The notes under the pieces were generated by a model, which ran no database searches, was not told the DNA's origin, and saw only the letters and a program-made list of their open reading frames with translations. From contig NZ_WUWN01000006.1 in assembly GCF_009846865.1 (NCBI RefSeq), forward strand, positions 1 through 64,000: DNA of 64,000 bases, written 5' to 3'. This DNA comes from Puerhibacterium puerhi (lineage in GTDB: Bacteria > Actinomycetota > Actinomycetes > Actinomycetales > Cellulomonadaceae). A program made the position numbers and the translations under genes. This document shows positions 1-64,000 of this stretch, piece after piece; the first letter of the stretch is position 1; every line of letters begins with the position of its first letter.

Positions 1-182
1 CGCGGGCCGCGCTCGCGGGGCTGGTCGGCGCCCCGCTCCGACGGGGCGGCCGTGCCGTTCTCCGGGGCCGCCTGGGCCGCCGGGCCGCGGCCGCCGCGGC
101 GGCCTCTCCCGCCCCGGCGCCGGGTGCGCTCGGGGGCGCGCTCGCTCGCGGCGGGCGTGGGGGAGGCGGGATCGGTGCTCAC
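1..182 (-). CDS. N-terminus of a gene leaving the window, Arg/Gly/Pro-rich
   Basis: An open frame runs from a GTG at 182 leftwards out of the window without a stop. It reads MSTDPASPTPAASERAPERT, then an [12 protein letters not shown] basic stretch. A purine-rich GAGAGA lies about ten bases upstream of the GTG as a possible ribosome binding site. Basic, disordered N-termini like this occur on actinobacterial RNA helicases and ribonucleases, but no folded domain lies inside the window, so the function is unknown. It is divergent from the siderophore-interacting gene, with about 118 bases between them. Confidence 0.45.
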   Translation of the reverse strand, partial: MSTDPASPTPAASERAPERTRRRGGRGRRGGRGPAAQAAPENGTAAPSERGADQPRERGP

Positions 183-288
183 GACGTTCCATTCTCTCAA
201 GCGGCGCAACCTCAAACCGCCGGACGGGTCGCGGCGGGTGCGGGGTCGGTCCCGACGGGCGCCCGGGGGCCGCCTTGCCCCGTCGTGG

Positions 289-294
289 TGGAAT
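289..294 (+). promoter_or_regulatory. Candidate -10 for a leaderless siderophore-interacting gene
   Basis: TGGAAT sits six bases before the GTG at 301, the spacing seen at many other starts in this window. There is no clear ribosome binding site, which fits a leaderless transcript. Confidence 0.35.
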
Positions 295-300
295 CGACGG

Positions 301-1149
301 GTGCTCACCCGCCCCCGGACCCGCTTCGACCTGATCCCCCGCCGCGTGCGCGTGCACGCCGTCCGCGAGCTGTCCGGCTCGCTGCGGCGCACCACGTTCC
401 GCGACGTCGACGGGGCGGACCCTGCCGCGCCGACGTCGCTCGCCGCGCTGCGGGCGCCCGGCCCCGAGGACCACGTCAAGGTCTTCCTGCCCGACCCCGC
501 CACCGGCGTCCTGCACGCGCCGTGGATCGCGGCGGACGGCGGCCTGCAGCGCCCGGCCGACGGCGTCTCGATCTCGCGCGACTACACGGTGCGGGCCACC
601 CGGACCGTCGACGGCGTCGCCGAGCTCGACGTCGACTGGGTGCTGCACGGCGACGAGGGGCCGGCGTCGGCCTGGGCCGCCCGCGCGCAGGAGGGCGACG
701 AGATCGTGCTCGCCGGCCCGCGCGGCAGCCTCGGGGTGCCCGAGGGGCTCGGCCGGCTCACCGTCGTCGCCGACGAGACCGGGCTGCCTGCCGCCGCTCG
801 GTGGGTCGACGCGGTGGGGCCGGGCGTGCCGGTCACGGCGATCGTGGAGATCGGCGACGACGTCGACGAGGCGCACGTGGAGGCCGAGCTCGGCCGGGCG
901 TCCGTCGAGATCCTCTACCGGACCGACGGCCCGGGGCAGGTCGAGGAGGCGGTGCGCTCGCTCGGCGGGCTCGAGGCGGACGAGCTCCTCGTGGCGCTCG
1001 GCGAGGCGGGCGAGCTCGTGCCGGTGCGGCGGTACCTGCGCCGCGAGCTCGGCGTGGGGCCGGAGCAGCTGTCGATCTCGGGGTACTGGCGCCGCGGCGT
1101 GGTGAACCTCGACCACCACCTGCCGCTGGACCCGACCGACCCGGACTGA
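301..1149 (+). CDS. Siderophore-interacting protein (FAD-dependent ferric-siderophore reductase family)
   Basis: The 282-aa product has the SIP layout: an N-terminal FAD-binding barrel (about residues 15-130) with the RDYT flavin motif, then a NAD(P)H-binding-like SIP domain ending in GYWRRGVVNLDHH near the C-terminus. Known members are cytoplasmic and release iron from imported ferric siderophores by reduction with NAD(P)H. The GTG at 301 was chosen because homology begins there (RPRTRFDLIPRRVRVH) and the upstream frame is low-complexity Arg/Pro sequence. No siderophore transport gene lies beside it and I see no iron box upstream. The family call is firm, the physiological substrate unknown. 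Confidence 0.85.
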   Translation: MLTRPRTRFDLIPRRVRVHAVRELSGSLRRTTFRDVDGADPAAPTSLAALRAPGPEDHVKVFLPDPATGVLHAPWIAADGGLQRPADGVSISRDYTVRATRTVDGVAELDVDWVLHGDEGPASAWAARAQEGDEIVLAGPRGSLGVPEGLGRLTVVADETGLPAAARWVDAVGPGVPVTAIVEIGDDVDEAHVEAELGRASVEILYRTDGPGQVEEAVRSLGGLEADELLVALGEAGELVPVRRYLRRELGVGPEQLSISGYWRRGVVNLDHHLPLDPTDPD

Positions 1150-1227
1150 GACGGGCCGGGTCGCGACGCGCGGGTTCGCGGTGCGGACGGGCCGTCGCGG
1201 CACGGCGACCGCGGTGCCCGACGCTCA

Positions 1228-1275
1228 TCCCTGGCTCCCTAGCTCCCTGGCTCCCTGGCTCCCTGGCTCCCTGGG
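1228..1275. repeat. Tandem 8-bp repeat TCCCTGGC
   Basis: About six tandem copies of an 8-base unit (one reads TCCCTAGC) lie between the siderophore-interacting gene and the first long palindrome. Short perfect units suggest slippage-prone DNA. Confidence 0.85.
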
Positions 1276-1277
1276 CG

Positions 1278-1347
1278 GTCTGTTCGGTGATTCGTTGGCT
1301 GATCGGCGATCCGGATCGCCGATCAGCCAACGAATCACCGAACAGAC
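1278..1347. repeat. 70-bp perfect palindrome, copy 1
   Basis: Two 35-base arms, GTCTGTTCGGTGATTCG... and its exact reverse complement ...CGAATCACCGAACAGAC, meet at GATCC/GGATC with no loop. The element lies 14 bases past the stop of the DUF3072 gene, where it could also stop transcription. The same sequence recurs at 1664-1733 and, with one mismatch, at 45851-45926. Confidence 0.95.
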
Positions 1348-1361
1348 GACGGGCGGGCGGC

Positions 1362-1568
1362 TCAGGCGTCGCCGGACAGCCGCCCGCTCTGGCCCTGCAG
1401 CTCGTCGATGAGCTCGGAGGCCTGCGCCTTGGTGAGGTTCTCGGGGACCTCGCGGCCCGCCTCGCGCGCGAGCGTCTGCAGGTAGCTGAGCTGGGCGCCG
1501 GTGGCGGGCTCCTCGCCGGTCGTCCAGTCCTCGGGGTCCTTGATGGTGCCGTCGGTGGTGTCGCTCAT
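1362..1568 (-). CDS. DUF3072 domain-containing small protein
   Basis: The 68-aa product MSDTTDGTIKDPEDWTTGEE... ends in a helical segment (GAQLSYLQTLAREAG, then LTKAQASELIDELQ) that matches the short actinobacterial DUF3072 family as I know it. The function is not known; the acidic N-terminus and the helix pair suggest a small soluble protein. The ATG at 1568 is preceded on the minus strand by TACGTT and a six-base gap, a leaderless signature. The gene is bracketed by two identical 70-bp palindromes, one just past its stop and one about 95 bases upstream. Confidence 0.8.
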   Translation of the reverse strand: MSDTTDGTIKDPEDWTTGEEPATGAQLSYLQTLAREAGREVPENLTKAQASELIDELQGQSGRLSGDA

Positions 1569-1574
1569 GCCGTC

Positions 1575-1580
1575 AACGTA
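1575..1580 (-). promoter_or_regulatory. Candidate -10 for the leaderless DUF3072 gene
   Basis: Minus strand TACGTT, six bases, then the ATG at 1568. There is no Shine-Dalgarno sequence, so a leaderless start is likely. Confidence 0.45.
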
Positions 1581-1663
1581 CGGGCGCCGCGGGACGGACG
1601 CGCGAGGAGCGGCGGCCCGGGCCGGCCAGCGGTTCTCTGCGCGCTCGCGCCGCGCCCGTGGCG

Positions 1664-1733
1664 GTCTGTTCGGTGATTCGTTGGCTGATCGGCGATCCGG
1701 ATCGCCGATCAGCCAACGAATCACCGAACAGAC
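1664..1733. repeat. 70-bp perfect palindrome, copy 2
   Basis: Identical base for base to copy 1 (arms 1664-1698 and 1699-1733). It lies upstream of DUF3072 on that strand and downstream of the small membrane protein gene, so it is extragenic like the other copies. Confidence 0.95.
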
Positions 1734-1747
1734 GGGAGTGTTGGGTC

Positions 1748-1800
1748 CGGCGAATCACCGAACGGACGGGGCGTTCGGTGGGGCGAGTCACCGAACCGAC
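1748..1800. repeat. Degenerate arms of the palindrome family
   Basis: CGAATCACCGAACGGAC (1751-1767) and the segment GTTCGGTG...GAGTCACCGAACCGAC (1772-1800) repeat the outer arm of the 70-bp palindrome with substitutions. They look like decayed or partial copies next to copy 2. Confidence 0.7.
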
Positions 1801-2045
1801 GGGGGTGTGGGGTGGGGCGGGTGCGGCCCCCGGCGGGTCGAGGGGGCCGGGCCCGGGCCGCCGGCGGGGCGGCGACGGTGGTGGCGCAGCTCGTACACGC
1901 CCAGCGCCACCAGCACGAGGCCGAGCGCGACGAAGCCCACCAGGAACGGGTTCCACGCCAGGAGCACGCCGTTGCCGGCGCTCAGCGTGAGCGAGGCGAC
2001 CCCCGTGAGCAGCAGGGCCACGTCACCGCGTGATTCCGGGCCCAT
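1788..2045 (-). CDS. Small membrane protein, two transmembrane segments
   Basis: The 85-aa product begins MGPESRGDVALLLTGVASLT and has two hydrophobic stretches (about residues 9-29 and 33-51), followed by a basic RHHRRRP and a Pro-rich tail. The positive-inside rule puts the tail in the cytoplasm. The ATG at 2045 precedes the first membrane segment; the longer upstream frame is Gly/Ala/Arg-rich and unlikely to be coding. I recognise no family. The C-terminal 30 residues run into palindrome-like DNA and may not be functional. Confidence 0.6.
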   Translation of the reverse strand: MGPESRGDVALLLTGVASLTLSAGNGVLLAWNPFLVGFVALGLVLVALGVYELRHHRRRPAGGPGPAPSTRRGPHPPHPTPPSVR

Positions 2046-2134
2046 GGGGGCCTCCCGGGTCTGACGGTTCTCTCGGCTCCCCACGCTACGGCCGCCGCGG
2101 CAGTGCCCGCACCCCTCCGCGGGTCGGGGGCGGG

Positions 2135-2280
2135 CTGCGTCGAACCGGGCCCCCCGGGCCCCCCGGGCCCCCCGGGCACCCCGAGCGCCCCCGGGCGCCG
2201 CCGGGCTGGGCAGGGCCGGGCTGGGCAGGGCCGGGCTGGCCGGGCTGCGCGAACCGGGCGGCCCCGGGCGCCGCCGGGTC
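2135..2280. repeat. Low-complexity G/C tracts, no gene
   Basis: Intergenic DNA with repeated GGGCCCCCC units (about 2147-2175) and three GGCTGGGCAGGGCC-type repeats (about 2212-2250). No gene or regulatory site is recognised between the small membrane protein and the WYL regulator. Confidence 0.7.
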
Positions 2281-2328
2281 GCACGGGGTCGGACGGCGCG
2301 GGGCCGGCCCCGCACCGGCCGGCCCGCC

Positions 2329-3276
2329 TCAGAGCAGGGCCCGCCCGTACCTGTCGGCGAGCGTCCGCACGTGCTCCACGAGCTCGGGCGGGTCGGTCAC
2401 CCGGAAGTCGAGCCCCAGCATGCCGACCCACACCGCCACCGTCTCGACGCTGTCGCCGCCGGTGACCAGGACGCTGCGGCCGTCGGGCAGGCTCTCCACC
2501 GTGCCCACGGCCGGGTTGATGCGCGCCAGCACGTCCTCGGCGGGCGCCTCGACCGTGATGCGGGCGTGCACTGCCCACCCGGCCCGCGCCACCTCGCGCA
2601 CCACGAACGCGGTGAGGTCGCCGGGGAAGTCCGCGGGCCGGAACCGCCGCCCGCCCGGCGTGCGCAGCCGCATCCAGTCGACGCGGTAGGGCGCCCACGC
2701 CGCGGTGCGCGGGTCGCGCGCGACGAGGTACCAGCGCCGCTGCCACGCGACGAGGTGGTACGGCTCGAGCTCGAGCGGCTCGTCGCGGTACCAGCAGCGG
2801 ATCCCCTCGTGGTCGCGGATCGCGACCGAGACGGCGGTCAACTGCGCGGCGTCCACCTGCGGGTCCGCGACGTTGGAGTCGGTGTTGGCGGGTCCCGCCG
2901 TCGTCGCCGACCGCAGGGCGTCCACCTGGCGGCGCAGCCGGTCCGGCATCACCTGCTCGAGCTTGGTCAGGGCGGTCAGGCCGGACTCCTCGAACCCGGC
3001 CAGCCCGGTCGCGGCGCGCAGCCCGACGGCGACCGCGACCGCCTCGTCGTCGTCCAGGAGCAGCGGGGGCAACCGGGCGCCGGCTCCGAGCCGGTACCGG
3101 CCGCCGGGCCCGCGCACGGCGTCGACGGGGTACCCCAGGTCGCGCAGGCGGGCGACGTCGTTGCGCACGGTGCGGCCGGTGACGCCGAGCCGGTCGGCGA
3201 GCTCGGCGCCGGACCAGTCGGGCCGGGACTGCAGCAGGCCCAGCAGGGCCAGCAGGCGGGCGGAGGTGGAGCTCAT
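2329..3276 (-). CDS. WYL-domain transcriptional regulator (YafY type)
   Basis: The 315-aa protein has an N-terminal HTH (residues about 1-58, ELADRLGVTGRTVRNDVARL) followed by a WYL domain (about 145-215, containing CWYRDEPLELEPYHLVAWQRRWYLVARD) and a C-terminal extension. WYL proteins bind nucleic acids or small ligands through this domain; many act as local repressors or activators. The start at 3276 has GAGAGG upstream. It is divergent from the epoxide hydrolase gene, and the shared spacer holds two tandem GAACGGTTCC boxes, so control of that gene and of itself is likely (inference). Confidence 0.88.
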   Translation of the reverse strand: MSSTSARLLALLGLLQSRPDWSGAELADRLGVTGRTVRNDVARLRDLGYPVDAVRGPGGRYRLGAGARLPPLLLDDDEAVAVAVGLRAATGLAGFEESGLTALTKLEQVMPDRLRRQVDALRSATTAGPANTDSNVADPQVDAAQLTAVSVAIRDHEGIRCWYRDEPLELEPYHLVAWQRRWYLVARDPRTAAWAPYRVDWMRLRTPGGRRFRPADFPGDLTAFVVREVARAGWAVHARITVEAPAEDVLARINPAVGTVESLPDGRSVLVTGGDSVETVAVWVGMLGLDFRVTDPPELVEHVRTLADRYGRALL

Positions 3277-3376
3277 CGCGTGGCCTCTCTGCCGGGGCGG
3301 CGGCGTCAGCTGGCGCCTGCCGGCGTCGTCGACGGCGTCGTCGACGACGCCCGAACCCTCTCGACGATAGAGGAAA

Positions 3377-3397
3377 GAACGGTTCCTGAACGGTTCC
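3377..3397. promoter_or_regulatory. Tandem operator GAACGGTTCC x2 with 11-bp period
   Basis: GAACGGTTCC occurs at 3377-3386 and again at 3388-3397, one helical turn apart. Its core GAACGGTTC is a near-palindrome. It lies in the divergent spacer between the WYL regulator and the epoxide hydrolase and is the obvious candidate binding site for the regulator. Confidence 0.55.
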
Positions 3398-3448
3398 TAG
3401 CGTCGTTCTCGTCAGGCACCACCCGCCCCTCGCCGAAGAGAGCCCGCC

Positions 3449-4636
3449 ATGGACGCCGAGACCACCCGCAGCACCCGGACCCCCGAGCCCACCACCGAGC
3501 CCATTGAGCCCACCACCGAGCCCACCACCGAGATCCGGCCGTTCGCCGTCGCGGTCCCGCAGGCGGACCTCGACGACCTGCACGAGCGCCTCGCGCGCAC
3601 GCGCTTCGCTCCCGCCGCCCCCGGCGACTCCTGGGACTACGGCACCCCGCAGTCCTACCTGCGGGACATGGTCGGTCGCTGGCAGGCGTTCGACTGGCGC
3701 GCCGTCGAGGCCCGGCTGAACGCCTACCCGGGGTTCGTCACCGACGTCGACGGGCAGCGGATCCACTTCCTGCACGTGCGCTCGCCGCACGCCGACGCCA
3801 CCCCGCTGCTGCTGGCGCACACCTACCCCGGCTCGGTGCTCGACTTCCTGGACATGATCGAGCCGCTCGTGGACCCGGTGGCCCACGGCGGCCGCCCGGA
3901 GGACGCCTTCGACGTCGTCGTCCCGTCGATGCCCGGCTTCGGGTGGTCGACGCCGCTGGTCGGCGAGGGCTGGACCATGGCGCGCGTGGCGCGGGCCTAC
4001 GACACGCTGATGCGCCGCCTGGGATACGGCTCCTACGGGGTCCACGGCAGCGACGCCGGGGCGATGGTCGGCCGCGAGCTCGCCGTGCTCGACCCCGAGG
4101 GGTTCCGCGGCGCCCACGTGCTGCAGCTGTTCTCCTTCCCCAGCGGCGCGCCGGGGGAGATGGACGGGTTCGGGCCGACGGAGTACGCGGCGCTCGCGCA
4201 CCTGCAGTGGTTCCAGTCCGTGGGCGCGTACAACGTCATGAACGCCTCGCGCCCGCAGACCGTGGCGGCCGGCCTGGCCGACTCGCCCGTGGCCACCCTC
4301 GCCTACGGCGAGCTGTTCGAGAGCTTCGGCAACGGCACCAGCCTGGTGCGGCCCGAGCAGGTGCTCGCCCAGGCCAGCCTCTACTGGCTGACCAACACCT
4401 ACGCCACGGCCGCGCGCTACCACTACGCGGAGCAGCGCTCCGGCGCCGAGCCGGTGGTCAGCACCGGGCGGATCGGCGTCGCCGTCTTCGCCGACGACTT
4501 CCAGACGATCCGCTCCTTCGCCGAGCGGGACAACGCCGGCATCGAGCACTGGTCGGAGCACCCCCGCGGCGGGCACTACGCCGCGCTGGAGGTGCCGGAC
4601 GACGTCGTGGCGGACCTGCGGGTGTTCTTCCGCTGA
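3449..4636 (+). CDS. Epoxide hydrolase family alpha/beta hydrolase
   Basis: The 395-aa protein begins with a TEP-repeat extension (residues 11-29), then an epoxide hydrolase N-terminal domain (about 30-140) and the alpha/beta fold. HTYPGS (about 124-129) corresponds to the HGxP oxyanion motif, GSDAGAMVGRE carries the nucleophile Asp202, and GGHYAALEVP carries the likely catalytic His376. Known members open epoxide rings by attack of the Asp. The substrate is unknown; there is no signal peptide, so it is cytoplasmic. The ATG at 3449 was taken because the frame opens there; the repeat extension could belong to a longer start choice than the native one. It is divergent from a WYL regulator. Confidence 0.85.
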   Translation: MDAETTRSTRTPEPTTEPIEPTTEPTTEIRPFAVAVPQADLDDLHERLARTRFAPAAPGDSWDYGTPQSYLRDMVGRWQAFDWRAVEARLNAYPGFVTDVDGQRIHFLHVRSPHADATPLLLAHTYPGSVLDFLDMIEPLVDPVAHGGRPEDAFDVVVPSMPGFGWSTPLVGEGWTMARVARAYDTLMRRLGYGSYGVHGSDAGAMVGRELAVLDPEGFRGAHVLQLFSFPSGAPGEMDGFGPTEYAALAHLQWFQSVGAYNVMNASRPQTVAAGLADSPVATLAYGELFESFGNGTSLVRPEQVLAQASLYWLTNTYATAARYHYAEQRSGAEPVVSTGRIGVAVFADDFQTIRSFAERDNAGIEHWSEHPRGGHYAALEVPDDVVADLRVFFR

Positions 4637-4769
4637 GCCGCCGGCGCGCTCGCCCGGCCCGGGGGCCCTGGGTACGCTGCGGTCCGGCGCGCGAGGGGCA
4701 CGAGCGCGGCCGGCCGGCGCCCGCGCGGGGGCGGGTCGCGAGCACGGAGAACGTCAGGGGGGCGAGACC

Positions 4770-5324
4770 GTGAGGGTGAGGACGGCCTCGAGGTGGCGTG
4801 CGTGGGCGGCGCTGGGGGTCGCCGCGCTCGCGACCGGGCTGGTGTCGGCGTGCGGCGGGGCCTCCTCCGCAGGTCCGGCGGACGGGTTCCAGCGCGTCCG
4901 GACCGGCTGGGTCCAGCTCGACGTGCCGGAGGACTGGAGGGAGGTCGCGCTCGACGCGGGCCAGGACGACCTCTGGAAGGTCTCGTACGAGGACCCGCAG
5001 GGCACCACGCAGCTGCTGCTCGCCCCGGAGTACAGCGACCACTCCACCGCGGGCGAGGCGAACGCCGACCTCGTCGGGCTGGTCCAGCTCGGCCAGTACC
5101 CGAGCTTCGAGATCGTGCCGCGCGAGGAGAACAAGGACCAGGACGACTTCCGGACGTTCGCCCGCACCGACGCGACCTACGGGGAGGGCACCACGTACGA
5201 GGCGGTGATCTGGGGCGTGGCGGACGAGGACGAGCACGCCGTCCTGGCGCAGCTCACGTCCGAGAGCCTCGACCCGCAGCTCGTGCAGCAGATCGAGGAC
5301 AGCTTCGTCGTCGATGCCGGGTGA
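4770..5324 (+). CDS. Secreted lipoprotein of unknown function
   Basis: The 184-aa protein starts at a GTG behind AGGGGGGCGAG. It has a basic n-region, a hydrophobic segment and the lipobox LVSAC with Cys28, so it is predicted to be anchored to the outer face of the membrane. The mature part (GWVQLDVPEDWREVALDAGQ, later YEDPQGTTQLLLAPE) is a compact beta-rich domain that resembles small actinobacterial lipoproteins of the LpqN or PsbP-like kind, but I cannot assign it. The stop is eight bases before the next start, so the two genes probably form an operon. Confidence 0.7.
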   Translation: MRVRTASRWRAWAALGVAALATGLVSACGGASSAGPADGFQRVRTGWVQLDVPEDWREVALDAGQDDLWKVSYEDPQGTTQLLLAPEYSDHSTAGEANADLVGLVQLGQYPSFEIVPREENKDQDDFRTFARTDATYGEGTTYEAVIWGVADEDEHAVLAQLTSESLDPQLVQQIEDSFVVDAG

Positions 5325-5331
5325 CGCTTCG

Positions 5332-5907
5332 ATGAGCCGCACGCCCGTGGGTCGCCGCCGGTACGTGCCGGTGGTGCTCTTCGGTCTGATCGCCGTGCTC
5401 GGGCTGACGGGCGTCGCGCAGGTGTGGGGGTCGATCGAGCGGCCGGTCCCGATCGAGGACGCGGACCCGGTCGTCGGCACGCAGCCCCCGGAGGAGCCGG
5501 TCCGCGTGCTCGAGCCGGGGCAGGTGCTGCCCGCCCGGGCGCGCGGCCGGGACTCCGACGGGCGGGTCTACGGCCCCTTCCACGCCCAGGAGGGCGGCGA
5601 CTACGTCCTGGTCGACCAGCAGGTCGAGGGTGGCCCGAAGGGGGAGCGCACGACCTTCGAGCCGGCGGCGCTGGAGCTGCTCGTCGACGGTCGGTCGGTG
5701 GCGGCGCTGCGAGCCGAGGACGGGCGGAGCAGCTCCGTCGGCGGCCCGGTGGTGATGACGACGTGGTTCCCGCGAAATGCGGTGGGCGAGGCCGAGGTCG
5801 CGGGGGCGAGCGTGGAGCTCCGGGTCACCACCCCGGCCGGGACCGTCTACACGGTCGACGGGCTCGACGTCGGCGAGGAGTCGCGCGGGGTCGTGCGGTC
5901 CCGGTGA
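5332..5907 (+). CDS. Membrane-anchored extracytoplasmic protein, unknown function
   Basis: The 191-aa product MSRTPVGRRRYVPVVLFGLI... has one N-terminal membrane segment (about residues 10-30) and an extracytoplasmic domain rich in Val, Gly and acidic residues. An in-frame ATG at 5314 overlaps the end of the preceding lipoprotein gene; 5332 is preferred because it gives the shorter overlap-free start, but both are possible. It follows the lipoprotein gene directly and the two are likely made together. I recognise no family. Confidence 0.6.
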   Translation: MSRTPVGRRRYVPVVLFGLIAVLGLTGVAQVWGSIERPVPIEDADPVVGTQPPEEPVRVLEPGQVLPARARGRDSDGRVYGPFHAQEGGDYVLVDQQVEGGPKGERTTFEPAALELLVDGRSVAALRAEDGRSSSVGGPVVMTTWFPRNAVGEAEVAGASVELRVTTPAGTVYTVDGLDVGEESRGVVRSR

Positions 5908-6049
5908 CGTCGGGCCGGGGCGGCCCGCGCGTCGCCGGCCCGCGCGCCGCCCGGCCGCCCGGCCGTCCTGTCTCGTCCTGGTCAGCCGCCTCCGCGCGAG
6001 CGACAATGCCGGGACGGGCCGGCGCGGGCCCGTGAGGGGAGCGTGCGCG

Positions 6050-7894
6050 ATGACGGGCACCACCGAGGCGGCCACCACCGAGGCGGCCACCACCGAGGCC
6101 GGCACCGCGAGCGCCGGCCCCGGCCGGAGCGCCGCCGAGCGCCGCCTCGACACCCTGACGGCGATGGCCGACGACCTGGCCGGGCACTTCGAGCTGGTCC
6201 CCCTGCTGGAGCGCATCCTGCGGCACACCGTGGACCTGCTGGGCTGCGACAGCGGCTCGGTGTGCACCGTGGACGAGGCAGCGGGCACGTACCGCAAGGA
6301 GGTCGACCTCGGCGTCGTCTGCGAGGCCGGACGCACCTTCCCCCTCGCCGAGGGCGTCACGGGCGCCGTCGTGCGGGCCCGGGCGCCGGTGATCCTCGAC
6401 GAGTACGCACAGGTGCCGGGCGGCCACATCCCCGAGCCGGAGCGCAGCGCCCTGCACGGCGTCATCGGCGTGCCGATCCGGTGGAACGGATCCATCCTCG
6501 GCACCTGCGTGGTCTTCAGCCGCGACCCCGGCCGCCGGTTCACGCCCGACGACGCCGCGCTGCTGGAGCTGTTCGCCACGCACGCCGCGATCGCCATCAC
6601 CAACGCGCGCCTGCACGCCCAGGCCGCCGAGCGCGCGTCCGAGGCGGCCGCGGGGGCCGAGCGCGAGCGGGTGGTCCGCGACGTGCACGACACCGTGGGG
6701 CGCGGGCTGGCCGCCGTCCTGCTGCACCTCGACGCCGCCGGCCGGGGGTTCGCATCCGACGACGGCGCGGCGCGGCGCGGGGCCGCCCGGTCGCTCGCCG
6801 AGGCGCGCACGGCGGCCCGGGCCGCGCTCGCCGAGACCCGCCGCACCGCCCTGGGGCTCGGCCCCTCGCTGCTCGACGGGCGCTCGCTGGCCGAGGCGCT
6901 CGGGCTCGAGCTCGCCTGGGTGAAGTCGACGGCGGGCCTCGCCGCGCGGCTGGTCACGGTCGGCGAGCCGCGGGCGCTGGCCCCCGACGTCGCCCGCCAG
7001 CTGTTCCGCATCGTGCAGGAGGCGCTGACCAACGTCGTCGAGCACGCCGCAGCCACGGGCGTGCGGGTCGGGCTCGTGTACGGCGACACCTCGGTGTCCG
7101 CGCTGGTGGAGGACGACGGGCGCGGGTTCGACCCGCAGGCGGTGCGCCGCGGCCTCGGGCTGCGGGGCCTCGCGGCCCGCGCGCAGCACCTCGGCGGCAC
7201 GGTGGTGGTGGACTCGACGCCCGGCTGGGGCACACGGGTGCGGGCCGAGGTACCGTACGCGCCCGGGGGCGCCCGCGCCGGGACGGGCGAGCGGTGGCGC
7301 GTGCTGGTGGTGCACCCGAGCCCGGTGGTGCGCGCCGGCCTGGTGCGGATGCTGGAGTCCACCGAGCCGGACGTGCAGGTGGTCGCCGAGCTCGCCGACC
7401 CCGCCCAGGCCGTCGAGGCGTACGGGCTGCTGCACCCGCACGTGGTGCTGACCGCGCTGCACATGCCGCACGTCGACGGCGTCCAGCTCACGTCGTACCT
7501 GCGCGCCGCCGACCCGCACGCCGCCGTCGTGCTGGTGGTGGGGTCCGTGGCCGACGACCGGGTGCGCGAGGCGGCGACGGGCGGCGCCGTGGGCTTCGTC
7601 GGGCACGACGTCGACGCCGCGGGCCTGGCGCGCGCGGTCGTCGCCGCCGCCCGTGGCGACCAGCTCGTGGCGGCCGACCTCTTCGCCGCCGCGGCGCCGT
7701 CGGGCAGCGCCGTGCGGCAGCTGACGCCCCGGGAGCGGCAGGTGCGCGCGCTGCTCGAGCAGGGGCTGGCCTACAAGCAGGTGGCCACGCGCCTGGGCAT
7801 CTCGATCAAGACCGTCGAGAAGCACGTGGGCGCGATCCTGCGCAAGACCGGCGCCCCCAACCGCGCGGCGCTGCACGCCCTGCCGCCGCGGTAG
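6050..7894 (+). CDS. GAF / histidine kinase / degenerate receiver / LuxR-HTH fusion protein
   Basis: The 614-aa protein carries a whole two-component pathway in one chain. A GAF sensor domain spans about 45-190, a HisKA_3 dimerisation region has the phospho-His in RDVHDTVG (His213), and a HATPase has its N box at Asn328 and DDGRGF at 355-360. A receiver-like domain (about 415-535) is followed by a LuxR/NarL helix-turn-helix (556-614, LTPRERQVRALLEQGLAYKQVA). In the receiver the phospho-acceptor position reads VVLTALHMP, with Ala469 instead of Asp, and the acidic pair is replaced by VVHPSP, so classical phosphotransfer is not expected. The first residues repeat TEAAT. The start is the ATG at 6050, after GAGGGGAG. 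It lies upstream of the aldolase-DhaLK operon, which it probably controls (inference). Confidence 0.88.
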   Translation: MTGTTEAATTEAATTEAGTASAGPGRSAAERRLDTLTAMADDLAGHFELVPLLERILRHTVDLLGCDSGSVCTVDEAAGTYRKEVDLGVVCEAGRTFPLAEGVTGAVVRARAPVILDEYAQVPGGHIPEPERSALHGVIGVPIRWNGSILGTCVVFSRDPGRRFTPDDAALLELFATHAAIAITNARLHAQAAERASEAAAGAERERVVRDVHDTVGRGLAAVLLHLDAAGRGFASDDGAARRGAARSLAEARTAARAALAETRRTALGLGPSLLDGRSLAEALGLELAWVKSTAGLAARLVTVGEPRALAPDVARQLFRIVQEALTNVVEHAAATGVRVGLVYGDTSVSALVEDDGRGFDPQAVRRGLGLRGLAARAQHLGGTVVVDSTPGWGTRVRAEVPYAPGGARAGTGERWRVLVVHPSPVVRAGLVRMLESTEPDVQVVAELADPAQAVEAYGLLHPHVVLTALHMPHVDGVQLTSYLRAADPHAAVVLVVGSVADDRVREAATGGAVGFVGHDVDAAGLARAVVAAARGDQLVAADLFAAAAPSGSAVRQLTPRERQVRALLEQGLAYKQVATRLGISIKTVEKHVGAILRKTGAPNRAALHALPPR

Positions 7895-7934
7895 GCGCGC
7901 CGAGCCGCCCGGCCCGCCCGGCGCGAGGGGGCTA

Positions 7935-7969
7935 CGGGGACCCCACCCCGGCGTGGGGGAAAGCCCCCA
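7935..7969. promoter_or_regulatory. Two G/C dyads, candidate LuxR-HTH operators
   Basis: CGGGGACCCC and then TGGGGGAAAGCCCCCA (7954-7969) are inverted repeats in the spacer before the aldolase operon, followed by a possible -10 TAGCGT (about 7994). Placement and symmetry suit a NarL/LuxR-type activator such as the adjacent fusion protein. Confidence 0.45.
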
Positions 7970-8083
7970 TGCCGGGCGCGCGCCCGCCTCGCCTAGCGTC
8001 CGGAGCAGGCCGGCGCCGCGGCAGCAGCCGCGGCGCCGGCCCAGGCGATCCGAGCAAGCCCGAGCGACCCGCTGGAGGCCACG

Positions 8084-8944
8084 GTGCCCGTCGTCCCGCT
8101 GAAGGAGATCGTCGACGCCGCGTTCGCGGACCGGTACGGCGTGCCGGCGATCAACGTCGTCAACGACCTGACGCTCGAGGCGGTCCTCGCCGGCGCCGTC
8201 CGGGCGCGCAGCCCCCTGATCGTCCAGACGTCGGTCAAGACCGTGAAGGCCTACGGCGCGCGGGTGCTGTACGCCATGTGGCAGTCCATGACCGAGGGCG
8301 TCGACGTGCCGGTCACGCTGCACCTGGACCACTGCCCGGAGCGCGCCGTCATCACCGAGTGCCTCGGCATCGGCTGGAACTCGGTGCTCTTCGACGCCTC
8401 GACGATGCCGGTCGCGGAGAACCAGCGCCAGACCGTCGAGGTGGTCGCCGAGGCCCGCGCCCACGGCGCGCACGTCGAGGGCGAGATCGAGTCGATCAAG
8501 GGCGTGGAGGACGGCATCGGCTCCGACACCGAGCCGCGCCGGCACAGCCTCGAGACGTCGCTGGAGTTCCTGCGGGAGACCGGCGTGGACGTGTTCGCCC
8601 CCGCCATCGGCAACGCGCACGGCGTCTACAGCAAGCGGCCCGACCTCGACTTCGAGCGCGTCTCCGAGCTCGTCGACGCCACGGGCGTGCCGATTGCGCT
8701 GCACGGCGGCAGCGGCCTGGCCGACGACCAGTTCAAGGACCTCATCGCCCGCGGCGCGGCCAAGGTCAACATCTCCACGCAGCTGAAGATCACCTTCATG
8801 CAGGCCAACCTGGCCTACCTGCGCGACGTCGCCGAGCCCGCCGACAGGTGGGACCCACCCAGCCTGTTCGGCCACGTGCGCCAGGCCGTCGTCGACATGA
8901 CGGTGGGGCTCGCCGAGCGGTTCGGCTCGGCCGGGCGGGCCTGA
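8084..8944 (+). CDS. Class II fructose-bisphosphate aldolase family protein
   Basis: The 286-aa protein has class II aldolase hallmarks: LHLDHCPE with the catalytic Asp82 and zinc-ligand His83, GNAHGVYS with a further zinc His, and the phosphate-binding ALHGGSGL. Class II enzymes use zinc to join or split DHAP and an aldehyde. At 286 aa it is of the GatY/KbaY/FbaA size class; the exact sugar phosphate is not readable. The GTG at 8084 follows CTGGAGGCC. It is the first gene of an operon with a HAD phosphatase, DhaL and DhaK, which suggests a pathway that produces or consumes dihydroxyacetone (phosphate). Confidence 0.85.
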   Translation: MPVVPLKEIVDAAFADRYGVPAINVVNDLTLEAVLAGAVRARSPLIVQTSVKTVKAYGARVLYAMWQSMTEGVDVPVTLHLDHCPERAVITECLGIGWNSVLFDASTMPVAENQRQTVEVVAEARAHGAHVEGEIESIKGVEDGIGSDTEPRRHSLETSLEFLRETGVDVFAPAIGNAHGVYSKRPDLDFERVSELVDATGVPIALHGGSGLADDQFKDLIARGAAKVNISTQLKITFMQANLAYLRDVAEPADRWDPPSLFGHVRQAVVDMTVGLAERFGSAGRA

Positions 8945-8956
8945 GGGAGCGCCGCG

Positions 8957-9703
8957 ATGCCCGCCCTGATCTTCGACTGCGACGGCGTGCTGGCCGACAC
9001 CGAGCGCACCGGCCACCTGGTCGCGTTCAACCGCACCTTCGCCGAGCTGGGCGTGCCCGTGCAGTGGTCCGACGACGAGTACCGCGAGCTGGTGCGCATC
9101 GGCGGCGGCAAGGAGCGCATGCGCACCCTGCTGACGCCCGAGCGCGTCGCGGCCCAGGGCTGGCCGACGGACGACGAGGGCCAGGCCGCGCTGCTCAAGG
9201 ACTGGCACGCCCGCAAGACGGCGATCTACACGGACATGGTCGCCGCCGGCGAGCTGCCCCCGCGCCCGGGCGTCGCGCGGCTCGCGGGGGAGGCGCACGA
9301 GGCCGGCTGGCAGCTCGCCGTCGCCTCGACGTCGGCGGAGCCGAGCGTGCGCGCCGTGCTCACGCACGCCGTGGGGCCCGAGCTCGCCGAGCGCTTCACG
9401 GTGCTCGCCGGCGACGTCGTGCCGCGCAAGAAGCCGGCGCCCGACATCTACCTGCTCGCCCTGGACCGCCTCGGCGCGGCGGCGGACGACGCCGTCGTCG
9501 TCGAGGACTCCGCCGGCGGGCTCGCCGCGGCGCTCGCGGCGGGGCTGACCACGGTGGTCACGGTCAGCGCCTACACGGGCGACGACGACTTCACGGGCGC
9601 GGCGCTCGTCGTGCCCGACCTCGACCACGGCCCGGCGCCGGAGGGCGGCACCGTGCCCGTCACCGTCTCCACGCTGGCGCACCTGCTCAAGGAGGACGCA
9701 TGA
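8957..9703 (+). CDS. HAD-IA hydrolase, beta-phosphoglucomutase-like phosphatase
   Basis: The 248-aa protein has HAD motif I FDCDGVLADTE (Asp7 and Asp9), motif II VASTS, the motif III lysine in RKKPAPDIY and motif IV VVEDSAGGL. This is the CbbY/YieH subgroup with an inserted helical cap that acts on sugar phosphates. The gene follows the aldolase with a 12-base gap and overlaps dhaL by an ATGA junction, so it is translationally coupled. It probably handles a phosphorylated intermediate of this pathway; the substrate is unknown. Confidence 0.85.
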   Translation: MPALIFDCDGVLADTERTGHLVAFNRTFAELGVPVQWSDDEYRELVRIGGGKERMRTLLTPERVAAQGWPTDDEGQAALLKDWHARKTAIYTDMVAAGELPPRPGVARLAGEAHEAGWQLAVASTSAEPSVRAVLTHAVGPELAERFTVLAGDVVPRKKPAPDIYLLALDRLGAAADDAVVVEDSAGGLAAALAAGLTTVVTVSAYTGDDDFTGAALVVPDLDHGPAPEGGTVPVTVSTLAHLLKEDA

Positions 9704-10368
9704 CCACCGCACGCCTCGCCGACGTCGAGTTCGTCGTCCGCAGCATCGCGCGCACCTGCCTGGCCAACGAGAAGGAGTTCGGCGAGCTCGACGCCGTCGT
9801 CGGCGACGGCGACTTCGGGTACTCGCTGGCCCGCGGGTTCGAGATCGTCGACAGCGGCTGGGACTCGTTCGACCGCACCGACATCGGCACGTTCCTGCAG
9901 AAGATCGCCGTGACCATCACCAGCCGCATCGGCGGGACCTCGGGCCCGATCTGGGGCACGGCGTTCCTGCGCGCTGCCGCGCAGGTCAAGGGGCAGACCA
10001 CGCTCAGCGGCGACGACGTCGTGCGCATGCTGCGGGCAGCGATCGAGGGCATCAAGCAGCGCGGCGCGTCCGACGTCGGCGACAAGACGCTGCTGGACGC
10101 GCTCGTGCCGACGACCGACGCGATCGAGGCGGCGATCGCCGCCGGCGCGCCCGCCGCCGGCGCGCCCGCCGCCGACGTCCTGGCCCGGGCCGCCGCCGTC
10201 GCCCGCGAGGCCGCGGACGCGACGACCACCATGCAGGCGCGGCGCGGCCGCGCCGCCTACACCGGCGAGCGCTCCATCGGCTCGCCCGACGCCGGCGCCG
10301 TCGCGGTCGCCGTCATCACCGAGCGCCTGGCCGCCGAGTGGGCCACGCGCGCGCCCGCCCCCGCCTGA
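9700..10368 (+). CDS. dhaL: Dihydroxyacetone kinase subunit DhaL
   Basis: The 222-aa protein has the ADP/Mg-binding features of DhaL: VVGDGDFGYSLARGF near the N-terminus, GGTSGPIWG (about residues 72-80), GDKTLLDALVP and RGRAAYTGERSIGSPDAGA near the C-terminus. In known systems DhaL supplies the phosphoryl group to the substrate held covalently by DhaK. No phosphotransferase DhaM gene lies nearby, so either ATP is used directly or DhaM is elsewhere. The start overlaps the HAD stop (ATGA). A short AGAPAAGAPAAD repeat near residue 150 is a local expansion. Confidence 0.9.
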   Translation: MTTARLADVEFVVRSIARTCLANEKEFGELDAVVGDGDFGYSLARGFEIVDSGWDSFDRTDIGTFLQKIAVTITSRIGGTSGPIWGTAFLRAAAQVKGQTTLSGDDVVRMLRAAIEGIKQRGASDVGDKTLLDALVPTTDAIEAAIAAGAPAAGAPAADVLARAAAVAREAADATTTMQARRGRAAYTGERSIGSPDAGAVAVAVITERLAAEWATRAPAPA

Positions 10369-10413
10369 GCGCCCCCGCCCGGACCCCCACCACCGCCGTC
10401 GAAGGAGACCGCC

Positions 10414-11409
10414 GTGAAGAAGTTCGTCAACGAGCCCAAGCAGTTCGTCCCCGAGATGCTGCAGGGCATCGCCCTGGCCAACCCGGACACCCTCACCTAC
10501 GTGCCGGAGTTCAACCTCATCATGCGCAAGGACGCGCCCCGCGAGGACAAGGTGTCGATCGTCCAGGGGTCGGGCTCCGGGCACGAGCCGGCGCACGTGC
10601 TCACCGTGGGCCGCGGCATGCTCGACGGCGCCTGCCCGGGCGACGTGTTCAGCGCGCCGCCGATGGACTACGTGTACGAGACGGCCAAGCGGCTGGCGTC
10701 GCCCAAGGGCGTGCTGCTGCTGGTCAACAACTACACGGGCGACCGGATGGCGTTCGAGATGGCGTCCGAGCTGGCCGAGGCCGAGGGCCTGGCCGTGCGG
10801 ACGCTGTTCATCGACGACGACGTGTCGGTGCAGGACTCGACGTACACCGTGGGGCGGCGCGGCGTGGCCGGGAACTTCTTCGTGATGAAGGCCGTGGGGG
10901 CGGCCGCGGAGGAGGGGGCCGACCTGGACGAGCTGGTGCGCGTCGGGGAGAAGGTCAACTCCGTGACGCGGACGATGGGCCTGGCGCTGACGCCGTGCAC
11001 GCCGCCCGCCAAGGGCTCCCCGCTGTTCGAGCTGGGCGAGGACGAGATCGAGATCGGCGTCGGCATCCACGGCGAGCCGGGGCGGCGGCGCGGCAAGCTG
11101 GCCTCGGCCGACGAGCTGCTCGCGGAGATCCTCGAGCCCGTGGTGGCCGACCTGCCGTTCTCCTCCGGCGACCGCGTGGCGCTGATGATCAACGGCCTGG
11201 GCGGCACCCCGATCAGCGAGCTGTACCTGCTGTACGGGCGGGCGCACCAGCAGCTCGCGGACCGCGGCATCACCGTGGGGCGCAGCTACGTGGGCGAGTA
11301 CTGCACCAGCCTCGACATGGCCGGCGCCTCGGTGACGCTGGTGCGGCTCGACGACGAGATCGAGCGGCTCCTGGCGGCCCCCGCCGAGATCGGCGTGCGG
11401 ATCTTCTAG
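10414..11409 (+). CDS. dhaK: Dihydroxyacetone kinase subunit DhaK
   Basis: The 331-aa protein carries GSGSGHEPAH with His57, NNYTGD with Asp110 and VGIGIHGEPG-type sequence with His219. These correspond to the residues that form the hemiaminal with the carbonyl substrate and activate it. Length and order match bacterial DhaK. The GTG at 10414 follows AAGGAGA. Usually dhaK precedes dhaL; here the order is aldolase, HAD, dhaL, dhaK. Related actinobacterial kinases also act on erythrulose, so dihydroxyacetone is the best but not the only substrate. Confidence 0.9.
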   Translation: MKKFVNEPKQFVPEMLQGIALANPDTLTYVPEFNLIMRKDAPREDKVSIVQGSGSGHEPAHVLTVGRGMLDGACPGDVFSAPPMDYVYETAKRLASPKGVLLLVNNYTGDRMAFEMASELAEAEGLAVRTLFIDDDVSVQDSTYTVGRRGVAGNFFVMKAVGAAAEEGADLDELVRVGEKVNSVTRTMGLALTPCTPPAKGSPLFELGEDEIEIGVGIHGEPGRRRGKLASADELLAEILEPVVADLPFSSGDRVALMINGLGGTPISELYLLYGRAHQQLADRGITVGRSYVGEYCTSLDMAGASVTLVRLDDEIERLLAAPAEIGVRIF

Positions 11410-11412
11410 CCT
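11407..11412 (+). promoter_or_regulatory. Candidate -10 for a leaderless gene
   Basis: TAGCCT, six bases (GGCCGC), then the GTG at 11419. The identical TAGCCTGGCCGCGTG string recurs at the S9 peptidase start (37150-37164). Confidence 0.5.
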
Positions 11413-11418
11413 GGCCGC

Positions 11419-11919
11419 GTGACCACGTCCCGCGCCGCGCTCGTCGCCGAGCTCACGGCCGAGCTCACCGCGCTGGCCCAGCAGCGCGCCGCCGTCGAGA
11501 GCGCGCTGCGGCGGGCGCTGCTGCGCGCGGCGAGCGCGAAGGTCGGGCAGGCGCTCATCGCCGAGGCGATGGGCGTCTCCCAGCCGGCGGTGTCCCAGGC
11601 GATCACGACGGCGCGCAAGGACGTGCTCGGGCGCACCGCCTCCGGCCGGGCGGTGCTCGCCCACCGCCGCGCGCTGCTGGAGGCCGCCAAGGCGCACCGG
11701 GCCCGGGACGTGCGGGTCGTGGGCGCTGTGGCGCGCGGCGAGGCGGGCGCGGAGCTGGAGCTGCTGGTCCGGCTGCCCGCGTCCGCCGGCCCGCACGACG
11801 CCGCCGCGCTGGCGGGCGCGCTCGTCGAGCTGCTCGGGCTGCAGGTCGCCGTCGACGCCGAGCACCTGCTCGACGCGCCGGCGCTCGCGGCCCGCGCCGC
11901 CGACGCCGTCCCGCTGTGA
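11419..11919 (+). CDS. HTH protein with a degenerate nucleotidyltransferase-like domain
   Basis: The 166-aa protein has an N-terminal coil and helix-turn-helix (about 30-60, KVGQALIAEAMGVSQPAVSQAI). It ends in a domain resembling the minimal nucleotidyltransferase fold: RDVRVVGAVARGEAGAELELLV aligns with the usual VFGSVARGEA..SDIDLLV pattern. The first Ser is replaced by Ala and the acidic pair DxD by ELE, so catalysis is doubtful. Similar fused proteins resemble MNT-type antitoxin partners or regulators. It starts 9 bases after dhaK but appears to have its own leaderless promoter. Function unknown. Confidence 0.65.
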   Translation: MTTSRAALVAELTAELTALAQQRAAVESALRRALLRAASAKVGQALIAEAMGVSQPAVSQAITTARKDVLGRTASGRAVLAHRRALLEAAKAHRARDVRVVGAVARGEAGAELELLVRLPASAGPHDAAALAGALVELLGLQVAVDAEHLLDAPALAARAADAVPL

Positions 11920-11962
11920 CCCGGCGCGCCCCGGGACCCCGGCGCGCGTGATAGGACGAACC

Positions 11963-12904
11963 GTGCGCATCGCCGTCCTCGACGACTACCAGCAGGTCGC
12001 CCACAACTACGCCGACTGGGCCAGCCTCGGCGCCCCGATCGTCTTCCTCGAGGAGCCGCTGGCCGACGACGACGCGGTCGCCGCGGCGCTCGCGGGCTGC
12101 GACGTCGTCGTCGCCATGCGGGAGCGGACGGCGTTCACCGCCGAGCGGTTCGCGCGGCTGCCCGACCTGCGGCTGCTCGTCACGACGGGGCGGCAGAACG
12201 CGGCGATCGACCTCGAGGCGGCCCGCGCCCACGGCGTCGTCGTGTGCGGCACCGACTCCCCGGCGTCGGCGACGCCCGAGCTGACCTGGGCGCTGATCCT
12301 CGCGCTGGTGCGCAACGTCCCGGAGGAGGACGCGCGCCTGCGCGCCGGCGGCTGGCAGCGGACGGTCGGCACCGACCTGGCGGGGCAGCGGCTCGGCGTC
12401 GTCGGGCTCGGGCGCCTCGGTGCGCAGGTCGCGACCATCGGCGCGGCGTTCGGCATGGACGTCGTGGCGTGGTCCCAGCACCTGGACCCGGACGTCGCCC
12501 GGGGCTTCGGCGTGACCCCGCTCGACAAGGAGGACCTGTTCGCCACGTCCGACGTGGTGACCGTGCACTACAAGCTGAGCGAGCGCAGCCGCGGGATCGT
12601 GGGCCGCGAGGACATCGCCCGGATGAAGCCGACCGCGTACCTCGTCAACACCTCGCGCGGGCTGCTCGTGGACACCGCCGCGCTGCTCGAGGCGCTGCAC
12701 GCCGGGACGATCGCGGGCGCGGGCCTGGACGTGTACGACGACGAGCCGCTGCCCGCCGACCACCCGCTGCGCTCCGCCCCGCGCACCGTGCTCACGCCGC
12801 ACCTGGGCTACGTCACGCACGGCACCTACGAGGTCTTCTACCGCCAGGCCGTCGAGGACGTCGCCGCCTGGGCCGCCGGCCGCCCCCTGCGCGTCCTGGC
12901 CTGA
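11963..12904 (+). CDS. D-2-hydroxyacid dehydrogenase family protein
   Basis: The 313-aa protein has the NAD-binding GVVGLGRLGAQVATIGAAFGMDVVAWS (glycine-rich GLGRLG), the substrate/catalytic Arg in NTSRG, the region with the catalytic Glu, and the C-terminal His in TPHLGYVTHGTYEVFY. Known members reversibly reduce 2-keto acids with NAD(P)H in the cytoplasm. The substrate is not readable; the PHLGY variant is typical of the actinobacterial phosphoglycerate-dehydrogenase-like group. The GTG at 11963 starts MRIAVLDDYQ and follows AGGACGA; a GTG at 11948 is possible but has no ribosome site. It converges on the biotin carboxylase gene. Confidence 0.82.
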   Translation: MRIAVLDDYQQVAHNYADWASLGAPIVFLEEPLADDDAVAAALAGCDVVVAMRERTAFTAERFARLPDLRLLVTTGRQNAAIDLEAARAHGVVVCGTDSPASATPELTWALILALVRNVPEEDARLRAGGWQRTVGTDLAGQRLGVVGLGRLGAQVATIGAAFGMDVVAWSQHLDPDVARGFGVTPLDKEDLFATSDVVTVHYKLSERSRGIVGREDIARMKPTAYLVNTSRGLLVDTAALLEALHAGTIAGAGLDVYDDEPLPADHPLRSAPRTVLTPHLGYVTHGTYEVFYRQAVEDVAAWAAGRPLRVLA

Positions 12905-12920
12905 GCGGCGCGGGCTGACG

Positions 12921-12944
12921 GCGCCGGCGCGACGGTGCCGGCGC
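12921..12944. terminator. Hairpin between convergent genes
   Basis: GCGCCGGC, eight-base loop, GCCGGCGC. It sits between the 2-hydroxyacid dehydrogenase and the biotin carboxylase stops and could end transcription from both sides. Confidence 0.55.
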
Positions 12945-12950
12945 GCGGCG

Positions 12951-14732
12951 TCAGGGGACGATCCACCCCAGGGGCGCCACGGGGTCGACGGCGGCACCCG
13001 GGGCGGCGGCGTGGGCGAGCGTGCCCGCGGCCTCGGCCACGACCCGGGTCTCCATCTTCATGGCCTCGAGCACCGCGAGCGGCTGGCCGTCCTCGACCGC
13101 CGCGCCGTCGTCGGCCAGCCAGCGCACCAGCGTGCCGGGGACGGGCGCGACGACGGCGGTGCGGCCGTCCGCCGCCGGAGCGCCGGCACCCTCGCCCGGC
13201 GTCGCTCCGGCGGCCTCGCCCGCCGGAGCGCCGGCGATCCCGCCCAGCGCCGCGGCGGCGGACGCCGGCAGCCGCAGCCGCGTGCGCCGCCCGTCCAGCT
13301 CCACCCAGGTCTCCATGACGCCCGGCTCGGGCGCCGGGTCGGCCAGCGCCTGCACGTCGAGCCGGGCGGTCAGCTCGGTCTCGATCCACTGGGTGTGCAC
13401 GGCGAAGTCCGCCGCGCCGCCGGGTGCCGCGAACGCGGGATCGTCGAGCACGGCGCGGTGGAACGGCAGCACCGTCGGCACGCCCTCGACCCGCGTCTCG
13501 GCCACGGCGCGCCGGGCCCGGGCCAGCGCGGCCGCGCGCGTCGGCCCCCACACGACCACCTTGGCGACCAGGGAGTCGAACTGGCCGGGCACCGCCGACC
13601 CGGACTCCACCCCGGCGTCGACCCGCACGCCCGGCCCGGCCGGCGCGACGAACCGCTCGATGCGGCCCGGGGAGGGCAGGAAGCCGCGGGCCGGGTCCTC
13701 GGCGTTGACCCGCAGCTCGATCGCGTGCCCGCGCGCCGGCGGCGGCGCCACCACGGACAGCGGTTGCCCGTCGGCGATGCGCAGCTGCTCGACGACGAGG
13801 TCCAGGCCGGTGGTCTCCTCGGTGACCGGGTGCTCCACCTGCAGGCGGGTGTTGACCTCGAGGAACGACAGCGTGCCGTCCGCGCCGAGCAGCATCTCCA
13901 CGGTGCCGGCGCCGCGGTAGCCCGCCGCGGCGCAGATGGCGTGGGCGGCGTCGGCCACCCGCTCGCGCACCCCGTCGGGCAGGAACGGCGCGGGCGCCTC
14001 CTCGACGAGCTTCTGGTGGCGCCGCTGCAGCGAGCAGTCGCGCGTGCCGACGACGAGGACCGTGCCGTGGGCGTCGGCGAGCACCTGCGCCTCGAGGTGG
14101 CGGGGACGCTCGAGGAACCGCTCGACGTAGCACTCCCCGCGGCCGAACGCCGCGGTGGCCTCGCGCCGGGCCGCCTCGAACAGCTCGGCCACCTCGTCGA
14201 GCTCGCGGGCGACGCGCAGGCCGCGCCCGCCGCCGCCGTGCGCGGCCTTGACGGCCACGGGCAGTCCGTGCGCCTCGGCGAACGCCACGGCCTCGGCCGC
14301 CGACGCCACCGGCCCGTCGGTGCCGGGCACGAGCGGTGCGCCCACCGACCGCGCCAGCGCCCGGGCGGCCACCTTGTCGCCGAGCAGCTCGATCGTCTCC
14401 GGCGCGGGGCCCACCCACGCGAGGCCGGCGTCGAGCACGGCCCGGGCGAAGCCGGCGTCCTCGGCGAGGAACCCGTAGCCGGGGTGGACGGCGTCGGCGC
14501 CGGAGCGGCGCGCGACGTCGAGCAGGGCGGCGGCGTCCAGGTACGTCTCGGCCGCGGTGCGCCCCGGCAGGGCCCACGCCTCGTCGGCGGCGCGCACGTG
14601 CAGGGCGTCGCGGTCCGGGTCGGCGTAGACGGCGACGGAGGCGACGTCGAGGTCGCGGCAGGCGCGGGCGACCCGCACGGCGATCTCGCCGCGGTTGGCG
14701 ACGAGCACCTTGGTGATCCGGGTCAGCGTCAT
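12951..14732 (-). CDS. Biotin carboxylase with C-terminal biotinyl domain
   Basis: The 593-aa protein joins a biotin carboxylase (about 1-450; [21 protein letters not shown] at the start, [13 protein letters not shown] loop, [14 protein letters not shown]) to a biotin attachment domain ending [10 protein letters not shown] near the C-terminus, with the Lys that carries biotin. An Ala/Gly/Pro linker (about 500-530) separates them. There is no carboxyltransferase subunit nearby; instead it follows the pxp genes, a grouping common in actinobacteria. Whether it takes part in 5-oxoproline metabolism or carboxylates urea-like compounds is inference. The start ATG overlaps the pxpBC stop by an ATGA-type junction. 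Confidence 0.88.
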
Positions 14733-16522
14733 GCGGGGGCCTCGCTCCGGGTCTCGTTCGGGGTCTCGCCCAGGGTCTCGTTCGGGGTCTCGCCCTGGGC
14801 GGCGTGGGGGACGGGGACGAACCGCACCCGCGCGCCGGCGGGCAGCTGGCCGAGCAGCGGCGCCTGCGCGGCGACGACGGCGCCGACCACGGGGTAGCCG
14901 CCGGTCACGGGGTGGTCGGCGAGGAACAGCACAGGCTGGCCGTCGGGCGGCACCTGCAGCGCGCCCACCACGCAGCCCTCGCTGGGCAGCTCCCCGGGAC
15001 GGGCCCAAGGCACCGGCGCGCCGGCCAGCCGCAGCCCCACGCGGTTGCTGCGCGGCGTGACCTCCCAGTCCTGGTCCGTCAGCGCGGCGATCCCGGCGTC
15101 GCCGAACCAGTCGGCGCGCGGGCCGAGCACCACGTGCAGCACGACGGCGTCGCCGCCGGGGGACGGCAGGGGCGCGATGGCGTCGACGGCGTCGGCGTGG
15201 GCGGCATCGGCGGCGGCCCGGCCGGGCACGTCGGGCAGGCCCGGCGCCGCGGCGGGCAGCCCCGGCCCGACGGCGCCCACCGGCAGCACGTCCCCGGCCG
15301 CCGCCGGCGCGGGGCCGAGGCCCGCCAGCACGTCGGTGGACCGCGAGCCCAGCACCGGCGGGACGGCGACGCCGCCGCGCACCGCCACGTACGTCCGGGC
15401 CCCGCGCCTGGGCGTGCCGAGCCGCAGCTCCTCGCCGTCGTCGAGCGCGATCGCCGCGGGGCCGGCCGCTGTCGCCGTCGCGGGGGTGCGCCGCGGGCGG
15501 CCGGCCGGGTGGTCGTCCGGGGCGAGGCCGAGCACCGTGACCGGCGCGGGCGCGCCGGCCACCGCGACGACCTGCGGGCCCCGGGCGCGCAGCCGCAGCG
15601 GGCCGATCACCTCCAGCGCCGCGGCGCCGGGCGGGTTGCCGACGGCGCGGTTCGCCGCGCGCAGGCTCACCGGGTCGAGGGCGCCCGACGCGGCGACGCC
15701 CAGGTGGGCCCGGCCGGGTCGTCCGAGGTCCTGCACGAGCGTCTGCACGCCGGGGGAGACGACGACGAGGGCGCCGGCGAGCGGCGCGTCGGCCGGCTCG
15801 CCGGAGGTCGGCTCACGCGAGGCCGGTGCCGGGGCGGCCGGCCGGGCTTCGGCCGTCGCCGCCGGTGGCCGCCCGCCCGCCGACGCACGCTCGCGCACCG
15901 CGACGAACCGCACCAGGTCGCCCGGCCGCCAGAGCGACGGCGGCTCGCGGGACGTGTCCCACACCCGTGCCGCGGTGCGCCCGACGAGCTGCCACCCGCC
16001 GGGACTCTCGCGCGGGTAGACGCCGGTGTGCGGGCCGGCCAGCGCCACGGACCCCGCCGGCACGTGGGTGCGGGGGCTGGGCCGGCGCGGCACGTCGGGC
16101 CACGCGGGCACGTCGGCGCCGGGGCCGCCCTCCGCCGTGAGGTAGGCGAACCCGGGCGCGAAGCCCATGTACCCCACCACCCAGGTGAGGGCCGTGTGCC
16201 GCCGCACCAGCTCCGCCGGCGACCACCCGAGCAGGGCAGCCACCGCGGCGAGGTCGGCGCCGTCGTACACGGTGGGGATCTCGACGCGCCGGCTGCGGCC
16301 GACCGGCCGGCGCACCAGCGGCCGCCGGCGCAGCTCGGCCGCGAGCGCCGCGGCCGTCATCGCCGACGGCCGGAACGGCACGAGCACGGTCCGCGCCCCG
16401 GCCACCGGCTCGCCGACGCCCGGGACCGGGTCGTCGGTCAACGACTCGAGCAGCGCGACGGCCTGGTCCAGGTCTGCCAGCTCGACGAGCACGGCGTCGT
16501 CGCGGGCCGGCAGGATCCGCAC
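14729..16522 (-). CDS. 5-oxoprolinase subunits PxpB-PxpC fused
   Basis: The 597-aa protein has an N-terminal PxpB/KipI-type domain (about 1-215, [20 protein letters not shown] ... [13 protein letters not shown]) and a PxpC/KipA biotin-dependent-carboxylase-like domain (about 250-570, [24 protein letters not shown] ... [31 protein letters not shown]). In known systems PxpABC cleave 5-oxoproline to glutamate with ATP. The GTG at 16522 lies two bases after the pxpA stop. The C-terminal 20 residues repeat GETPNET, encoded by a duplicated stretch at about 14741-14800, an odd tail with no known role. Confidence 0.88.
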
Positions 16523-16524
16523 GC

Positions 16525-17295
16525 TCAGGCCCCGGCGGACGTGAAGGGGCGCACCGCCACACCCGCGGCGTCCAGGACCTCGCGCACCCGCCGGGCCATC
16601 GCCGCCGCGCCGGGCGTGTCCCCGTGCACGCACACCGAGCCGGCGGGCACCGCCACGAGCGACCCGTCGACCGCCTCGACGACCCCCTCGGTGACGAGCC
16701 GCAGCACGCGTCGCGCGACGTCGTCGGGGTCGTCGAGCACGGCACCGGGCTCACGACGGGGGACGAGCGTCCCGGCCGGCGTGTAGGCGCGGTCGGCGAA
16801 CGCCTCGGCGACGGTCGGCAGCCCGGCCGCCTCGGCGGCGGCCAGCGCACGCGACCCCGGCAGGCCGAGCACCGCCAGGGACGGGTCGACGGCGGCCACG
16901 GCCGCGGCGACGTCGGTGGCGACGCGCTCGTCCACGGCCGCGGTGTTGTAGAGCGCGCCGTGCGGCTTGACGTAGGAGACGCGGCCGCCCTCCGCGGCGG
17001 CGAGCGCCTGCAGCGCGCCGACCTGGTAGACGACGTCGGCCTGCAGCTCCTCGCTCGGCACGTCCATGCGGCGGCGGCCGAAGCCGGCCAGGTCGCGGTA
17101 GCCGACGTGCGCCCCGACCGCGACCCCGCGTGCGACGGCGAGGCGCACGGTGCGGCGGATCGAGGCCGGGTCGCCGGCGTGGAACCCGCACGCCACGTTG
17201 GCCGACGACACGACGGCGAGCATCGCGGCGTCGTCGCCCAGGGTCCAGCGGCCGAACCCCTCGCCGAGGTCGCTGTTGAGGTCGACGGCGGTCAT
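16525..17295 (-). CDS. pxpA: 5-oxoprolinase subunit PxpA (LamB/YcsF family)
   Basis: The 256-aa protein opens [18 protein letters not shown] and has [30 protein letters not shown] and VKPHGALYN, all typical of PxpA. It works in the cytoplasm with PxpB and PxpC to open the 5-oxoproline ring, removing a damage product of glutamine and glutamate. It is the first gene of pxpA-pxpBC-biotin carboxylase. The ATG at 17295 follows CACACT at a six-base gap, fitting a leaderless operon start. Confidence 0.9.
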
Positions 17296-17301
17296 ACCGC
17301 C

Positions 17302-17307
17302 AGTGTG
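17302..17307 (-). promoter_or_regulatory. Candidate -10 for the leaderless pxp operon
   Basis: Minus strand CACACT, six bases, ATG at 17295; no Shine-Dalgarno sequence is seen. Confidence 0.4.
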
Positions 17308-17545
17308 CGCCCTGGTCGGCAGGGGGCGCGGGATCCTCCCCGCGGAGCGCGCGGCGGTCTGGGCGCGGCGAGCGCGGGTGATTCCTCCGGTGAACTTGGC
17401 CGCCGAGGGTGGCGCGCCGCGGGGGTGAGGTCGACAGTGGGACGGTGGGGAGCCGCTCGGCTCCCCCGGACCCTGGGCACGGGGGGCACTGCCGACCCCT
17501 GTGCCGCGGGGGGACGGTCGTCGTGCGCGTCCGGAGGTCCGGTTC

Positions 17546-19846
17546 ATGGGGGAGTCTGTGCCGCCCGGTCCCGTCCGTCAGGCTGCCGTGGGCGGCCGGC
17601 GGCGACAGGCGCTGCGGCGCGCGGGGGCGAGCGGGCTGACCGCCGCGCTCGCCGCCGGCCTGCTGTCGACGGCGTCGGCGAGCGTGCCGGCCACGGGCCC
17701 GTCGCCCGGGCCGCGCGCAGCGGTCGCCGAGAGCTTCCGACAGGCCGCGGCCGCGCCGGCGGTCTCGGTGGGGCGGCTCGGGACGGGCGTCGGCGTGGAG
17801 TCGCTCGACGAGATCTTCGCGCTGCTGGAGCGCGCCGAGCGCTCCACCTCGGCCTCCGCGGCGCCGGAGTCCGGGGCCGCCGAGGCCGAGGTGGAGCGAG
17901 CGGCCGCTGAGCTCGACGCGCTGCTGAGCACCTACGTGGCGCAGCACCCGTGGGTGGTCCCCGCCGCGCGTGCCGCCGCGTCCGGGAAGGGTGGGCCGGC
18001 GGACGCCGACGGCCGCCGCGGGGACGACGGCCGGGACGACGGCCGGGACGACGGCCGGGACGACGGCCGGGACGCGGCGAGCGACCCGGGGGCCGCGGCG
18101 CCCGCCGTACCGGCCCCCGCGCTGGCCCCCGCGCTGGCCCCCGCGCCGTCTCCTGCGCCGTCTCCTGCGCCGCCTCCCGGGCCCGCCGAGGCAGCCCCGG
18201 AGGTGCCGGCCGGCACGGACACCCTGCCGCGGGACGCGGACCTGGCGCCGCTCGAGGAGGAGCCGCTCGGCGCGGACCCCGCCGGCACGGACCCCGCGAC
18301 GGTCGGGGCAGGCGCTGCGTCGCGCGGCGCGGGGCACCCGGACGAGTCGCGCGAGGTGACGTTCGACGACCTGGCGCTCGCCGCCACGCGCCTGGCCGAC
18401 CTGCTCGACCCGGCGCAGTCGTACGAGGTCTCCCTGCGGCTCGCGCCCCGGTTCGGGACGTCGTGGTCGTCGTCGTGGTCGGCGTCGGCCGGCCTGGGGT
18501 CGACGAGCGTCGGCGCCCTCTCCGACCTCCAGCGCTACCGCATGTCCACGGCCGGCTACCTCAACGGGCGCATCCCCCTCGACGTGCTCTGCCCGCTGCC
18601 GTTCGCCCCGGGCCACCGCCTGCGCTGCGACGCCGCGGCCCGGCTGGCCGCTCTCGACGCGGCGTTCGAGGAGCGGTTCGGCCGGCCGATCCCGATGACC
18701 GACTCCTACCGCTCGTTCGACGCGCAGGTCCGCCTCAAGGCGACCAAGGGCTTCCTCGCGGCCACGCCGGGTTACTCCAACCACGGGTGGGGGATCGCCG
18801 TGGACCTCGGGTACCCGATCAGCACCGGCCTCTCCGCGGAGTACCGCTGGCTGCGCCTGCACGGCCCCGACTACGGCTGGGACAACCCCGCGTGGGCGCG
18901 GCTCGACGGCAGCAAGCCCGAGCCGTGGCACTTCGAGTTCTTCGCAGGCGGCCCGGTGCCGCACCGCGCCGAGTCGGAGCGGGACATCGTGTCCCGGCCG
19001 CCCGCGGGCCCCGTGGTCGCGGCGTCGGGCGAGGGGCCGCGGAAGCAGGGCACGACGACGTCGCCGCCGGCGGGCGCCCGCGCGTCCGCCGAGCCCGCAC
19101 CGAAGCCGTCGGCGAAGCCCGCGACGAAGCCCGCACCGAAGCCGACGCCGACGCCGTCGGCGAAGCCCGCCCCGAGACCGACGCCCTCACCGACGCCCTC
19201 ACCGACGCCGTCGCCGAGCCCCGACCCCTGGACGCCGGCCGACCCGTCGACGAGCCCGGAGCCACCGAGCGAGACCCCGGGCGAGGCGCCGAGCGAGCCG
19301 CAGACCCCGGGCGAGCCGCCGACGGAGACCCCGGCCGAGGCCCCGAGCGAGACGTCGGACGAGACGCCGAGCGAGCCCGAGACGCCGAGCGAGCTCGAGA
19401 CGGCGAGCGAGCCGCCGGCCGAGACCCCGGCCGAGACCCCGGCCGAGGCGCGGGCCGAGACCGCGGGGCCGAGCGGGGCGCCGTCGCCGGAGCCCGCGCC
19501 CGAGCCGGCCACGCTCACCGTCCCCGACGTCGTCGGCGAGCGCGGCGACGAGGCGGCCGCCACCCTGGAGGACGCCGGCCTGGGGGTGCGCACCGACGCC
19601 GAGCCGAGCGAGGACGTCCCGGACGGTCGCGTGGTCAGCACGAGCCCGGAGCCCGGCGCCACCGTCGAGGCCGGGACGACGACCCGGCTGGTGGTGTCCA
19701 CCGGTCCCGAGGAGGAGGCGTCGCCGACCGATGACCCGGGTGCCGAGCCGGGCCCCGCACCCTCCGGCGACCGGTCCGCCCCGGCCGGCACCCCCGCCAC
19801 CTCCTCCGCCCCGACGTCGTCGGGCCGCCGCGGGCGCCGGTCGTGA
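17546..19846 (+). CDS. Secreted VanY-type D,D-carboxypeptidase with PASTA domain
   Basis: The 766-aa protein starts at an ATG eight bases after CCGGAGG. A twin-basic, Ala-rich signal region (about 15-50) is followed by disordered Pro/Ala/Asp segments, including [12 protein letters not shown] encoded by a 12-bp tandem repeat (about 18026-18071). A VanY/M15 peptidase domain has its zinc motif [14 protein letters not shown], with the second half EPWHFEF. Next comes a long PSETPxE low-complexity spacer and one PASTA domain ([20 protein letters not shown]...). VanY enzymes trim the terminal D-Ala of peptidoglycan stems; PASTA binds muropeptides or wall. It probably acts in the cell wall. The combination and the long spacers are unusual. 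Confidence 0.85.
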
Positions 19847-20244
19847 CGGTGCCCGACGTCGGACGGTACTTCCGCGACGGGCGCCTCACGGCGATGCCGC
19901 GGCGCTGGCGGGACCGAGTCGCGGTGGCCCGCTACGTGGCCAGCAGCGTGCTGCCCGAGCTGCTCGAGCCGATCGGCGAGCGGGAGCTGACGCGGCGGCT
20001 CGCCGCCGTCGTCGACGACCCGGTGGCGATGCGGCGGGCGCTCGTGGACCTCGGGCTGGTGCAGCGGGCGCGCGACGGCTCCGTCTACTGGCGCGGCGAG
20101 CGCACCGAGCACGACGACACGCCCGAGGACCCCCGCGACGTCGCGCGCAGTGACGTAGGTCACTCCGCGGGCACCCACCTGCCCGCCGACCCGCACGGAG
20201 ACGAGCGGCACACCCCGCACGGGGGCTTCCACACTGAACGCTGA
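19843..20244 (+). CDS. DUF2087 domain-containing protein
   Basis: The 133-aa protein matches DUF2087 through DGRLTAMPRRWRDRVAVARYVASSV, then RRALVDLGLVQRARDGSVYWR. In other bacteria this winged-helix-like domain is often attached to or encoded next to ArsR regulators, so a nucleic acid role is possible. Its GTG overlaps the stop of the VanY gene (GTGA), indicating coupled translation. The tail (about 90-133) is His/Asp-rich and probably disordered. Confidence 0.75.
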   Translation: MTVPDVGRYFRDGRLTAMPRRWRDRVAVARYVASSVLPELLEPIGERELTRRLAAVVDDPVAMRRALVDLGLVQRARDGSVYWRGERTEHDDTPEDPRDVARSDVGHSAGTHLPADPHGDERHTPHGGFHTER

Positions 20245-20256
20245 CGGCGTGCGCGG

Positions 20257-20262
20257 TACGGT
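20257..20262 (+). promoter_or_regulatory. Candidate -10 for the leaderless YbaK gene
   Basis: TACGGT, seven bases, ATG at 20270, with no ribosome binding site. It sits in the short gap after the DUF2087 stop. Confidence 0.5.
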
Positions 20263-20269
20263 CGCTTCC

Positions 20270-20770
20270 ATGACCAGCCCGACCGACGTGAGCCCCACCG
20301 AGCGGCGTGCGCTCGACGGCCTGCGCGAGTCGGGCATCGCCTTCGAGGTGACCCGTCACGGCCCCGTCCGCTCCCTGGCGGAGGCTGCCGCGGCGCGGGG
20401 AGTCGCGCCGGCCCGGGTGCTCAAGACGATCGTGGTGCGCCGCGGCGACGACGACTTCCTCTTCGTGCTCGTGCCGGGGGACCGGCAGATCTCCTGGCCG
20501 CGGCTGCGGGCGCTGCTGGGCGTGTCCCGGCTGTCGCTGCCGGACAAGGAGGTGGCGCGGGAGGTCACCGGGTACGAGCGGGGCACGATCACGCCGTTCG
20601 GCTCGCTGCGGGCCTGGCCCGTGGTCGCCGACGCGCGCGTGGCCGGCGCCGGACGCGTGTCGATCGGGGCGGGTGGCCACGGCGTGGCGGCCACCGTCGA
20701 CGGTGACGACCTCGTGCGCGTGCTCGACGCGCAGGTAGCCGACGTCACGGACGAGGCGGGCTCCTCCTGA
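20270..20770 (+). CDS. YbaK/ProX-type aminoacyl-tRNA deacylase
   Basis: The 166-aa protein has the YbaK fold: EVTRHGPVRSLAEAAAARGVAPARVLKTIVVR, with the conserved Lys in VLKT, a VPGDRQISWPRL segment, and GYERGTITPFGS near the centre. Known members hydrolyse misacylated tRNA such as Cys-tRNA(Pro) in the cytoplasm. The ATG at 20270 was chosen from a seven-base gap to a TACGGT box and from homology; an upstream GTG at 20249 lies inside the promoter. Confidence 0.82.
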   Translation: MTSPTDVSPTERRALDGLRESGIAFEVTRHGPVRSLAEAAAARGVAPARVLKTIVVRRGDDDFLFVLVPGDRQISWPRLRALLGVSRLSLPDKEVAREVTGYERGTITPFGSLRAWPVVADARVAGAGRVSIGAGGHGVAATVDGDDLVRVLDAQVADVTDEAGSS

Positions 20771-20900
20771 CCTAGGGCCCGCAGCCCGATCCAGGTTCGC
20801 CGGGCCTGGACGCCACCACCGTCAACGACAAGACTTCGGCCCGCCCCGGGGCTCCGGCGCCCGGGGCGAGCCACACCGACCACGGAGCGGGACTGACCAC

Positions 20901-21266
20901 ATGGACCTGGACGAGAACGAGCAGCGGACCGAGACGGGGTCCGGGATCACGTGCACGTCCACGCCGGGCGGCACGCTCGTGACGCTGTGGGGCGAGGTCG
21001 ACGCGTCGCTGCGCGAGGCGGCGAGCGAGGCGATGGCGACCCTGGCCGCGCACGGGTCCGGCCGCCCCGTCGTCGTCGACGCCCGCGACGTCACGTTCAT
21101 CGACTCCTCCGGCGTCGCGTTCATCCTGCAGGTCTACGTCCTGGGCCAGGAGACGGGCACACCGGTCAGCCTGCGCGACCCCTCCGAAGCGGTCGTCGAG
21201 GTGCTCGACATGGTGGGGATCGGCGGGCGCATCCCGGTGACCCGCACGGCCGAGAGCGCCCCGTGA
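20901..21266 (+). CDS. STAS-domain anti-sigma factor antagonist
   Basis: The 121-aa protein is a single STAS domain. TFIDSSGVAFILQVYVL has the Ser typically phosphorylated by the partner anti-sigma kinase, after the strand VTLWGEVDASLREAA. Unphosphorylated antagonists bind the anti-sigma factor and free the sigma factor. The partner kinase is not adjacent. Its stop overlaps the GTG of the LmeA-family gene (GTGA). Confidence 0.85.
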   Translation: MDLDENEQRTETGSGITCTSTPGGTLVTLWGEVDASLREAASEAMATLAAHGSGRPVVVDARDVTFIDSSGVAFILQVYVLGQETGTPVSLRDPSEAVVEVLDMVGIGGRIPVTRTAESAP

Positions 21267-21997
21267 GCCGTCCCCGCCGGGGATGGGTGCGCGCGCTCGT
21301 CACGCTGCTGGTGCTCGCCGCGCTGCTGGTCGCGGCCGACCGCGCCGCCGCGTGGTTCGCCGGGAACGCGGCCGCCCAGGCGCTCGAGACGCGCGGCGAG
21401 GGGGTCACCGGCGCCGACGTGTCCGTGCACGGCTTCCCGTTCCTCACCCAGCTCGCCGCCGGCAGCCTCGACGACGTCACGGGGACGATGCGGTCCGGCA
21501 CGTTCGGCACGTACGAGCTGCGCGACGTCCGGTTCGCGACGTCGGACCTCGAGCCGCGCGCGCCGTACCACGCCTCCGCGGCGCAGGCGGACGGCGTGCT
21601 CACCTACGCGTCCGTCCAGGCGGCCCTGGCCGACCAGGTCGGCGCGGACGTGAGCGTCGGCGCCGCCGAGCCCGCCGAGGACGGCGCCGGCGCGCTGGAG
21701 GTCACCTTCCCGGCCACCGTGCTGGGCGCCACGGTCGACGTCGGGGCGACGGCGGTGCCGACCGTCACCGACGAGTCCACGGTGACCCTCGACGTCCGGT
21801 CCGTCACCGTGGCCGGCGCCCGGCTGGACCCCGACGACCTGCCGGGCGGGCTCGGCGACCGGGTGCGGCAGATCGCGGTGCCGCTGGACCTGCCCGCCGG
21901 CGTCGCGCTGCGGTCGGTGGCGGCCGAGCCCGAGGGGCTGCGGATCGCCCTGGCCGCGCAGGACGTCGACCTCGCGTCGCTGGCGGCGGAGGGCTGA
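21263..21997 (+). CDS. LmeA family (DUF2993) phospholipid-binding protein
   Basis: The 244-aa protein MSRPRRGWVRALVTLLVLAALL... has an N-terminal membrane anchor (about 9-30) and a DUF2993 domain (GADVSVHGFPFLTQLAAGSLDDVTG). Characterised relatives in mycobacteria bind phospholipids in the periplasm and help maintain mannan elongation in the envelope. It is coupled to the upstream STAS gene and followed at one base by the AlkZ-like gene, giving a mixed operon. Confidence 0.8.
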   Translation: MSRPRRGWVRALVTLLVLAALLVAADRAAAWFAGNAAAQALETRGEGVTGADVSVHGFPFLTQLAAGSLDDVTGTMRSGTFGTYELRDVRFATSDLEPRAPYHASAAQADGVLTYASVQAALADQVGADVSVGAAEPAEDGAGALEVTFPATVLGATVDVGATAVPTVTDESTVTLDVRSVTVAGARLDPDDLPGGLGDRVRQIAVPLDLPAGVALRSVAAEPEGLRIALAAQDVDLASLAAEG

Positions 21998-21998
21998 C

Positions 21999-23201
21999 GT
22001 GCCCCGCGGCGCGGCGACGGGGGGCGCGCCCGGTGCGGGCACGCCGCCCGGCGCCCTCGGCGTCGACGCCGTCCGCCGCGCCCGCCTGGCCGCCCACCGG
22101 CTCGCGCGGCCCGACCTGCCCACGCTGCCCGCCGTCGTCGGGCACCTGCTGGCCGTGCAGGGGCAGGAGTTCCTCCCCGCGCTGTGGGGCGCCGGCCGGC
22201 GCGTCGCGCCCGCCGCCCGACCCGACGCCGCCGCGTCGGTGGCGGACTTCGACGCCGGGGCGGTGCTGCGCACGCACGTGCTGCGGCCCACCTGGCACCT
22301 GCTGCTGCCCGGCGACGCCCGCTGGCTGCTGGAGCTCACCGCCGCGCGGGTGCTGCGCACCACCGCGTCCACCGAGCGCGCCCACGGGATCGCCGACCCG
22401 GCCCGCTGCCTCGACGCCGTCGCCGACCTCGTCGCCGCCGGCCCGCTGACCCGGGCCGAGGTGAAGGACGGGCTCGTGGCACGCGGCCTGCTCGCCCCGG
22501 GCGCGACAGGGTTCGAGGTGGGCCAGGTGCTCATGACCGCGGAGCTGCGCCGCGCCGTCATCAGCGGGCCGCTGCGCGGACGCCAGCACACCTACGCGGC
22601 GTTCGACGACCGCGTGGCACCGGGGTACGGGCCGCTCGGCGAGCGGTTCGACCGCGACGCGGCGCTCGTCACGCTGTGGCGCGGCTACCTGCGCGGGCGG
22701 GCGTGGGCCACCGTCAAGGACGCGGCCCAGTGGTCGGGGCTCACCCTGACCGAGCTCCGCCGCGGCCTGGACCTGCTGCGGGAGGCCGAGCCGGGCGCGG
22801 TCGTCGACGCGCCCGGCACCGGCGCGCTCGAGGGGCTGACGCTGCACGGGCTGGCCGAGGTCGTCGACGCGGCCGGGGAGGACGCGGCCACCGACGGCGC
22901 CGGCCCGGGGGTGGACCTCATGCAGGGCTACGACGAGCTGTTCGTCGGCTACGGCCCCTCCCGCCTCGTCGTGCGCGACCCCGTCGCCGGCGAGGAGCCG
23001 CTCGCGGCGCGGCCCGCGCTGCTGCACGTCCTGGCCGTCGACGGGCTCGTGGCCGGGCGCTGGCGGTGGAGCGCCGGCCCGCGGCGGCTCGAGGTCGCCA
23101 CCGTGTGGGCGCGGCCGCCGTCGCCGGCGGAGGAGGCCGCGCTGGCCGCGCGCGCCGCGGAGGCCGCCGCGTGGTGGGGGCTCGAGCTGCGGCGCGGCTG
23201 A
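21999..23201 (+). CDS. AlkZ/DUF1006-type winged-helix protein, probable DNA glycosylase
   Basis: The 400-aa protein belongs to the HTH_42 (AlkZ) family, with tandem winged helices and VQGQEF near residue 50 carrying the QxQ signature used by AlkZ to unhook interstrand cross-links. RPTWHLLLPGDARWLLELTAAR is another family motif. Some members guard producer cells against azinomycin-like agents; most are of unknown substrate (general DNA repair is inference). The start is a GTG at 21999 (MPRGAATGG). No biosynthetic cluster is present. Confidence 0.8.
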   Translation: MPRGAATGGAPGAGTPPGALGVDAVRRARLAAHRLARPDLPTLPAVVGHLLAVQGQEFLPALWGAGRRVAPAARPDAAASVADFDAGAVLRTHVLRPTWHLLLPGDARWLLELTAARVLRTTASTERAHGIADPARCLDAVADLVAAGPLTRAEVKDGLVARGLLAPGATGFEVGQVLMTAELRRAVISGPLRGRQHTYAAFDDRVAPGYGPLGERFDRDAALVTLWRGYLRGRAWATVKDAAQWSGLTLTELRRGLDLLREAEPGAVVDAPGTGALEGLTLHGLAEVVDAAGEDAATDGAGPGVDLMQGYDELFVGYGPSRLVVRDPVAGEEPLAARPALLHVLAVDGLVAGRWRWSAGPRRLEVATVWARPPSPAEEAALAARAAEAAAWWGLELRRG

Positions 23202-23228
23202 CCGCCCTGGCGCGCCGTCGCAGCCCGC

Positions 23229-23261
23229 TCAGCGCCTGTCCAGCATGTGGACAGGCGTTGA
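23229..23261. terminator. 14-bp-stem hairpin
   Basis: CTCAGCGCCTGTCC (23229-23242-type arm), a loop including AGCATGT, then GGACAGGCGTTGAG (one G-U pair). It lies between the AlkZ-like gene and the NSS transporter and has no T tract; it probably terminates or insulates transcription. Confidence 0.6.
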
Positions 23262-23294
23262 GCCGGCTGTGACGAGCACGGAAGGGTCTGGCGT

Positions 23295-24917
23295 GTGAGC
23301 AGCACGACGATCGAGGGCAAGCCTCGCGAGCAGTGGACCGGCCAGACGGGGTTCATCCTGTCCGCGATCGGGTCCGCCGTCGGGCTGGGGAACATCTGGC
23401 GGTTCCCCGGCGTCGCGTACGAGAACGGGGGCGGCGCGTTCCTGGTGCCGTACCTCGTGGCGCTCCTGACCGCAGGGATCCCGATCCTGCTGCTCGACTA
23501 CGCGGTCGGGCACCGCTACCGGGGCTCGGCCCCCACGGCGTTCCGGCGCCTGGCGCGCTGGCTGGAGCCGCTCGGCTGGTTCCAGGTGCTCATCAGCTTC
23601 GTCATCGCCGTCTACTACGCCGCGGTCGTGGCATGGGCGCTGAGCTTCTTCGTCTACTCCTTCGACCTGCGCTGGGGCGACGACCCGGCCGGCTTCTTCA
23701 CCGGCAGCTACCTGCAGCTCGCCGACGTCGGCGGGGCGGACCCGTGGGTCTCCCTCGACTTCGTCCCCGCCGTGCTGGTGCCGCTCGTGCTCGTGTGGAT
23801 CGTGGCCATCGGCGTGCTCGTCGCCGGCGTGGCCAAGGGCCTGGAGCGGGCCAACGTCATCTTCATCCCGCTGCTCGTGGTCGGCTTCGGGATCCTCGTG
23901 GTCCGCTCGCTCACCCTGCCGGGCGCGACCGACGGTCTCGACGCGCTGTTCACCCCGAACTGGGCAGCCCTCGGCGACGCGGACGTGTGGATCGCCGCCT
24001 ACGCACAGATCTTCTTCTCGCTGTCCGTGGCGTTCGGCATCATGATCACCTACTCCTCGTACCGCCGGCGCCGGGCGAACCTGACCTCGCCGGGGCTCGT
24101 GGTGGCGTTCGCTAACTCCAGCTTCGAGATCCTCGCCGGCATCGGTGTGTTCGCCGCGCTCGGGTTCCTGGCCCACCAGCAGAGCGTGGCGGTCGGCGAC
24201 ATCGAGGGCCTCACGGGGCCGATCCTGTCCTTCGTCACGTTCCCGACGATCGTCTCGCAGATGCCCGCCGGGCCGCTGTTCGGCTGCCTCTTCTTCGGCT
24301 CCCTGGCGATCGCGGGGTTCACGTCGTTCATCTCCATCCTGCAGGTGGTCTCGGCCGCCTTCCAGGAGAAGTTCGGCCTCAGCCGCCGCCAGGCGCCGGT
24401 GCGGATCGGCATCGTGGCGGCCGTGCTGTCGATCGTGGGCATGGGCACCACCACCGGGCTGGTCGCCCTGGACACGATCGACAACTGGGCCAACAACGTC
24501 GGCATCGTCGCGTCGGCCGTGCTGACCTGCATCCTCGTGGTGTGGGTGCTGCGCCGGGCGCCGCTGCTGCGCGCGCACCTCAACGCCGTCTCGACCACGC
24601 AGGTCGGCCCGTGGTGGTACGCCTGCGTCGGGGTCGTGGTGCCGTTCGTCCTCGCCTTCATGCTGGTGTCCCGGATCGTCTCGCTCGTCGCCGAGGGTTA
24701 CGAGGGCTACGCCACCTGGTACCTCAACGTGTTCGGTTGGGGCATGATCGGAGTGCTGGTCGTGGGCGCGTTCGTCTTCGCGCGGATCCGCTGGCGGGTC
24801 GATCCCGACGTGTTCGAGCCGTGGCCCATGATCGGCGCGACCACCGGTGGCGCGGCCAGCGGGGCCGACGAGAGGCGTCCCGGCGCGACGGACGCCGGGA
24901 AGGAGGGTCGGCGATGA
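23295..24917 (+). CDS. Sodium-dependent transporter, NSS (SNF) family
   Basis: The 540-aa integral membrane protein has the NSS signature GFILSAIGSAVGLGNIWRFP in TM1 (the sodium and substrate site), then YENGGGAFLVPYL and about twelve hydrophobic segments. NSS proteins import amino acids or amines with sodium. The substrate cannot be read, but the adjacent MetS-like small subunit points to methionine or alanine (as in Corynebacterium MetPS). The start is a GTG at 23295; the stop overlaps the small subunit by ATGA. Confidence 0.9.
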   Translation: MSSTTIEGKPREQWTGQTGFILSAIGSAVGLGNIWRFPGVAYENGGGAFLVPYLVALLTAGIPILLLDYAVGHRYRGSAPTAFRRLARWLEPLGWFQVLISFVIAVYYAAVVAWALSFFVYSFDLRWGDDPAGFFTGSYLQLADVGGADPWVSLDFVPAVLVPLVLVWIVAIGVLVAGVAKGLERANVIFIPLLVVGFGILVVRSLTLPGATDGLDALFTPNWAALGDADVWIAAYAQIFFSLSVAFGIMITYSSYRRRRANLTSPGLVVAFANSSFEILAGIGVFAALGFLAHQQSVAVGDIEGLTGPILSFVTFPTIVSQMPAGPLFGCLFFGSLAIAGFTSFISILQVVSAAFQEKFGLSRRQAPVRIGIVAAVLSIVGMGTTTGLVALDTIDNWANNVGIVASAVLTCILVVWVLRRAPLLRAHLNAVSTTQVGPWWYACVGVVVPFVLAFMLVSRIVSLVAEGYEGYATWYLNVFGWGMIGVLVVGAFVFARIRWRVDPDVFEPWPMIGATTGGAASGADERRPGATDAGKEGRR

Positions 24918-25081
24918 GCGGCGCGGCGACGGTGCTGCTGGTGCTGGCGCTCGTGATCGTCTGGGGCGGTCTCGCGGTCAGCATCGTGGCGATCGGCCGG
25001 CGACCGGAGCGGACGGACTACCCGGCCGGCGGCGTGGACGACGACCGGGACGACGACGCCCCGGGGATCCGCGACACCTGA
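24914..25081 (+). CDS. MetS-like small subunit of the NSS transporter
   Basis: The 55-aa product MSGAATVLLVLALVIVWGGLAVSIVAIGRRPE... is a single transmembrane helix followed by an acidic cytoplasmic tail (DDDRDDD). In Corynebacterium glutamicum a similar small protein, MetS, is needed with MetP for sodium-coupled methionine and alanine uptake. The ATG overlaps the transporter stop, and AAGGAGG lies nearby for initiation. Confidence 0.8.
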   Translation: MSGAATVLLVLALVIVWGGLAVSIVAIGRRPERTDYPAGGVDDDRDDDAPGIRDT

Positions 25082-25103
25082 CAGGTGTGGGTCGCACCGC
25101 AAT

Positions 25104-25139
25104 TTGAGAATGTTCAACCTCGGATGCATACTCATGCAT
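25104..25139 (+). promoter_or_regulatory. Promoter with overlapping ARG-box-like operator
   Basis: The -35 TTGAGA (25104-25109) and -10 CATACT (25127-25132) are 17 bp apart. Overlapping the -10, ATGCAT-ACTC-ATGCAT (25124-25139) is a perfect inverted repeat of the TGNAT-N4-ATNCA form bound by ArgR. It lies upstream of the amino-acid ABC transporter operon. Confidence 0.6.
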
Positions 25140-25286
25140 GGCGCTGTCGCGCCGTCGGGTCCTCTGCTCCCCTGACGACAGAGATTTGGCGGGTGCCGGT
25201 GCGCCGACCCCACGCCCGCCCGCGGGCAGGGGCGGCGCCAGGCGGGCGGTCGCGTCACCACCTCACGACCGACTCGGAGCACTGAC

Positions 25287-26228
25287 ATGCGCAAGCTCGC
25301 CCTCCCTGCCGCCGCGCTCGCGGCGATGACCCTTGCCCTCGGTGCGTGCACCTCGGCGTCCCAGGACGCCGGGTCGGGCGACGCCTCCGGCAGCGCCAGC
25401 GCGTCCGCGCAGGGCTTCGACACCTCGAGCATCGCCAAGGACGACGCCGTCGCCGCGATGGTGCCGGAGGCGATCTCCTCGGACGGCACGCTCACCGTCG
25501 CCTCGAACCTCGAGTACGCGCCGAACGAGTTCGTCGCCGCCGACGGCCGCACCCCGGTCGGCTTCGACATCGACATCATCAACGCCGTCGCCCGGACCAT
25601 GGGCCTCGAGGCGCAGATCGAGAACGCCGGGTTCGACTCGATCATCCCGGCCATCGGTTCCAAGTACGAGGCCGGCATCTCGTCCTTCACGATCAACCCG
25701 GACCGCCTCAAGCAGGTCAACATGGTCAGCTACTTCACGGCCGGCTCGGCGCTGGCGGTGCAGAAGGGCAACCCGGACGGCATCAAGGCCGACGACGTGG
25801 CGGGCGACGCCCTGTGCGGCGTGACCGTCGGCGTCCAGACCGGCACCATCCAGCAGGACCAGCTCGAGGAGGTCTCGAAGAGCTGCGAGGCCGCGGGCAA
25901 CGAGGCGATCGACCTGCTGCCGTACGACTCGCAGGCCGACGTCACCACCAACCTCGCCGGCGGCAAGCTGCAGGCCATGTACGCCGACTCGCCGATCGTG
26001 GCCTACGCCGTCGAGCAGACCAACGGCCAGGTCGAGCAGCTTGGCGGCATCGACGACGCCGCCCCGTACGGCGTCGTGGTCGCCAAGAACGACCCCGAGC
26101 TCGCCTCGGCGGTCCAGGCGGCGCTGCAGAAGCTGATGGACGACGGCACGTTCACCCAGATCCTGGACGCCTGGGGCCAGGGCGAGGGCGGCCTGAGCAC
26201 GGCCGAGGTCAACCCGAACGTCGGCTGA
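25287..26228 (+). CDS. Amino-acid ABC transporter substrate-binding lipoprotein
   Basis: The 313-aa protein has a lipobox LALGAC (Cys near residue 20) and a family 3 solute-binding domain (TLTVASNLEYAPNEFV ... GFDIDIINAVARTMGL). The lipid anchor holds it on the outer face of the membrane to capture a polar or basic amino acid. The promoter carries an ARG-box-like repeat, so arginine or another basic amino acid is likely (inference). It is followed by permease and ATPase genes. Confidence 0.87.
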   Translation: MRKLALPAAALAAMTLALGACTSASQDAGSGDASGSASASAQGFDTSSIAKDDAVAAMVPEAISSDGTLTVASNLEYAPNEFVAADGRTPVGFDIDIINAVARTMGLEAQIENAGFDSIIPAIGSKYEAGISSFTINPDRLKQVNMVSYFTAGSALAVQKGNPDGIKADDVAGDALCGVTVGVQTGTIQQDQLEEVSKSCEAAGNEAIDLLPYDSQADVTTNLAGGKLQAMYADSPIVAYAVEQTNGQVEQLGGIDDAAPYGVVVAKNDPELASAVQAALQKLMDDGTFTQILDAWGQGEGGLSTAEVNPNVG

Positions 26229-26352
26229 CGCGCCGCGCGGTCCTCGCGCGGACGGGCGCCCGCCCGCCCGCGCGAGGACCGCGCCGTCGGCAGACCATGA
26301 GCAGATCCGGCGCCTGCGGTGCCGGGCGCGACGAGCACGAAGGAGGGCCGCC

Positions 26353-27321
26353 ATGAGCGACCCGCAGTCCCACCGGGACCCGGTCCCCAACCGCATCCAC
26401 GCGCGTCCCGTGCCGCGGCCGGGCCGCATCATCTCGGCGATCGTCGTGCTCGTGCTGGCCGCGATGGCGATCAACGGCCTGGTCACGAACACCAACTTCC
26501 GCTGGGACATCGTGTGGACGTACCTGCGCGACGTGCTCGTGTTCCGCGGCATCGGCTGGACCCTGCTGCTGACGGCAGGCTCCATGCTCGTCGCCATCGT
26601 CCTGGCCGTGACGCTGGCCGTGATGCGTCGCAGCGACAACCCGGTGATGCGCTGGGTGAGCTGGGTGTACATCTGGTTCTTCCGCGGCACCCCGATCTAC
26701 ACCCAGCTGGTCTTCTGGGGCCTGCTGGCGGTGCTGTACCCGCGCCTGAGCCTGGGCGTCCCGTTCGGCCCGGAGTTCTTCTCGTTCTCCACCAAGGACG
26801 TCATCAGCGCGTTCTGGCTCGCGCTCATCGGCCTGTCGCTCAACGAGGCGGCCTACCTCGCGGAGATCGTGCGCGCCGGGCTGAACTCGGTGGACACCGG
26901 GCAGACGGAGGCCGCCAAGGCGCTCGGCATGAAGGACTCGAAGATCCTGCGCCGCATCGTGCTGCCGCAGGCCATGCGCGTCATCGTGCCGCCCACCGGC
27001 AACGAGACGATCTCCATGCTCAAGACCACCTCGCTGGTGGTGGCCGTGCCGTTCACGATGGACCTGTACTACACGACCAACGCGATGGGGAACCGCCTGT
27101 TCCTGCCGGTGCCGTTCCTGGTGATCGCCGCGATCTGGTACCTGGTCATCACGTCGATCCTCATGGTGGGCCAGCACTACCTCGAGCAGTACTACGGCCG
27201 CGGCTTCAGCACCTCGCCCGGCGGCGGCCGGCTGGGGCGCAAGCGCCGCCGCCCGAACAAGCAGGACCTGATCAAGGCGTCGGGCACCACGACCGACCCC
27301 TTCTCGGAGGTGACCCCGTGA
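26353..27321 (+). CDS. Amino-acid ABC transporter permease
   Basis: The 322-aa protein has an EAA loop in [31 protein letters not shown], and hydrophobic segments around 25-45, 65-90 and 170-290. HisMQ-type permeases form a homodimer or heterodimer; here only one permease gene is present, so a homodimer is expected. The start is ATG after AGGAGG. The stop overlaps the ATPase GTG (GTGA). Confidence 0.88.
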
Positions 27322-28166
27322 CGACGCCCAACGTGCCCGCCCAGCCGGCCGGCACCCAGCCCGCCGGTTCCGCGGCCTCCGCCCGGTCGGCGGCGACGGC
27401 GCAGCGGCCGATGGTCGAGATCCGCGAGCTGCACAAGGAGTTCGGCTCCCTGCACGTGCTCAAGGGCGTCGACCTCACGGTCACCCGCGGGTCGGTGACC
27501 GTGATCCTCGGCCCGTCCGGCTCCGGCAAGTCCACGCTGCTGCGCTGCATCAACGAGCTCGAGGACATCACGGGCGGCTCGGTCGTCGTCGACGGCGAGC
27601 TCATGGGCTACCGCCGCGACGACGGCGGCACCGTGCACCGGCTGCACCCGAAGGTGATCGCGAAGCAGCGCGAGCGCATCGGCATGGTGTTCCAGCGCTT
27701 CCACCTGTTCCCGCACATGACGGCGCTGGAGAACGTCATGGAGGCGCCCGTCCAGGTGCGCGGGCTGAGCAAGGCGGCGGCCCGCACCCGGGCGCTCGAG
27801 CTGCTCGACCGCGTGGGGCTGTCCGACCGGGTGGACCACTACCCGGCCCAACTCTCCGGCGGCCAGCAGCAGCGCGTGGCGATCGCCCGGGCCCTCGCGA
27901 TGGACCCCGAGCTGATGCTCTTCGACGAGCCGACGTCGGCGCTCGACCCCGAGCTGGTCGGCGAGGTGCTGGCGGTGATGAAGGACCTCGCCCGCGACGG
28001 CATGACCATGATCGTGGTGACCCACGAGATCGGCTTCGCCCGCGAGGTCGCCGACCACGTCGTGTTCATGGACGAGGGCGTGATCGTCGAGGAGGGCGGG
28101 CCGCAGCAGGTGCTCGACGCCCCGCGCGAGCAGCGGACGAAGGACTTCCTGGCCCACGTCCTGTGA
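27318..28166 (+). CDS. Amino-acid ABC transporter ATP-binding protein
   Basis: The 282-aa protein has Walker [10 protein letters not shown], signature [15 protein letters not shown], Walker B LMLFDEP and the H-loop [13 protein letters not shown]. Its first 30 residues are an Ala/Pro-rich extension. It powers import by the preceding permease and binding lipoprotein. The transcript runs into a set of extragenic repeats. Confidence 0.9.
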
Positions 28167-28173
28167 CCCTCCC

Positions 28174-28251
28174 GCCGAGATAGAGAGCTCTCCCGCCGAG
28201 ATAGAGAGCTCCTCCGCCGAGATAGAGAGGTCGTCCGCCGAGATAGAGAGG
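28174..28251. repeat. Four direct copies of CGCCGAGATAGAGAG
   Basis: Copies at 28174-28188, 28195-28209, 28216-28230 and 28237-28251, each 21 bp apart, directly after the ABC ATPase gene. The same unit, in both orientations, occurs at 41098-41181. Confidence 0.9.
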
Positions 28252-28361
28252 TCCCCGGCCGGGGCGCAAGAACCAGGCGGACGACCGCGCGATCACCGGG
28301 GAAGAGGGCCCCCCGATATTGCGAGGGCCCCGGGGGGGGATTTCTCTCGGGGCGGCCCACG

Positions 28362-28373
28362 TCTCTATCTCGG
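28362..28373. repeat. Inverted partial copy of the same unit
   Basis: TCTCTATCTCGG is the reverse complement of CCGAGATAGAGA. With the four upstream direct copies it can form a long hairpin across the convergent spacer. Confidence 0.8.
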
Positions 28374-28382
28374 GGAAAGAGC

Positions 28383-28415
28383 CAGGCCCGGGTGCGCGGT
28401 GCGCACCCGGGCCTG
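28383..28415 (-). terminator. 15-bp perfect stem terminator of the DUF2076 gene
   Basis: CAGGCCCGGGTGCGC, GGT loop, GCGCACCCGGGCCTG, about 25 bases past the DUF2076 stop (minus strand). Confidence 0.8.
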
Positions 28416-28440
28416 ACCCGTTCTCGAGGGCGGCGATGCC

Positions 28441-29277
28441 TCAGAAGTCGCCGCCCCCGAAGTCTCCACCGAAGTCCCCGCCGCCGAAGTCGCCTCCACC
28501 GCCGAAGAAGTCGCCGCCGAAGAACCCGCCCCCGGCGTCGCCGCCGGCGTCCGCCCCGGCGTCGGACGCCTCGTACGTGCCGGCGTCACCGGCATCGCCA
28601 CCGCCACCGCCGTCCCCGGCGTCCCCGCCGGCATCGCCGCCGTCCCCGCCGTCACCGGCGTCGCCCGACGCGTCCTGGTCGCCGGCGAAGTCCTGCGACG
28701 GGTCGCCGAACGCCGGGCCGAACAGCATGTTGGCCACCGCGGAGCCGATCACGACGCCGGCCACGGTGCCGAGCAGGCTGGAGCCGACCATCGAGCCGAA
28801 GCTCGGGCCGCCCATCGCCCCGGCGCCCTGGCGGCCCCGGAACGTCTGCTCGAGGGTGCCGGGGTTGCGCATCTCCGCGCGGGTCGCCATGCGGGCGAGC
28901 GACTGCGGGTCGTCGGACGTCGCGCGCTCGGCCGGCGGCAGCGTCGAGCCGAGCTCGGCGAGCACGCGGCGGCGCTGCTCCGGCGTCAGCTGGGCGAAGG
29001 CCTCGGCGTGCGCCTGCTCGACGGCGTCCGGCGGGGCGGTGCGCAGCAGGTACCGGTAGCGCTCGATCGCGACGTCGTCGGCGCTGCGGCCGGACGCGGT
29101 GCCGGCCGACGTCGGGGCGGCCGGGCTGCCCGCCGGCTGCTGACCGGCGGTGGTGCCGTACCCGGGCTTGCCCGGGGCGTAGCCCTGGCCGGGGTAGCCG
29201 CCGCCGGCAGGTGCGGTGGCGGAGCCGTAGCGCTGGTCGCGAGGCTCGCGACCGAGAAGGCGGTCGAGGAATCCCAT
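28441..29277 (-). CDS. DUF2076 family protein with Gly-rich tail
   Basis: The 278-aa protein has a central segment VAIERYRYLLRTAPPDAVEQAHAEAFAQLTPEQRRRVLAEL. A glycine-zipper-like helix follows (GSMVGSSLLGTVAGVVIGSAVANMLFG), then a long disordered tail of GD, then GGDF and FGGG repeats. This is the general DUF2076/Gly-rich layout; the tail resembles surface or aggregation-prone sequences. The cell role is unknown; the glycine zipper suggests insertion into or association with membrane. It is followed by a strong terminator, and its own start ATG is at 29277. Confidence 0.65.
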   Translation of the reverse strand: MGFLDRLLGREPRDQRYGSATAPAGGGYPGQGYAPGKPGYGTTAGQQPAGSPAAPTSAGTASGRSADDVAIERYRYLLRTAPPDAVEQAHAEAFAQLTPEQRRRVLAELGSTLPPAERATSDDPQSLARMATRAEMRNPGTLEQTFRGRQGAGAMGGPSFGSMVGSSLLGTVAGVVIGSAVANMLFGPAFGDPSQDFAGDQDASGDAGDGGDGGDAGGDAGDGGGGGDAGDAGTYEASDAGADAGGDAGGGFFGGDFFGGGGDFGGGDFGGDFGGGDF

Positions 29278-29387
29278 ACCGGTGCAACGCCGTCGGGCCC
29301 CGAGGGGTTCCCGGGCGCGGCCACGGGCGGGTGCCGCCACGGGCGCGCGCCCGGTCACGCGGCCACGGTCACGCGGCCGGGCACGGC

Positions 29388-29421
29388 GACGGCCGGCCGC
29401 CCTGCTGGGCGACCGGCCGTC
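29388..29421 (-). terminator. Terminator of the cold-shock gene
   Basis: GACGGCCGGCCGCCC, TGCT loop, GGGCGACCGGCCGTC, with one mismatch in fifteen pairs. It lies about 40 bases past the cold-shock stop on the minus strand. Confidence 0.75.
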
Positions 29422-29459
29422 GTCACGATCCGTGTCCGGGACGAGCCCGGCGGGGTGGA

Positions 29460-29663
29460 TCAGAGCGGGCGGACGTTCTCCGCCTGCGGGCCCTTCGGGC
29501 CCTGCGTGGTGTCGAACTCCACGCGCTGACCCTCCTCGAGCGAGCGGTAGCCGCTCGACTGGATGGCCGAGTAGTGGGCGAAGACGTCAGCCGAGCCGTC
29601 CTCGGGGGCGATGAAGCCGTAGCCCTTCTCAGCGTTGAACCACTTCACAGTTCCGAAAGCCAT
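29460..29663 (-). CDS. Cold-shock protein, CspA family
   Basis: The 67-aa protein is a single cold-shock domain: [31 protein letters not shown] has RNP1 (KGYGFI) and RNP2 (DVFAHY). It binds single-stranded RNA/DNA and melts RNA structure in the cytoplasm. The ATG at 29663 follows GAGACAGG, and there is a long 5' leader (about 29664-29850), as is usual for cold-shock genes; no specific regulatory fold was assigned there. Confidence 0.92.
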
Positions 29664-29953
29664 GGAACCTGTCTCCTTCAAGAGTGACGACCCCGACTTC
29701 CGGGGCCGCTCCATCACGGTGTTCGTCGTCAACTCTTGGTCAGACAAGGTTCGCCGTCCGCCGCGCGCTCCTACGGCGCGGCCTCCGACGCAGGACCGAG
29801 AACGGTCCGGGACAAGCAAGACACTGCAACGGCGGTAACGCTACGCGACCGGACCCACCGTCGCCAGCCCCCGGCGCGAATTTCCCTGCCAGCGGATTCG
29901 CCGCACGGCGTTCCGTCTGGCGCGCACGCCCGACGGCGGCCACCCTGGGACCC

Positions 29954-30796
29954 ATGAGCGTCCCTTCCCTCACCCTGAACAACGGTGTCCAGATCCCGCA
30001 GGTCGGTCTCGGCGTCTTCCAGGTGCCCGACGTCGAGACGCAGGAGAACGTCCGCTCCGCCCTCGGGCTGGGCTACCGGCACGTCGACACCGCGGCCGCC
30101 TACTACAACGAGGCCGGCGTCGGCGCGGCCCTGGCCGAGAGCGGGCTGGACCGCGGTGACCTGTTCGTCACCACGAAGCTCCGCAACGGCGACCAGGGCC
30201 ACGACTCGGCCCTGGCGGCGTTCGAGGACTCCCGCCGCGCGCTCGGCCTCGACGTCGTCGACCTGTACCTCATCCACTGGCCGTCGCCGGCGCAGGACAA
30301 GTACGTCGAGACCTGGAAGGCGTTCGAGAAGCTGCTCGCCGACGGGCGCGTGCGCTCGATCGGCGTCTCGAACTTCCTGGTGGAGCACCTCGACCGGCTC
30401 GTCGAGGAGACCGACGTCGTGCCGGCCGTGAACCAGATCGAGGTGCACCCCACCTTCCAGCAGCGCGAGGTCCAGGAGCGCTGCCGCGAGCTCGGCATCG
30501 TCGTCGAGGCCTACTCGCCGCTCGGCCAGGGCGGCGACCTCGAGGACCCGGTGATCGTCGAGATCGCCGGGCAGCTGGGCGTGACGCCGGCCCAGGTGGT
30601 GCTGCGCTGGCACGTGCAGCAGGGTCGCGTGGTCATCCCCAAGTCGATGTCGTCCGAGCGTCAGGCCACCAACATCGACCTGTTCTCGTTCGAGCTGAGC
30701 GACGAGCAGATGGCCCGCATCGACGGGCTCGACCAGGGCGAGGCCGGGCGCATCGGCGCCGACCCGCGCACGGCGGAGTTCACGCAGTACCGCTGA
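29954..30796 (+). CDS. Aldo/keto reductase
   Basis: The 280-aa TIM-barrel protein has the catalytic tetrad region: LGYRHVDTAAAYYNE (Asp and Tyr), FVTTKLRNG (Lys) and LIHWPSP (His). The NADPH-binding end is VVIPKSMSSERQATNIDLF. It reduces aldehydes or ketones, or sugars such as 2,5-diketogluconate, in the cytoplasm. The ATG at 29954 is preceded by CACCCTGGGACCC, a motif also present before 58916. The substrate is unknown. Confidence 0.88.
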   Translation: MSVPSLTLNNGVQIPQVGLGVFQVPDVETQENVRSALGLGYRHVDTAAAYYNEAGVGAALAESGLDRGDLFVTTKLRNGDQGHDSALAAFEDSRRALGLDVVDLYLIHWPSPAQDKYVETWKAFEKLLADGRVRSIGVSNFLVEHLDRLVEETDVVPAVNQIEVHPTFQQREVQERCRELGIVVEAYSPLGQGGDLEDPVIVEIAGQLGVTPAQVVLRWHVQQGRVVIPKSMSSERQATNIDLFSFELSDEQMARIDGLDQGEAGRIGADPRTAEFTQYR

Positions 30797-30972
30797 CCGT
30801 GCCCCCGGCCCGACGCCGGTGCGCCGGCGTCGGGCCCGCTCGTGTCACGGTCTCGTCACGACCGCAGACGTGACGCAGGCGACACACGGGCGACACACAC
30901 GCTGGCTACCTTCAGCGCCACTACATGCGGCATTCGCCGCCTGGACATGGCACCCCGCCGAAGGGAACCAGC

Positions 30973-32256
30973 ATGATCCGACGCACCACGGCCGCCAGGG
31001 GGCTCGCGCTCGCCGCGGTCCTCAGCCTGGGCCTCGCGGCCTGCTCCAGCTCCACCGAGGAGGGGACCGGGGGCGCGAGCTCCAGCGCCGCCGCCGACCC
31101 GCTGAAGGTGGGCACCCTGCTGCCCGTCACGGGCACGCTCGCCTTCCTCGGCCCGCCGGAGATCGCCGGCGTCGGCCTCGCCGTCGACGAGATCAACGAG
31201 GCCGGCGGCGTGCTCGGCAGCGAGGTCGAGCTCACGCAGGCCGACTCCGGGGACAGCACCGACATGACGGTGTCCTCCCAGTCCGCGACCGACCTCATCG
31301 GCCAGGGCGTGTCCGTGGTCATCGGCGCCGCGTCGTCCTCGGTGTCGCAGAACGTGCAGCCGACCCTCAACGAGGCCGGCGTCATGCAGATCTCCCCGGC
31401 CAACACGGCCACCGACCTGTCCGGTGTGAACCCGCTGTTCAGCCGCACCGCCCCGCCGGACACCGTGCAGGGCTCGGCGCTCGGGTCGCTGGTGCTCGAC
31501 GACGGCCACACCAACGTGGCGATCCTGGCCCAGAACGAGTCGTACGGCACCGGCCTGCGCGACAACGTGCAGAAGGCGATCGAGGCCGGCGGCGGCTCCG
31601 TCGTCTACGGCGCGACCGGCGCCGGGCAGGAGTTCCAGCCGGGCGAGTCGAACTTCTCCGCCATCGTCACGGCGGCGCTGGCCCAGAAGCCGGACGCGAT
31701 CGTGGTGGTCGCGTTCGAGGAGACCGTCGCGATCGTCAACGAGCTGGTGGCCCAGGGCTGGGACTTCAACGGCACCACGTACTTCTGCGACGGCAACACC
31801 GCCTCGTACGCCGACCAGTTCGACCCGGGCACGCTGGAGGGCGTCGTCGGCACCATCCCGGGCGCGCAGGCCGAGGGCGAGTTCCGCGAGGCCGTCTCCG
31901 GCTGGTGGGAGGAGAACGAGGGCGAGCCGCTGAGCGACTTCTCGTACGCGGCCGAGTCGTACGACGCCGTGATGCTCGCGGCGCTCGCCGCGGTGCGCGG
32001 CGGCGCCACCGACGGCCAGACGATCTCCGACAACATCCAGGCCGTCTCCGGCTCCGAGGGCGGCACCGAGTGCACCACGTTCGCCGAGTGCGTGGACGCG
32101 CTCGAGTCGGGCGACGAGATCCAGTACACGGGCAAGTCGGGCATCGGCCCGCTCAACGCGGACAACGACCCGTCCTCGGCGTTCATCGGTGTCTACGCCT
32201 ACGCGGCGGACAACACCGTGTCGTGGACGCGTGCCATCGAGGGCAGCGTCGGCTGA
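30973..32256 (+). CDS. Branched-chain amino-acid ABC transporter substrate-binding lipoprotein
   Basis: The 427-aa protein has a lipobox LGLAAC (Cys at about residue 21) and a Peripla_BP_6 domain (KVGTLLPVTGTLAFLGPPEIAGVGLAVDEINEAGG ... VVIGAASSSVSQNVQPTLNEAGV). It delivers branched-chain or related amino acids to the LivHMGF complex, whose genes lie on the other strand and converge on it. The ATG at 30973 follows AAGGGA. A probable -10 TACCTT (30907) gives a leader of about 60 bases. GCGACACAC repeats lie just upstream. Confidence 0.88.
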   Translation: MIRRTTAARGLALAAVLSLGLAACSSSTEEGTGGASSSAAADPLKVGTLLPVTGTLAFLGPPEIAGVGLAVDEINEAGGVLGSEVELTQADSGDSTDMTVSSQSATDLIGQGVSVVIGAASSSVSQNVQPTLNEAGVMQISPANTATDLSGVNPLFSRTAPPDTVQGSALGSLVLDDGHTNVAILAQNESYGTGLRDNVQKAIEAGGGSVVYGATGAGQEFQPGESNFSAIVTAALAQKPDAIVVVAFEETVAIVNELVAQGWDFNGTTYFCDGNTASYADQFDPGTLEGVVGTIPGAQAEGEFREAVSGWWEENEGEPLSDFSYAAESYDAVMLAALAAVRGGATDGQTISDNIQAVSGSEGGTECTTFAECVDALESGDEIQYTGKSGIGPLNADNDPSSAFIGVYAYAADNTVSWTRAIEGSVG

Positions 32257-32270
32257 CCCCGTCGTCGCGT

Positions 32271-32322
32271 CGCTGACGACAGGTCGCTGACGACGGCTCG
32301 CTGACGACGGCTCGCTGACGAC
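32271..32322. repeat. Tandem GCTCGCTGACGACG units
   Basis: Three to four copies of a 14-16 base unit between the binding protein stop and its terminator. Confidence 0.75.
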
Positions 32323-32361
32323 GAACGGCCCGGTCGCCCCGAGGGGGCGGCCGGGCCGTTC
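32323..32361 (+). terminator. 18-bp-stem terminator after the branched-chain binding protein
   Basis: GAACGGCCCGGTCGCCCC, three-base loop, GGGGCGGCCGGGCCGTTC; one mismatched pair. A strong hairpin without a T tract, typical of high-GC bacteria. Confidence 0.8.
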
Positions 32362-32392
32362 GCCGTGCCCCGGCCCTGACGCGCCGGCAGCC

Positions 32393-32515
32393 CCCTCGGG
32401 TTGTCAGTACGAGGGTGGGCTATGGCGTGCGCTGGTTCTGACAGGGCTGCGGCTCCCTCGGGTTGTCAGTACGAGGGTGGGCTATGGCGTGCGCTGGTTC
32501 TGACAACCCTGAGGG
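32393..32515. repeat. 62-bp tandem duplication with hairpin ends
   Basis: CCCTCGGGTTGTCAG is followed by about 36 bases ending CTGACA. The block begins at 32393 and again at 32455 (period 62, over 50 identical bases). In the second copy CCCTCGGGTTGTCAG (32455-32469) pairs with CTGACAACCCTGAGGG (32500-32515) around a 30-base loop. It lies in the convergent spacer between the binding protein gene and livF. No ORF in it is convincing. Confidence 0.85.
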
Positions 32516-32626
32516 GCGGAGGGCGGGGGAGCGGCGGGGCGGGGAAGCGGGGGGACGACGACGGCGCCGCACCCCCCCGCGCGAGGGGTGCGGCGCCGTC
32601 GTCGTGGCGCGCCGGGCGGGCCCGGC

Positions 32627-33424
32627 TCAGGCGGCCGGGCCGGAGGCCCTCTCGACGTCCTCGGCCAGCGTGCCGAGGTACAGCGAGATCACCTTGGGGT
32701 CGGACTGCAGCTCCCGCCCGGTCCCGGTGTAGGCGTCGCGGCCCTGGTCGAGCACGTAGCCGCGGTCGCAGATCTGCAGGCAGCGGCGGGCGTTCTGCTC
32801 GACCATGACCACCGAGACGCCGGCCTTGTTGATCATCCGGGTGCGCAGGAACGTCTCGTCCTGGCGCACGGGGGACAGTCCGGCGGACGGCTCGTCGAGC
32901 AGCAGCACCGACGGGTTCATCATCAGCGCCCGGGCCATGGCGACCATCTGGCGCTCGCCGCCGGACATCGCGCCGGCCCGCTGGGCGCGGCGCTCGCCGA
33001 GGGTGGGGAACAGGTCGGTGATGAACCCCCAGCGCTCCTGGAACGCCCTGGGCCGCAGGTAGACGCCCATGCGCATGTTCTCCTCGACGGTGAGCGAGGG
33101 GAACACGTTGTTGGTCTGCGGCACGAAGCCGACGCCGCGGGCCACGAGCTGGTCGGCCCGCATCCCCGTGATGTCCTCCCCGCCCAGGGTGACCGACCCG
33201 GAGTGGATCCGCACCAGCCCGAACAGGGACTTCAGCAGCGTGGACTTGCCGGCTCCGTTGGGGCCGATGATGCCCACGAGCTCGCCCTTGCCCACCTCGA
33301 TCGAGCAGCTGTCGAGGATGTTCACGCCGGGCACGTAGCCGGCCACGAGGCGGTCGGCGCGCAGCAGCGGCTCGGCCGCGGGCCGTGCGGCGCCCGACGC
33401 CGGGGCGGTGGCGGTCTCGGTCAT
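32627..33424 (-). CDS. livF: Branched-chain amino-acid ABC transporter ATP-binding protein LivF
   Basis: The 265-aa ATPase has Walker A GPNGAGKST, signature MSGGERQMVAMARALM, Walker B LLLDEPSAG and the LivF-type VVMVEQNARRCLQICDRGYVLDQG. An Ala/Pro-rich 18-residue lead precedes the domain. The start ATG at 33424 overlaps the livG stop (ATGA). It is the last gene of livHMGF. Its stop faces the terminator-rich spacer. Confidence 0.9.
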   Translation of the reverse strand: MTETATAPASGAARPAAEPLLRADRLVAGYVPGVNILDSCSIEVGKGELVGIIGPNGAGKSTLLKSLFGLVRIHSGSVTLGGEDITGMRADQLVARGVGFVPQTNNVFPSLTVEENMRMGVYLRPRAFQERWGFITDLFPTLGERRAQRAGAMSGGERQMVAMARALMMNPSVLLLDEPSAGLSPVRQDETFLRTRMINKAGVSVVMVEQNARRCLQICDRGYVLDQGRDAYTGTGRELQSDPKVISLYLGTLAEDVERASGPAA

Positions 33425-34431
33425 CGCTGCTCCTCCTGGTGGTCGGTCTCTGGGGCGCTCTGCCGGCCGGTCGCCTCGGCCTCGAGCCGGGCCAGCACGG
33501 CGGGGTCGAGCAGGGCGTCGTCCCCGAGGTCGGTGTCGTGGTGGGCGCCGAGGTAGGCGTCGACCACCGCCTGGTCCTGCATCACGGTGCCGGGCGGCCC
33601 CTCGGCGACGATCCGGCCCTCGGCCATGACCACCACCCAGTCGGAGATGTGCCGCACCGCGTGCATGTCGTGCTCGACGAACACCACGGTCATGCCCTCG
33701 TCGCGCAGCGCCTGGACGTGGCCGAGCAGCGACTGGACCAGGGCCGGGTTCACGCCGGCCATCGGCTCGTCGAGCATGATCACGGTCGGGTCCGTCATCA
33801 GCGCGCGGGCCATCTCCAGCAGCTTGCGCTGGCCGCCGGACAGCGCGCCGGCGAAGTCGTCCTTCTTGGCGTCCAGCTTGAACCGGGCCAGGATCTCCAG
33901 CGCCTTCTCGGTGGCCTCGCGCTCGCGGGCGCGCCACAGGAACGGCAGCCAGGACAGCCCGAGCCGCTCGCCGGGGTGCCGCGGCGTGGCCAGCAGCATG
34001 TTCTGCAGCACCGTCAGGCGCGACAGCGCCTTGGTGAGCTGGAACGTGCGCACCATGCCGGCCCGTGCCACGGCGGCGCCGGACCTGCCGGCCAGGGACC
34101 GGCCGTCGAACGTCCAGCTGCCCTGGTTCGGGGTGTCGAAGCCGGTGAGCAGGTTGAACAGGGTGGTCTTGCCGGCGCCGTTGGGGCCGATCAGCGCGGT
34201 GATGGCGCCGCGCTGGACCTCCAGGTGGTCGACGTCGACGGCGGTCATGCCGCCGAAGCGGCGCTGCACGCCGTCGACGACCAGGACGGCGTCGGGCTTG
34301 GCCACGCCCACGCGCGGCTCGACGAACGTCAGGTCGCGCGCTACCTGCACGGCCTCGGCCGAGGCCGGGTCGGCGGCGGCCGCCGCGGCGGCCTCGACCG
34401 CCGTCGTCGGGGAGGACATCTCAGCGGACAT
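33421..34431 (-). CDS. livG: Branched-chain amino-acid ABC transporter ATP-binding protein LivG
   Basis: The 336-aa ATPase has Walker A GPNGAGKTT, the signature LSGGQRKLLEMARALM, Walker B IMLDEPMAGVNP and FVEHDMHAVRHISD. It carries a longer N-terminal lead (about 45 residues) and a C-terminal acidic tail. Its start lies within the 3' end of livM, an 11-base overlap. Confidence 0.9.
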   Translation of the reverse strand: MSAEMSSPTTAVEAAAAAAADPASAEAVQVARDLTFVEPRVGVAKPDAVLVVDGVQRRFGGMTAVDVDHLEVQRGAITALIGPNGAGKTTLFNLLTGFDTPNQGSWTFDGRSLAGRSGAAVARAGMVRTFQLTKALSRLTVLQNMLLATPRHPGERLGLSWLPFLWRAREREATEKALEILARFKLDAKKDDFAGALSGGQRKLLEMARALMTDPTVIMLDEPMAGVNPALVQSLLGHVQALRDEGMTVVFVEHDMHAVRHISDWVVVMAEGRIVAEGPPGTVMQDQAVVDAYLGAHHDTDLGDDALLDPAVLARLEAEATGRQSAPETDHQEEQR

Positions 34432-35407
34432 CGAACGCCAGCTCCTTCCGGTTCCCGAGGATCCCTTGTGGTCGGAAGATCACCAGCGCCATCAGCGTGA
34501 CGCCGACGAGCATGCCGCCGATCTGCTCGATCTGGGTGGCCGAGACGAACCCGTCCGGCAGGGCCACGCGCATGCCCGCGCGCAGCAGCATGTACAGGGC
34601 GAAGAACAGCATCGAGCCGAGCACCGGCCCGAACAGGGTGGCGGCGCCGCCGAGCAGCAGCACGGTCCAGACGAAGAACGTCATCGACCGGCCCATGCCG
34701 TCGGGCTGCACGGACCGCGGCAGCGTGTACAGCACGCCGGCCAGGGCGCCCATCACGCCGCCGAGCACCAGCGCCTGCATCTTGTACGCGAACACGTTCT
34801 TGCCCAGGGCCCGCACGGCGTCCTCGTCCTCGCGGATGCCCTTGAGCACGCGGCCCCACGGGCTGCGGGTCACGAGCAGGACGAACACGACGGCCAGGGC
34901 CACCACGCCCCAGGCGACCAGCCGCAGCCACCAGGAGTCGAAGCCGTTGTTGAGGTAGGTCAGCGGGCCGATGGTGGTGCGCCCGTCCGGCAGCGGCGAC
35001 AGCGCCTGGAAGCCCGCGGTGTACTGGTCCCCGCGCAGGCCGGAGGACCCGCCGGTCCAGTCGTCGAACATCGTGGACCGCCCGACCATGCGGATGATCT
35101 CCGCGGCCGAGATCGTGACGATGGCGAGGTAGTCGCCCCGCAGCTTGAGCGTGGGGATGCCCAGGACCGCGGCGAAGACCGCCCCGCAGGCGATCGCGAC
35201 CAGCAGCGCGACGACGACGCTCGCGCCGTGCATCGAGGCGATCGCGAACCCGTAGGCACCGAGCAGCATGAACCCGGCCTGGCCCATGTTGAGCAGGCCC
35301 GTGTAGCCGAAGTGCAGGTTGAGGCCGATGGCGGCCAGCGCGTACGCGGCGGTGGTCGGGGCGACCAGCTCGCCGAGCACCTGGGTGAGGATGCGGCTCC
35401 ACTCCAT
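34421..35407 (-). CDS. livM: Branched-chain amino-acid ABC transporter permease LivM
   Basis: The 328-aa membrane protein has the LivM pattern NLHFGYTGLLNMGQAGFMLLGAYGFAI and the conserved LKLRGDYLAIVTISAAEIIR loop, with about eight hydrophobic segments and the ATPase-contacting GRVLKGIREDEDAVRALGKN. It pairs with LivH to form the channel. The start ATG at 35407 is 13 bases after the livH stop. Confidence 0.9.
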   Translation of the reverse strand: MEWSRILTQVLGELVAPTTAAYALAAIGLNLHFGYTGLLNMGQAGFMLLGAYGFAIASMHGASVVVALLVAIACGAVFAAVLGIPTLKLRGDYLAIVTISAAEIIRMVGRSTMFDDWTGGSSGLRGDQYTAGFQALSPLPDGRTTIGPLTYLNNGFDSWWLRLVAWGVVALAVVFVLLVTRSPWGRVLKGIREDEDAVRALGKNVFAYKMQALVLGGVMGALAGVLYTLPRSVQPDGMGRSMTFFVWTVLLLGGAATLFGPVLGSMLFFALYMLLRAGMRVALPDGFVSATQIEQIGGMLVGVTLMALVIFRPQGILGNRKELAFDVR

Positions 35408-35420
35408 GGCGAGGCCCCTT

Positions 35421-36923
35421 TCAGCCGATCCGCTCGCGGCGCCCGAGGATGCCCTGGGGTCGCACGAGGAGGACGAGGATGAGGATCACGAGGGCCGAGG
35501 CGTAGCGCAGGTCGCTCGGCAGGACGAGGTTGGACAGCTCGACGACGAGCCCGATGACGATCGACCCGACGAGCGCGCCGTAGGCGGTGCCCAGCCCGCC
35601 GAGCGTCGTCGCCGCGAACATGAGCAGCAGCATCTGCATGCCCATCATCCAGTTGAACGAGCCGAAGACGATGCCGAGCAGCATGCCCGCGAGGCCGGCC
35701 AGGCCGGCCGACATCACCCAGACGATCCGGACGATCCTGTGCGGGTCGATGCCGGTGGCCGACGCCAGCGCCGGGTTGTCGGACACGGCGCGCGTGGCCC
35801 GCCCGATGCGGGTGCGGGTGAGGAAGGCGGCGATGCCGAGGATGACCACGAGGGCGATGCCCATGGCCCACCACGAGGCCTCGGTCAGGGTGAACGGCCC
35901 CACGGTCACCGGGCGCGGGTTCGACGTGAGGATCCGCTGCGAGCCGCCGCCGATCACCAGCTGGATGAGGAACTGCAGGGTGATCGACAGGCCGATGGTC
36001 ACGATCATCAGCTGGGTCAGCGGCGTGCCGCGCCTGCGCAGCGGCCGCCAGATCCCGGCGTCCTGCAGCCAGCCCGTCGCGGCGCACACGGCTACGGTGA
36101 CGATGCCGCCGAGCACCGGGTGCAGCCCCCAGGCGTTGATGGTCACGAAGGCCATGAGCGCCCCGAGGGTGACCTGCTCGCCGTGCGAGAAGCTCGACAG
36201 GCCGGTCGTGCCGTAGATGAGGCTCAGCCCCACGGAGGCCAGGGCCAGCAGCAGGCCGAAGCGCAGGCCCGAGCCGAGCTGCTGCCACACCTGGGCCGGG
36301 GTGATCGAGCCGGTCGCGGCGTCGCCCTCCGACGCGGCGCCGCCGGCGTCGTCGGCGGCCGTGCCGCCCGGCGCCGCGGACGACGCCGAGCCGGACCCCG
36401 AGCCCGACCCCGAGCCCGACGCAAGGCCCGACGCCGTCGCAGAGGGCGCCGGCGCGGCGGCGGCCTCGCCGACGCGGAACGCGGCCCGCGCCGTCGAGCC
36501 GGTCTGCGCCGTCACCTCGACGGTGGTCGCGGCGCCGTCCGGCAGCGGGGCGTCGTCCGGCAGCGTGGCCGGGTCGAGCTCCACCGTGTACGTGCCCGGC
36601 TGCGGGACGGCGACGGCGGCCACGGCGTCGGCAGCCGTCGTCACGTCCGCCGTGAACCCGCCCGGGCCGGTGATCGTGGCCTGCGCGTCGGGCACCCGGG
36701 CGTTCTCGGCCCCGAGCACCAGGACGGCGACGCACGCGGTGGCGTCGTCGGGCCGGCACGCGGCGGCCGCGGCGGCCGCCGTCGTGGCGTCCGTCGCCGC
36801 CGTGGCCGCCTGCGCCGGCGCGACCGCGAGCAGCGCGGGCGCGGCCAGGGCCGCGAGGAAGATCAGGAGGCGTCGCCCCCGGGTGCCTGCCCGTGGGCGG
36901 CAGGTCGGTCGGTCCGCTGTCAT
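35421..36923 (-). CDS. livH: Branched-chain amino-acid ABC transporter permease LivH with extra secreted N-terminal domain
   Basis: The 500-aa protein starts with a signal-like segment (about 18-40, RRLLIFLAALAAPALLAVAPAQA). A beta-rich, carboxypeptidase-regulatory-like domain (about 55-160, NARVPDAQATITGPGGFTADV ... PQPGTYTVELDP) and a Gly/Ser linker rich in GSGSGSGSGSAS (about 190-205) follow. The LivH permease then begins at about residue 225 (GLRFGLLLALASVGLSLIYGTTGLSSFSHGEQVTLGALMAF). Ordinary LivH is about 300 aa. The extra domain should face outside and may capture ligand or the lipoprotein; this is inference. The ATG at 36923 is the best start before the signal segment. Confidence 0.85.
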   Translation of the reverse strand: MTADRPTCRPRAGTRGRRLLIFLAALAAPALLAVAPAQAATAATDATTAAAAAAACRPDDATACVAVLVLGAENARVPDAQATITGPGGFTADVTTAADAVAAVAVPQPGTYTVELDPATLPDDAPLPDGAATTVEVTAQTGSTARAAFRVGEAAAAPAPSATASGLASGSGSGSGSGSASSAAPGGTAADDAGGAASEGDAATGSITPAQVWQQLGSGLRFGLLLALASVGLSLIYGTTGLSSFSHGEQVTLGALMAFVTINAWGLHPVLGGIVTVAVCAATGWLQDAGIWRPLRRRGTPLTQLMIVTIGLSITLQFLIQLVIGGGSQRILTSNPRPVTVGPFTLTEASWWAMGIALVVILGIAAFLTRTRIGRATRAVSDNPALASATGIDPHRIVRIVWVMSAGLAGLAGMLLGIVFGSFNWMMGMQMLLLMFAATTLGGLGTAYGALVGSIVIGLVVELSNLVLPSDLRYASALVILILVLLVRPQGILGRRERIG

Positions 36924-37149
36924 CGGCGGGGTCCTCCGTCGTCGAGTCGTCCTCCGCCTCGGGGGTCTCCCGGGGCTGCGCCCGCGGCCAGCGGTCCGTT
37001 CAGCGGGTCTGAAGGGGGCATGTACCGCAGCGAGCGTGGCGCGAGTGTAGGAACGCTGTGTGACCGGCATGACACGGGCATGTCACGTGCGTGAGTCGGG
37101 CCGGCCGGCAGGGCGGGCCGCTGCGGGGGAGCGCGACGGCGCCGCCGCG

Positions 37150-37155
37150 TAGCCT
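37150..37155 (+). promoter_or_regulatory. Candidate -10 for the leaderless S9 peptidase gene
   Basis: TAGCCT, GGCCGC, GTG at 37162; identical to the arrangement before the HTH gene at 11419. Confidence 0.5.
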
Positions 37156-37161
37156 GGCCGC

Positions 37162-39429
37162 GTGCCCGACGCCGACACCGCCCTCCAGCCCGAGCCCGCC
37201 GCCCCGGCGGCCGCCCCCGTGGCGGAGCGCCGCCCCACCACGCGCACCCACCACGGCGACACGTTCACCGACGACTACGAGTGGCTGCGCGACGGCGAGG
37301 ACCCCGCCGTCGTCGCCCACCTCGAGGCGGAGACGGCCTGGGCCGAGGCGCAGACGGCGCACCTGGCGCCGCTGCGCGAGCGGCTCTTCGCCGAGATCAA
37401 GGAGCGCACGCTCGAGACGGACCTGTCCGTGCCCGTGCGGCAGGGCGGCTACTGGTACTACTCGCGCACGGTGGAGGGGCAGCAGTACCCGATCCACGCG
37501 CGGGTGCCCGTCGCGCAGGCCGGCGACCGGACGCCGCCGCGCGTCGAGCCCGGCGAGGTCCCGGCCGGCGAGCAGGTGCTGCTGGACGAGAACGTCGAGG
37601 CGCGCGGGCACGACTTCTTCTCCCTCGGCGGGTCGGACGTCTCCGCCGACGGCTCCCGGCTGCTGTACCAGGTCGACACCCAGGGCGACGAGCGGTACAC
37701 GCTGCGCCTGCGCGACCTGACCACCGGCCAGGAGCTGCCCGACGTCGTCGAGGACACAGCACCGGGCGCGACGTTCACCCCGGACGGCGCGTACGTCTTC
37801 TACCTGACCGTCGACGAGGCCTGGCGGCCCGACAAGGTGTGGCGCCACCGCGTCGGCACCCCGGTGAGCGAGGACGTCGTGGTGTTCCACGAGCCCGACG
37901 AGCGCTTCTGGGTGGGCGTGGGGGTCACCCGCTCGGAGCGGTTCGTGGTCATCGAGGCCGCCGCGAAGCTCACCAGCGAGGTCCGGCTGATCGACGTCGC
38001 CGAGCCCGAGGCGGAGCCGAGGGTGGTCTGGGCCCGGCGCGAGGGCGTGGAGTACACCGTGGAGCACGCGGTGCTGCCGGGCGACGCGGACGGCGCCGGG
38101 CGCGACGTGCTGCTCGTGCTGCACGACGACGGGGCGGTGAACTTCGAGCTGGTCGTGACGCCGGTCCCCGGAGCGGGCGCGCCGCTCGACCCGGCGGACG
38201 CCGTCGTCGTGCTGTCCCACGACCCGGCCGTCCGCCTCGACGCGGTCGAGGCCTTCGCCACCCACGTGGTGCTCGGCTACCGGCGCGAGGCGCTGACGCG
38301 CGTCGGCGTGGTCGACGTCGCGGCGCTCGCCCGCGCGGCCGTCGGCGCCGCCGCGCTCGACGCGGCGTCCGGCGTCGTGCCCACCGACGTGCCCGAGCCG
38401 CTGCCGGTGCGCGAGCTGGAGCTCGACGAGCCGCTGTTCACCGTGGGCCTCGGCGCCAGCCCCGAGTGGGACCAGCCGACGGTGCGCGTGGTCACCGAGT
38501 CGTTCGTGACGCCGCCGGGCGTGCACGACCTCGACCTCGCCACCGGCGAGCTGACGCTGCTCAAGCGGCAGCCGGTGCTGGGCGGTTACGACCCCGAGCG
38601 CTACGTGCAGCTGCGCGAGTGGGCCACCGCCGAGGACGGCACGCGGGTGCCGGTGTCGCTGGTGTGGCGGCGCGACGCCGTGACGCTCGACGGCGCGGGC
38701 ACCCGTGCGGAGCCGGCGCCGCTGCTGCTGTACGGCTACGGCTCGTACGAGTACTCGATGGACCCGTGGTTCTCGGTGCCGCGGCTGTCGCTGCTGGACC
38801 GCGGCGTGGTGTTCGCCGTCGCGCACGTGCGCGGCGGCGGCGAGCTGGGTCGGCGCTGGTACGACGACGGCAAGATGGCCGCCAAGCCGCACACGTTCAC
38901 CGACTTCGTCGCTGTCGGCCGCCACCTCGTCGCGGCGGGCTGGACGGCGCCGGGGCGCATGGTCGCCGAGGGCGGCAGCGCGGGCGGCCTGCTCATGGGT
39001 GCGGTGGTCAACCTCGCGCCGGACCTGTTCGCCGGCGTCCACGCGGCGGTGCCGTTCGTCGACCCGCTGACCTCGATGCTGGACCCGACGCTGCCGCTGA
39101 CGGTCACCGAGTGGGAGGAGTGGGGCGACCCGCTGCACGACCCGGAGATCTACGCGGTGATGAAGGGGTACGCGCCGTACGAGAACGTGCCCGACGACGC
39201 CGCGCACTACCCGCAGATCCTGGCCACGACGTCGTTCCACGACACCCGCGTGCTGTACGTCGAGCCCGCCAAGTGGGTGGCGCGGCTGCGCGCGGCCGGC
39301 GCGCCGGTGCTGCTGCGGATCGAGATGGCGGCCGGGCACGGCGGCGTCTCCGGCCGGTACGCGCGCTGGGAGCAGGTGGCCTGGGAGAACGCCTGGCTGC
39401 TCGGCGTGCTGGGGCTGGCCGAGGGCTGA
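37162..39429 (+). CDS. S9 family prolyl oligopeptidase / oligopeptidase B
   Basis: The 755-aa protein has an N-terminal beta-propeller (about 30-430) and a catalytic alpha/beta domain. GGSAGGLLMGAVVNL carries the nucleophile Ser, the segment with the catalytic Asp lies near SFHDTRVLYVEPAKWV, and GHGGVSGRY carries the His. The chain length and RxWYDDGK region suggest the oligopeptidase B group that cuts small peptides after basic residues. It has no signal peptide and acts in the cytoplasm on peptides. It is divergent from livH with a leaderless-type start. Confidence 0.88.
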   Translation: MPDADTALQPEPAAPAAAPVAERRPTTRTHHGDTFTDDYEWLRDGEDPAVVAHLEAETAWAEAQTAHLAPLRERLFAEIKERTLETDLSVPVRQGGYWYYSRTVEGQQYPIHARVPVAQAGDRTPPRVEPGEVPAGEQVLLDENVEARGHDFFSLGGSDVSADGSRLLYQVDTQGDERYTLRLRDLTTGQELPDVVEDTAPGATFTPDGAYVFYLTVDEAWRPDKVWRHRVGTPVSEDVVVFHEPDERFWVGVGVTRSERFVVIEAAAKLTSEVRLIDVAEPEAEPRVVWARREGVEYTVEHAVLPGDADGAGRDVLLVLHDDGAVNFELVVTPVPGAGAPLDPADAVVVLSHDPAVRLDAVEAFATHVVLGYRREALTRVGVVDVAALARAAVGAAALDAASGVVPTDVPEPLPVRELELDEPLFTVGLGASPEWDQPTVRVVTESFVTPPGVHDLDLATGELTLLKRQPVLGGYDPERYVQLREWATAEDGTRVPVSLVWRRDAVTLDGAGTRAEPAPLLLYGYGSYEYSMDPWFSVPRLSLLDRGVVFAVAHVRGGGELGRRWYDDGKMAAKPHTFTDFVAVGRHLVAAGWTAPGRMVAEGGSAGGLLMGAVVNLAPDLFAGVHAAVPFVDPLTSMLDPTLPLTVTEWEEWGDPLHDPEIYAVMKGYAPYENVPDDAAHYPQILATTSFHDTRVLYVEPAKWVARLRAAGAPVLLRIEMAAGHGGVSGRYARWEQVAWENAWLLGVLGLAEG

Positions 39430-39465
39430 GCGCGCGTACCCGGCGGGACGGGCCGAGCGTCGGCA

Positions 39466-39498
39466 TCAACATGAACAACAGGTGAACTCTCGCGGAAC
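39466..39498 (+). promoter_or_regulatory. PHO box: three 11-bp direct repeats
   Basis: Read on the minus strand, GTTCCGCGAGA (39498-39488), GTTCACCTGTT (39487-39477) and GTTCATGTTGA (39476-39466) are three GTTC-headed units at exact 11-bp spacing. This matches the direct-repeat-unit layout of actinobacterial PhoP sites. It lies upstream of the phosphate transporter gene. Confidence 0.6.
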
Positions 39499-39561
39499 CT
39501 TGGGGCGCGACCTGGGCAAACGTGCGCGGTGTGACCTGCGCCCGCCCCACCATGGTGACTC

Positions 39562-40824
39562 GTGACCGAGACGATCCTCCTGGTGCTCGTCGTCGTGACG
39601 GCCCTCGCGTTCGACTTCACGAACGGGTTCCACGACACCGGCAACGCGATGGCCACCTCCATCGCCACCCGTGCGCTCAAGCCCAAGACAGCCGTCGCGC
39701 TGTCCGCGGTGCTCAACCTCGTGGGCGCGTTCCTGTCGCTGGCCGTGGCGGCCACCATCGCCAAGGGCCTGGTCGACGCGGACGTCATCACCCTCCCCGT
39801 CGTGTTCGCCGGCCTGGTCGGCGGCATCGTCTGGAACCTCGTCACCTGGCTGCTCGGCCTGCCGTCCAGCTCGTCGCACGCCCTGGTGGGCGGCGTCATC
39901 GGCGCCGTGCTGGCCGCCGTCGGCACCAGCGGCGTGCTGTGGACCGGCGTGCTGTCCAAGGTGCTGGTGCCCGCGCTGCTCGCCCCGGCCATCGCGATCG
40001 GCGTGGCGGCGGCCGGCACGTGGCTCGTGGCGCGCCTGACGCGCGGGCTGCCGCAGGACACCACGAGCCGGCACTTCCGCTGGGGCCAGGTGGGCTCGGC
40101 GTCGCTGGTCTCGCTGGCGCACGGCACCAACGACGCGCAGAAGTCGATGGGCATCATCCTGCTGGCGCTCATCGCCGGCGGCGCGGTGCCCGAGGACTCC
40201 GGGGTGCCGTTCTGGGTGATCGTCTCCTGCGCCCTGGCCATGGCCGTCGGCACGTACCTCGGCGGCTGGCGCGTCATCCGGACGCTGGGCAAGGGCCTGG
40301 TCGAGATCGACACCCGCCAGGGCATGGCCGCCGAGACGTCCTCCGCCGCCGTCATCCTGCTGTCCAGCCACTTCGGCTTCTCGCTGTCCACCACCCACGT
40401 GGCCACCGGCTCGGTGCTCGGCTCCGGCGTCGGCATGCCGGGCGCCAAGGTCCGCTGGGGCGTGGCCGGCCGCATGGTCGTGGCCTGGCTGCTCACGCTC
40501 CCGGCCGCCGGTCTCGTCGGCGCGCTGTGCCACTGGCTCGAGGCCGGCCTCGGCGGCACCGCCGGCGTGCTCGCCGTGGCGTTCGTGCTCGTCGCCTCGT
40601 CCACCGCGATCTGGCTCGCCTCGCGCCGCAAGCCGGTGGACCACACCAACGTCAACGACGAGTGGGAGGGCGACGCCGTGGCCGCCCCCGCGGAGGCTGC
40701 CGCCGCGGGTGCTGCCACCGCCGCTCCGGCGGTCGCGCCCCTCACCGACCCGGAGGCCTTCGCCGCCGTGGTCGACGCCGCCACGACCGACGCCGCTACG
40801 ACCAAGGAGAACGTGCACGCATGA
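39562..40824 (+). CDS. pit: Inorganic phosphate transporter, PiT family
   Basis: The 420-aa membrane protein has the PiT signature FDFTNGFHDTGNAMATSIATRAL in the first segment and its repeat GTNDAQKSMGIILLAL in the second half, with about ten membrane segments. It then has an Ala/Glu-rich cytoplasmic tail (about 355-420). PiT proteins import phosphate with protons or as a metal complex. The PHO box just upstream supports phosphate-starvation control. The start is a GTG; its stop overlaps the next gene (ATGA). Confidence 0.9.
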   Translation: MTETILLVLVVVTALAFDFTNGFHDTGNAMATSIATRALKPKTAVALSAVLNLVGAFLSLAVAATIAKGLVDADVITLPVVFAGLVGGIVWNLVTWLLGLPSSSSHALVGGVIGAVLAAVGTSGVLWTGVLSKVLVPALLAPAIAIGVAAAGTWLVARLTRGLPQDTTSRHFRWGQVGSASLVSLAHGTNDAQKSMGIILLALIAGGAVPEDSGVPFWVIVSCALAMAVGTYLGGWRVIRTLGKGLVEIDTRQGMAAETSSAAVILLSSHFGFSLSTTHVATGSVLGSGVGMPGAKVRWGVAGRMVVAWLLTLPAAGLVGALCHWLEAGLGGTAGVLAVAFVLVASSTAIWLASRRKPVDHTNVNDEWEGDAVAAPAEAAAAGAATAAPAVAPLTDPEAFAAVVDAATTDAATTKENVHA

Positions 40825-41090
40825 GCGACTTCATCGAGTGGGGCGCGCTCGCCCAGGTGGCCGTGGCCGGCCTCGTGGTGGGCGCCGGGATCCCGGCGCT
40901 GTTCGCCCTGGGCCTGCGGCTGCTGACCCAGCCGGCCGCCGGGGCGGCGGGTGCGGCCGACGGCGCCGAGGGGGCCGCGCAGCCGGTGCGGCGCTCCGTC
41001 CCGCGGGTGGTCGGCGCGACCCTGTGCCTGGGCGTCGTCGTCGGCGTGCTGGCGCTGGGCCTGACCTTCCTGGTCACGGGCGGCCACTGA
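40821..41090 (+). CDS. Small membrane protein encoded with the phosphate transporter
   Basis: The 89-aa protein MSDFIEWGALAQVAVAGLVVGAGIPALFALGLRLL... has two transmembrane segments (about 9-32 and 66-86) separated by an Ala/Gly-rich loop with a basic RRSVPR. Its ATG overlaps the pit stop, so it is coupled to it. Function unknown; an accessory role for the transporter is inference. It is followed by a repeat-rich terminator region. Confidence 0.65.
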   Translation: MSDFIEWGALAQVAVAGLVVGAGIPALFALGLRLLTQPAAGAAGAADGAEGAAQPVRRSVPRVVGATLCLGVVVGVLALGLTFLVTGGH

Positions 41091-41097
41091 CCTTCCC

Positions 41098-41181
41098 GCC
41101 GAGATAGAGAGGCCCCTCGCCGAGATAGAGAGCTCGGCGCGGGGCCTCTCTATCTCGGCGCGGGGCCTCTCTATCTCGGCG
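41098..41181. repeat. Two direct and two inverted CGCCGAGATAGAGAG units forming a terminator-like hairpin
   Basis: Copies at about 41098-41112 and 41118-41132, inverted copies CCTCTCTATCTCGGCG at 41145-41160 and 41166-41181. CGCCGAGATAGAGAGGCCCC pairs with GGGGCCTCTCTATCTCGGCG. The element sits between the convergent pit operon and the GH3 lipoprotein gene. Confidence 0.9.
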
Positions 41182-41228
41182 TTCCCGGCGCGGGCGGCAG
41201 CGGGCCAGCAGGACAGCAGGTCAGCGCG

Positions 41229-42530
41229 TCAGCGGGGCAGGGACGCCTTGGACGCCAGGACGCGGCGGGCCGCCTCGTCGACCTGCTCGGCGAACGCCGG
41301 GTCCTCCTCGGCCCGGTCCACCAGGGCGTCCGCCATCTCGTCGACCACGCCCGGCCGCGCGGACGCGAGCACGACGTCGTTGCCCGCCGCGATCGCCCGC
41401 ACGGCCCGCTCACCGGGCGACCAGGCCTGCACCTGCTCGGCCGCGGAGAGGTCGTCGGTGACGACGACGCCGTCGAACCCCAGCTTCTCGCGCAGCAGGC
41501 CGTCCACGACGGCGGGGGAAAACGCCGCCGGCGCCCCGTCGTCGATCCGGGCGTAGACCGCCGTCGACGTCATCACCCACGCGCCCGGCGCCGCGTCGAC
41601 GAGCTCGCGGAACACGTCCACGGACTCCGCGTCCGCCGTCGTGACCTCGTCGGTGACCCCGGCGCTCGTGTCGGTGTTCGCGCCCACCCGCCCGAGGCCG
41701 GGGAAGTGCTTGATCGTGGGCACCACGCCGGCGTCCAGCATGCCGCCGGCGAACGCACCCGCCCCGGCCACGACGGAGGCGGGCGTGAAGCCGTAGGAGC
41801 GGTCGAACGCACCGATCGGCGGGTTGGCCGCCGCGGAGCCCTCGGGCACCAGGTCCGCCACCGGCGCGAGGTTCACGTCCACGCCCGCGGCGCGCAGCTC
41901 GCCGCCCCACCCGGCGGCGTCGGCGCGCAGCGCGGCCGGGTCGAGCCCGGCCTGAGCGACGGCGCTCGGGATCCGGGAGAACCCTGGTCCCTGGAGCACC
42001 TGGACCTGCCCGCCCTCCTGGTCCGTCGAGACCAGCAGCGGTGCCCGCGAGCCCTCCCGAGCGTCGGTGCGGTAGCCGTCCACCAGCTCGCGCACCGCCT
42101 CGACGCTCGCCTGCGACCGGCCGTGCAGGAACAGCCCGCCGACGTGGTCCTCCACGAGCGCCGCGCGGGTGGCGGCGCCCGGGCGGGCCACGTTCACGCC
42201 GACCATGAGCAGCTGGCCCACCTTCTCCTCGAGGGTCCAGCCGGCCAGCGGGTCACGGGTCGCCGACGGGCTGGGCGAGGGGGCCGCGCTCGACGGCGTG
42301 GCGGACGGCGTCGCCGACGGCGTGGCGGTGGGTCCCGCCGTCGGGCCCGACGACGCGGACCCGGACGACGCGGACCCCGCCGGCGTCGGCGCGGCGGTGC
42401 CGCCTCCGGTGCAGCCGCCGAGCGCGACGAGCGCCAGCCCGGCGACCGCGGCGACCGTCGTCGGCCGCCGGCGTGCGCGGGCGCGCCCGGGACGCTCGGC
42501 CCCGGGCGTACGGCCGTCCCCGCGCCGCAT
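41229..42530 (-). CDS. GH3 family lipoprotein, NagZ-like beta-N-acetylhexosaminidase
   Basis: The 433-aa protein has a lipobox LVALGGC, a disordered SAT/PSA-rich linker (about 45-105) and a GH3 N-terminal domain: GWTLEEKVGQLLMVGVN, LLVSTDQEGGQVQVL, KHFPGLGRVGANTD (the KHFPG motif of NagZ) and the nucleophile region GFDGVVVTDDLSA. Such enzymes release GlcNAc from wall or chitin fragments outside the cell. The ATG at 42530 overlaps the SRPBCC stop (ATGA). Only the N-terminal GH3 domain is present, as in NagZ. Confidence 0.88.
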   Translation of the reverse strand: MRRGDGRTPGAERPGRARARRRPTTVAAVAGLALVALGGCTGGGTAAPTPAGSASSGSASSGPTAGPTATPSATPSATPSSAAPSPSPSATRDPLAGWTLEEKVGQLLMVGVNVARPGAATRAALVEDHVGGLFLHGRSQASVEAVRELVDGYRTDAREGSRAPLLVSTDQEGGQVQVLQGPGFSRIPSAVAQAGLDPAALRADAAGWGGELRAAGVDVNLAPVADLVPEGSAAANPPIGAFDRSYGFTPASVVAGAGAFAGGMLDAGVVPTIKHFPGLGRVGANTDTSAGVTDEVTTADAESVDVFRELVDAAPGAWVMTSTAVYARIDDGAPAAFSPAVVDGLLREKLGFDGVVVTDDLSAAEQVQAWSPGERAVRAIAAGNDVVLASARPGVVDEMADALVDRAEEDPAFAEQVDEAARRVLASKASLPR

Positions 42531-42961
42531 CAGCGCCGGCGTGCCCCGTCCGAGTGCGCCAGCGTGCCGAGCGCCTGCTCCCACTGGAGCTGGCTGTTCG
42601 CGGCGTGCTCGGGGGTGTCGATGTTCTCCTGCACCACCGTGACCCGGGTGCCGCCGTCGGCGGGGTCCAGCTCGATGCGGATGTCGTGGTAGTTCTCGGG
42701 CACGTCCTCGAGCCCGGACAGCGGGGAGAAGTGCGTGAAGTGGACCAGGTGCGGGCGCTCGTAGGCGATCACCGTGCCGTGGTCCTGGAAGCGGCGGCCG
42801 AAGAAGTGCCCCTCGAACGTGATGGGGCTACCCGGCTGGAAGTCGGACTCGATGTTGGCCCCCAGCATCCACCGCGCCCCGGGGTGGTGGAGCTCGGCCC
42901 ACACCCGCTCGGGCGGCTCGGCGACGAAGGTGGTGGCGGTCGCGATGTGGCGGTCGGTCAT
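42530..42961 (-). CDS. SRPBCC (polyketide cyclase-like) family protein
   Basis: The 143-aa protein has START/SRPBCC features: TTFVAEPPERVWAELHHPGARWMLG, then VVIAYERPHLVHFTHF-like sequence and VTVVQENIDT. These helix-grip domains bind hydrophobic ligands; many work as regulators or ligand carriers. The partner is unknown. Minus-strand TACCGT six bases before the ATG suggests a leaderless start. It is coupled to the GH3 lipoprotein, though their roles may be unrelated. Confidence 0.75.
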   Translation of the reverse strand: MTDRHIATATTFVAEPPERVWAELHHPGARWMLGANIESDFQPGSPITFEGHFFGRRFQDHGTVIAYERPHLVHFTHFSPLSGLEDVPENYHDIRIELDPADGGTRVTVVQENIDTPEHAANSQLQWEQALGTLAHSDGARRR

Positions 42962-42967
42962 GCAGAG

Positions 42968-42973
42968 ACGGTA
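42968..42973 (-). promoter_or_regulatory. Candidate -10 for the leaderless SRPBCC gene
   Basis: Minus strand TACCGT, six bases, ATG at 42961. Confidence 0.4.
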
Positions 42974-43084
42974 GACCGGCGCGGCCGAATCGGCGCGGCG
43001 TCCCAGGCCCCGGACGGTGTGACCCCGGTCGCGCCCGCGAGGGTGCCCGGGGCATCGTCGTCGACGGCGCCCGGACCCCTGCCG

Positions 43085-44224
43085 TCAGCCCCGGGCGAGC
43101 TCCTCGGCCAGCGCCGCGACGAACCCGTCGACGGCCTGCTCCGAGGTGTCCCACGAGCACATCCAGCGCACCTCGACGCGGTCGCGCGCCTCGCCGTCGG
43201 CCCAGTCGTAGAAGCGGGCGCGGGCACGCAGCCGCTCGGCCGCGTCGCGGGGCAGCGTCGCGAAGACGGCGTTGGCCTCGGTCGGGCGCGTGACCGTGAC
43301 GCCGTCGAGCGCCTCGACGCCCGCCCGCAGCCGCGCGGCCATCGCGTTGGCGTGGGCGGCGTTGCGCAGCCACAGCGGGGCGCCCGACGACGGGGCGTCC
43401 GTCCCGGCCGGGGTGCCCACCGGGGCGCCCGGCTCGCCGAACAGCGCGAGCAGCTGCGCCGAGACGAACCGCGCCTTGGACGCCAGCTGCATCGACGCCT
43501 TGCGCAGGAACGGCACGGCACGCGCCGCGGCGGCCCCGCCGGGGCCGGCGCCCTCGGCGTCGAGCACCACCACGGCCTCGCCGATCATGCCGCCGTTCTT
43601 GGCCGCGCCGAGGGACAGCACGTCGACGCCGACGTCGGTGGTCAGGGCACGCAGGCTCGTGCCGAGCGCCGCGGCGGCGTTGGCCAGGCGCGAGCCGTCC
43701 ATGTGCACGGCCATGCCGAGCTCGTGCGCCGCGGCGGCGAGCTCCTTGAGGTCCTGGACGGGGTAGACGGTGCCGAGCTCGGTGGACTGGGTCAGCGACA
43801 GCACGGCCGGCTGGGCGCGGTGCACGGCGCCGATCTCGCCGGCCCACGCGGTGACGTCGTCGACGCTGAGCCGCGCGTCGGTGGTGGGGCGGGTGAGCAG
43901 CTTGAGGCCGCCGACGCGCTCGGGGGCGCCGTTCTCGTCGGTGTTGATGTGCGCCAGGTCGGAGGCGACCACGCCCGCGTAGCGCGGCGTGACCGACATC
44001 AGCGAGATCACGTTCGCGCCCGTGCCGTTGAGCACCGGGAACGCCACCGCCGTCGGGCCGAACAGCTCGCGCACCCGCTCCGCCAGGCGCGCCGTCCACG
44101 GGTCGTCGCCGTACGCGACGGCGTACCCCTCGTTGGCGGCGGCCACCGCGGCCAGCACGTCGGGGTGCGCGGGGGCGTAGTTGTCGGAGGCGAAGGGCGG
44201 AAGCGGGGTGCTCGACGACGTCAC
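43085..44224 (-). CDS. Low-specificity L-threonine aldolase (beta-eliminating lyase family)
   Basis: The 379-aa PLP enzyme has FASDNYAPAHPDVLAA, YGDDPWTARLAERVRELFG, HMDGSRLANAAAALG and the PLP Lys in SLGAAKNGGMIGEAVV. Known members cleave threonine and allo-threonine to glycine and acetaldehyde. The GTG at 44224 is preceded by TAGGCT with a six-base gap. It is divergent from the VanZ gene. Confidence 0.9.
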   Translation of the reverse strand: MTSSSTPLPPFASDNYAPAHPDVLAAVAAANEGYAVAYGDDPWTARLAERVRELFGPTAVAFPVLNGTGANVISLMSVTPRYAGVVASDLAHINTDENGAPERVGGLKLLTRPTTDARLSVDDVTAWAGEIGAVHRAQPAVLSLTQSTELGTVYPVQDLKELAAAAHELGMAVHMDGSRLANAAAALGTSLRALTTDVGVDVLSLGAAKNGGMIGEAVVVLDAEGAGPGGAAAARAVPFLRKASMQLASKARFVSAQLLALFGEPGAPVGTPAGTDAPSSGAPLWLRNAAHANAMAARLRAGVEALDGVTVTRPTEANAVFATLPRDAAERLRARARFYDWADGEARDRVEVRWMCSWDTSEQAVDGFVAALAEELARG

Positions 44225-44230
44225 GGGCTC

Positions 44231-44236
44231 AGCCTA
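44231..44236 (-). promoter_or_regulatory. Candidate -10 for the leaderless threonine aldolase gene
   Basis: Minus strand TAGGCT, six bases, GTG at 44224. It is back to back with the VanZ -10 in a 37-base divergent spacer. Confidence 0.45.
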
Positions 44237-44248
44237 GGCCCGGGCGCA

Positions 44249-44254
44249 TAGGGT
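44249..44254 (+). promoter_or_regulatory. Candidate -10 for the leaderless VanZ gene
   Basis: TAGGGT, seven bases, GTG at 44262. The spacing argues for 44262 rather than the in-frame GTG at 44253. Confidence 0.45.
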
Positions 44255-44261
44255 GGCGGCC

Positions 44262-44789
44262 GTGCTCGATCGCCGCTGGACCCTCGCCCTGCGCACGGCC
44301 CTGGTGGTCTACCTGGCCGCCGTCCTGTGCCTGACGATGTGGCCGCAGCTCGAGCAGACGTCGGTGCCCTCCTGGGCCGTGGGCGTGGTCCGGGCCGCCG
44401 GCGCGGTGGGGATCTCGCTGACCGTGGCGTTCCTCGAGGCGGCGTCGAACCTCGTGATGTTCGTGCCGTTCGGGGTGCTCGTGCTGCTGCTGTGGTGGGG
44501 CGCCCGACGCCGGTCGGCGGGCGGTGGCGCCGGGGCTGCCGACACGGGTGCCGGCGCCGCGGGTGCGGCGTGGCGGCTCGTGCTGCCGGTGACGGTGGTC
44601 GCGGGCGCGTTCTCGGCGGCGATCGAGCTGTCCCAGCTCGCGATCCCGGGCCGGGTGAGCACGGTCCAGGACCTCGTGCTCAACACCGCCGGCGGGTTGC
44701 TGGGCGCGCTGGTGACGGCCGGTGCGGCGGCCGCCGTCGGGCGGCGTGCGGCGGTGCGAGGCCGGGCCGCCGGCCCGGTGCACGGCTGA
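44262..44789 (+). CDS. VanZ family membrane protein
   Basis: The 175-aa protein has four membrane segments and the VanZ motif EAASNLVMFVPFGVLVLLL, with a second conserved stretch AIELSQLAIPGRVSTVQDLVLNTAGGLLG. VanZ relatives are linked with low-level teicoplanin resistance and envelope changes, but most are uncharacterised. A Gly/Ala-rich loop sits between segments. The start at 44262 was chosen by the -10 spacing. Confidence 0.8.
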   Translation: MLDRRWTLALRTALVVYLAAVLCLTMWPQLEQTSVPSWAVGVVRAAGAVGISLTVAFLEAASNLVMFVPFGVLVLLLWWGARRRSAGGGAGAADTGAGAAGAAWRLVLPVTVVAGAFSAAIELSQLAIPGRVSTVQDLVLNTAGGLLGALVTAGAAAAVGRRAAVRGRAAGPVHG

Positions 44790-44805
44790 CCCTGGGCCGG
44801 TCCGG

Positions 44806-44864
44806 GGCTGGTCCAGCGCTGACCCGCGGCTGGTCCAGCGCTGACCCGCGGCTGGTCCAGCGCT
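44806..44864. repeat. Three tandem 22-bp repeats
   Basis: GGCTGGTCCAGCGCTGACCC-type units start at 44806, 44828 and 44850. They lie in the short spacer between convergent VanZ and phosphatase genes. Confidence 0.85.
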
Positions 44865-44885
44865 GAGCGGTCCGACGTCGGCCGC

Positions 44886-45587
44886 TCAGACGGCGGCCGG
44901 CTCCGGCGTCGGGACCACGCGGGCCTCGGGCTGCGGCGCCGCGCCGACGGTCCGCGCGATCGCGGCCGGCACCCGTGCCGCGACCCCGTGGCCGGCGACG
45001 TCGCGGCCGATCTCCAGGACCTCCGTCGTGCCGTCGGGGTGCACGCGCACCCGCGACACCGACGCGTTCGGCAGCGGCACCAGCCCGGTCGGCTGCAGCG
45101 TCCACAGGTACGCGCCCAGCGTGAGCCCGTGCCCGACGACCAGCACCTCGCCCTCCGGGTGGGCCTGCGCGATGCGGGCGAACACGTCACGGGTGCGGCC
45201 CATGAACTCGGCGCCCGACTCGCCCCGCGGCAGGCCCGGGTGGGACTCGGCGAGCACGCCGGCGATGAGGTCGGCCCACGGCTCGACGGCCTCGAGCTCG
45301 TGCTCGGGCTTGCGCTCGAAGGTGCCGAAGTCGAACTCGCGCAGGTCCTTGTCGACGCGCAGGCGCAGGTCGGGGTGGTGGCGCAGGATCTCGACGGCCG
45401 TGGTGACGGCCCGGCCGGCCGGCGAGCAGTAGGCGGCGGTGAACTCGGTGCCGGCCAGGTGGCGAGCCGTGGTGCGCACGCCTTCCTGCCCGGTGCGGGT
45501 CAGCGGGGAGTTGCTGCTGCCCTGGAGCAGGCGGCGGGCGTTGAAGTGGGTCTGCCCGTGGCGCACGAGCGTGAGCGTGAGGGTCAT
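44886..45587 (-). CDS. Histidine phosphatase (phosphoglycerate mutase-like) family protein
   Basis: The 233-aa protein has the catalytic LVRHGQTHFNARRLLQG with the phospho-His, the second active His in VVGHGLTLGAYLW, and REFDFGTFE. It acts as a cytosolic phosphatase on small metabolites; the substrate is not readable. The C-terminal extension (about 190-233) is Ala/Pro-rich. The start ATG at 45587 follows AAGGGACC, a clear ribosome site. Confidence 0.85.
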   Translation of the reverse strand: MTLTLTLVRHGQTHFNARRLLQGSSNSPLTRTGQEGVRTTARHLAGTEFTAAYCSPAGRAVTTAVEILRHHPDLRLRVDKDLREFDFGTFERKPEHELEAVEPWADLIAGVLAESHPGLPRGESGAEFMGRTRDVFARIAQAHPEGEVLVVGHGLTLGAYLWTLQPTGLVPLPNASVSRVRVHPDGTTEVLEIGRDVAGHGVAARVPAAIARTVGAAPQPEARVVPTPEPAAV

Positions 45588-46152
45588 CGTGGTCCCTTCG
45601 TCGATGCGGTCGCCGCGACCGTAGGCAGGTGTCGGTGGCCGTCCGGCGGCGGCCCGGTTGCCGGACGGCGAACGGCGGCGGAAGCCTGCGCGGCGCGGGT
45701 GCGGAGGGGGCGCGCGGCGGGAGGGGGCTGCATGCGTCGGCCGCCGGCGCTTCGCACGAGCCGCGCAGTCGGCAGGACTGGCGCCCGCGCCGCGCAGCCT
45801 GCGGGGCCGCCGCCCGCGCCCGGCCGCTGGCGGCGGCCGCACGCGCCCGGCACGTCTGTTCGGTGATTCGTTGGCTGATCGGCGATCCGGATCACCGATC
45901 AGCCAACGAATCACCGAACAGACGTGGCGTAGCCGGGCCCGGCGGGTCGCGACGCTGGGCGGGCTGTCCCGCCCGGCCGGCGCCGGCTGGGCGCGGCGGA
46001 GCGGGGCCGGCGCGGCGGAGCGAGGCCGGCGTGGCGGAGCGAGCCGGCGTGGCGGAGCGGGGCCGGCGCGCGAGGCGGCCGCCGGTCCGACGGCGGGTGG
46101 GTTGGGCCGTTGTGGGCGGTGGCGGGCATGCTGTGGGGCGAGGAGGTGGTCG
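45588..46152. other. 565-base gene-free spacer with palindrome copy 3
   Basis: No convincing ORF: the open frames here are low-complexity Arg/Ala. It contains the long palindrome at 45851-45926 and four imperfect tandem units of GGCGTGGCGGAGCGAGGCC type at about 45991-46070, immediately before the nuclease-helicase gene. Confidence 0.7.
45851..45926. repeat. Long palindrome, copy 3 (76 bp, one mismatch)
   Basis: The same sequence as copies 1 and 2, extended by three bases at each end (CACGTCTG ... CAGACGTG). One base breaks symmetry: GATCACCGATC on the right arm where the others have GATCGCCGATC. Confidence 0.95.
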
Positions 46153-49100
46153 GTGCAGCTGCTCGACGACGGCACGCTGGTCTACAGCGCGACGGACCTG
46201 GCCCACGCCGCGGAGTGCGAGTACGCGCTGCTGCGCCGCCTCGACGTGCTGCTCGGCCGCGGCGAGCCCGTGCCCGACGACGGCGACGGGCTGCTGGCGG
46301 CCGCCGGTGCGCTCGGCGCCCAGCAGGAGGCCGACATCCTCGCCGGCTACGTCGAGTCCTACGGCCGCTGGGAGCCGGGCGGCCGCGGCGGCGTCGTCGA
46401 GGTGGCGCACCTGGGCGGCAGCCGGTCGGCCGTCGAGCACCGCGACCGCGACGCGCTGACGCTGGCCGCGCTGCGCGGAGGCGTCGACGTCGTCGCCCAG
46501 GGCTACCTGTTCGACGGGCGGTTCGGCGGGTACGCCGACTTCATCGTCCGCCAGGGCGGCGACGCCGACGGCCCCGAGTTCGCCGTCCTCGACTCCAAGC
46601 TGGCCCGCACCGCCCGCGTGACCGCGCTGCTGCAGGTCACCGCCTACGCCGAGCGCCTGCGCGAGGCCGGCGTGCGCGTCGCCGACCAGGTCGGCCTCAT
46701 GCTCGGCACGGGCCGTACCGAGCGGTTCGCGCTCGACGACCTCGCCCCGGTCTACCGGCGCCGCCGGGCACGGCTCGAGGCCATCCTCGACGCCCACCGC
46801 GCCGGCGACGTCCCGGTCGCGTGGGGCGACGGGCGCTACACCGCCTGCGGGCGCTGCGCCGTCTGCGAGCCGCAGGTCCGGGCGGCCGACGACGTGCTGC
46901 TCGTCGCGCACCTGACCACCGCGCAGCGGGCGCGGCTGCGGCAGGTCGGCATCACCACGGTGCACGACCTCGCCGCCGCGCCGAAGGAGCTGCCGGCCGG
47001 CCTGGTGATGGGCTCCGGTGCCTGGGAGCACCTGCGCGCCCAGGCCGCCATCCAGGTGCGCCAGGCCGAGGCCGGGCACCCGGTGTTCGAGCTGGTCGAC
47101 GCCGCCCCGATCCACGCGCTCCCGACGCCGGACCCGGGCGACATCTACTTCGACTTCGAGGGCGACCCGCTGTGGACGGACGCCGACCGGTGGGGGCGCG
47201 AGTACGGGCTCGAGTACCTGTTCGGCTGGGTCGAGCGGCCGACCGCGGCGAACCCGAGGCCGCCGTTCCGCGCGCTCGTCGCGCACGACCGCACCCAGGA
47301 GAAGCAGGCGCTGGTCGACTTCGTCGCGTACGTCGTCGAGCGCCGTCGCCGATACCCCGGCATGCACGTCTACCACTACGCGCCCTACGAGAAGACGGCG
47401 CTGCTGCGCCTCGCGGCCCGGCACGGGGTGTGCGCGGACGAGGTGGACCAGCTGCTGCGCGACGGCGTGCTGGTGGACCTGTACGCCACCGTGCGCGCCG
47501 GCCTGCGGGTCGGGGCGGAGTCGTACTCGATCAAGAAGCTCGAGCCGCTCTACATGGGCGACGACCTGCGCGACGCCGAGGGCGTCACCAACGCCGCCGA
47601 CTCGGTCGTCGAGTACCGGCGTGCCTGCGCCGTGCGGGAGTCCGAGCCTGAGGAGTTCGAGCGCACGATGCGCTCGATCCTCGACTACAACGAGTACGAC
47701 TGCGTCTCCACGCTGCGGCTGCACGCGTGGCTGCGGCAGGTCGCGGCCGCCGGTGCGGGCGCGGGCGGCGCCGCGGCTGGTGGTGCCGGCCCGGATGTCG
47801 GCCACCTGGCCGACGACGCCGCCCATGCGGCGCCCGGCGACGCGGCCGCGCCCGACGGCGCCACGCCCGGCGGCGCGGACGTGCCGTCGTCGGACGTCGA
47901 GGTGCTGACGCCGCAGCAGCAGCGCCGCCAGGAGCACCGCACCGCCGTGCAGGAGGCGGCCGACCGGCTCCTGGCCCTGGCCGGCGACGCCCCGGCGGCC
48001 GAGCGCACCGCCGCCCAGCAGGTCGCCGCCCAGGTGGCGCACTCGCTGCTGTACTGGGAGCTGGAGGCCAAGCCGTTCTGGTGGGGTCACCACGACCGGC
48101 TCAGCAACGACCCGGACGACTGGGCCGACACGCGCGACACCGTGGTGGCCAGCGACGCGCAGTCGGTGCGCGTGGTGGAGGACTGGCGCGACCTGGGCGG
48201 ACGCCGCGGCGTCGGCCGCCTGCTCGAGGTCACGGGCCAGATCGCGCCCGGCAGCCTGCTCAGGGCCGGCACCGACGTGTGGCTGATGTACGCGCCGCCG
48301 CTGCCGCCGTGCGCCAGCCAGGGCGGCGACCGCGGGCACGGCGTGACGCAGAAGGGCACGGTGCTCGACGTCGCGGCGGCCGACGACGGGCGCGACGTCG
48401 TCGTCGTGGAGGAGCGGATCGGCGCCACCGACCTGAGGAACGGCGTGACGACGCACGCGCAGCTGCCGTACGCGCTGGCACCCGCCGCGCTCGGCATCAA
48501 CACCGTGCCGCTCGAGGCGGTGCTGCTCGAGTACGCCGCCGACGTCGAGGCGGCCTTCCCCGACGTGCCGCGCGGCCTGGCGTGGGACGTGCTGCTGCGC
48601 CGCCCGCCGCGCACGAGCGACGGCGCCCCGGTGCACGCCCGGCGCGACGGCGGCGACACCGCGGACGAGATCGTCGAGGCGCTGCTCGCGCTCGACGACT
48701 CCTACCTGGGGGTGCAGGGGCCGCCCGGCACGGGCAAGACCTACACCGGGTCGCGGGTGGTGGCCCGCCTGGTGGCCGAGCACGGCTGGCGCGTGGGCGT
48801 GACGGCCCAGTCGCACGAGGCGGTGGCGAACTTCCTGCGCGCGGTCGCGGGCAAGGGGCTCGGGCCCCAGCAGGTGGCGCGGTACCGCTCGGGCGCGGAC
48901 ACGCGCCGGCCCGAGGGGCCGTGGAGCGAGCTGGCGAAGCCCGCGGACGCGTCGGCGTTCCTCGGCGAGCACGCTGCGTCCGGGACGGGCTGCGTGGTGG
49001 GCGGCACCGCGTGGCTGTTCGCCCGCGGCGACGACCTGGACCTGCTCGTGGTCGACGAGGCGGGGCAGTTCTCGCTCGCGCCCACGCTGGCCGCCGCCCG

Positions 49101-49872
49101 CCGCGCCCGGCGCGTGCTGTTCCTCGGCGACCCGCAGCAGCTGCCGCAGGTCAGCGCCGCCCCGCACGCCGAGCACGTGGAGGTCTCGGCGCTGTCCTGG
49201 CTGCTGGGCGGCCACGCGACGCTGCCGGACTCGCACGGCTGGTTCCTCGACACCTCCTGGCGCATGCACCCCGCGCTGTGCGAGGCGGTGTCCGCGCTCA
49301 GCTACGAGCGGCGCCTGCACAGCGCGCCGGCCACCAAGGACCGGTCGCTGGAGGGCGTCGCGCCCGGCGTGCACCCGGTGGAGGTGTGGCACCCCGGCGA
49401 CGCGACGTTCTCGCCGGCCGAGGCGGACGCCGTCGTCGACCTGGTGCGGTCCCACCTCGGGCGCACCTGGACCGACCCGGGCGAGCGCGACCCGGGCCGC
49501 CGCGAGCGGCCGCTCGGGCAGGACGACGTCCTGGTCGTCGCCCCGTACAACGCGCAGGTCGCCACGGTGCGGCGGGCGCTGGAGGCGGCGGGGTACGACG
49601 ACGTGCGGGTCGGCACCGTGGACAAGTTCCAGGGGCAGGAGGCGCCGGTGGTGATCGTGTCGATGACGGCGTCGTCGGCCGAGGACGTGCCGCGCGGCGT
49701 CGAGTTCCTGCTCAACCGCAACCGGCTCAACGTGGCGGTCTCGCGCGGGCAGTGGTGCGCGTACGTGGTGCACTCGCCCACGCTCGCGGCACACCTGCCG
49801 ACCAGCCCGGAGCGGCTGCTCGAGCTCGGCGCCTTCTGCGGGCTGCTCGACGGCGGCGTGCGGGGCGGCTGA
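46153..49872 (+). CDS. TM0106-type RecB-like nuclease fused to an SF1 helicase
   Basis: The 1239-aa protein has three parts. The N-terminal PD-(D/E)XK nuclease (about 1-280) has YADFIV ... FAVLDSKLAR and four Cys in AECEY and CGRCAVCEP, which could hold an Fe-S cluster. A TM0106-type RNase H-like domain with DEDD features follows (IYFDFEGDPLW, then YAPYEKTALLRLA). The C-terminal Dna2/Upf1-like SF1 helicase has Walker A GPPGTGKTYTG, Walker B LLVVDEAGQFS, FLGDPQQLPQV and VGTVDKFQGQEAPVV. The chain may process DNA ends, flaps or foreign DNA; the role is inference. The GTG at 46153 follows GAGGAGGTGG. Confidence 0.88.
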   Translation: MQLLDDGTLVYSATDLAHAAECEYALLRRLDVLLGRGEPVPDDGDGLLAAAGALGAQQEADILAGYVESYGRWEPGGRGGVVEVAHLGGSRSAVEHRDRDALTLAALRGGVDVVAQGYLFDGRFGGYADFIVRQGGDADGPEFAVLDSKLARTARVTALLQVTAYAERLREAGVRVADQVGLMLGTGRTERFALDDLAPVYRRRRARLEAILDAHRAGDVPVAWGDGRYTACGRCAVCEPQVRAADDVLLVAHLTTAQRARLRQVGITTVHDLAAAPKELPAGLVMGSGAWEHLRAQAAIQVRQAEAGHPVFELVDAAPIHALPTPDPGDIYFDFEGDPLWTDADRWGREYGLEYLFGWVERPTAANPRPPFRALVAHDRTQEKQALVDFVAYVVERRRRYPGMHVYHYAPYEKTALLRLAARHGVCADEVDQLLRDGVLVDLYATVRAGLRVGAESYSIKKLEPLYMGDDLRDAEGVTNAADSVVEYRRACAVRESEPEEFERTMRSILDYNEYDCVSTLRLHAWLRQVAAAGAGAGGAAAGGAGPDVGHLADDAAHAAPGDAAAPDGATPGGADVPSSDVEVLTPQQQRRQEHRTAVQEAADRLLALAGDAPAAERTAAQQVAAQVAHSLLYWELEAKPFWWGHHDRLSNDPDDWADTRDTVVASDAQSVRVVEDWRDLGGRRGVGRLLEVTGQIAPGSLLRAGTDVWLMYAPPLPPCASQGGDRGHGVTQKGTVLDVAAADDGRDVVVVEERIGATDLRNGVTTHAQLPYALAPAALGINTVPLEAVLLEYAADVEAAFPDVPRGLAWDVLLRRPPRTSDGAPVHARRDGGDTADEIVEALLALDDSYLGVQGPPGTGKTYTGSRVVARLVAEHGWRVGVTAQSHEAVANFLRAVAGKGLGPQQVARYRSGADTRRPEGPWSELAKPADASAFLGEHAASGTGCVVGGTAWLFARGDDLDLLVVDEAGQFSLAPTLAAARRARRVLFLGDPQQLPQVSAAPHAEHVEVSALSWLLGGHATLPDSHGWFLDTSWRMHPALCEAVSALSYERRLHSAPATKDRSLEGVAPGVHPVEVWHPGDATFSPAEADAVVDLVRSHLGRTWTDPGERDPGRRERPLGQDDVLVVAPYNAQVATVRRALEAAGYDDVRVGTVDKFQGQEAPVVIVSMTASSAEDVPRGVEFLLNRNRLNVAVSRGQWCAYVVHSPTLAAHLPTSPERLLELGAFCGLLDGGVRGG

Positions 49873-49952
49873 CCGGCCCAGCGGGCGCCTGGCGCCCCGC
49901 ACCGACGGATCCGACGTCCGCGCTCCGATCGGGTGAAACCGTCCATCCATTT

Positions 49953-49962
49953 TCCTATAGGA
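49953..49962. promoter_or_regulatory. Candidate GntR operator TCCTATAGGA
   Basis: A perfect 10-bp palindrome about 30 bases before the GntR gene start, in an AT-richer stretch with TTTGGG and TACGGT downstream. It is the best candidate for autoregulation. Confidence 0.5.
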
Positions 49963-49991
49963 TCTTTGGGTACGGTCGGAAACTCGGACGG

Positions 49992-50708
49992 ATGGCGACC
50001 ATGTCGACGAAGACGGTCCCGCTCACGCGCAAGATCCTGCGGGACGACGTGCACGACGCCCTGCTCGAGATGCTCATGACGCAGCAGCTCACGCCGGGAC
50101 AGTCGCTCAGCATCGACTCCCTGGCGCGCGAGCTCGGGGTGTCCCCGACCCCCGTGCGCGAGGCGCTGGTGGAGCTCGAGCACACCGGGCTGGTCGTCCG
50201 GGCCGCGCTGCGGGGGTACACCGTGACGGCGCCGCTCACCGCCGCCCAGATGGCCGAGCTCGTCGACGCCCGCGAGGTGATCGAGCTCGCCGCCGTCGAG
50301 CGCGCGGTCGGCGCCGACGGGCTCGTCGAGCGCCTGGAGGCGGCGCACGCGGAGCACCGGGCCGTGATCGAGCGCTACGGGCTGGACCGCGAAGCGCCGA
50401 CCGGGGAGATGACCCAGCAGCACATCCTCGAGTACTTCCGCGCCGACTGGGCGTTCCACGAGGCGATCATCCGGCGGTGCGGCAACCGCTTCATCGAGCA
50501 GATGGCCTCGATCCTCGGGGTCAACGTCCACCGGATGCGCCAGAGCATGGACGTGGGCCTCACCGACTCCGCCGACGCGCTGCGCGAGCACGCGCAGGTC
50601 CTGGCCGCGTTCCGGGCCGACGACCGGGCGGGGGCGGTCGCGGCGATGGCGCGCCACCTCGAGGGTGTCTCGCGGCGCGCCCAGGCCGAGGCGCCGGCCG
50701 CGGGCTGA
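49992..50708 (+). CDS. GntR family regulator with FCD ligand domain
   Basis: The 238-aa protein has a winged HTH (about 15-75, SIDSLARELGVSPTPVREALVELEHTGLVVR) and an FCD domain (about 85-225) with the metal-ligand pattern: FRADWAFHEAIIRRCGN and later RDHAQ-like EHAQVLAAF. FadR-type FCD proteins bind organic acids and repress nearby catabolic genes. No obvious target is adjacent, so it may act elsewhere. The start ATG at 49992 (a second ATG at 50001) follows GGACGG. Confidence 0.87.
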   Translation: MATMSTKTVPLTRKILRDDVHDALLEMLMTQQLTPGQSLSIDSLARELGVSPTPVREALVELEHTGLVVRAALRGYTVTAPLTAAQMAELVDAREVIELAAVERAVGADGLVERLEAAHAEHRAVIERYGLDREAPTGEMTQQHILEYFRADWAFHEAIIRRCGNRFIEQMASILGVNVHRMRQSMDVGLTDSADALREHAQVLAAFRADDRAGAVAAMARHLEGVSRRAQAEAPAAG

Positions 50709-50772
50709 CGCGCCGGCCGCGGCGGCCGCGGACCGACGCGCCGGCAACGCGTCGCGCGGGCCGGCCGCCGCC

Positions 50773-51192
50773 TCAGGGCTGCGTGTCGCCGTCGACGTAC
50801 AGCCAGCGCCCGCCCGGGCCGGCGGGCTCACGCACGAACCGGCTGACCTCGTGCAGCCGGCCGCGCTCGCCGGAGGCGCCGTCGCGCCAGAACGCGGCGA
50901 ACTCGACCTCGCCCTGGTCGTCGAACGGGCCGCCGCCGCGGGTGGCCAGCACGTCGAGGCGGCGCCAGGCGACGTCGTCGTCGAGGTCCACGGTGGCCGG
51001 CCGGGTGCGCGGGTGCCACGAGGCGAGCAGCCACGCGGCGTCGCCGACCGCGAACGCGCTGTAGCGGGAGCGCATCAGCGCCTCGGCTGTGGGGGCGAGG
51101 CGCTCGCCGCGGTGGATCGGGCCGCAGCAGGCGCCGTAGGTGTCGCCGGACAGGCAGGGGCAGCGGTCGGAGTCCGCGATGGTGAGGGCCAC
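50773..51192 (-). CDS. YchJ family protein (SEC-C-like zinc motif)
   Basis: The 139-aa protein begins MALTIADSDRCPCLSGDTYGACCGPIHRG, with the CPC...CC cysteine pattern of the SEC-C/YchJ zinc motif, and then LAPTAEALMRSRYSAFAVGDAAWLLASWHPRTRP, the conserved YchJ block. The function is not well established; zinc binding is expected. The start is a GTG at 51192 with a short upstream region and no clear ribosome site. Confidence 0.82.
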   Translation of the reverse strand: MALTIADSDRCPCLSGDTYGACCGPIHRGERLAPTAEALMRSRYSAFAVGDAAWLLASWHPRTRPATVDLDDDVAWRRLDVLATRGGGPFDDQGEVEFAAFWRDGASGERGRLHEVSRFVREPAGPGGRWLYVDGDTQP

Positions 51193-51230
51193 GGCCCCTA
51201 GTCTCGCGCGCCGCGCCGCGGCACCGTGAT

Positions 51231-51296
51231 CGCCGAGACCCGGATCTTCGGGGTGACGCAGAGGCCGATACCCCCCGGGAATCCGAATCTCGGCGG
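51231..51296 (-). terminator. Inverted repeat after the MFS gene
   Basis: GCCGAGACCCGGATCTTCGGGG and CCCCGGGAATCCGAATCTCGGC-like arms face each other across about 20 bases. On the minus strand it starts CGCCGAGATTC, the same head as the CGCCGAGATAGAGAG repeats, just past the MFS stop. Confidence 0.6.
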
Positions 51297-52550
51297 TCAG
51301 TCGGTGGCCAGCGCGGCCGGCTCGGTGCCCAGGGTCGCGTCGACCTCGGGCGCGTGGTGCGGCAGCGGCGGGTTGACCCGCTCCTCGATCAGCGTGCTCA
51401 CCAGCGCGAGCACCACCAGTCCGGCGCCGACGACCGGCACCGCCTGGACCCCGACGCTCGCCGTCAGCGCCGCGCCGAGGCCGGAGCCGCTGGCGATGCC
51501 GAGGTTGAACGTCGACGACGACATCGCCATGCCCATGTCCGTGGAGCCGGGGGAGACCAGCATGATCCGGTGGGACAGCGTGGGCGGGATGGTGGAGAAC
51601 GCGAAGCCGAACAGCGCCAGGCACACCACTGCCCCGACCTTGTTCTCGCCGAAGGCGGACAGCATCAGCAGGGCGAGCGCGATGACCGTCAGGCCGGTGA
51701 TGAGCACCTGGGTGGAGTGCCGGTCGAGGAACCGCGCCACGAGCAGCGCGCCCAGCACGCCGGCGCCGCCCTGCACCAGCAGGAGCCAGGAGATGTCGGC
51801 CTGCTGGTAGCCCGCGACGTCCTGCATGAGCTGGGTGACGAAGGTGATGAGGCCGAAGGAGCCGGTGACCACCAGCGCCGTGGTGACCAGCTGCGGCCAG
51901 AACCGCCGCCGGTTGGGGAACGGGGCGCGCGAGGCGCCGCCCTCCTCCGGGCGCACCATCGGGAACATCACGATGACGATCACGAAGATGACCGCCGAGA
52001 GCGCGGCCACGGCCCAGAAGGTGGTGCGCCACCCGGCCTGCTGGCCGAGCCACGTGCCGGCGGGCACGCCGATCACCGGCGCGAGCGAGTTGCCCACGGC
52101 GAGCCGCGCCATCACCCGGCCACGCACGCGGGGGCGGAACAGGCCGGTGGTCGCGGGGATCACGGCGACCCAGAACAGCGCCTGGGCCAGGGCGGTGATG
52201 AGGCGGGCGGCCATGATCTGCTCGTAGCTGGGCGCGAACGCGGCCCACAGGGTGGCCAGCGCGGCGACCCCCACGCAGGCCGAGAGCACCCACCGGCGCG
52301 GCACCCGCCTGGTCCACTGCGCCAGCGGCACGGACGCGACGAGCACGACGAACGCGTAGCCGGTGACCAGCAGGCCGATCTGGGACGTCGAGCGGCCCAG
52401 GTCGGGCGCCATGAGGGTCAACAGGCCGCTGGGCAGGCTCTCCACCAGCACGAACAGGAAGGTGGAGACCGCCATCGCCACGAGGATCACGGTGGCGCGC
52501 CGCTCGTCCACCACGGGCACGAACGGGCGCGGTGCGGTGGGCGTGCTCAT
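51297..52550 (-). CDS. MFS transporter, drug/sugar efflux type
   Basis: The 417-aa protein has twelve hydrophobic segments, the conserved loop 2-3 motif (LAQWTRRVPRRWVLSACVG) and a cytoplasmic N-terminus rich in charged residues. SotB/AraJ-like members export sugars, arabinose or drugs. The substrate is unknown. The ATG at 52550 follows GGAGGCCCCC. It is divergent from the GH3 gene with a 268-base spacer. Confidence 0.82.
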   Translation of the reverse strand: MSTPTAPRPFVPVVDERRATVILVAMAVSTFLFVLVESLPSGLLTLMAPDLGRSTSQIGLLVTGYAFVVLVASVPLAQWTRRVPRRWVLSACVGVAALATLWAAFAPSYEQIMAARLITALAQALFWVAVIPATTGLFRPRVRGRVMARLAVGNSLAPVIGVPAGTWLGQQAGWRTTFWAVAALSAVIFVIVIVMFPMVRPEEGGASRAPFPNRRRFWPQLVTTALVVTGSFGLITFVTQLMQDVAGYQQADISWLLLVQGGAGVLGALLVARFLDRHSTQVLITGLTVIALALLMLSAFGENKVGAVVCLALFGFAFSTIPPTLSHRIMLVSPGSTDMGMAMSSSTFNLGIASGSGLGAALTASVGVQAVPVVGAGLVVLALVSTLIEERVNPPLPHHAPEVDATLGTEPAALATD

Positions 52551-52818
52551 GGGGGCCTCCGACGGCGGTGGGGACTGGTGGTGCGACGACGCGCGGGCGC
52601 GGTGCGGGCGGGGTCGTCCGCGTCGGGCGACGGATCGGTCGGCCGGGGCGACCGGCCCGCGATCCGCGGGCGATCGGTCGAAACGATTCTAGGGGGCGGC
52701 TGCGACGCACCGGCAAGCGGATTGCCGCGCCGCGGCCCAAGGAGCGGTCCGAGGTGCGAACGCCCGGATCGCGTTCTTACGGTCGACCCGACGCCGACGA
52801 CACGAGGGAGTGTTCGCG
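52551..52818. promoter_or_regulatory. Divergent control region with two candidate operators
   Basis: It holds GAAACGATTC (52680-52689), reminiscent of LacI-family half-palindromes, and CGGCAA-N5-TTGCCG (52711-52727). TACGGT (about 52777) could be a -10 for the GH3 gene. No gene is seen in it. Confidence 0.45.
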
Positions 52819-54825
52819 ATGACGACGAGGTCGACGCGTGCGGTGCGGGCAGTGACGGCGGGGGCGGCGTGCGCGGCGATGGCCGCGACGCTCGCGGTGG
52901 CGGCGCCCTCGGCGCTCGGGCTCGGGGCGGTCGCGGTGCCTGCCCACGGTCACGGCCGCCACCAGCCGGAGCTCGAGAGCCGGTCCGCGCCCGTGCTGCG
53001 GGTCGACGGCGCCCGGTTCCGCGACCTGGACCGCAACGGCCGCCTGACGCCGTACGAGGACTGGCGCCTCAGCCCCCAGGAGCGCGCGGCGGACCTGGTG
53101 GGGCGCCTCAGCCTGGAGGAGAAGGCCGGCCAGCTGATCCACGGCAGCCTCACCGGCTCGGGCACCTACGACCGCGCCGCGTTCGGGGCGCTGCTCGACC
53201 AGCACGTCACCACCTACATCTCGCGGCTGAGCGCCGGCGCGGCCGAGCTCGCCGCCGAGCACAACGACCTGCAGGCCGCCGCCGAGGGCCAGCCGTTCGG
53301 CATCCCGCTGATGATCAGCACCGACCCGCGCAACGGCTTCACGGTCACCGAGGGCCAGACCGTCTCCAACGGCGACTTCACCGCGTTCCCGGACGCGATC
53401 GGCGTCGGCGCGATCGACTCCCCGCGGCTGACCGAGCAGATGGGCGACGTGATCCGCCGCGAGTACCGCGCCGTCGGCATCCACGAGGCGCTGTCACCCC
53501 AGGCGGACATCGCGACCGAGCCGCGCTGGACGCGCATCAACGGCACCTTCGGCTCCACGGGCCGGCTCGCCGCGCGGCACGTCGCCGCGTACGTCGAGGG
53601 CCTGCAGGGCGACGACGACGGCGTGGCGCGCGACGGCGTCGTCACCGTGGTCAAGCACTTCGCGGGCTACGGCGCGCAGGTCAACGGCTACGACAGCCAC
53701 TACTACTACGGTCGGTTCGCGGCGTTCCCGGGCGGCAACTTCGCCGAGCACCTGGTGCCGTTCGAGGCCGCGTTCCGCACGAACGCGGCCGGCGTCATGC
53801 CGACCTACTCGATCCTCAAGGACCTGCGGCTCGACGGGGAGCCGCTCGAGCAGGTGGGCGCCGGGCACAACGAGCAGCTGCTGCAGGGCATGCTGCGCGG
53901 CCGGTACGGGTTCGACGGCGTGATCACCAGCGACTGGGGCATCACCGGCGACTGCCCGCAGGCGTGCCAGGAGAACCGGCCGCCGGCGTCGTTCATCGGC
54001 CCGTGGGGCGTGGGCATGCCGTGGGGCGTGGAGGACCTGACCCGGGCGGAGCGGTTCGCCAGCACCATCAACGCCGGCGTCGACATCGTGGGCGGCGACG
54101 ACCACCCGGAGTACATCGTCCAGGCGGTGAAGCAGGGGCTGCTCAGCGAGGACCGGGTGGATGACGCCGCGCGGCGCGTGCTGGCGCAGAAGTTCGAGCT
54201 CGGGCTGTTCGAGGACCCGTACGTGGACCCGGCCGCCGCCGACCGGGTCGTGGGCGCGGAGCCGCACCACCGCCTCGGCGAGGCGATGCAGGCGCGCTCG
54301 CTGACGCTGCTGCAGAACGACGACCGCACGCTGCCGGTGAAGGTGGGCCGGCACGGGCTGGCGGTGTACCTGTACGGCGTGGCGCCCGAGGCCGCGGAGG
54401 CGCTCGGCCTGCGGGTCGTGCAGGACCCGGCCGACGCCGACCTCGCCGTCGTGCGGCTGGCCGACCCGCGCGGCGGGGACGACCTCACCGGCCTCGACTT
54501 CACGGGTGACGAGCCGGACTACCAGGCGCTCGTCGCGGCGCACGAGGCGGGCACGACGACGGTGGCGTCGCCGCAGCTGTCGCGGCCGCTGATCCTCGGC
54601 AACGTGCTGGAGCACTCCGACGCCGTGCTCGCCAACTACGGGGTGTCCGACGACGTGCTGCTGCGCACGATCCTGGGCAAGGAGCGGCCGGGCGGGACGC
54701 TGCCGTTCGAGCTGCCGTCGAGCATGGCCGAGGTGGAGGAGCAGCTCGGGGACGTGCCGGACGACACCAGGAACCCGCTGTTCGAGCGCGGGTTCGGGCT
54801 GAGCTACTCGAGCGAGCGGCGGTAG
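52819..54825 (+). CDS. Secreted glycoside hydrolase family 3 enzyme (beta-glucosidase type)
   Basis: The 668-aa protein has a signal peptide (about 1-45), then the EF-hand-like RFRDLDRNGRLTPYEDWRLSPQERAADLV that commonly leads GH3 beta-glucosidases. Its GH3 N-terminal domain has KHFAGYGAQVNGYDSHYYYGRF and the nucleophile region GFDGVITSDWG. A shortened C-terminal domain ends FERGFGLSYSSERR. It likely splits beta-linked glucosides outside the cell, in keeping with a plant-polymer-degrading actinobacterium. The ATG at 52819 was chosen because GAGGGAG lies nine bases upstream; an earlier GTG at 52810 has none. Confidence 0.9.
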   Translation: MTTRSTRAVRAVTAGAACAAMAATLAVAAPSALGLGAVAVPAHGHGRHQPELESRSAPVLRVDGARFRDLDRNGRLTPYEDWRLSPQERAADLVGRLSLEEKAGQLIHGSLTGSGTYDRAAFGALLDQHVTTYISRLSAGAAELAAEHNDLQAAAEGQPFGIPLMISTDPRNGFTVTEGQTVSNGDFTAFPDAIGVGAIDSPRLTEQMGDVIRREYRAVGIHEALSPQADIATEPRWTRINGTFGSTGRLAARHVAAYVEGLQGDDDGVARDGVVTVVKHFAGYGAQVNGYDSHYYYGRFAAFPGGNFAEHLVPFEAAFRTNAAGVMPTYSILKDLRLDGEPLEQVGAGHNEQLLQGMLRGRYGFDGVITSDWGITGDCPQACQENRPPASFIGPWGVGMPWGVEDLTRAERFASTINAGVDIVGGDDHPEYIVQAVKQGLLSEDRVDDAARRVLAQKFELGLFEDPYVDPAAADRVVGAEPHHRLGEAMQARSLTLLQNDDRTLPVKVGRHGLAVYLYGVAPEAAEALGLRVVQDPADADLAVVRLADPRGGDDLTGLDFTGDEPDYQALVAAHEAGTTTVASPQLSRPLILGNVLEHSDAVLANYGVSDDVLLRTILGKERPGGTLPFELPSSMAEVEEQLGDVPDDTRNPLFERGFGLSYSSERR

Positions 54826-55142
54826 ACCAGCCTCCAGGGGCATGCGTCGATAAGCGACCTCCACCCCACGCGATGCCGAGTGGTATCAGCAACGCGGACG
54901 GCGACCGGACGTCGGCGTCAGGACGGGCACGCCAAAAGCCGTAACCCCTACGTGGGCGCGCGAGTCGTCGTTGGCAGTGCCATCAAGCCGACGCTTCAGT
55001 TGCGCTACTGCTTGCCCGTGAGTCAAGTCACACGTTGCCGGACCCGATCCTTATGGCACAGGCCGCGTTGTCGGTGCCCAGGCGTAGCCTGCAGGCACGT
55101 GTTGGGAATCGGGCCATGGGTGGAGCGCATACAATGAGCCGC
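54826..55142. other. Spacer at the left edge of the restriction-modification island
   Basis: About 317 bases with no convincing ORF or tRNA. The composition shifts to lower GC from about 54840 on, so this is the probable left border of acquired DNA. I could not find direct repeats that would mark an attachment site. Confidence 0.5.
55130..55135 (+). promoter_or_regulatory. Candidate -10 for the methyltransferase gene
   Basis: TACAAT, seven bases, ATG at 55143. The in-frame ATG at 55134 falls inside this box, which favours the 55143 start. Confidence 0.55.
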
Positions 55143-56414
55143 ATGCCGAACGATCGCTTTACAGCTCTATCGCTTTTCTCCGGGGCTGGTGGCCTAGATG
55201 TCGGCCTGGACCGCACCGGCAGGTTTGAATTGCTGGCGTGCGTAGAGATTGAGCAGCGATTTTGCGAAACGCTAGTGGAGAATCGCGACGCTGGCCGGTT
55301 CGGATCAGATCGGACGGCGATCATTCAAGCTGACATTTCTCAACTCGACCCCTACGCGTTAATGGACGAGCTTCACCTGAAGCCGGGCGATCTCGATCTT
55401 CTTGTAGGCGGACCACCATGCCAGAGCTGGAGCACAGCAGGTCGCCGAGGAACGATCCAGGATCCTCGTGGTCTCCTGATTTGGGACTATCTCAAGTTTG
55501 TCGAGGCGCTACAACCGAAGTACTTCCTCATGGAGAACGTCCGGGGGCTCTTGTCCGGTGCGTTGCGTCACCGACCGATTGCGTTGCGCCCTGACAAGGG
55601 CGGCCCTCCGCTGTCCGAGGAAGAGCAGCCTGGTTCGGCGGTGGCCGCCTGGATTGACGATCTAGGCAAGATTAACAACGGCGCATACCGCGTCGATGTG
55701 TACGAAGTAAATGCCGTCAACTATGGAGCGCCGCAACTCCGAGAGCGGGTTCTGTTTATTGGTAACCGTTTCGGTGATGTGGTCGACTTTCCGAAGCCTA
55801 CGCATGGGCCTTCTGGAAGTGGCCTCAAACCCTATGCGACGCTCGGCGATGCAATCAAGGGCTTCACCGAAGAGAACCCGGTGCTCGTCGATTTCTCACC
55901 GCGGAAGAAGTACTATCTCTCGATGGTGCCGACGGGTGGGAACTGGCGGGCGCTACCAGAGTCCGAGGCGAAAGCGTCGATGGGCAAGGCGTTCTATGCT
56001 AAGGGCGGGCGATCTGGCTGGTGGCGCCGCCTATCGTGGGACTTGCCGTGCCCAACGGTTACAACACTTCCCAACCACTCAAGCACGAGCATGTGCCACC
56101 CAGAAGAGACGCGCGTCCTGTCCGTAGGGGAGTTTTCACGGGTTCAAGAGTTCCCCGATGGGTGGACTTTCTGCGGTGCCCCTGCCGAGCAGATGAAGCA
56201 GGTGGGAAACGCGGTTCCTGTGCGACTTGGTGTGGTTGCAGGCGAGGTGGTGGCGCAGCATTTGACTCGCGCGTTGTCGGGCGCTGTGGCGACGGGTTCC
56301 GAAGTGCCCCCGAGTCGCCGCGTTTACCTCCAGTCGCATGTGCGAACGCGGCAGTGGTGGAAGGACGGGAAGGCGGTTGTGCGAGCAGATGTAGCTGGAG
56401 CGTCGGCCCCCTAA
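55143..56414 (+). CDS. DNA cytosine-5 methyltransferase of a type II restriction-modification system
   Basis: The 423-aa protein has the ordered m5C motifs: I FSGAGGLDVGL (11-22), IV GGPPCQSWSTAGRRG with catalytic Cys93, VI ENVRGL (131-136), VIII PQLRERVLFIGN and X QVGNAVPVRLG. The variable region between VIII and X should set the target sequence, which cannot be read here. It uses SAM to mark host DNA. Codon use and base composition are AT-richer than neighbours, indicating transfer. Its 3' end faces the restriction endonuclease gene 54 bases away (convergent). Confidence 0.9.
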   Translation: MPNDRFTALSLFSGAGGLDVGLDRTGRFELLACVEIEQRFCETLVENRDAGRFGSDRTAIIQADISQLDPYALMDELHLKPGDLDLLVGGPPCQSWSTAGRRGTIQDPRGLLIWDYLKFVEALQPKYFLMENVRGLLSGALRHRPIALRPDKGGPPLSEEEQPGSAVAAWIDDLGKINNGAYRVDVYEVNAVNYGAPQLRERVLFIGNRFGDVVDFPKPTHGPSGSGLKPYATLGDAIKGFTEENPVLVDFSPRKKYYLSMVPTGGNWRALPESEAKASMGKAFYAKGGRSGWWRRLSWDLPCPTVTTLPNHSSTSMCHPEETRVLSVGEFSRVQEFPDGWTFCGAPAEQMKQVGNAVPVRLGVVAGEVVAQHLTRALSGAVATGSEVPPSRRVYLQSHVRTRQWWKDGKAVVRADVAGASAP

Positions 56415-56468
56415 GCGAATGGGGGGCAGGGCTGAGAAGAATTTCCGCTCTGCCCCCCCGCGCCTGGC

Positions 56469-57407
56469 TCAGAATGCCTTGCGGAAAATCATCTCCCACA
56501 TATCGTCTTCGGTGCCCATAAGCTCAAATTCGTCCCGGAAGGATTGCGAGAGCTTCAGCCGCGCCTCGATGAAGTGTTCGAAGAATGTCTTTCCGCCGTG
56601 TGCGATGGCGAAGCGGCTCTGGGCTTCCCGGATTGCCCGGTAGACCTCCATGTGAGCATTGCGCACCCCGGTGACGAATTCCCAGAGATCTTTCCCAACG
56701 AGGACGTGAAAGTACTCGCCGGTCTCCCGGGCGACCAGGGCAGGCTTGTTATTGAGGCTATCGTGCTTTCCGTAAAAGATTCCTAGGATGATGTTGCAGC
56801 CCGTGGCCTTGTGGATATTCGGGAAGCGTTGGATCATTTCGTTCGCGTGGGACTGGTTCATGGTCCATGGGCCGGACTTCCACGTGGTTAGGTAACGTTC
56901 ACCTTCAACGGTGATCTCAGCATCGATGGGGCTCCACTCAGACTTGAGCTGTCGCTTCTCGGGTGGCTCCTTTACGCCAAAAAGCTCGAAGATGTGCTTC
57001 TCCACGTACTTGCCGAAGGCGGTTGCGTCGCCGTGAAACATCTTGGCGTTCTGAGTGTATTCAGCGACTTCAAACGGAGAGTACAGGTTGTAGGCGGGCG
57101 CCATTGCGAGCATGAGGAACGGGTTGATGTTTACATCGCTCGATGAGACGTCGACAAGTTCCTGCATCTTCCTAAACCGGCGCTCGATAAGTTCGAGGGT
57201 CACATTGACCATGCCCTCGAACTTTTCATCAGGCATGTTGTCCGTAAGGACGTTTCGCGCGACGACGGTGCGCTCGACAAGCTCGACCTCTTCAGGTGAG
57301 GCGGGGGGTGCGGCGACTTCGGTGCTTTGGCTGTCGTCCAGGGGGTGGGAGGGCTGCTCGATGACTGTCTCACTCACATCGGGAATGCTCTCATGGGCGC
57401 GGTGCAT
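56469..57407 (-). CDS. Probable type II restriction endonuclease, PD-(D/E)XK type
   Basis: The 312-aa protein has a helical lead, then a core with SEWSPIDAEITVEGERYLTTWKSGPWTMNQ. Asp162 and Glu164 precede TTWK177, resembling a PD-(D/E)XK site in which the second acid is unclear. The KSGPxTMN block recalls PmeII-like restriction enzymes as I remember them. It is convergent with the m5C methyltransferase and shares its atypical composition, so a restriction partner is the simplest reading. The function is inferred, not proven. Confidence 0.72.
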   Translation of the reverse strand: MHRAHESIPDVSETVIEQPSHPLDDSQSTEVAAPPASPEEVELVERTVVARNVLTDNMPDEKFEGMVNVTLELIERRFRKMQELVDVSSSDVNINPFLMLAMAPAYNLYSPFEVAEYTQNAKMFHGDATAFGKYVEKHIFELFGVKEPPEKRQLKSEWSPIDAEITVEGERYLTTWKSGPWTMNQSHANEMIQRFPNIHKATGCNIILGIFYGKHDSLNNKPALVARETGEYFHVLVGKDLWEFVTGVRNAHMEVYRAIREAQSRFAIAHGGKTFFEHFIEARLKLSQSFRDEFELMGTEDDMWEMIFRKAF

Positions 57408-58204
57408 CTAGGCTCGGCTCGGTGTACACGGCCATGCCGGTGCCCTCACGAGATGCTCTAGAGGACTATCGTTCTGCGGTTCCCTGGTGGGGTTGGCGGC
57501 GGCTTCCTGGTGGAATGCGTCGTGGCCACGCCTAGGGCCAGCGAGTCGAAGATCCCGAGCGGGATGCTCCACAGTCGGCAACGGCCTCCGGGCGGCTTGT
57601 GGAGTGCGCCGATCGGCCCCGTGTGTTCCACGTCGTCCTAACAGTGCAGGTGTAGCCGGCGGCGCGTCACTCGCGAGCTCCGGTCTGAAGGGGTGAGCGC
57701 GGTGCGGCGGCGCGAGCTGGCGCCGGGCCCGAGGATCCTGTCCACAACGCTCTATGTACGTCGCGGAGCTGGTCGGGCCATTCCTGATCGGCGGAGGGGC
57801 GCGAGGCAGAGCGCGCGTGTACGGCGCCATGCTTCAGATCCTTGAGATCTTCCCTGCTCGTCGGCCCCGCTCCGCGGTGGCGCGACATTAGTCCTGCGGG
57901 TCGACACCCTCTGGATGCTCACTGGAGGATCGTTGCGGAGGGTTCTGTCGCGTTGGAGTAATGCGCACGCGCACGTGTCTGAGGGGTAATAGGCGTCAGC
58001 GTGCAGGGCGAGTGCAGTCGTGCTCAGCGACGGACTGGGAGCGCCGACGACGTACTCGGGGCGGTGGCGGTGCGAAGGTGTCGGAGTGTCACTGAGTTAG
58101 GCTTTGCAGGGCGTCGCCCGGTCGCTACGGATCCGCACAGAGCAACCGCCCGGTGGGGATGACGGTGCCCGACACGTCGGCGCCCTACGCTATGGTTTCA
58201 ACCA
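57408..58204. other. About 0.8 kb without a convincing gene
   Basis: The composition is mixed and the open frames (for example 57408-57830 and 57667-57888 on the minus strand) are Arg/Pro-rich and lack domains. This may be the right edge of the island and decayed genes. No tRNA or rRNA is seen. Confidence 0.5.
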
Positions 58205-58320
58205 GGTCACGAGCGATCAGCGATACGCCCTCCGCGTGCTGGTCCGGCAACCGCGCCCCTCGCGCACGGTGCCCCAGGAGGAAGACCGGCCCGCCGGCAA
58301 CCGCCGCGGGAAGCGCGAGG
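58205..58320 (+). ncRNA. SAM-IV riboswitch
   Basis: It begins GGTCACGAG, has ATCAGC...GCTGG pairing, then TCCGGCAACC, GGTGCCCCAGGAGGAAGACC closing the P1 helix, and a 3' GGGAAGCGCG. This follows the SAM-IV layout (GGUCAUGAGUG...GCUGGCCGGCAACC...GUGCCCCGGGUGAUGACC...GGCAAGCGCG) known from actinobacteria, including the 3' pseudoknot strand. It should sense S-adenosylmethionine. It lies 60 bases before the start of an uncharacterised 145-aa gene. Confidence 0.82.
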
Positions 58321-58358
58321 CAGCTTTCGCCCTCGACCCGTCCGGGCACGGCGAGGCT

Positions 58359-58375
58359 CCTCCAGACGTGGGAGG
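58359..58375 (+). promoter_or_regulatory. Hairpin that can hide the Shine-Dalgarno sequence
   Basis: CCTCC (58359-58363) can pair with GGAGG (58371-58375) across a seven-base loop; GGAGG is the ribosome site for the ATG at 58381. With the riboswitch upstream, this fits translational control. Confidence 0.6.
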
Positions 58376-58380
58376 TACCC

Positions 58381-58818
58381 ATGACTCGGTCCGCCGAGAA
58401 CGACGCGCCCCGGGACGACACGCCCCGAAACGCGACGCACCGAGACGAGGCCCGCGACGCCGTGCTGCCCTGGTTGCACGTGGAACCGGAGCACCGGCAC
58501 AGCTACCACCTCATGATGCTGCGCATGGAGGCCCGACGCCGGGCCGGCGAGGAGCTGCGCGAGGTCGACCTCGGGCGGTTGGGCTCGTGGCTGCGCAACC
58601 TCGAGGAGCTCAACGCCGTCGTGCTGTACGACCCGGAGACGCCGGACGGCTTCTACCTGGTGCCGCGGCTGGCGCAGGACGGCCAGGGGATCGCGCGCCG
58701 ACCCGGTCCCGGGCGGCAGGACGACCGCCGGCGTAGTCTGCGCAACCCCGGCTCGGGCCGGCCCGGTCCCCGCTGGCCCGGTCCCCGCTGGCCCGGCCGT
58801 CCGCCCGCCGCGGAGTAA
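58381..58818 (+). CDS. Uncharacterised 145-aa protein under the SAM-IV riboswitch
   Basis: The protein has an acidic/His-rich N-terminus (RSAENDAPRDDTPRNATHRDEARDAVL), a central block HSYHLMMLRMEARRRAGEELREVDLGRLGSWLRNLEELNAVVLYDPETPDGFYLVPRL, and a Gly/Pro/Arg tail that repeats GPRWPGPRWPGRPP (encoded by a repeated CCCGGTCCCCGCTGG). I do not recognise the family. The ATG at 58381 follows GGGAGG. The riboswitch context suggests a link with SAM or sulfur metabolism, but the sequence does not show an enzyme motif. Confidence 0.7.
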   Translation: MTRSAENDAPRDDTPRNATHRDEARDAVLPWLHVEPEHRHSYHLMMLRMEARRRAGEELREVDLGRLGSWLRNLEELNAVVLYDPETPDGFYLVPRLAQDGQGIARRPGPGRQDDRRRSLRNPGSGRPGPRWPGPRWPGRPPAAE

Positions 58819-58915
58819 CGCCGCGGAGTGACGGAACGGGTGGCCGGCGGCACGCAGAAATGCCCCGCCGCCCGCCCGCCCGCCGCGCACGCGGACGCCG
58901 TGCCACCCTGGACCC

Positions 58916-59422
58916 ATGACGACCACCCGCTCGCACGCTTCCGCCGACATCGACGAGACCGACATTCAGACGGTGATCGCCCAGGTCGAGGCCGAGGAGC
59001 GCGACCTGGTGCTGCAGCGCTTCACGCACGACGACGCGTGGCGCCTCGGCTGCCTGCTGGTCGAGCTCGCGGCCGAGCGCAACCACGCCGTGACGATCGA
59101 CGTGCGCAAGGGCACCCAGCAGGTGTTCCACGCCGCGCGCGAGGGCACCACGCCCGACAACGACACCTGGGTGGACCGCAAGGTCCGCACCGTCTACCGG
59201 TTCGGCACGTCGTCGTACCTCCAGGGCCTCAAGGCGCGCGCCAAGGGCCAGGACTTCAACCACAAGCACGGCCTGCCGTTCACCGAGTACGTGGCGCACG
59301 GCGGCGCGTTCCCGATCCGGGTCGACGGCGTGGGCATCGTCGGCGTCGTCACCGTCTCCGGCCTGGCGCAGCAGGACGACCACGCGCTCGTCGTCGAGGC
59401 CCTGCACGCCTACAAGGGATGA
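58916..59422 (+). CDS. UPF0303 / heme-degrading-domain family protein
   Basis: The 168-aa protein has FTHDDAWRLGCLLVELAAERNHAVTIDVRKGTQQVFHAA and EYVAHGGAFPIRVDGVGIVGVVTVSGLAQQDDHALVVEAL, the conserved blocks of the UPF0303 (YbcJ/GlcG-like) fold. Relatives include proteins annotated as heme-degrading; the activity of this one is not known. The ATG at 58916 is preceded by CACCCTGGACCC, like the aldo/keto reductase start. Its stop overlaps the next gene (ATGA). Confidence 0.75.
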   Translation: MTTTRSHASADIDETDIQTVIAQVEAEERDLVLQRFTHDDAWRLGCLLVELAAERNHAVTIDVRKGTQQVFHAAREGTTPDNDTWVDRKVRTVYRFGTSSYLQGLKARAKGQDFNHKHGLPFTEYVAHGGAFPIRVDGVGIVGVVTVSGLAQQDDHALVVEALHAYKG

Positions 59423-59775
59423 CGACGGCGGTGGCGGGCGCGGGCGCGACCGGCCCCGACGAGACCGACCCCGACGAGCTCGGGCGGCTGCTCGCCCGCG
59501 TGCCGGAGGGCTGGACGCGGTTCGAGATCGCCGGCCGGCCGTGGGCGGTCAGCCGCGTGCCGCGCGGCGACGGCCGCACCGTGACGCTGGAGGCCGAGCA
59601 GCTCGGCGGCGCGGACGCCTTCGGCGCGAACGTCTGGCTGACGTCGTCGGGCCCGGTGCTGCGTCCGTGCGAGGTGCCCGCCGAGAAGGTGCTCGGCCTG
59701 CTGCGGTCGCTGCCCGAGCCGGACCCTGAGCCGCCCGCCCAGCCCGAGCCGGGGCGCGAGCGCGACGACCGGTGA
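59419..59775 (+). CDS. Conserved small protein, unknown function
   Basis: The 118-aa product has ELGRLLARVPEGWTRFEIAGRPWAVSRVPRGDGRTVTLEAEQLGG, a block I have seen in actinobacterial hypotheticals, and a Pro-rich tail. Its ATG overlaps the stop of the UPF0303 gene, so they are translated together. No catalytic motif is visible. Confidence 0.6.
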   Translation: MTTAVAGAGATGPDETDPDELGRLLARVPEGWTRFEIAGRPWAVSRVPRGDGRTVTLEAEQLGGADAFGANVWLTSSGPVLRPCEVPAEKVLGLLRSLPEPDPEPPAQPEPGRERDDR

Positions 59776-59790
59776 GGCGACCGTCCTGGT

Positions 59791-59796
59791 TAGGGT
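59791..59796 (+). promoter_or_regulatory. Candidate -10 for a leaderless HAD gene
   Basis: TAGGGT, six bases, GTG at 59803; no ribosome site. Confidence 0.5.
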
Positions 59797-59802
59797 GCCG
59801 CC

Positions 59803-60420
59803 GTGGCCGCTCGCGCGCTGATGGTCGACGTCGACGGCGTGGTGGTGCGCCGCTCTGGCGGCCGCACGTGGCACGCGGACCTGGAGGCCGACCTCGGCAT
59901 CCGCCCCGAGGACCTGGACCGGGTGTTCTTCCGGGCGCACTTCGACGACGTCCTCGCCGGCCGGGCGGACCTGTTCGAGCGCCTGGACGACGCCCTCACG
60001 CAGCTGTCTGCCACGGTCCCGTCGAGGGAGCTCGTCGACTACTGGTTCGCGCGCGACGCGATGCTCGACACCCGGCTGCTCGACGACCTCGCCGCCGCGC
60101 GAGAGGCGGGCTACGACGCCCACCTCGCCACGGTCCAGGAGCACCATCGCGCGCGGTACCTGTGGCACACCCTGGGCCTGCGGCACCACTTCACGGCCAT
60201 CCACTACGCCGCCGACCTGGGCCACCGCAAGACCGACCCGGCCTTCTACGCGGCGGTGGAGGGCAGGACCGGGCTGCGGCCCGCGCGGCACTGCCTCGTC
60301 GACGACTCCGAGGCGAACGTCGCGGCGGCGCGAGCCGCGGGGTGGGCGGCGTACCGGTGGGATGCGACGTCGGTGCTCGACGACGTCCTGGCAGCGTTCG
60401 ACCGGACGGGCCACCGATGA
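59803..60420 (+). CDS. HAD family hydrolase
   Basis: The 205-aa protein has the motif I nucleophile MVDVDGVVV (Asp9, Asp11) and motif IV CLVDDSEANVAAARAAG, with the cap helices between. HAD enzymes are phosphatases or mutases; the substrate is unknown. The GTG at 59803 is supported by the leaderless -10 spacing. Confidence 0.82.
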   Translation: MAARALMVDVDGVVVRRSGGRTWHADLEADLGIRPEDLDRVFFRAHFDDVLAGRADLFERLDDALTQLSATVPSRELVDYWFARDAMLDTRLLDDLAAAREAGYDAHLATVQEHHRARYLWHTLGLRHHFTAIHYAADLGHRKTDPAFYAAVEGRTGLRPARHCLVDDSEANVAAARAAGWAAYRWDATSVLDDVLAAFDRTGHR

Positions 60421-60496
60421 GTTTCACGCCCGGCCCCCGTCCTCCCTGCTGACACAGCCTTTCCTGACGAGGCGCGCCCGACGACGGAGGACGACG

Positions 60497-61363
60497 ATGC
60501 CCGAGCCCACCACCCGCACCCTCGAGGTCCCCGGTGCGGTCCTGACCTACGACGTGCGCGAGCCGGCGGCCCCCAGCACGGAGCGCACCCTGGTGCTGGT
60601 CGGGTCGCCGATGGCCGCGGCGGGGTTCACCACGCTGGCCGGCCACTTCGACGACCGACGCGTGGTCACCTACGACCCGCGCGGCGTCGAGCGCAGCACG
60701 CGCACCTCGGACGACCCGGTCACCCCGGAGACCCGTGCCGACGACCTGCACCGCCTGGTGGCGGAGGTGGGCGGTGGTCCGGTCGACGTCTTCGCCTCCA
60801 GCGGCGGCGCCGTCGACGCCCTCGCCTGGGTGGCCGCGCACCCGGACGACATCGCCACGCTGGTGGCGCACGAGCCGCCGCTGCCCGCGGTGCTGCCCGA
60901 CCGCGAGGCGGCCGCCGCGGCCATGCGCCGCAACCACGAGATCTACATGGCGCAGGGGTTCGGCCACGGCATGGCGCACTTCATCGCGATCGTCAGCCAC
61001 GAGGGCGAGTACACGCCCGAGGTCGTGGAGATGCCGGCGCCCGGCCCGGCGATGTTCGGCCTGCCCACCGAGGACGACGGCTCGCGGGACGACGGGCTCA
61101 TGGGCGTCAACATGCGCACGTACCCCGAGTGGGAGCCCGACCTCCAGGCGGTGCGCGCCGCCCCGACGGTCGTGGTGCCGGCCTACGGCGAGGAGTCGCG
61201 GAACATCATGACCGGCCGCGCCACGATCGCCCTCGCCGAGCGGCTCGGGACCGAGCCGCTCGAGTTCCCCGGCGGCCACGACGGGTTCCTCGGCGGCGAG
61301 TACGGCCAGACGGGCCAGCCCGAGCCGTTCGCCAAGCGGCTGCGCGAGGTGCTGCAGGGCTGA
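60497..61363 (+). CDS. Alpha/beta hydrolase
   Basis: The 288-aa protein has VVTYDPRGVERS, the nucleophile elbow VFASSGGAVDALAW (first Gly replaced by Ala, so ASSGG) and the His near GHDGFLGGEY. The fold covers esterases and related hydrolases; the substrate is not readable. The ATG at 60497 follows GGAGGACGA. It is not clearly coupled to neighbours. Confidence 0.78.
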   Translation: MPEPTTRTLEVPGAVLTYDVREPAAPSTERTLVLVGSPMAAAGFTTLAGHFDDRRVVTYDPRGVERSTRTSDDPVTPETRADDLHRLVAEVGGGPVDVFASSGGAVDALAWVAAHPDDIATLVAHEPPLPAVLPDREAAAAAMRRNHEIYMAQGFGHGMAHFIAIVSHEGEYTPEVVEMPAPGPAMFGLPTEDDGSRDDGLMGVNMRTYPEWEPDLQAVRAAPTVVVPAYGEESRNIMTGRATIALAERLGTEPLEFPGGHDGFLGGEYGQTGQPEPFAKRLREVLQG

Positions 61364-61400
61364 CCGCACGCGCACCGCCGGGCGCTGGGACACTGGGGCG

Positions 61401-61862
61401 GTGGGCGAGCAGAGCAGCGAGCGGGCACGCGATGACGACTGGGCGCAGCGACGCACCGAGGCGGCGCAGGTCAAGGCGGACCGGCTACGGGCCAAGCAGG
61501 ACGCCGAGCACGCGCACGCCGAGGCCATGCTCGAGGCGTTCGTCGACGTCGCGCGCCGGGTGGGCCTGGAGCCGGAGCCGCTGCGGGTGCGCGGGTACGG
61601 CGGCCGCGGCGAGGCCCGCACGCCGCTGCGGGGCTGGTACCTGCGGGTCGACCGCACCGCGGCCGTCAGCACCGACGCGGAGTTCTACGTCCTGACGGCG
61701 CCGCTGTCCGTCGTCGACCGTCTGCGCGGCGTGCACCCCCGCCCGCAGCGGCCCCCGCTCGTGCTCGGCGCGGGCGGCAAGGACGGCGAGTCCATCGAGC
61801 TCGGCCAGGCCCTCGACCGGGTGCTGCCCGGCTGGCGCTCCGTGCCGCCCGCGGGGCTCTGA
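61401..61862 (+). CDS. Conserved hypothetical protein with coiled N-terminus
   Basis: The 153-aa protein has a charged helical lead (WAQRRTEAAQVKADRLRAKQDAEHAHAEAMLEAF) and a beta-rich second half ending DGESIELGQALDRVLPG. No family is recognised. The GTG at 61401 is preceded by GACACT at a six-base gap, suggesting a leaderless start. Confidence 0.6.
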   Translation: MGEQSSERARDDDWAQRRTEAAQVKADRLRAKQDAEHAHAEAMLEAFVDVARRVGLEPEPLRVRGYGGRGEARTPLRGWYLRVDRTAAVSTDAEFYVLTAPLSVVDRLRGVHPRPQRPPLVLGAGGKDGESIELGQALDRVLPGWRSVPPAGL

Positions 61863-61883
61863 GAACCCGCCCGCCAAACCCCC

Positions 61884-61914
61884 TTGCGGTTGACGCAGCG
61901 TCAACTCCTACGGT
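61884..61914 (+). promoter_or_regulatory. MerR-type promoter with operator in a 19-bp spacer
   Basis: The -35 TTGCGG (61884-61889) and -10 TACGGT (61909-61914) are 19 bp apart. The spacer holds the palindrome TTGACGCAGCGTCAA (61890-61904). The -10 is seven bases before the ATG at 61922, so the gene is probably leaderless and autoregulated. Confidence 0.65.
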
Positions 61915-61921
61915 GATCGGC

Positions 61922-62710
61922 ATGGACTGGTCGATCCAAGAGGTCGCACGCCTCGCCGGCGTCACGAGCCGCACCCTGCGGCACTACGACGCCGTCGGGC
62001 TGCTGCCGCCCAGCCGCGTCGCGGCCGGCGGCACCCGCCGCTACGACCGCACGGCGATCGTGCGGCTGCAGCGCATCCTGCTGCTGCGCGAGCTCGGGCT
62101 CGGGCTCGACGCCGTGGGCCGCGTGCTCGCGGAGCAGACCGACGAGGCGCGCGCCCTGCGCGAGCACCTCGACGAGCTGCACCGCGAGCGGGACCGGATC
62201 GACCGCCAGATCACGTCCGTGCGCCGCACCCTCGCGGCGCTGCAGGACGGGCTGGACGACGGACCGGACGACGCAGACAAGGAGACGATCATGGCCGCCG
62301 ACATGCTGGACGGGTTCGACCACACCCGGTACAAGGAGGAGGTCGAGCAGCGCTGGGGCCGCGAGGCGTACGCCAGCGGCGACGCCTGGTGGCGCGGGCT
62401 GGGCGCGGAGAGGCAGCAGGAGTTCCTGCGCGAGGTGAACGCGCTCAACGCCGACTGGCAGGCCGCCTGGCAGGACGGCGTGGACCCCGCGGAGGAGCGG
62501 GCGCAGGCGCTCGCCGAGCGCCACGCGCGCTGGCTCGCCGGCGTGCCGGGCACGCCGGGGCACGCGGAGGCCCGGCCGCCGGCCGACTACGTGCTCGGCC
62601 TGGCCGAGATGTACGTCGCCGACGAGCGGTTCGCCGCGAACTACGGCGGCACGGAGGGCGCGGCGTTCGTCCGCGACGCCCTGACCGCGTGGGTCGAGGC
62701 CCACCGCTGA
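61922..62710 (+). CDS. MerR family regulator with TipAS ligand-binding domain
   Basis: The 262-aa protein has a MerR winged HTH (about 3-70, WSIQEVARLAGVTSRTLRHYDAVGLLPPSRV), a long coiled helix (about 75-115) and a TipAS domain (about 120-262, with RYKEEVEQRWGREAYASGDAWWRGL). TipAL-type regulators bind thiopeptide-like drugs covalently and activate transcription. The promoter has the long spacer typical of MerR control. The inducer and other targets are unknown. Confidence 0.88.
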   Translation: MDWSIQEVARLAGVTSRTLRHYDAVGLLPPSRVAAGGTRRYDRTAIVRLQRILLLRELGLGLDAVGRVLAEQTDEARALREHLDELHRERDRIDRQITSVRRTLAALQDGLDDGPDDADKETIMAADMLDGFDHTRYKEEVEQRWGREAYASGDAWWRGLGAERQQEFLREVNALNADWQAAWQDGVDPAEERAQALAERHARWLAGVPGTPGHAEARPPADYVLGLAEMYVADERFAANYGGTEGAAFVRDALTAWVEAHR

Positions 62711-62755
62711 GCCCGACGGCGGCCGCCACCGCGCTCCGTGGCGGCGGCCGCCGGC

Positions 62756-63181
62756 TCAGCCCTCCGGCGTGAAGCCCCGGGCGAGCCGCCACACGTTCTG
62801 GTCGCCGGTGCGCTCGAACGTGAACCGGTCCACCGTGCGCTGGATCAGCGCGAGCCCGCGCCCGCTGGTCGCGGTGTCGGCGGGCAGCCCGCGGTCCAGG
62901 TCGACGGGGGTGGCGGCGCCGTCGTCGATCACCTCCGCGTGCACCGCGCCGTCGTCGGCCGTGAGGTCGACGGCGACGTGGACGTGGTCGGCGGCCGGCA
63001 CGGCGTGCTGCACCACGTTGGCGACGACCTCGACCAGGGCGATCTCGAAGAGCATGCGGTCGGTGTCGGGCACGTGGGGCGCCGAGGCCCACAGCTGGGC
63101 GACGCCCTCGTGGACGGCGTCGAGGAGCTCGCCGTCGGCCGGCCCCTCGAGCCGCACGGCGGCGGGCTCGTCAGCCGGCAC
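62756..63181 (-). CDS. RsbW-like ATP-binding anti-sigma regulatory protein
   Basis: The 141-aa protein has a GHKL-type fold: FEIALVEVVANVVQHAVPAADHVHVAVDLTADD (the N box), VIDDGAATPVDL and GRGLALIQRTVDRF. Such proteins bind a sigma factor and phosphorylate their STAS antagonist. Its GTG lies within the end of the upstream STAS gene, so the pair is coupled. Confidence 0.85.
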   Translation of the reverse strand: MPADEPAAVRLEGPADGELLDAVHEGVAQLWASAPHVPDTDRMLFEIALVEVVANVVQHAVPAADHVHVAVDLTADDGAVHAEVIDDGAATPVDLDRGLPADTATSGRGLALIQRTVDRFTFERTGDQNVWRLARGFTPEG

Positions 63182-63506
63182 GGAGGGCCTCCTCGACGCT
63201 GGCGCGGGGCTGGAGCACGCGGTCCATCGTCGTGAGCTCCAGCACCGTGGTCACCTGCGCGGTGGGCCGGGCGATGCGCAGGTCCCCGCCCGCGGTCCGG
63301 GTGGCGCGCAGGCCGCCCACCAGGGCGCCGAGGCCGGAGGAGTCCATGAACGTGGTGTCCGCGAGGTCCACGACCACCATCGGCCGGCCCCGTGAGACGG
63401 ACCGGTCGACCAGCGCCTTGAGCTCGCCCGCCGACGTCATGGTCAGCCGCCCCTGCGGGGCGATGACCGTGGCGCCGTCCTCGACGTCCTCGACCCGGAA
63501 CTCCAT
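63171..63506 (-). CDS. STAS-domain anti-sigma factor antagonist
   Basis: The 111-aa protein is a STAS domain with GATVIAPQGRLTMTSAGELKALVDRS and VVVDLADTTFMDSSGLGALVGGLR, the Ser of which is the expected phosphorylation site. It overlaps the RsbW-like gene by 11 bases and begins right after a glycosyltransferase stop. The partner sigma factor is not in the window. Confidence 0.87.
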   Translation of the reverse strand: MEFRVEDVEDGATVIAPQGRLTMTSAGELKALVDRSVSRGRPMVVVDLADTTFMDSSGLGALVGGLRATRTAGGDLRIARPTAQVTTVLELTTMDRVLQPRASVEEALRAG

Positions 63507-64000
63507 TCAGCTCTCCTCTCCGGCGCCCTGGTACCCGCGGTACCGCAGGGCGCTGACGATGACGCTCAGCACGACGAGGTCGTAGGCGACCCACAGCAGG
63601 TTGACGGTGGTGCCCACCCAGGGCGCCAGCCCCGTCCCGGCGCGCACGACGCCGACGACGGCGGCGACCACGAGCAGCGCCATCGCGGCCAGCTGCGGAC
63701 GCACCAGCCGCCACGCGCCCCGGTTGCTGCCGCGCACCTTGGGGGTCACGGCGAAGCCCAGGGGACGGCCGAACCACACGTTTGCGGCGGCGGTGACGGT
63801 GGCGCGGATCCACACCGGGAACAGCGCCAGGCTGTACTGCTGGCCGCGCCACGTGCGCACGCCGTGCGCCGCGACGAGGAACAGCAGCTGGCTGGCGACC
63901 TGGAAGGGGACGAAGCGGGCGAAGAAGTCGACCGACCACGCGGTGACCGGCAGCACCCCGAAGCACAGGAAGATGATCGGCGCGGCGAGGTAGACCACGG
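63507..64000 (-). CDS. C-terminus of a membrane glycosyltransferase (cellulose-synthase-like, GT2)
   Basis: The frame continues past the right end of the window. The visible 160 or so residues (MVYLAAPIIFLCFGVLPVTAWSV ... GRPLGFAVTPKVRG) are multi-spanning membrane sequence like the C-terminal part of bacterial cellulose-synthase-type GT2 enzymes. The catalytic part is not in the window. It is immediately followed by the STAS and RsbW-like genes, an order I associate with actinobacterial surface-polysaccharide control. Confidence 0.65.
   Translation of the reverse strand, partial: VVYLAAPIIFLCFGVLPVTAWSVDFFARFVPFQVASQLLFLVAAHGVRTWRGQQYSLALFPVWIRATVTAAANVWFGRPLGFAVTPKVRGSNRGAWRLVRPQLAAMALLVVAAVVGVVRAGTGLAPWVGTTVNLLWVAYDLVVLSVIVSALRYRGYQGAGEES

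Follow-up and report, generated by a model that had tools for sequence, protein, structure and literature searches.

The window, a stretch of 64,000 nucleotides of Puerhibacterium puerhi DNA, contains two intact, convergently oriented genes separated by a gap of 54 bp, which encode a C5-cytosine DNA methyltransferase (M) and a predicted type II restriction endonuclease (R) and are flanked by a GH3 glycosidase gene on one side and a SAM-IV riboswitch on the other (Table 1). In agreement with the preliminary description, this tail-to-tail pair forms an AT-richer patch. M has a GC content of 0.599 and a GC3 of 0.653, R values of 0.562 and 0.738, respectively, whereas five flanking genes (MFS, GH3, small ORF, HbpS-like and HAD) range from 0.70 to 0.75 in GC and from 0.91 to 0.99 in GC3. 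A hydrolase gene whose start was wrongly set is omitted from this range, and its values (0.751/0.980) agree with it. With GC and GC3 lying far below those of its neighbours, the composition of the pair is consistent with a recent arrival.

Table 1. Features of the restriction-modification locus (positions in the window).
Feature	Position	Strand	Length	Description
Exchanged segment with the M/R pair	54826-58204			DNA between the GH3 gene end and the SAM-IV riboswitch; no counterpart in the congener
M	55134-56414	+	426 aa	C5-cytosine DNA methyltransferase
GC-rich hairpin	56421-56458			Between the gene ends; inverted repeat I4
R	56469-57407	-	312 aa	Predicted type II restriction endonuclease, EcoO109I family
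SAM-IV riboswitch	58205-58321	+		RF00634, 58.4 bits (cut-off 38)

The two gene ends are separated by a GC-rich hairpin. For the segment at 56405-56480, the folding energy is -39.5 kcal/mol (z -3.51), and none of 200 shuffled sequences was equally stable. The hairpin is absent from the list produced by the terminator scan and lacks a T-run, so it is not a classical intrinsic terminator; it may plausibly act as a two-way transcription barrier that separates the converging transcripts. The ATG of M is preceded at a short distance by the ribosome-binding-like sequence GGTGGAG. The ribosome-binding context at the start codon of R reads as weak, and the position of this start codon is itself uncertain, with two of three close relatives aligning from residue 37 and the third from residue 19. 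A simple scan detected no sigma-70-like promoter, but as it follows an E. coli-like pattern, it tells little for a genome with 75% GC. The repeat search found no flanking direct repeats around the pair, and there was no transposase or integrase among the six ORFs of the region scanned with Pfam.

Family assignment and active site

M is readily classified. It matches PF00145 (E 2.3e-50), the TIGR00675 dcm family (154.3 bits, cut-off 100.65) and the PADLOC profile MTase_II (E 1.1e-86), and it contains six m5C motifs in the proper order, namely I (LFSGAGG, residue 14), IV (GGPPCQ, 92), VI (ENVRG, 134), VIII (QLRER, 201), IX (327) and X (QVGNAVP, 356), in line with its initial description as an m5C methyltransferase with all main motifs. 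The 3.9 Mb genome has no other strong match to PF00145, the only further one being marginal (22.8 bits) and located on another contig.

R had been described as a little-known endonuclease, a view that no longer holds, since it belongs to the EcoO109I family, which has a solved member. It matches PF14511 (RE_EcoO109I) with 53.1 bits over residues 78-261 (cut-off 22.5, E 4.4e-14) and PADLOC REase_II with an E-value of 9.5e-7. It was also linked to the solved EcoO109I protein (PDB 1wtd/1wte) by phmmer (E 8.6e-8 to 1wtd) and by a four-sequence profile (E 2.8e-11), and an hhalign comparison with the Deinococcus radiophilus enzyme and EcoO109I reached a probability of 98.9%. R and EcoO109I are 26% identical over the aligned columns, and R has about 60 extra residues before the aligned core. 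NCBIfam provides no usable name, its sole match being phosphoserine phosphatase at 15.2 bits (E 0.0088) against a cut-off of 413. An AlphaFold model built from four sequences was poor (mean pLDDT 44). A literature search returned nothing on EcoO109I homologues in actinobacteria, or under RGGNCCY or orphan restriction endonuclease.

The partner of EcoO109I is an m5C methyltransferase, and its system includes a controller gene. No such gene was seen at the present locus, where a 140-aa ORF (57408-57830) had no family match in four libraries; an 85-aa ORF (54880-55137) and other small spacer frames lay outside the family scan.

To assess the residues of the active site, R was aligned with 11 further members of the family (12 sequences in all). 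Asp162 and Lys177, two of the three catalytic residues named in the preliminary description, are invariant (12/12) and align with D110 and K126 of EcoO109I. The third, Glu164, has to be abandoned, as its position is occupied by Glu in six members and by A, S, I, K, M or V in the other six, with A in the close Plantibacter relative. The position of Glu136, by contrast, is acidic in 11 of the 12 members. We infer that Glu136 is the better second acid and a candidate helix acid equivalent to E123 of AvaII (PMC7337904). Two positions before the catalytic lysine (K minus 2), R has Thr175 where EcoO109I has Ser; AvaII, a PD-(D/E)XK enzyme related to EcoO109I, is likewise non-acidic at this position, with Gln161 (PMC7337904). 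Finally, Trp181 of R aligns with W130 of EcoO109I, which is inserted as a wedge into the DNA at the border of the core recognition sequence (PMC7337904). This residue is found in six of the 12 members, namely R, its three close relatives, EcoO109I and the D. radiophilus enzyme, and is missing in the remaining six, so that it marks a subgroup rather than the whole Pfam family.

Relatives and possible partner exchange

Searches of 396 genomes each for the order and the phylum gave PF14511 matches in one and six genomes, respectively, with the own genome included in both counts. This enzyme family is rare in the genomes searched, and the pair contributes to it a branch that was encountered here in actinobacteria. 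No relatives of R were found in phage and viral collections at the sensitivity used. The three close relatives of R recovered in the related-locus search come from Microbacterium (67% identity), Tessaracoccus (62%) and Plantibacter (59%). An m5C methyltransferase gene adjoins that of R in nine of the 11 R loci examined, including the window (L011 was left out of this count). The nine pairs comprise six convergent (window, L002, L004, L007, L016 and L018), two tandem (L012 and L013) and one divergent arrangement (L014); L018 was found via M and is therefore no free test of adjacency. Of the remaining two loci, L003 contains R together with a relic of M, whereas L010 shows no M in the 2.2 kb covered.

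The pairs of Microbacterium sp. HD4P20 (L002; M 67% identical) and Plantibacter sp. VKM Ac-1784 (L004; M 64% identical) share the convergent layout of the window but differ from it in their neighbouring ORFs and in gene gaps of 1 and 14 bp. For the Plantibacter M, the genome search reports one internal TGA, but the ORF listing gives an open frame of 477 aa. A more distant counterpart lies on plasmid pRadio6 of D. radiophilus ATCC 27603. Annotated as 'PmeII family', this nuclease belongs to the same family, has the same wedge Trp and is accompanied by a convergent m5C methyltransferase with 44.5% identity to M; it is 23-26% identical to R of the window, yet 45% identical to EcoO109I. It is probably DraII, an enzyme with the recognition site RGGNCCY. 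According to a title cited in PMC6658693, DraII was described from D. radiophilus. On an Agrobacterium plasmid (L015:3989-7285), the genes downstream of that for a methyltransferase with 54% identity to M, on the same strand, encode a hypothetical protein and an AAA ATPase in place of an annotated R.

Plasmid pRh5Ap-243 of Rhodococcus pyridinivorans (L007:4884-7282) carries a convergent pair whose M is 69% identical to that of the window, whereas its R is only 22-24% identical and has the wedge Trp replaced by Ser. IS256 and IS21 genes are located near this pair. The identities among the M proteins of the window, Microbacterium, Plantibacter and Rhodococcus are all alike in the alignment (63-68%). 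The R proteins of the first three are 58-66% identical to each other, and that of Rhodococcus, at 20-23%, is no closer to them than the D. radiophilus enzyme (22-23%). In the M tree, the four sequences group together (94/96), with Rhodococcus placed outside the other three (85/87). The R tree, in which the Rhodococcus branch measures 4.3 changes per column, leaves eight of its nine inner forks open. A conflict between the two trees was consequently discarded as proof of an exchange, and it is the distances that carry the argument. They point to an exchange of the R that accompanies this M lineage, although a faster divergence of the Rhodococcus R may also account for them.

A different state is seen in Tessaracoccus caeni (L003:7944-8940), which has an intact R frame of 293 aa with the catalytic residues kept, next to a remnant of M about 35 residues long. 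The draft genome of this species contains two other m5C matches, both partial and 34-37% identical. Its survival may be explained by a silent or inactive R or by another methylase that protects the sites. The recognition region of M is closely similar in the relatives, and one could tentatively propose that the M clade keeps this region while R is swapped, that the swapped R proteins may differ in their flank specificity and that Tessaracoccus represents a further stage of turnover. If true, restriction-modification systems would evolve by replacing the nuclease while the methylation mark stays constant. One M lineage that is associated with two very different nucleases offers a direct study case for both partner exchange and flank specificity. 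The nuclease family as such is already known; the apparent partner exchange and the site of defence-gene replacement described below are points of specialist interest.

Predicted function and recognition site

Both proteins match families of restriction-modification enzymes in Pfam and PADLOC and have intact frames, R retains the wedge Trp as well as the catalytic Asp and Lys, and the convergent layout recurs in distant relatives. As far as can be judged from their sequences, the two genes very probably form an EcoO109I-like restriction-modification system of type II; the preliminary description had arrived at the same type. By analogy with EcoO109I, R would act as a homodimer whose most likely target is unmethylated RGGNCCY, where cleavage would leave three-base 5' overhangs, and M would place a C5 methyl group on a cytosine of the same site, thus protecting the host chromosome. 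The activity of both enzymes, the dimerisation and the overhang are to be read as predictions.

EcoO109I cuts RG^GNCCY with a three-base overhang (PMC7337904). RGGNCCY is the default guess for R, given its membership of the EcoO109I family with a solved relative and the kinship of both R and M to the D. radiophilus proteins, and on balance we favour it as the likely target. A new specificity, as envisaged at the outset, is possible but not the default expectation. Site counts were made in samples of the own genome (460 kb), Microbacterium (360 kb), Plantibacter (400 kb) and the congener without an R match (245 kb). These samples gave no sign of RGGNCCY avoidance, with observed/expected ratios under the Markov model of 0.99, 0.93, 1.05 and 0.98, respectively. 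Compared with plain base composition, the motif is low throughout (0.31, 0.23, 0.32 and 0.33) and, being so with and without the system, does not bear the mark of the pair. Avoidance would not necessarily be visible if the pair arrived recently; the counts still lend RGGNCCY no support. The related motif AGGNCCT is over-represented in all four genomes (1.16-1.50; 1.16-1.39 in the other three), whether the pair is present or not; in the own-genome sample, 226 copies were seen against 151 expected, which is not decisive for the site.

It is conceivable, though we consider it the lesser prospect, that the system belongs to the same family but reads a different site, such as GGGWCCC, RGGWCCY or GGNCC without flank specificity. 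R is just 26% identical to EcoO109I, and the related AvaII reads GGWCC; AvaII (site G^GWCC) has neither the wedge Trp region nor flank specificity (PMC7337904). In Rhodococcus, moreover, a close M is paired with an R in which Ser replaces the wedge Trp. GGGWCCC is low in Plantibacter (32 seen/50 expected, 0.64) and Microbacterium (24/32, 0.75), as is GGGNCCC (70/89 and 72/87, respectively). However, GGGWCCC is not low in the own genome (78/78) and, as one among many motifs examined that is low in two of four genomes, it is not decisive; in addition, Trp181 is kept throughout the subgroup of six described above, which includes EcoO109I and the D. radiophilus enzyme.

The absence of site avoidance, the lack of a recognisable sigma-70-like promoter and the weak ribosome-binding context of R would also fit a locus without restriction activity, with R either inactive or silent, that functions today as an m5C methyltransferase alone. 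This appears improbable, given that the frame of 312 codons is intact, that Asp162, Lys177, Glu136 and Trp181 are kept and that three other intact copies share 58-67% identity with R, while a promoter scan modelled on E. coli is a weak guide at 75% GC. That R is some other PD-(D/E)XK protein, adjacent to M by accident, can be practically dismissed: it has no NCBIfam name and Thr at the acidic position of the (D/E)XK motif, but the corresponding residues are Ser in EcoO109I and Gln in AvaII (PMC7337904), the Pfam, PADLOC and PDB matches agree, and eight further loci combine a relative of R with an adjacent m5C methyltransferase gene.

The exchange site and the SAM-IV riboswitch

A blastn comparison of window positions 51000-61000 with the corresponding stretch (L036) of a congener (G001) showed that the similarity ends at ~54802, where the GH3 gene ends, and resumes at ~58202. 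In place of the M/R pair, the congener has a gene (L036:2963-6094) for a 1043-aa PLD/helicase/DUF3427 protein, which matches the PADLOC type IV methyl-directed enzyme with 1101.6 bits over profile positions 13-937 of 945. This protein presumably resembles SauUSI, an m5C-directed enzyme. The presence of different defence genes in the two genomes indicates that such genes have been exchanged at this place, and the M/R pair would have been gained by an exchange of DNA between the GH3 glycosidase gene and the gene with the SAM-IV riboswitch. The horizontal acquisition suspected initially is supported by the shift in GC content and by the different gene that one congener carries at this place. In a comparison of flanks as suggested at that stage, the congener without an R match shares both flanks, with a type IV enzyme between them; an empty site was not found. 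As the single congener compared is a draft of 440 contigs (91% complete), its lack of R is provisional. Matches to the HbpS-like protein were obtained in seven relatives besides the own genome and the congener, and the GH3 gene was present in none of the four stretches looked at, leaving the congener as the only informative genome for this site.

Together in one cell, an m5C-making system and an enzyme of an m5C-attacking class should come into conflict. A place that harbours an m5C-making restriction-modification system in one species and an enzyme of the m5C-cutting type in its congener provides a testable case.

The SAM-IV riboswitch forms the right edge of both segments. Its counterpart in the congener (60.3 bits) is identical at 115 of 117 bases, and since the riboswitch and the downstream gene are common to both genomes, it lies outside the M/R pair. 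In the window, it is located upstream of a gene for a 145-aa protein (58381-58818) without a Pfam match. A SAM-IV riboswitch is also found upstream, on the same strand, of the genes for homologues of this protein in the congener (L036) and in three of four further loci, at distances by coordinates of about 55 (L121), 560 (L122) and 330 bases (L123), with none in L124. The 145-aa protein may thus represent an undescribed SAM-controlled family.
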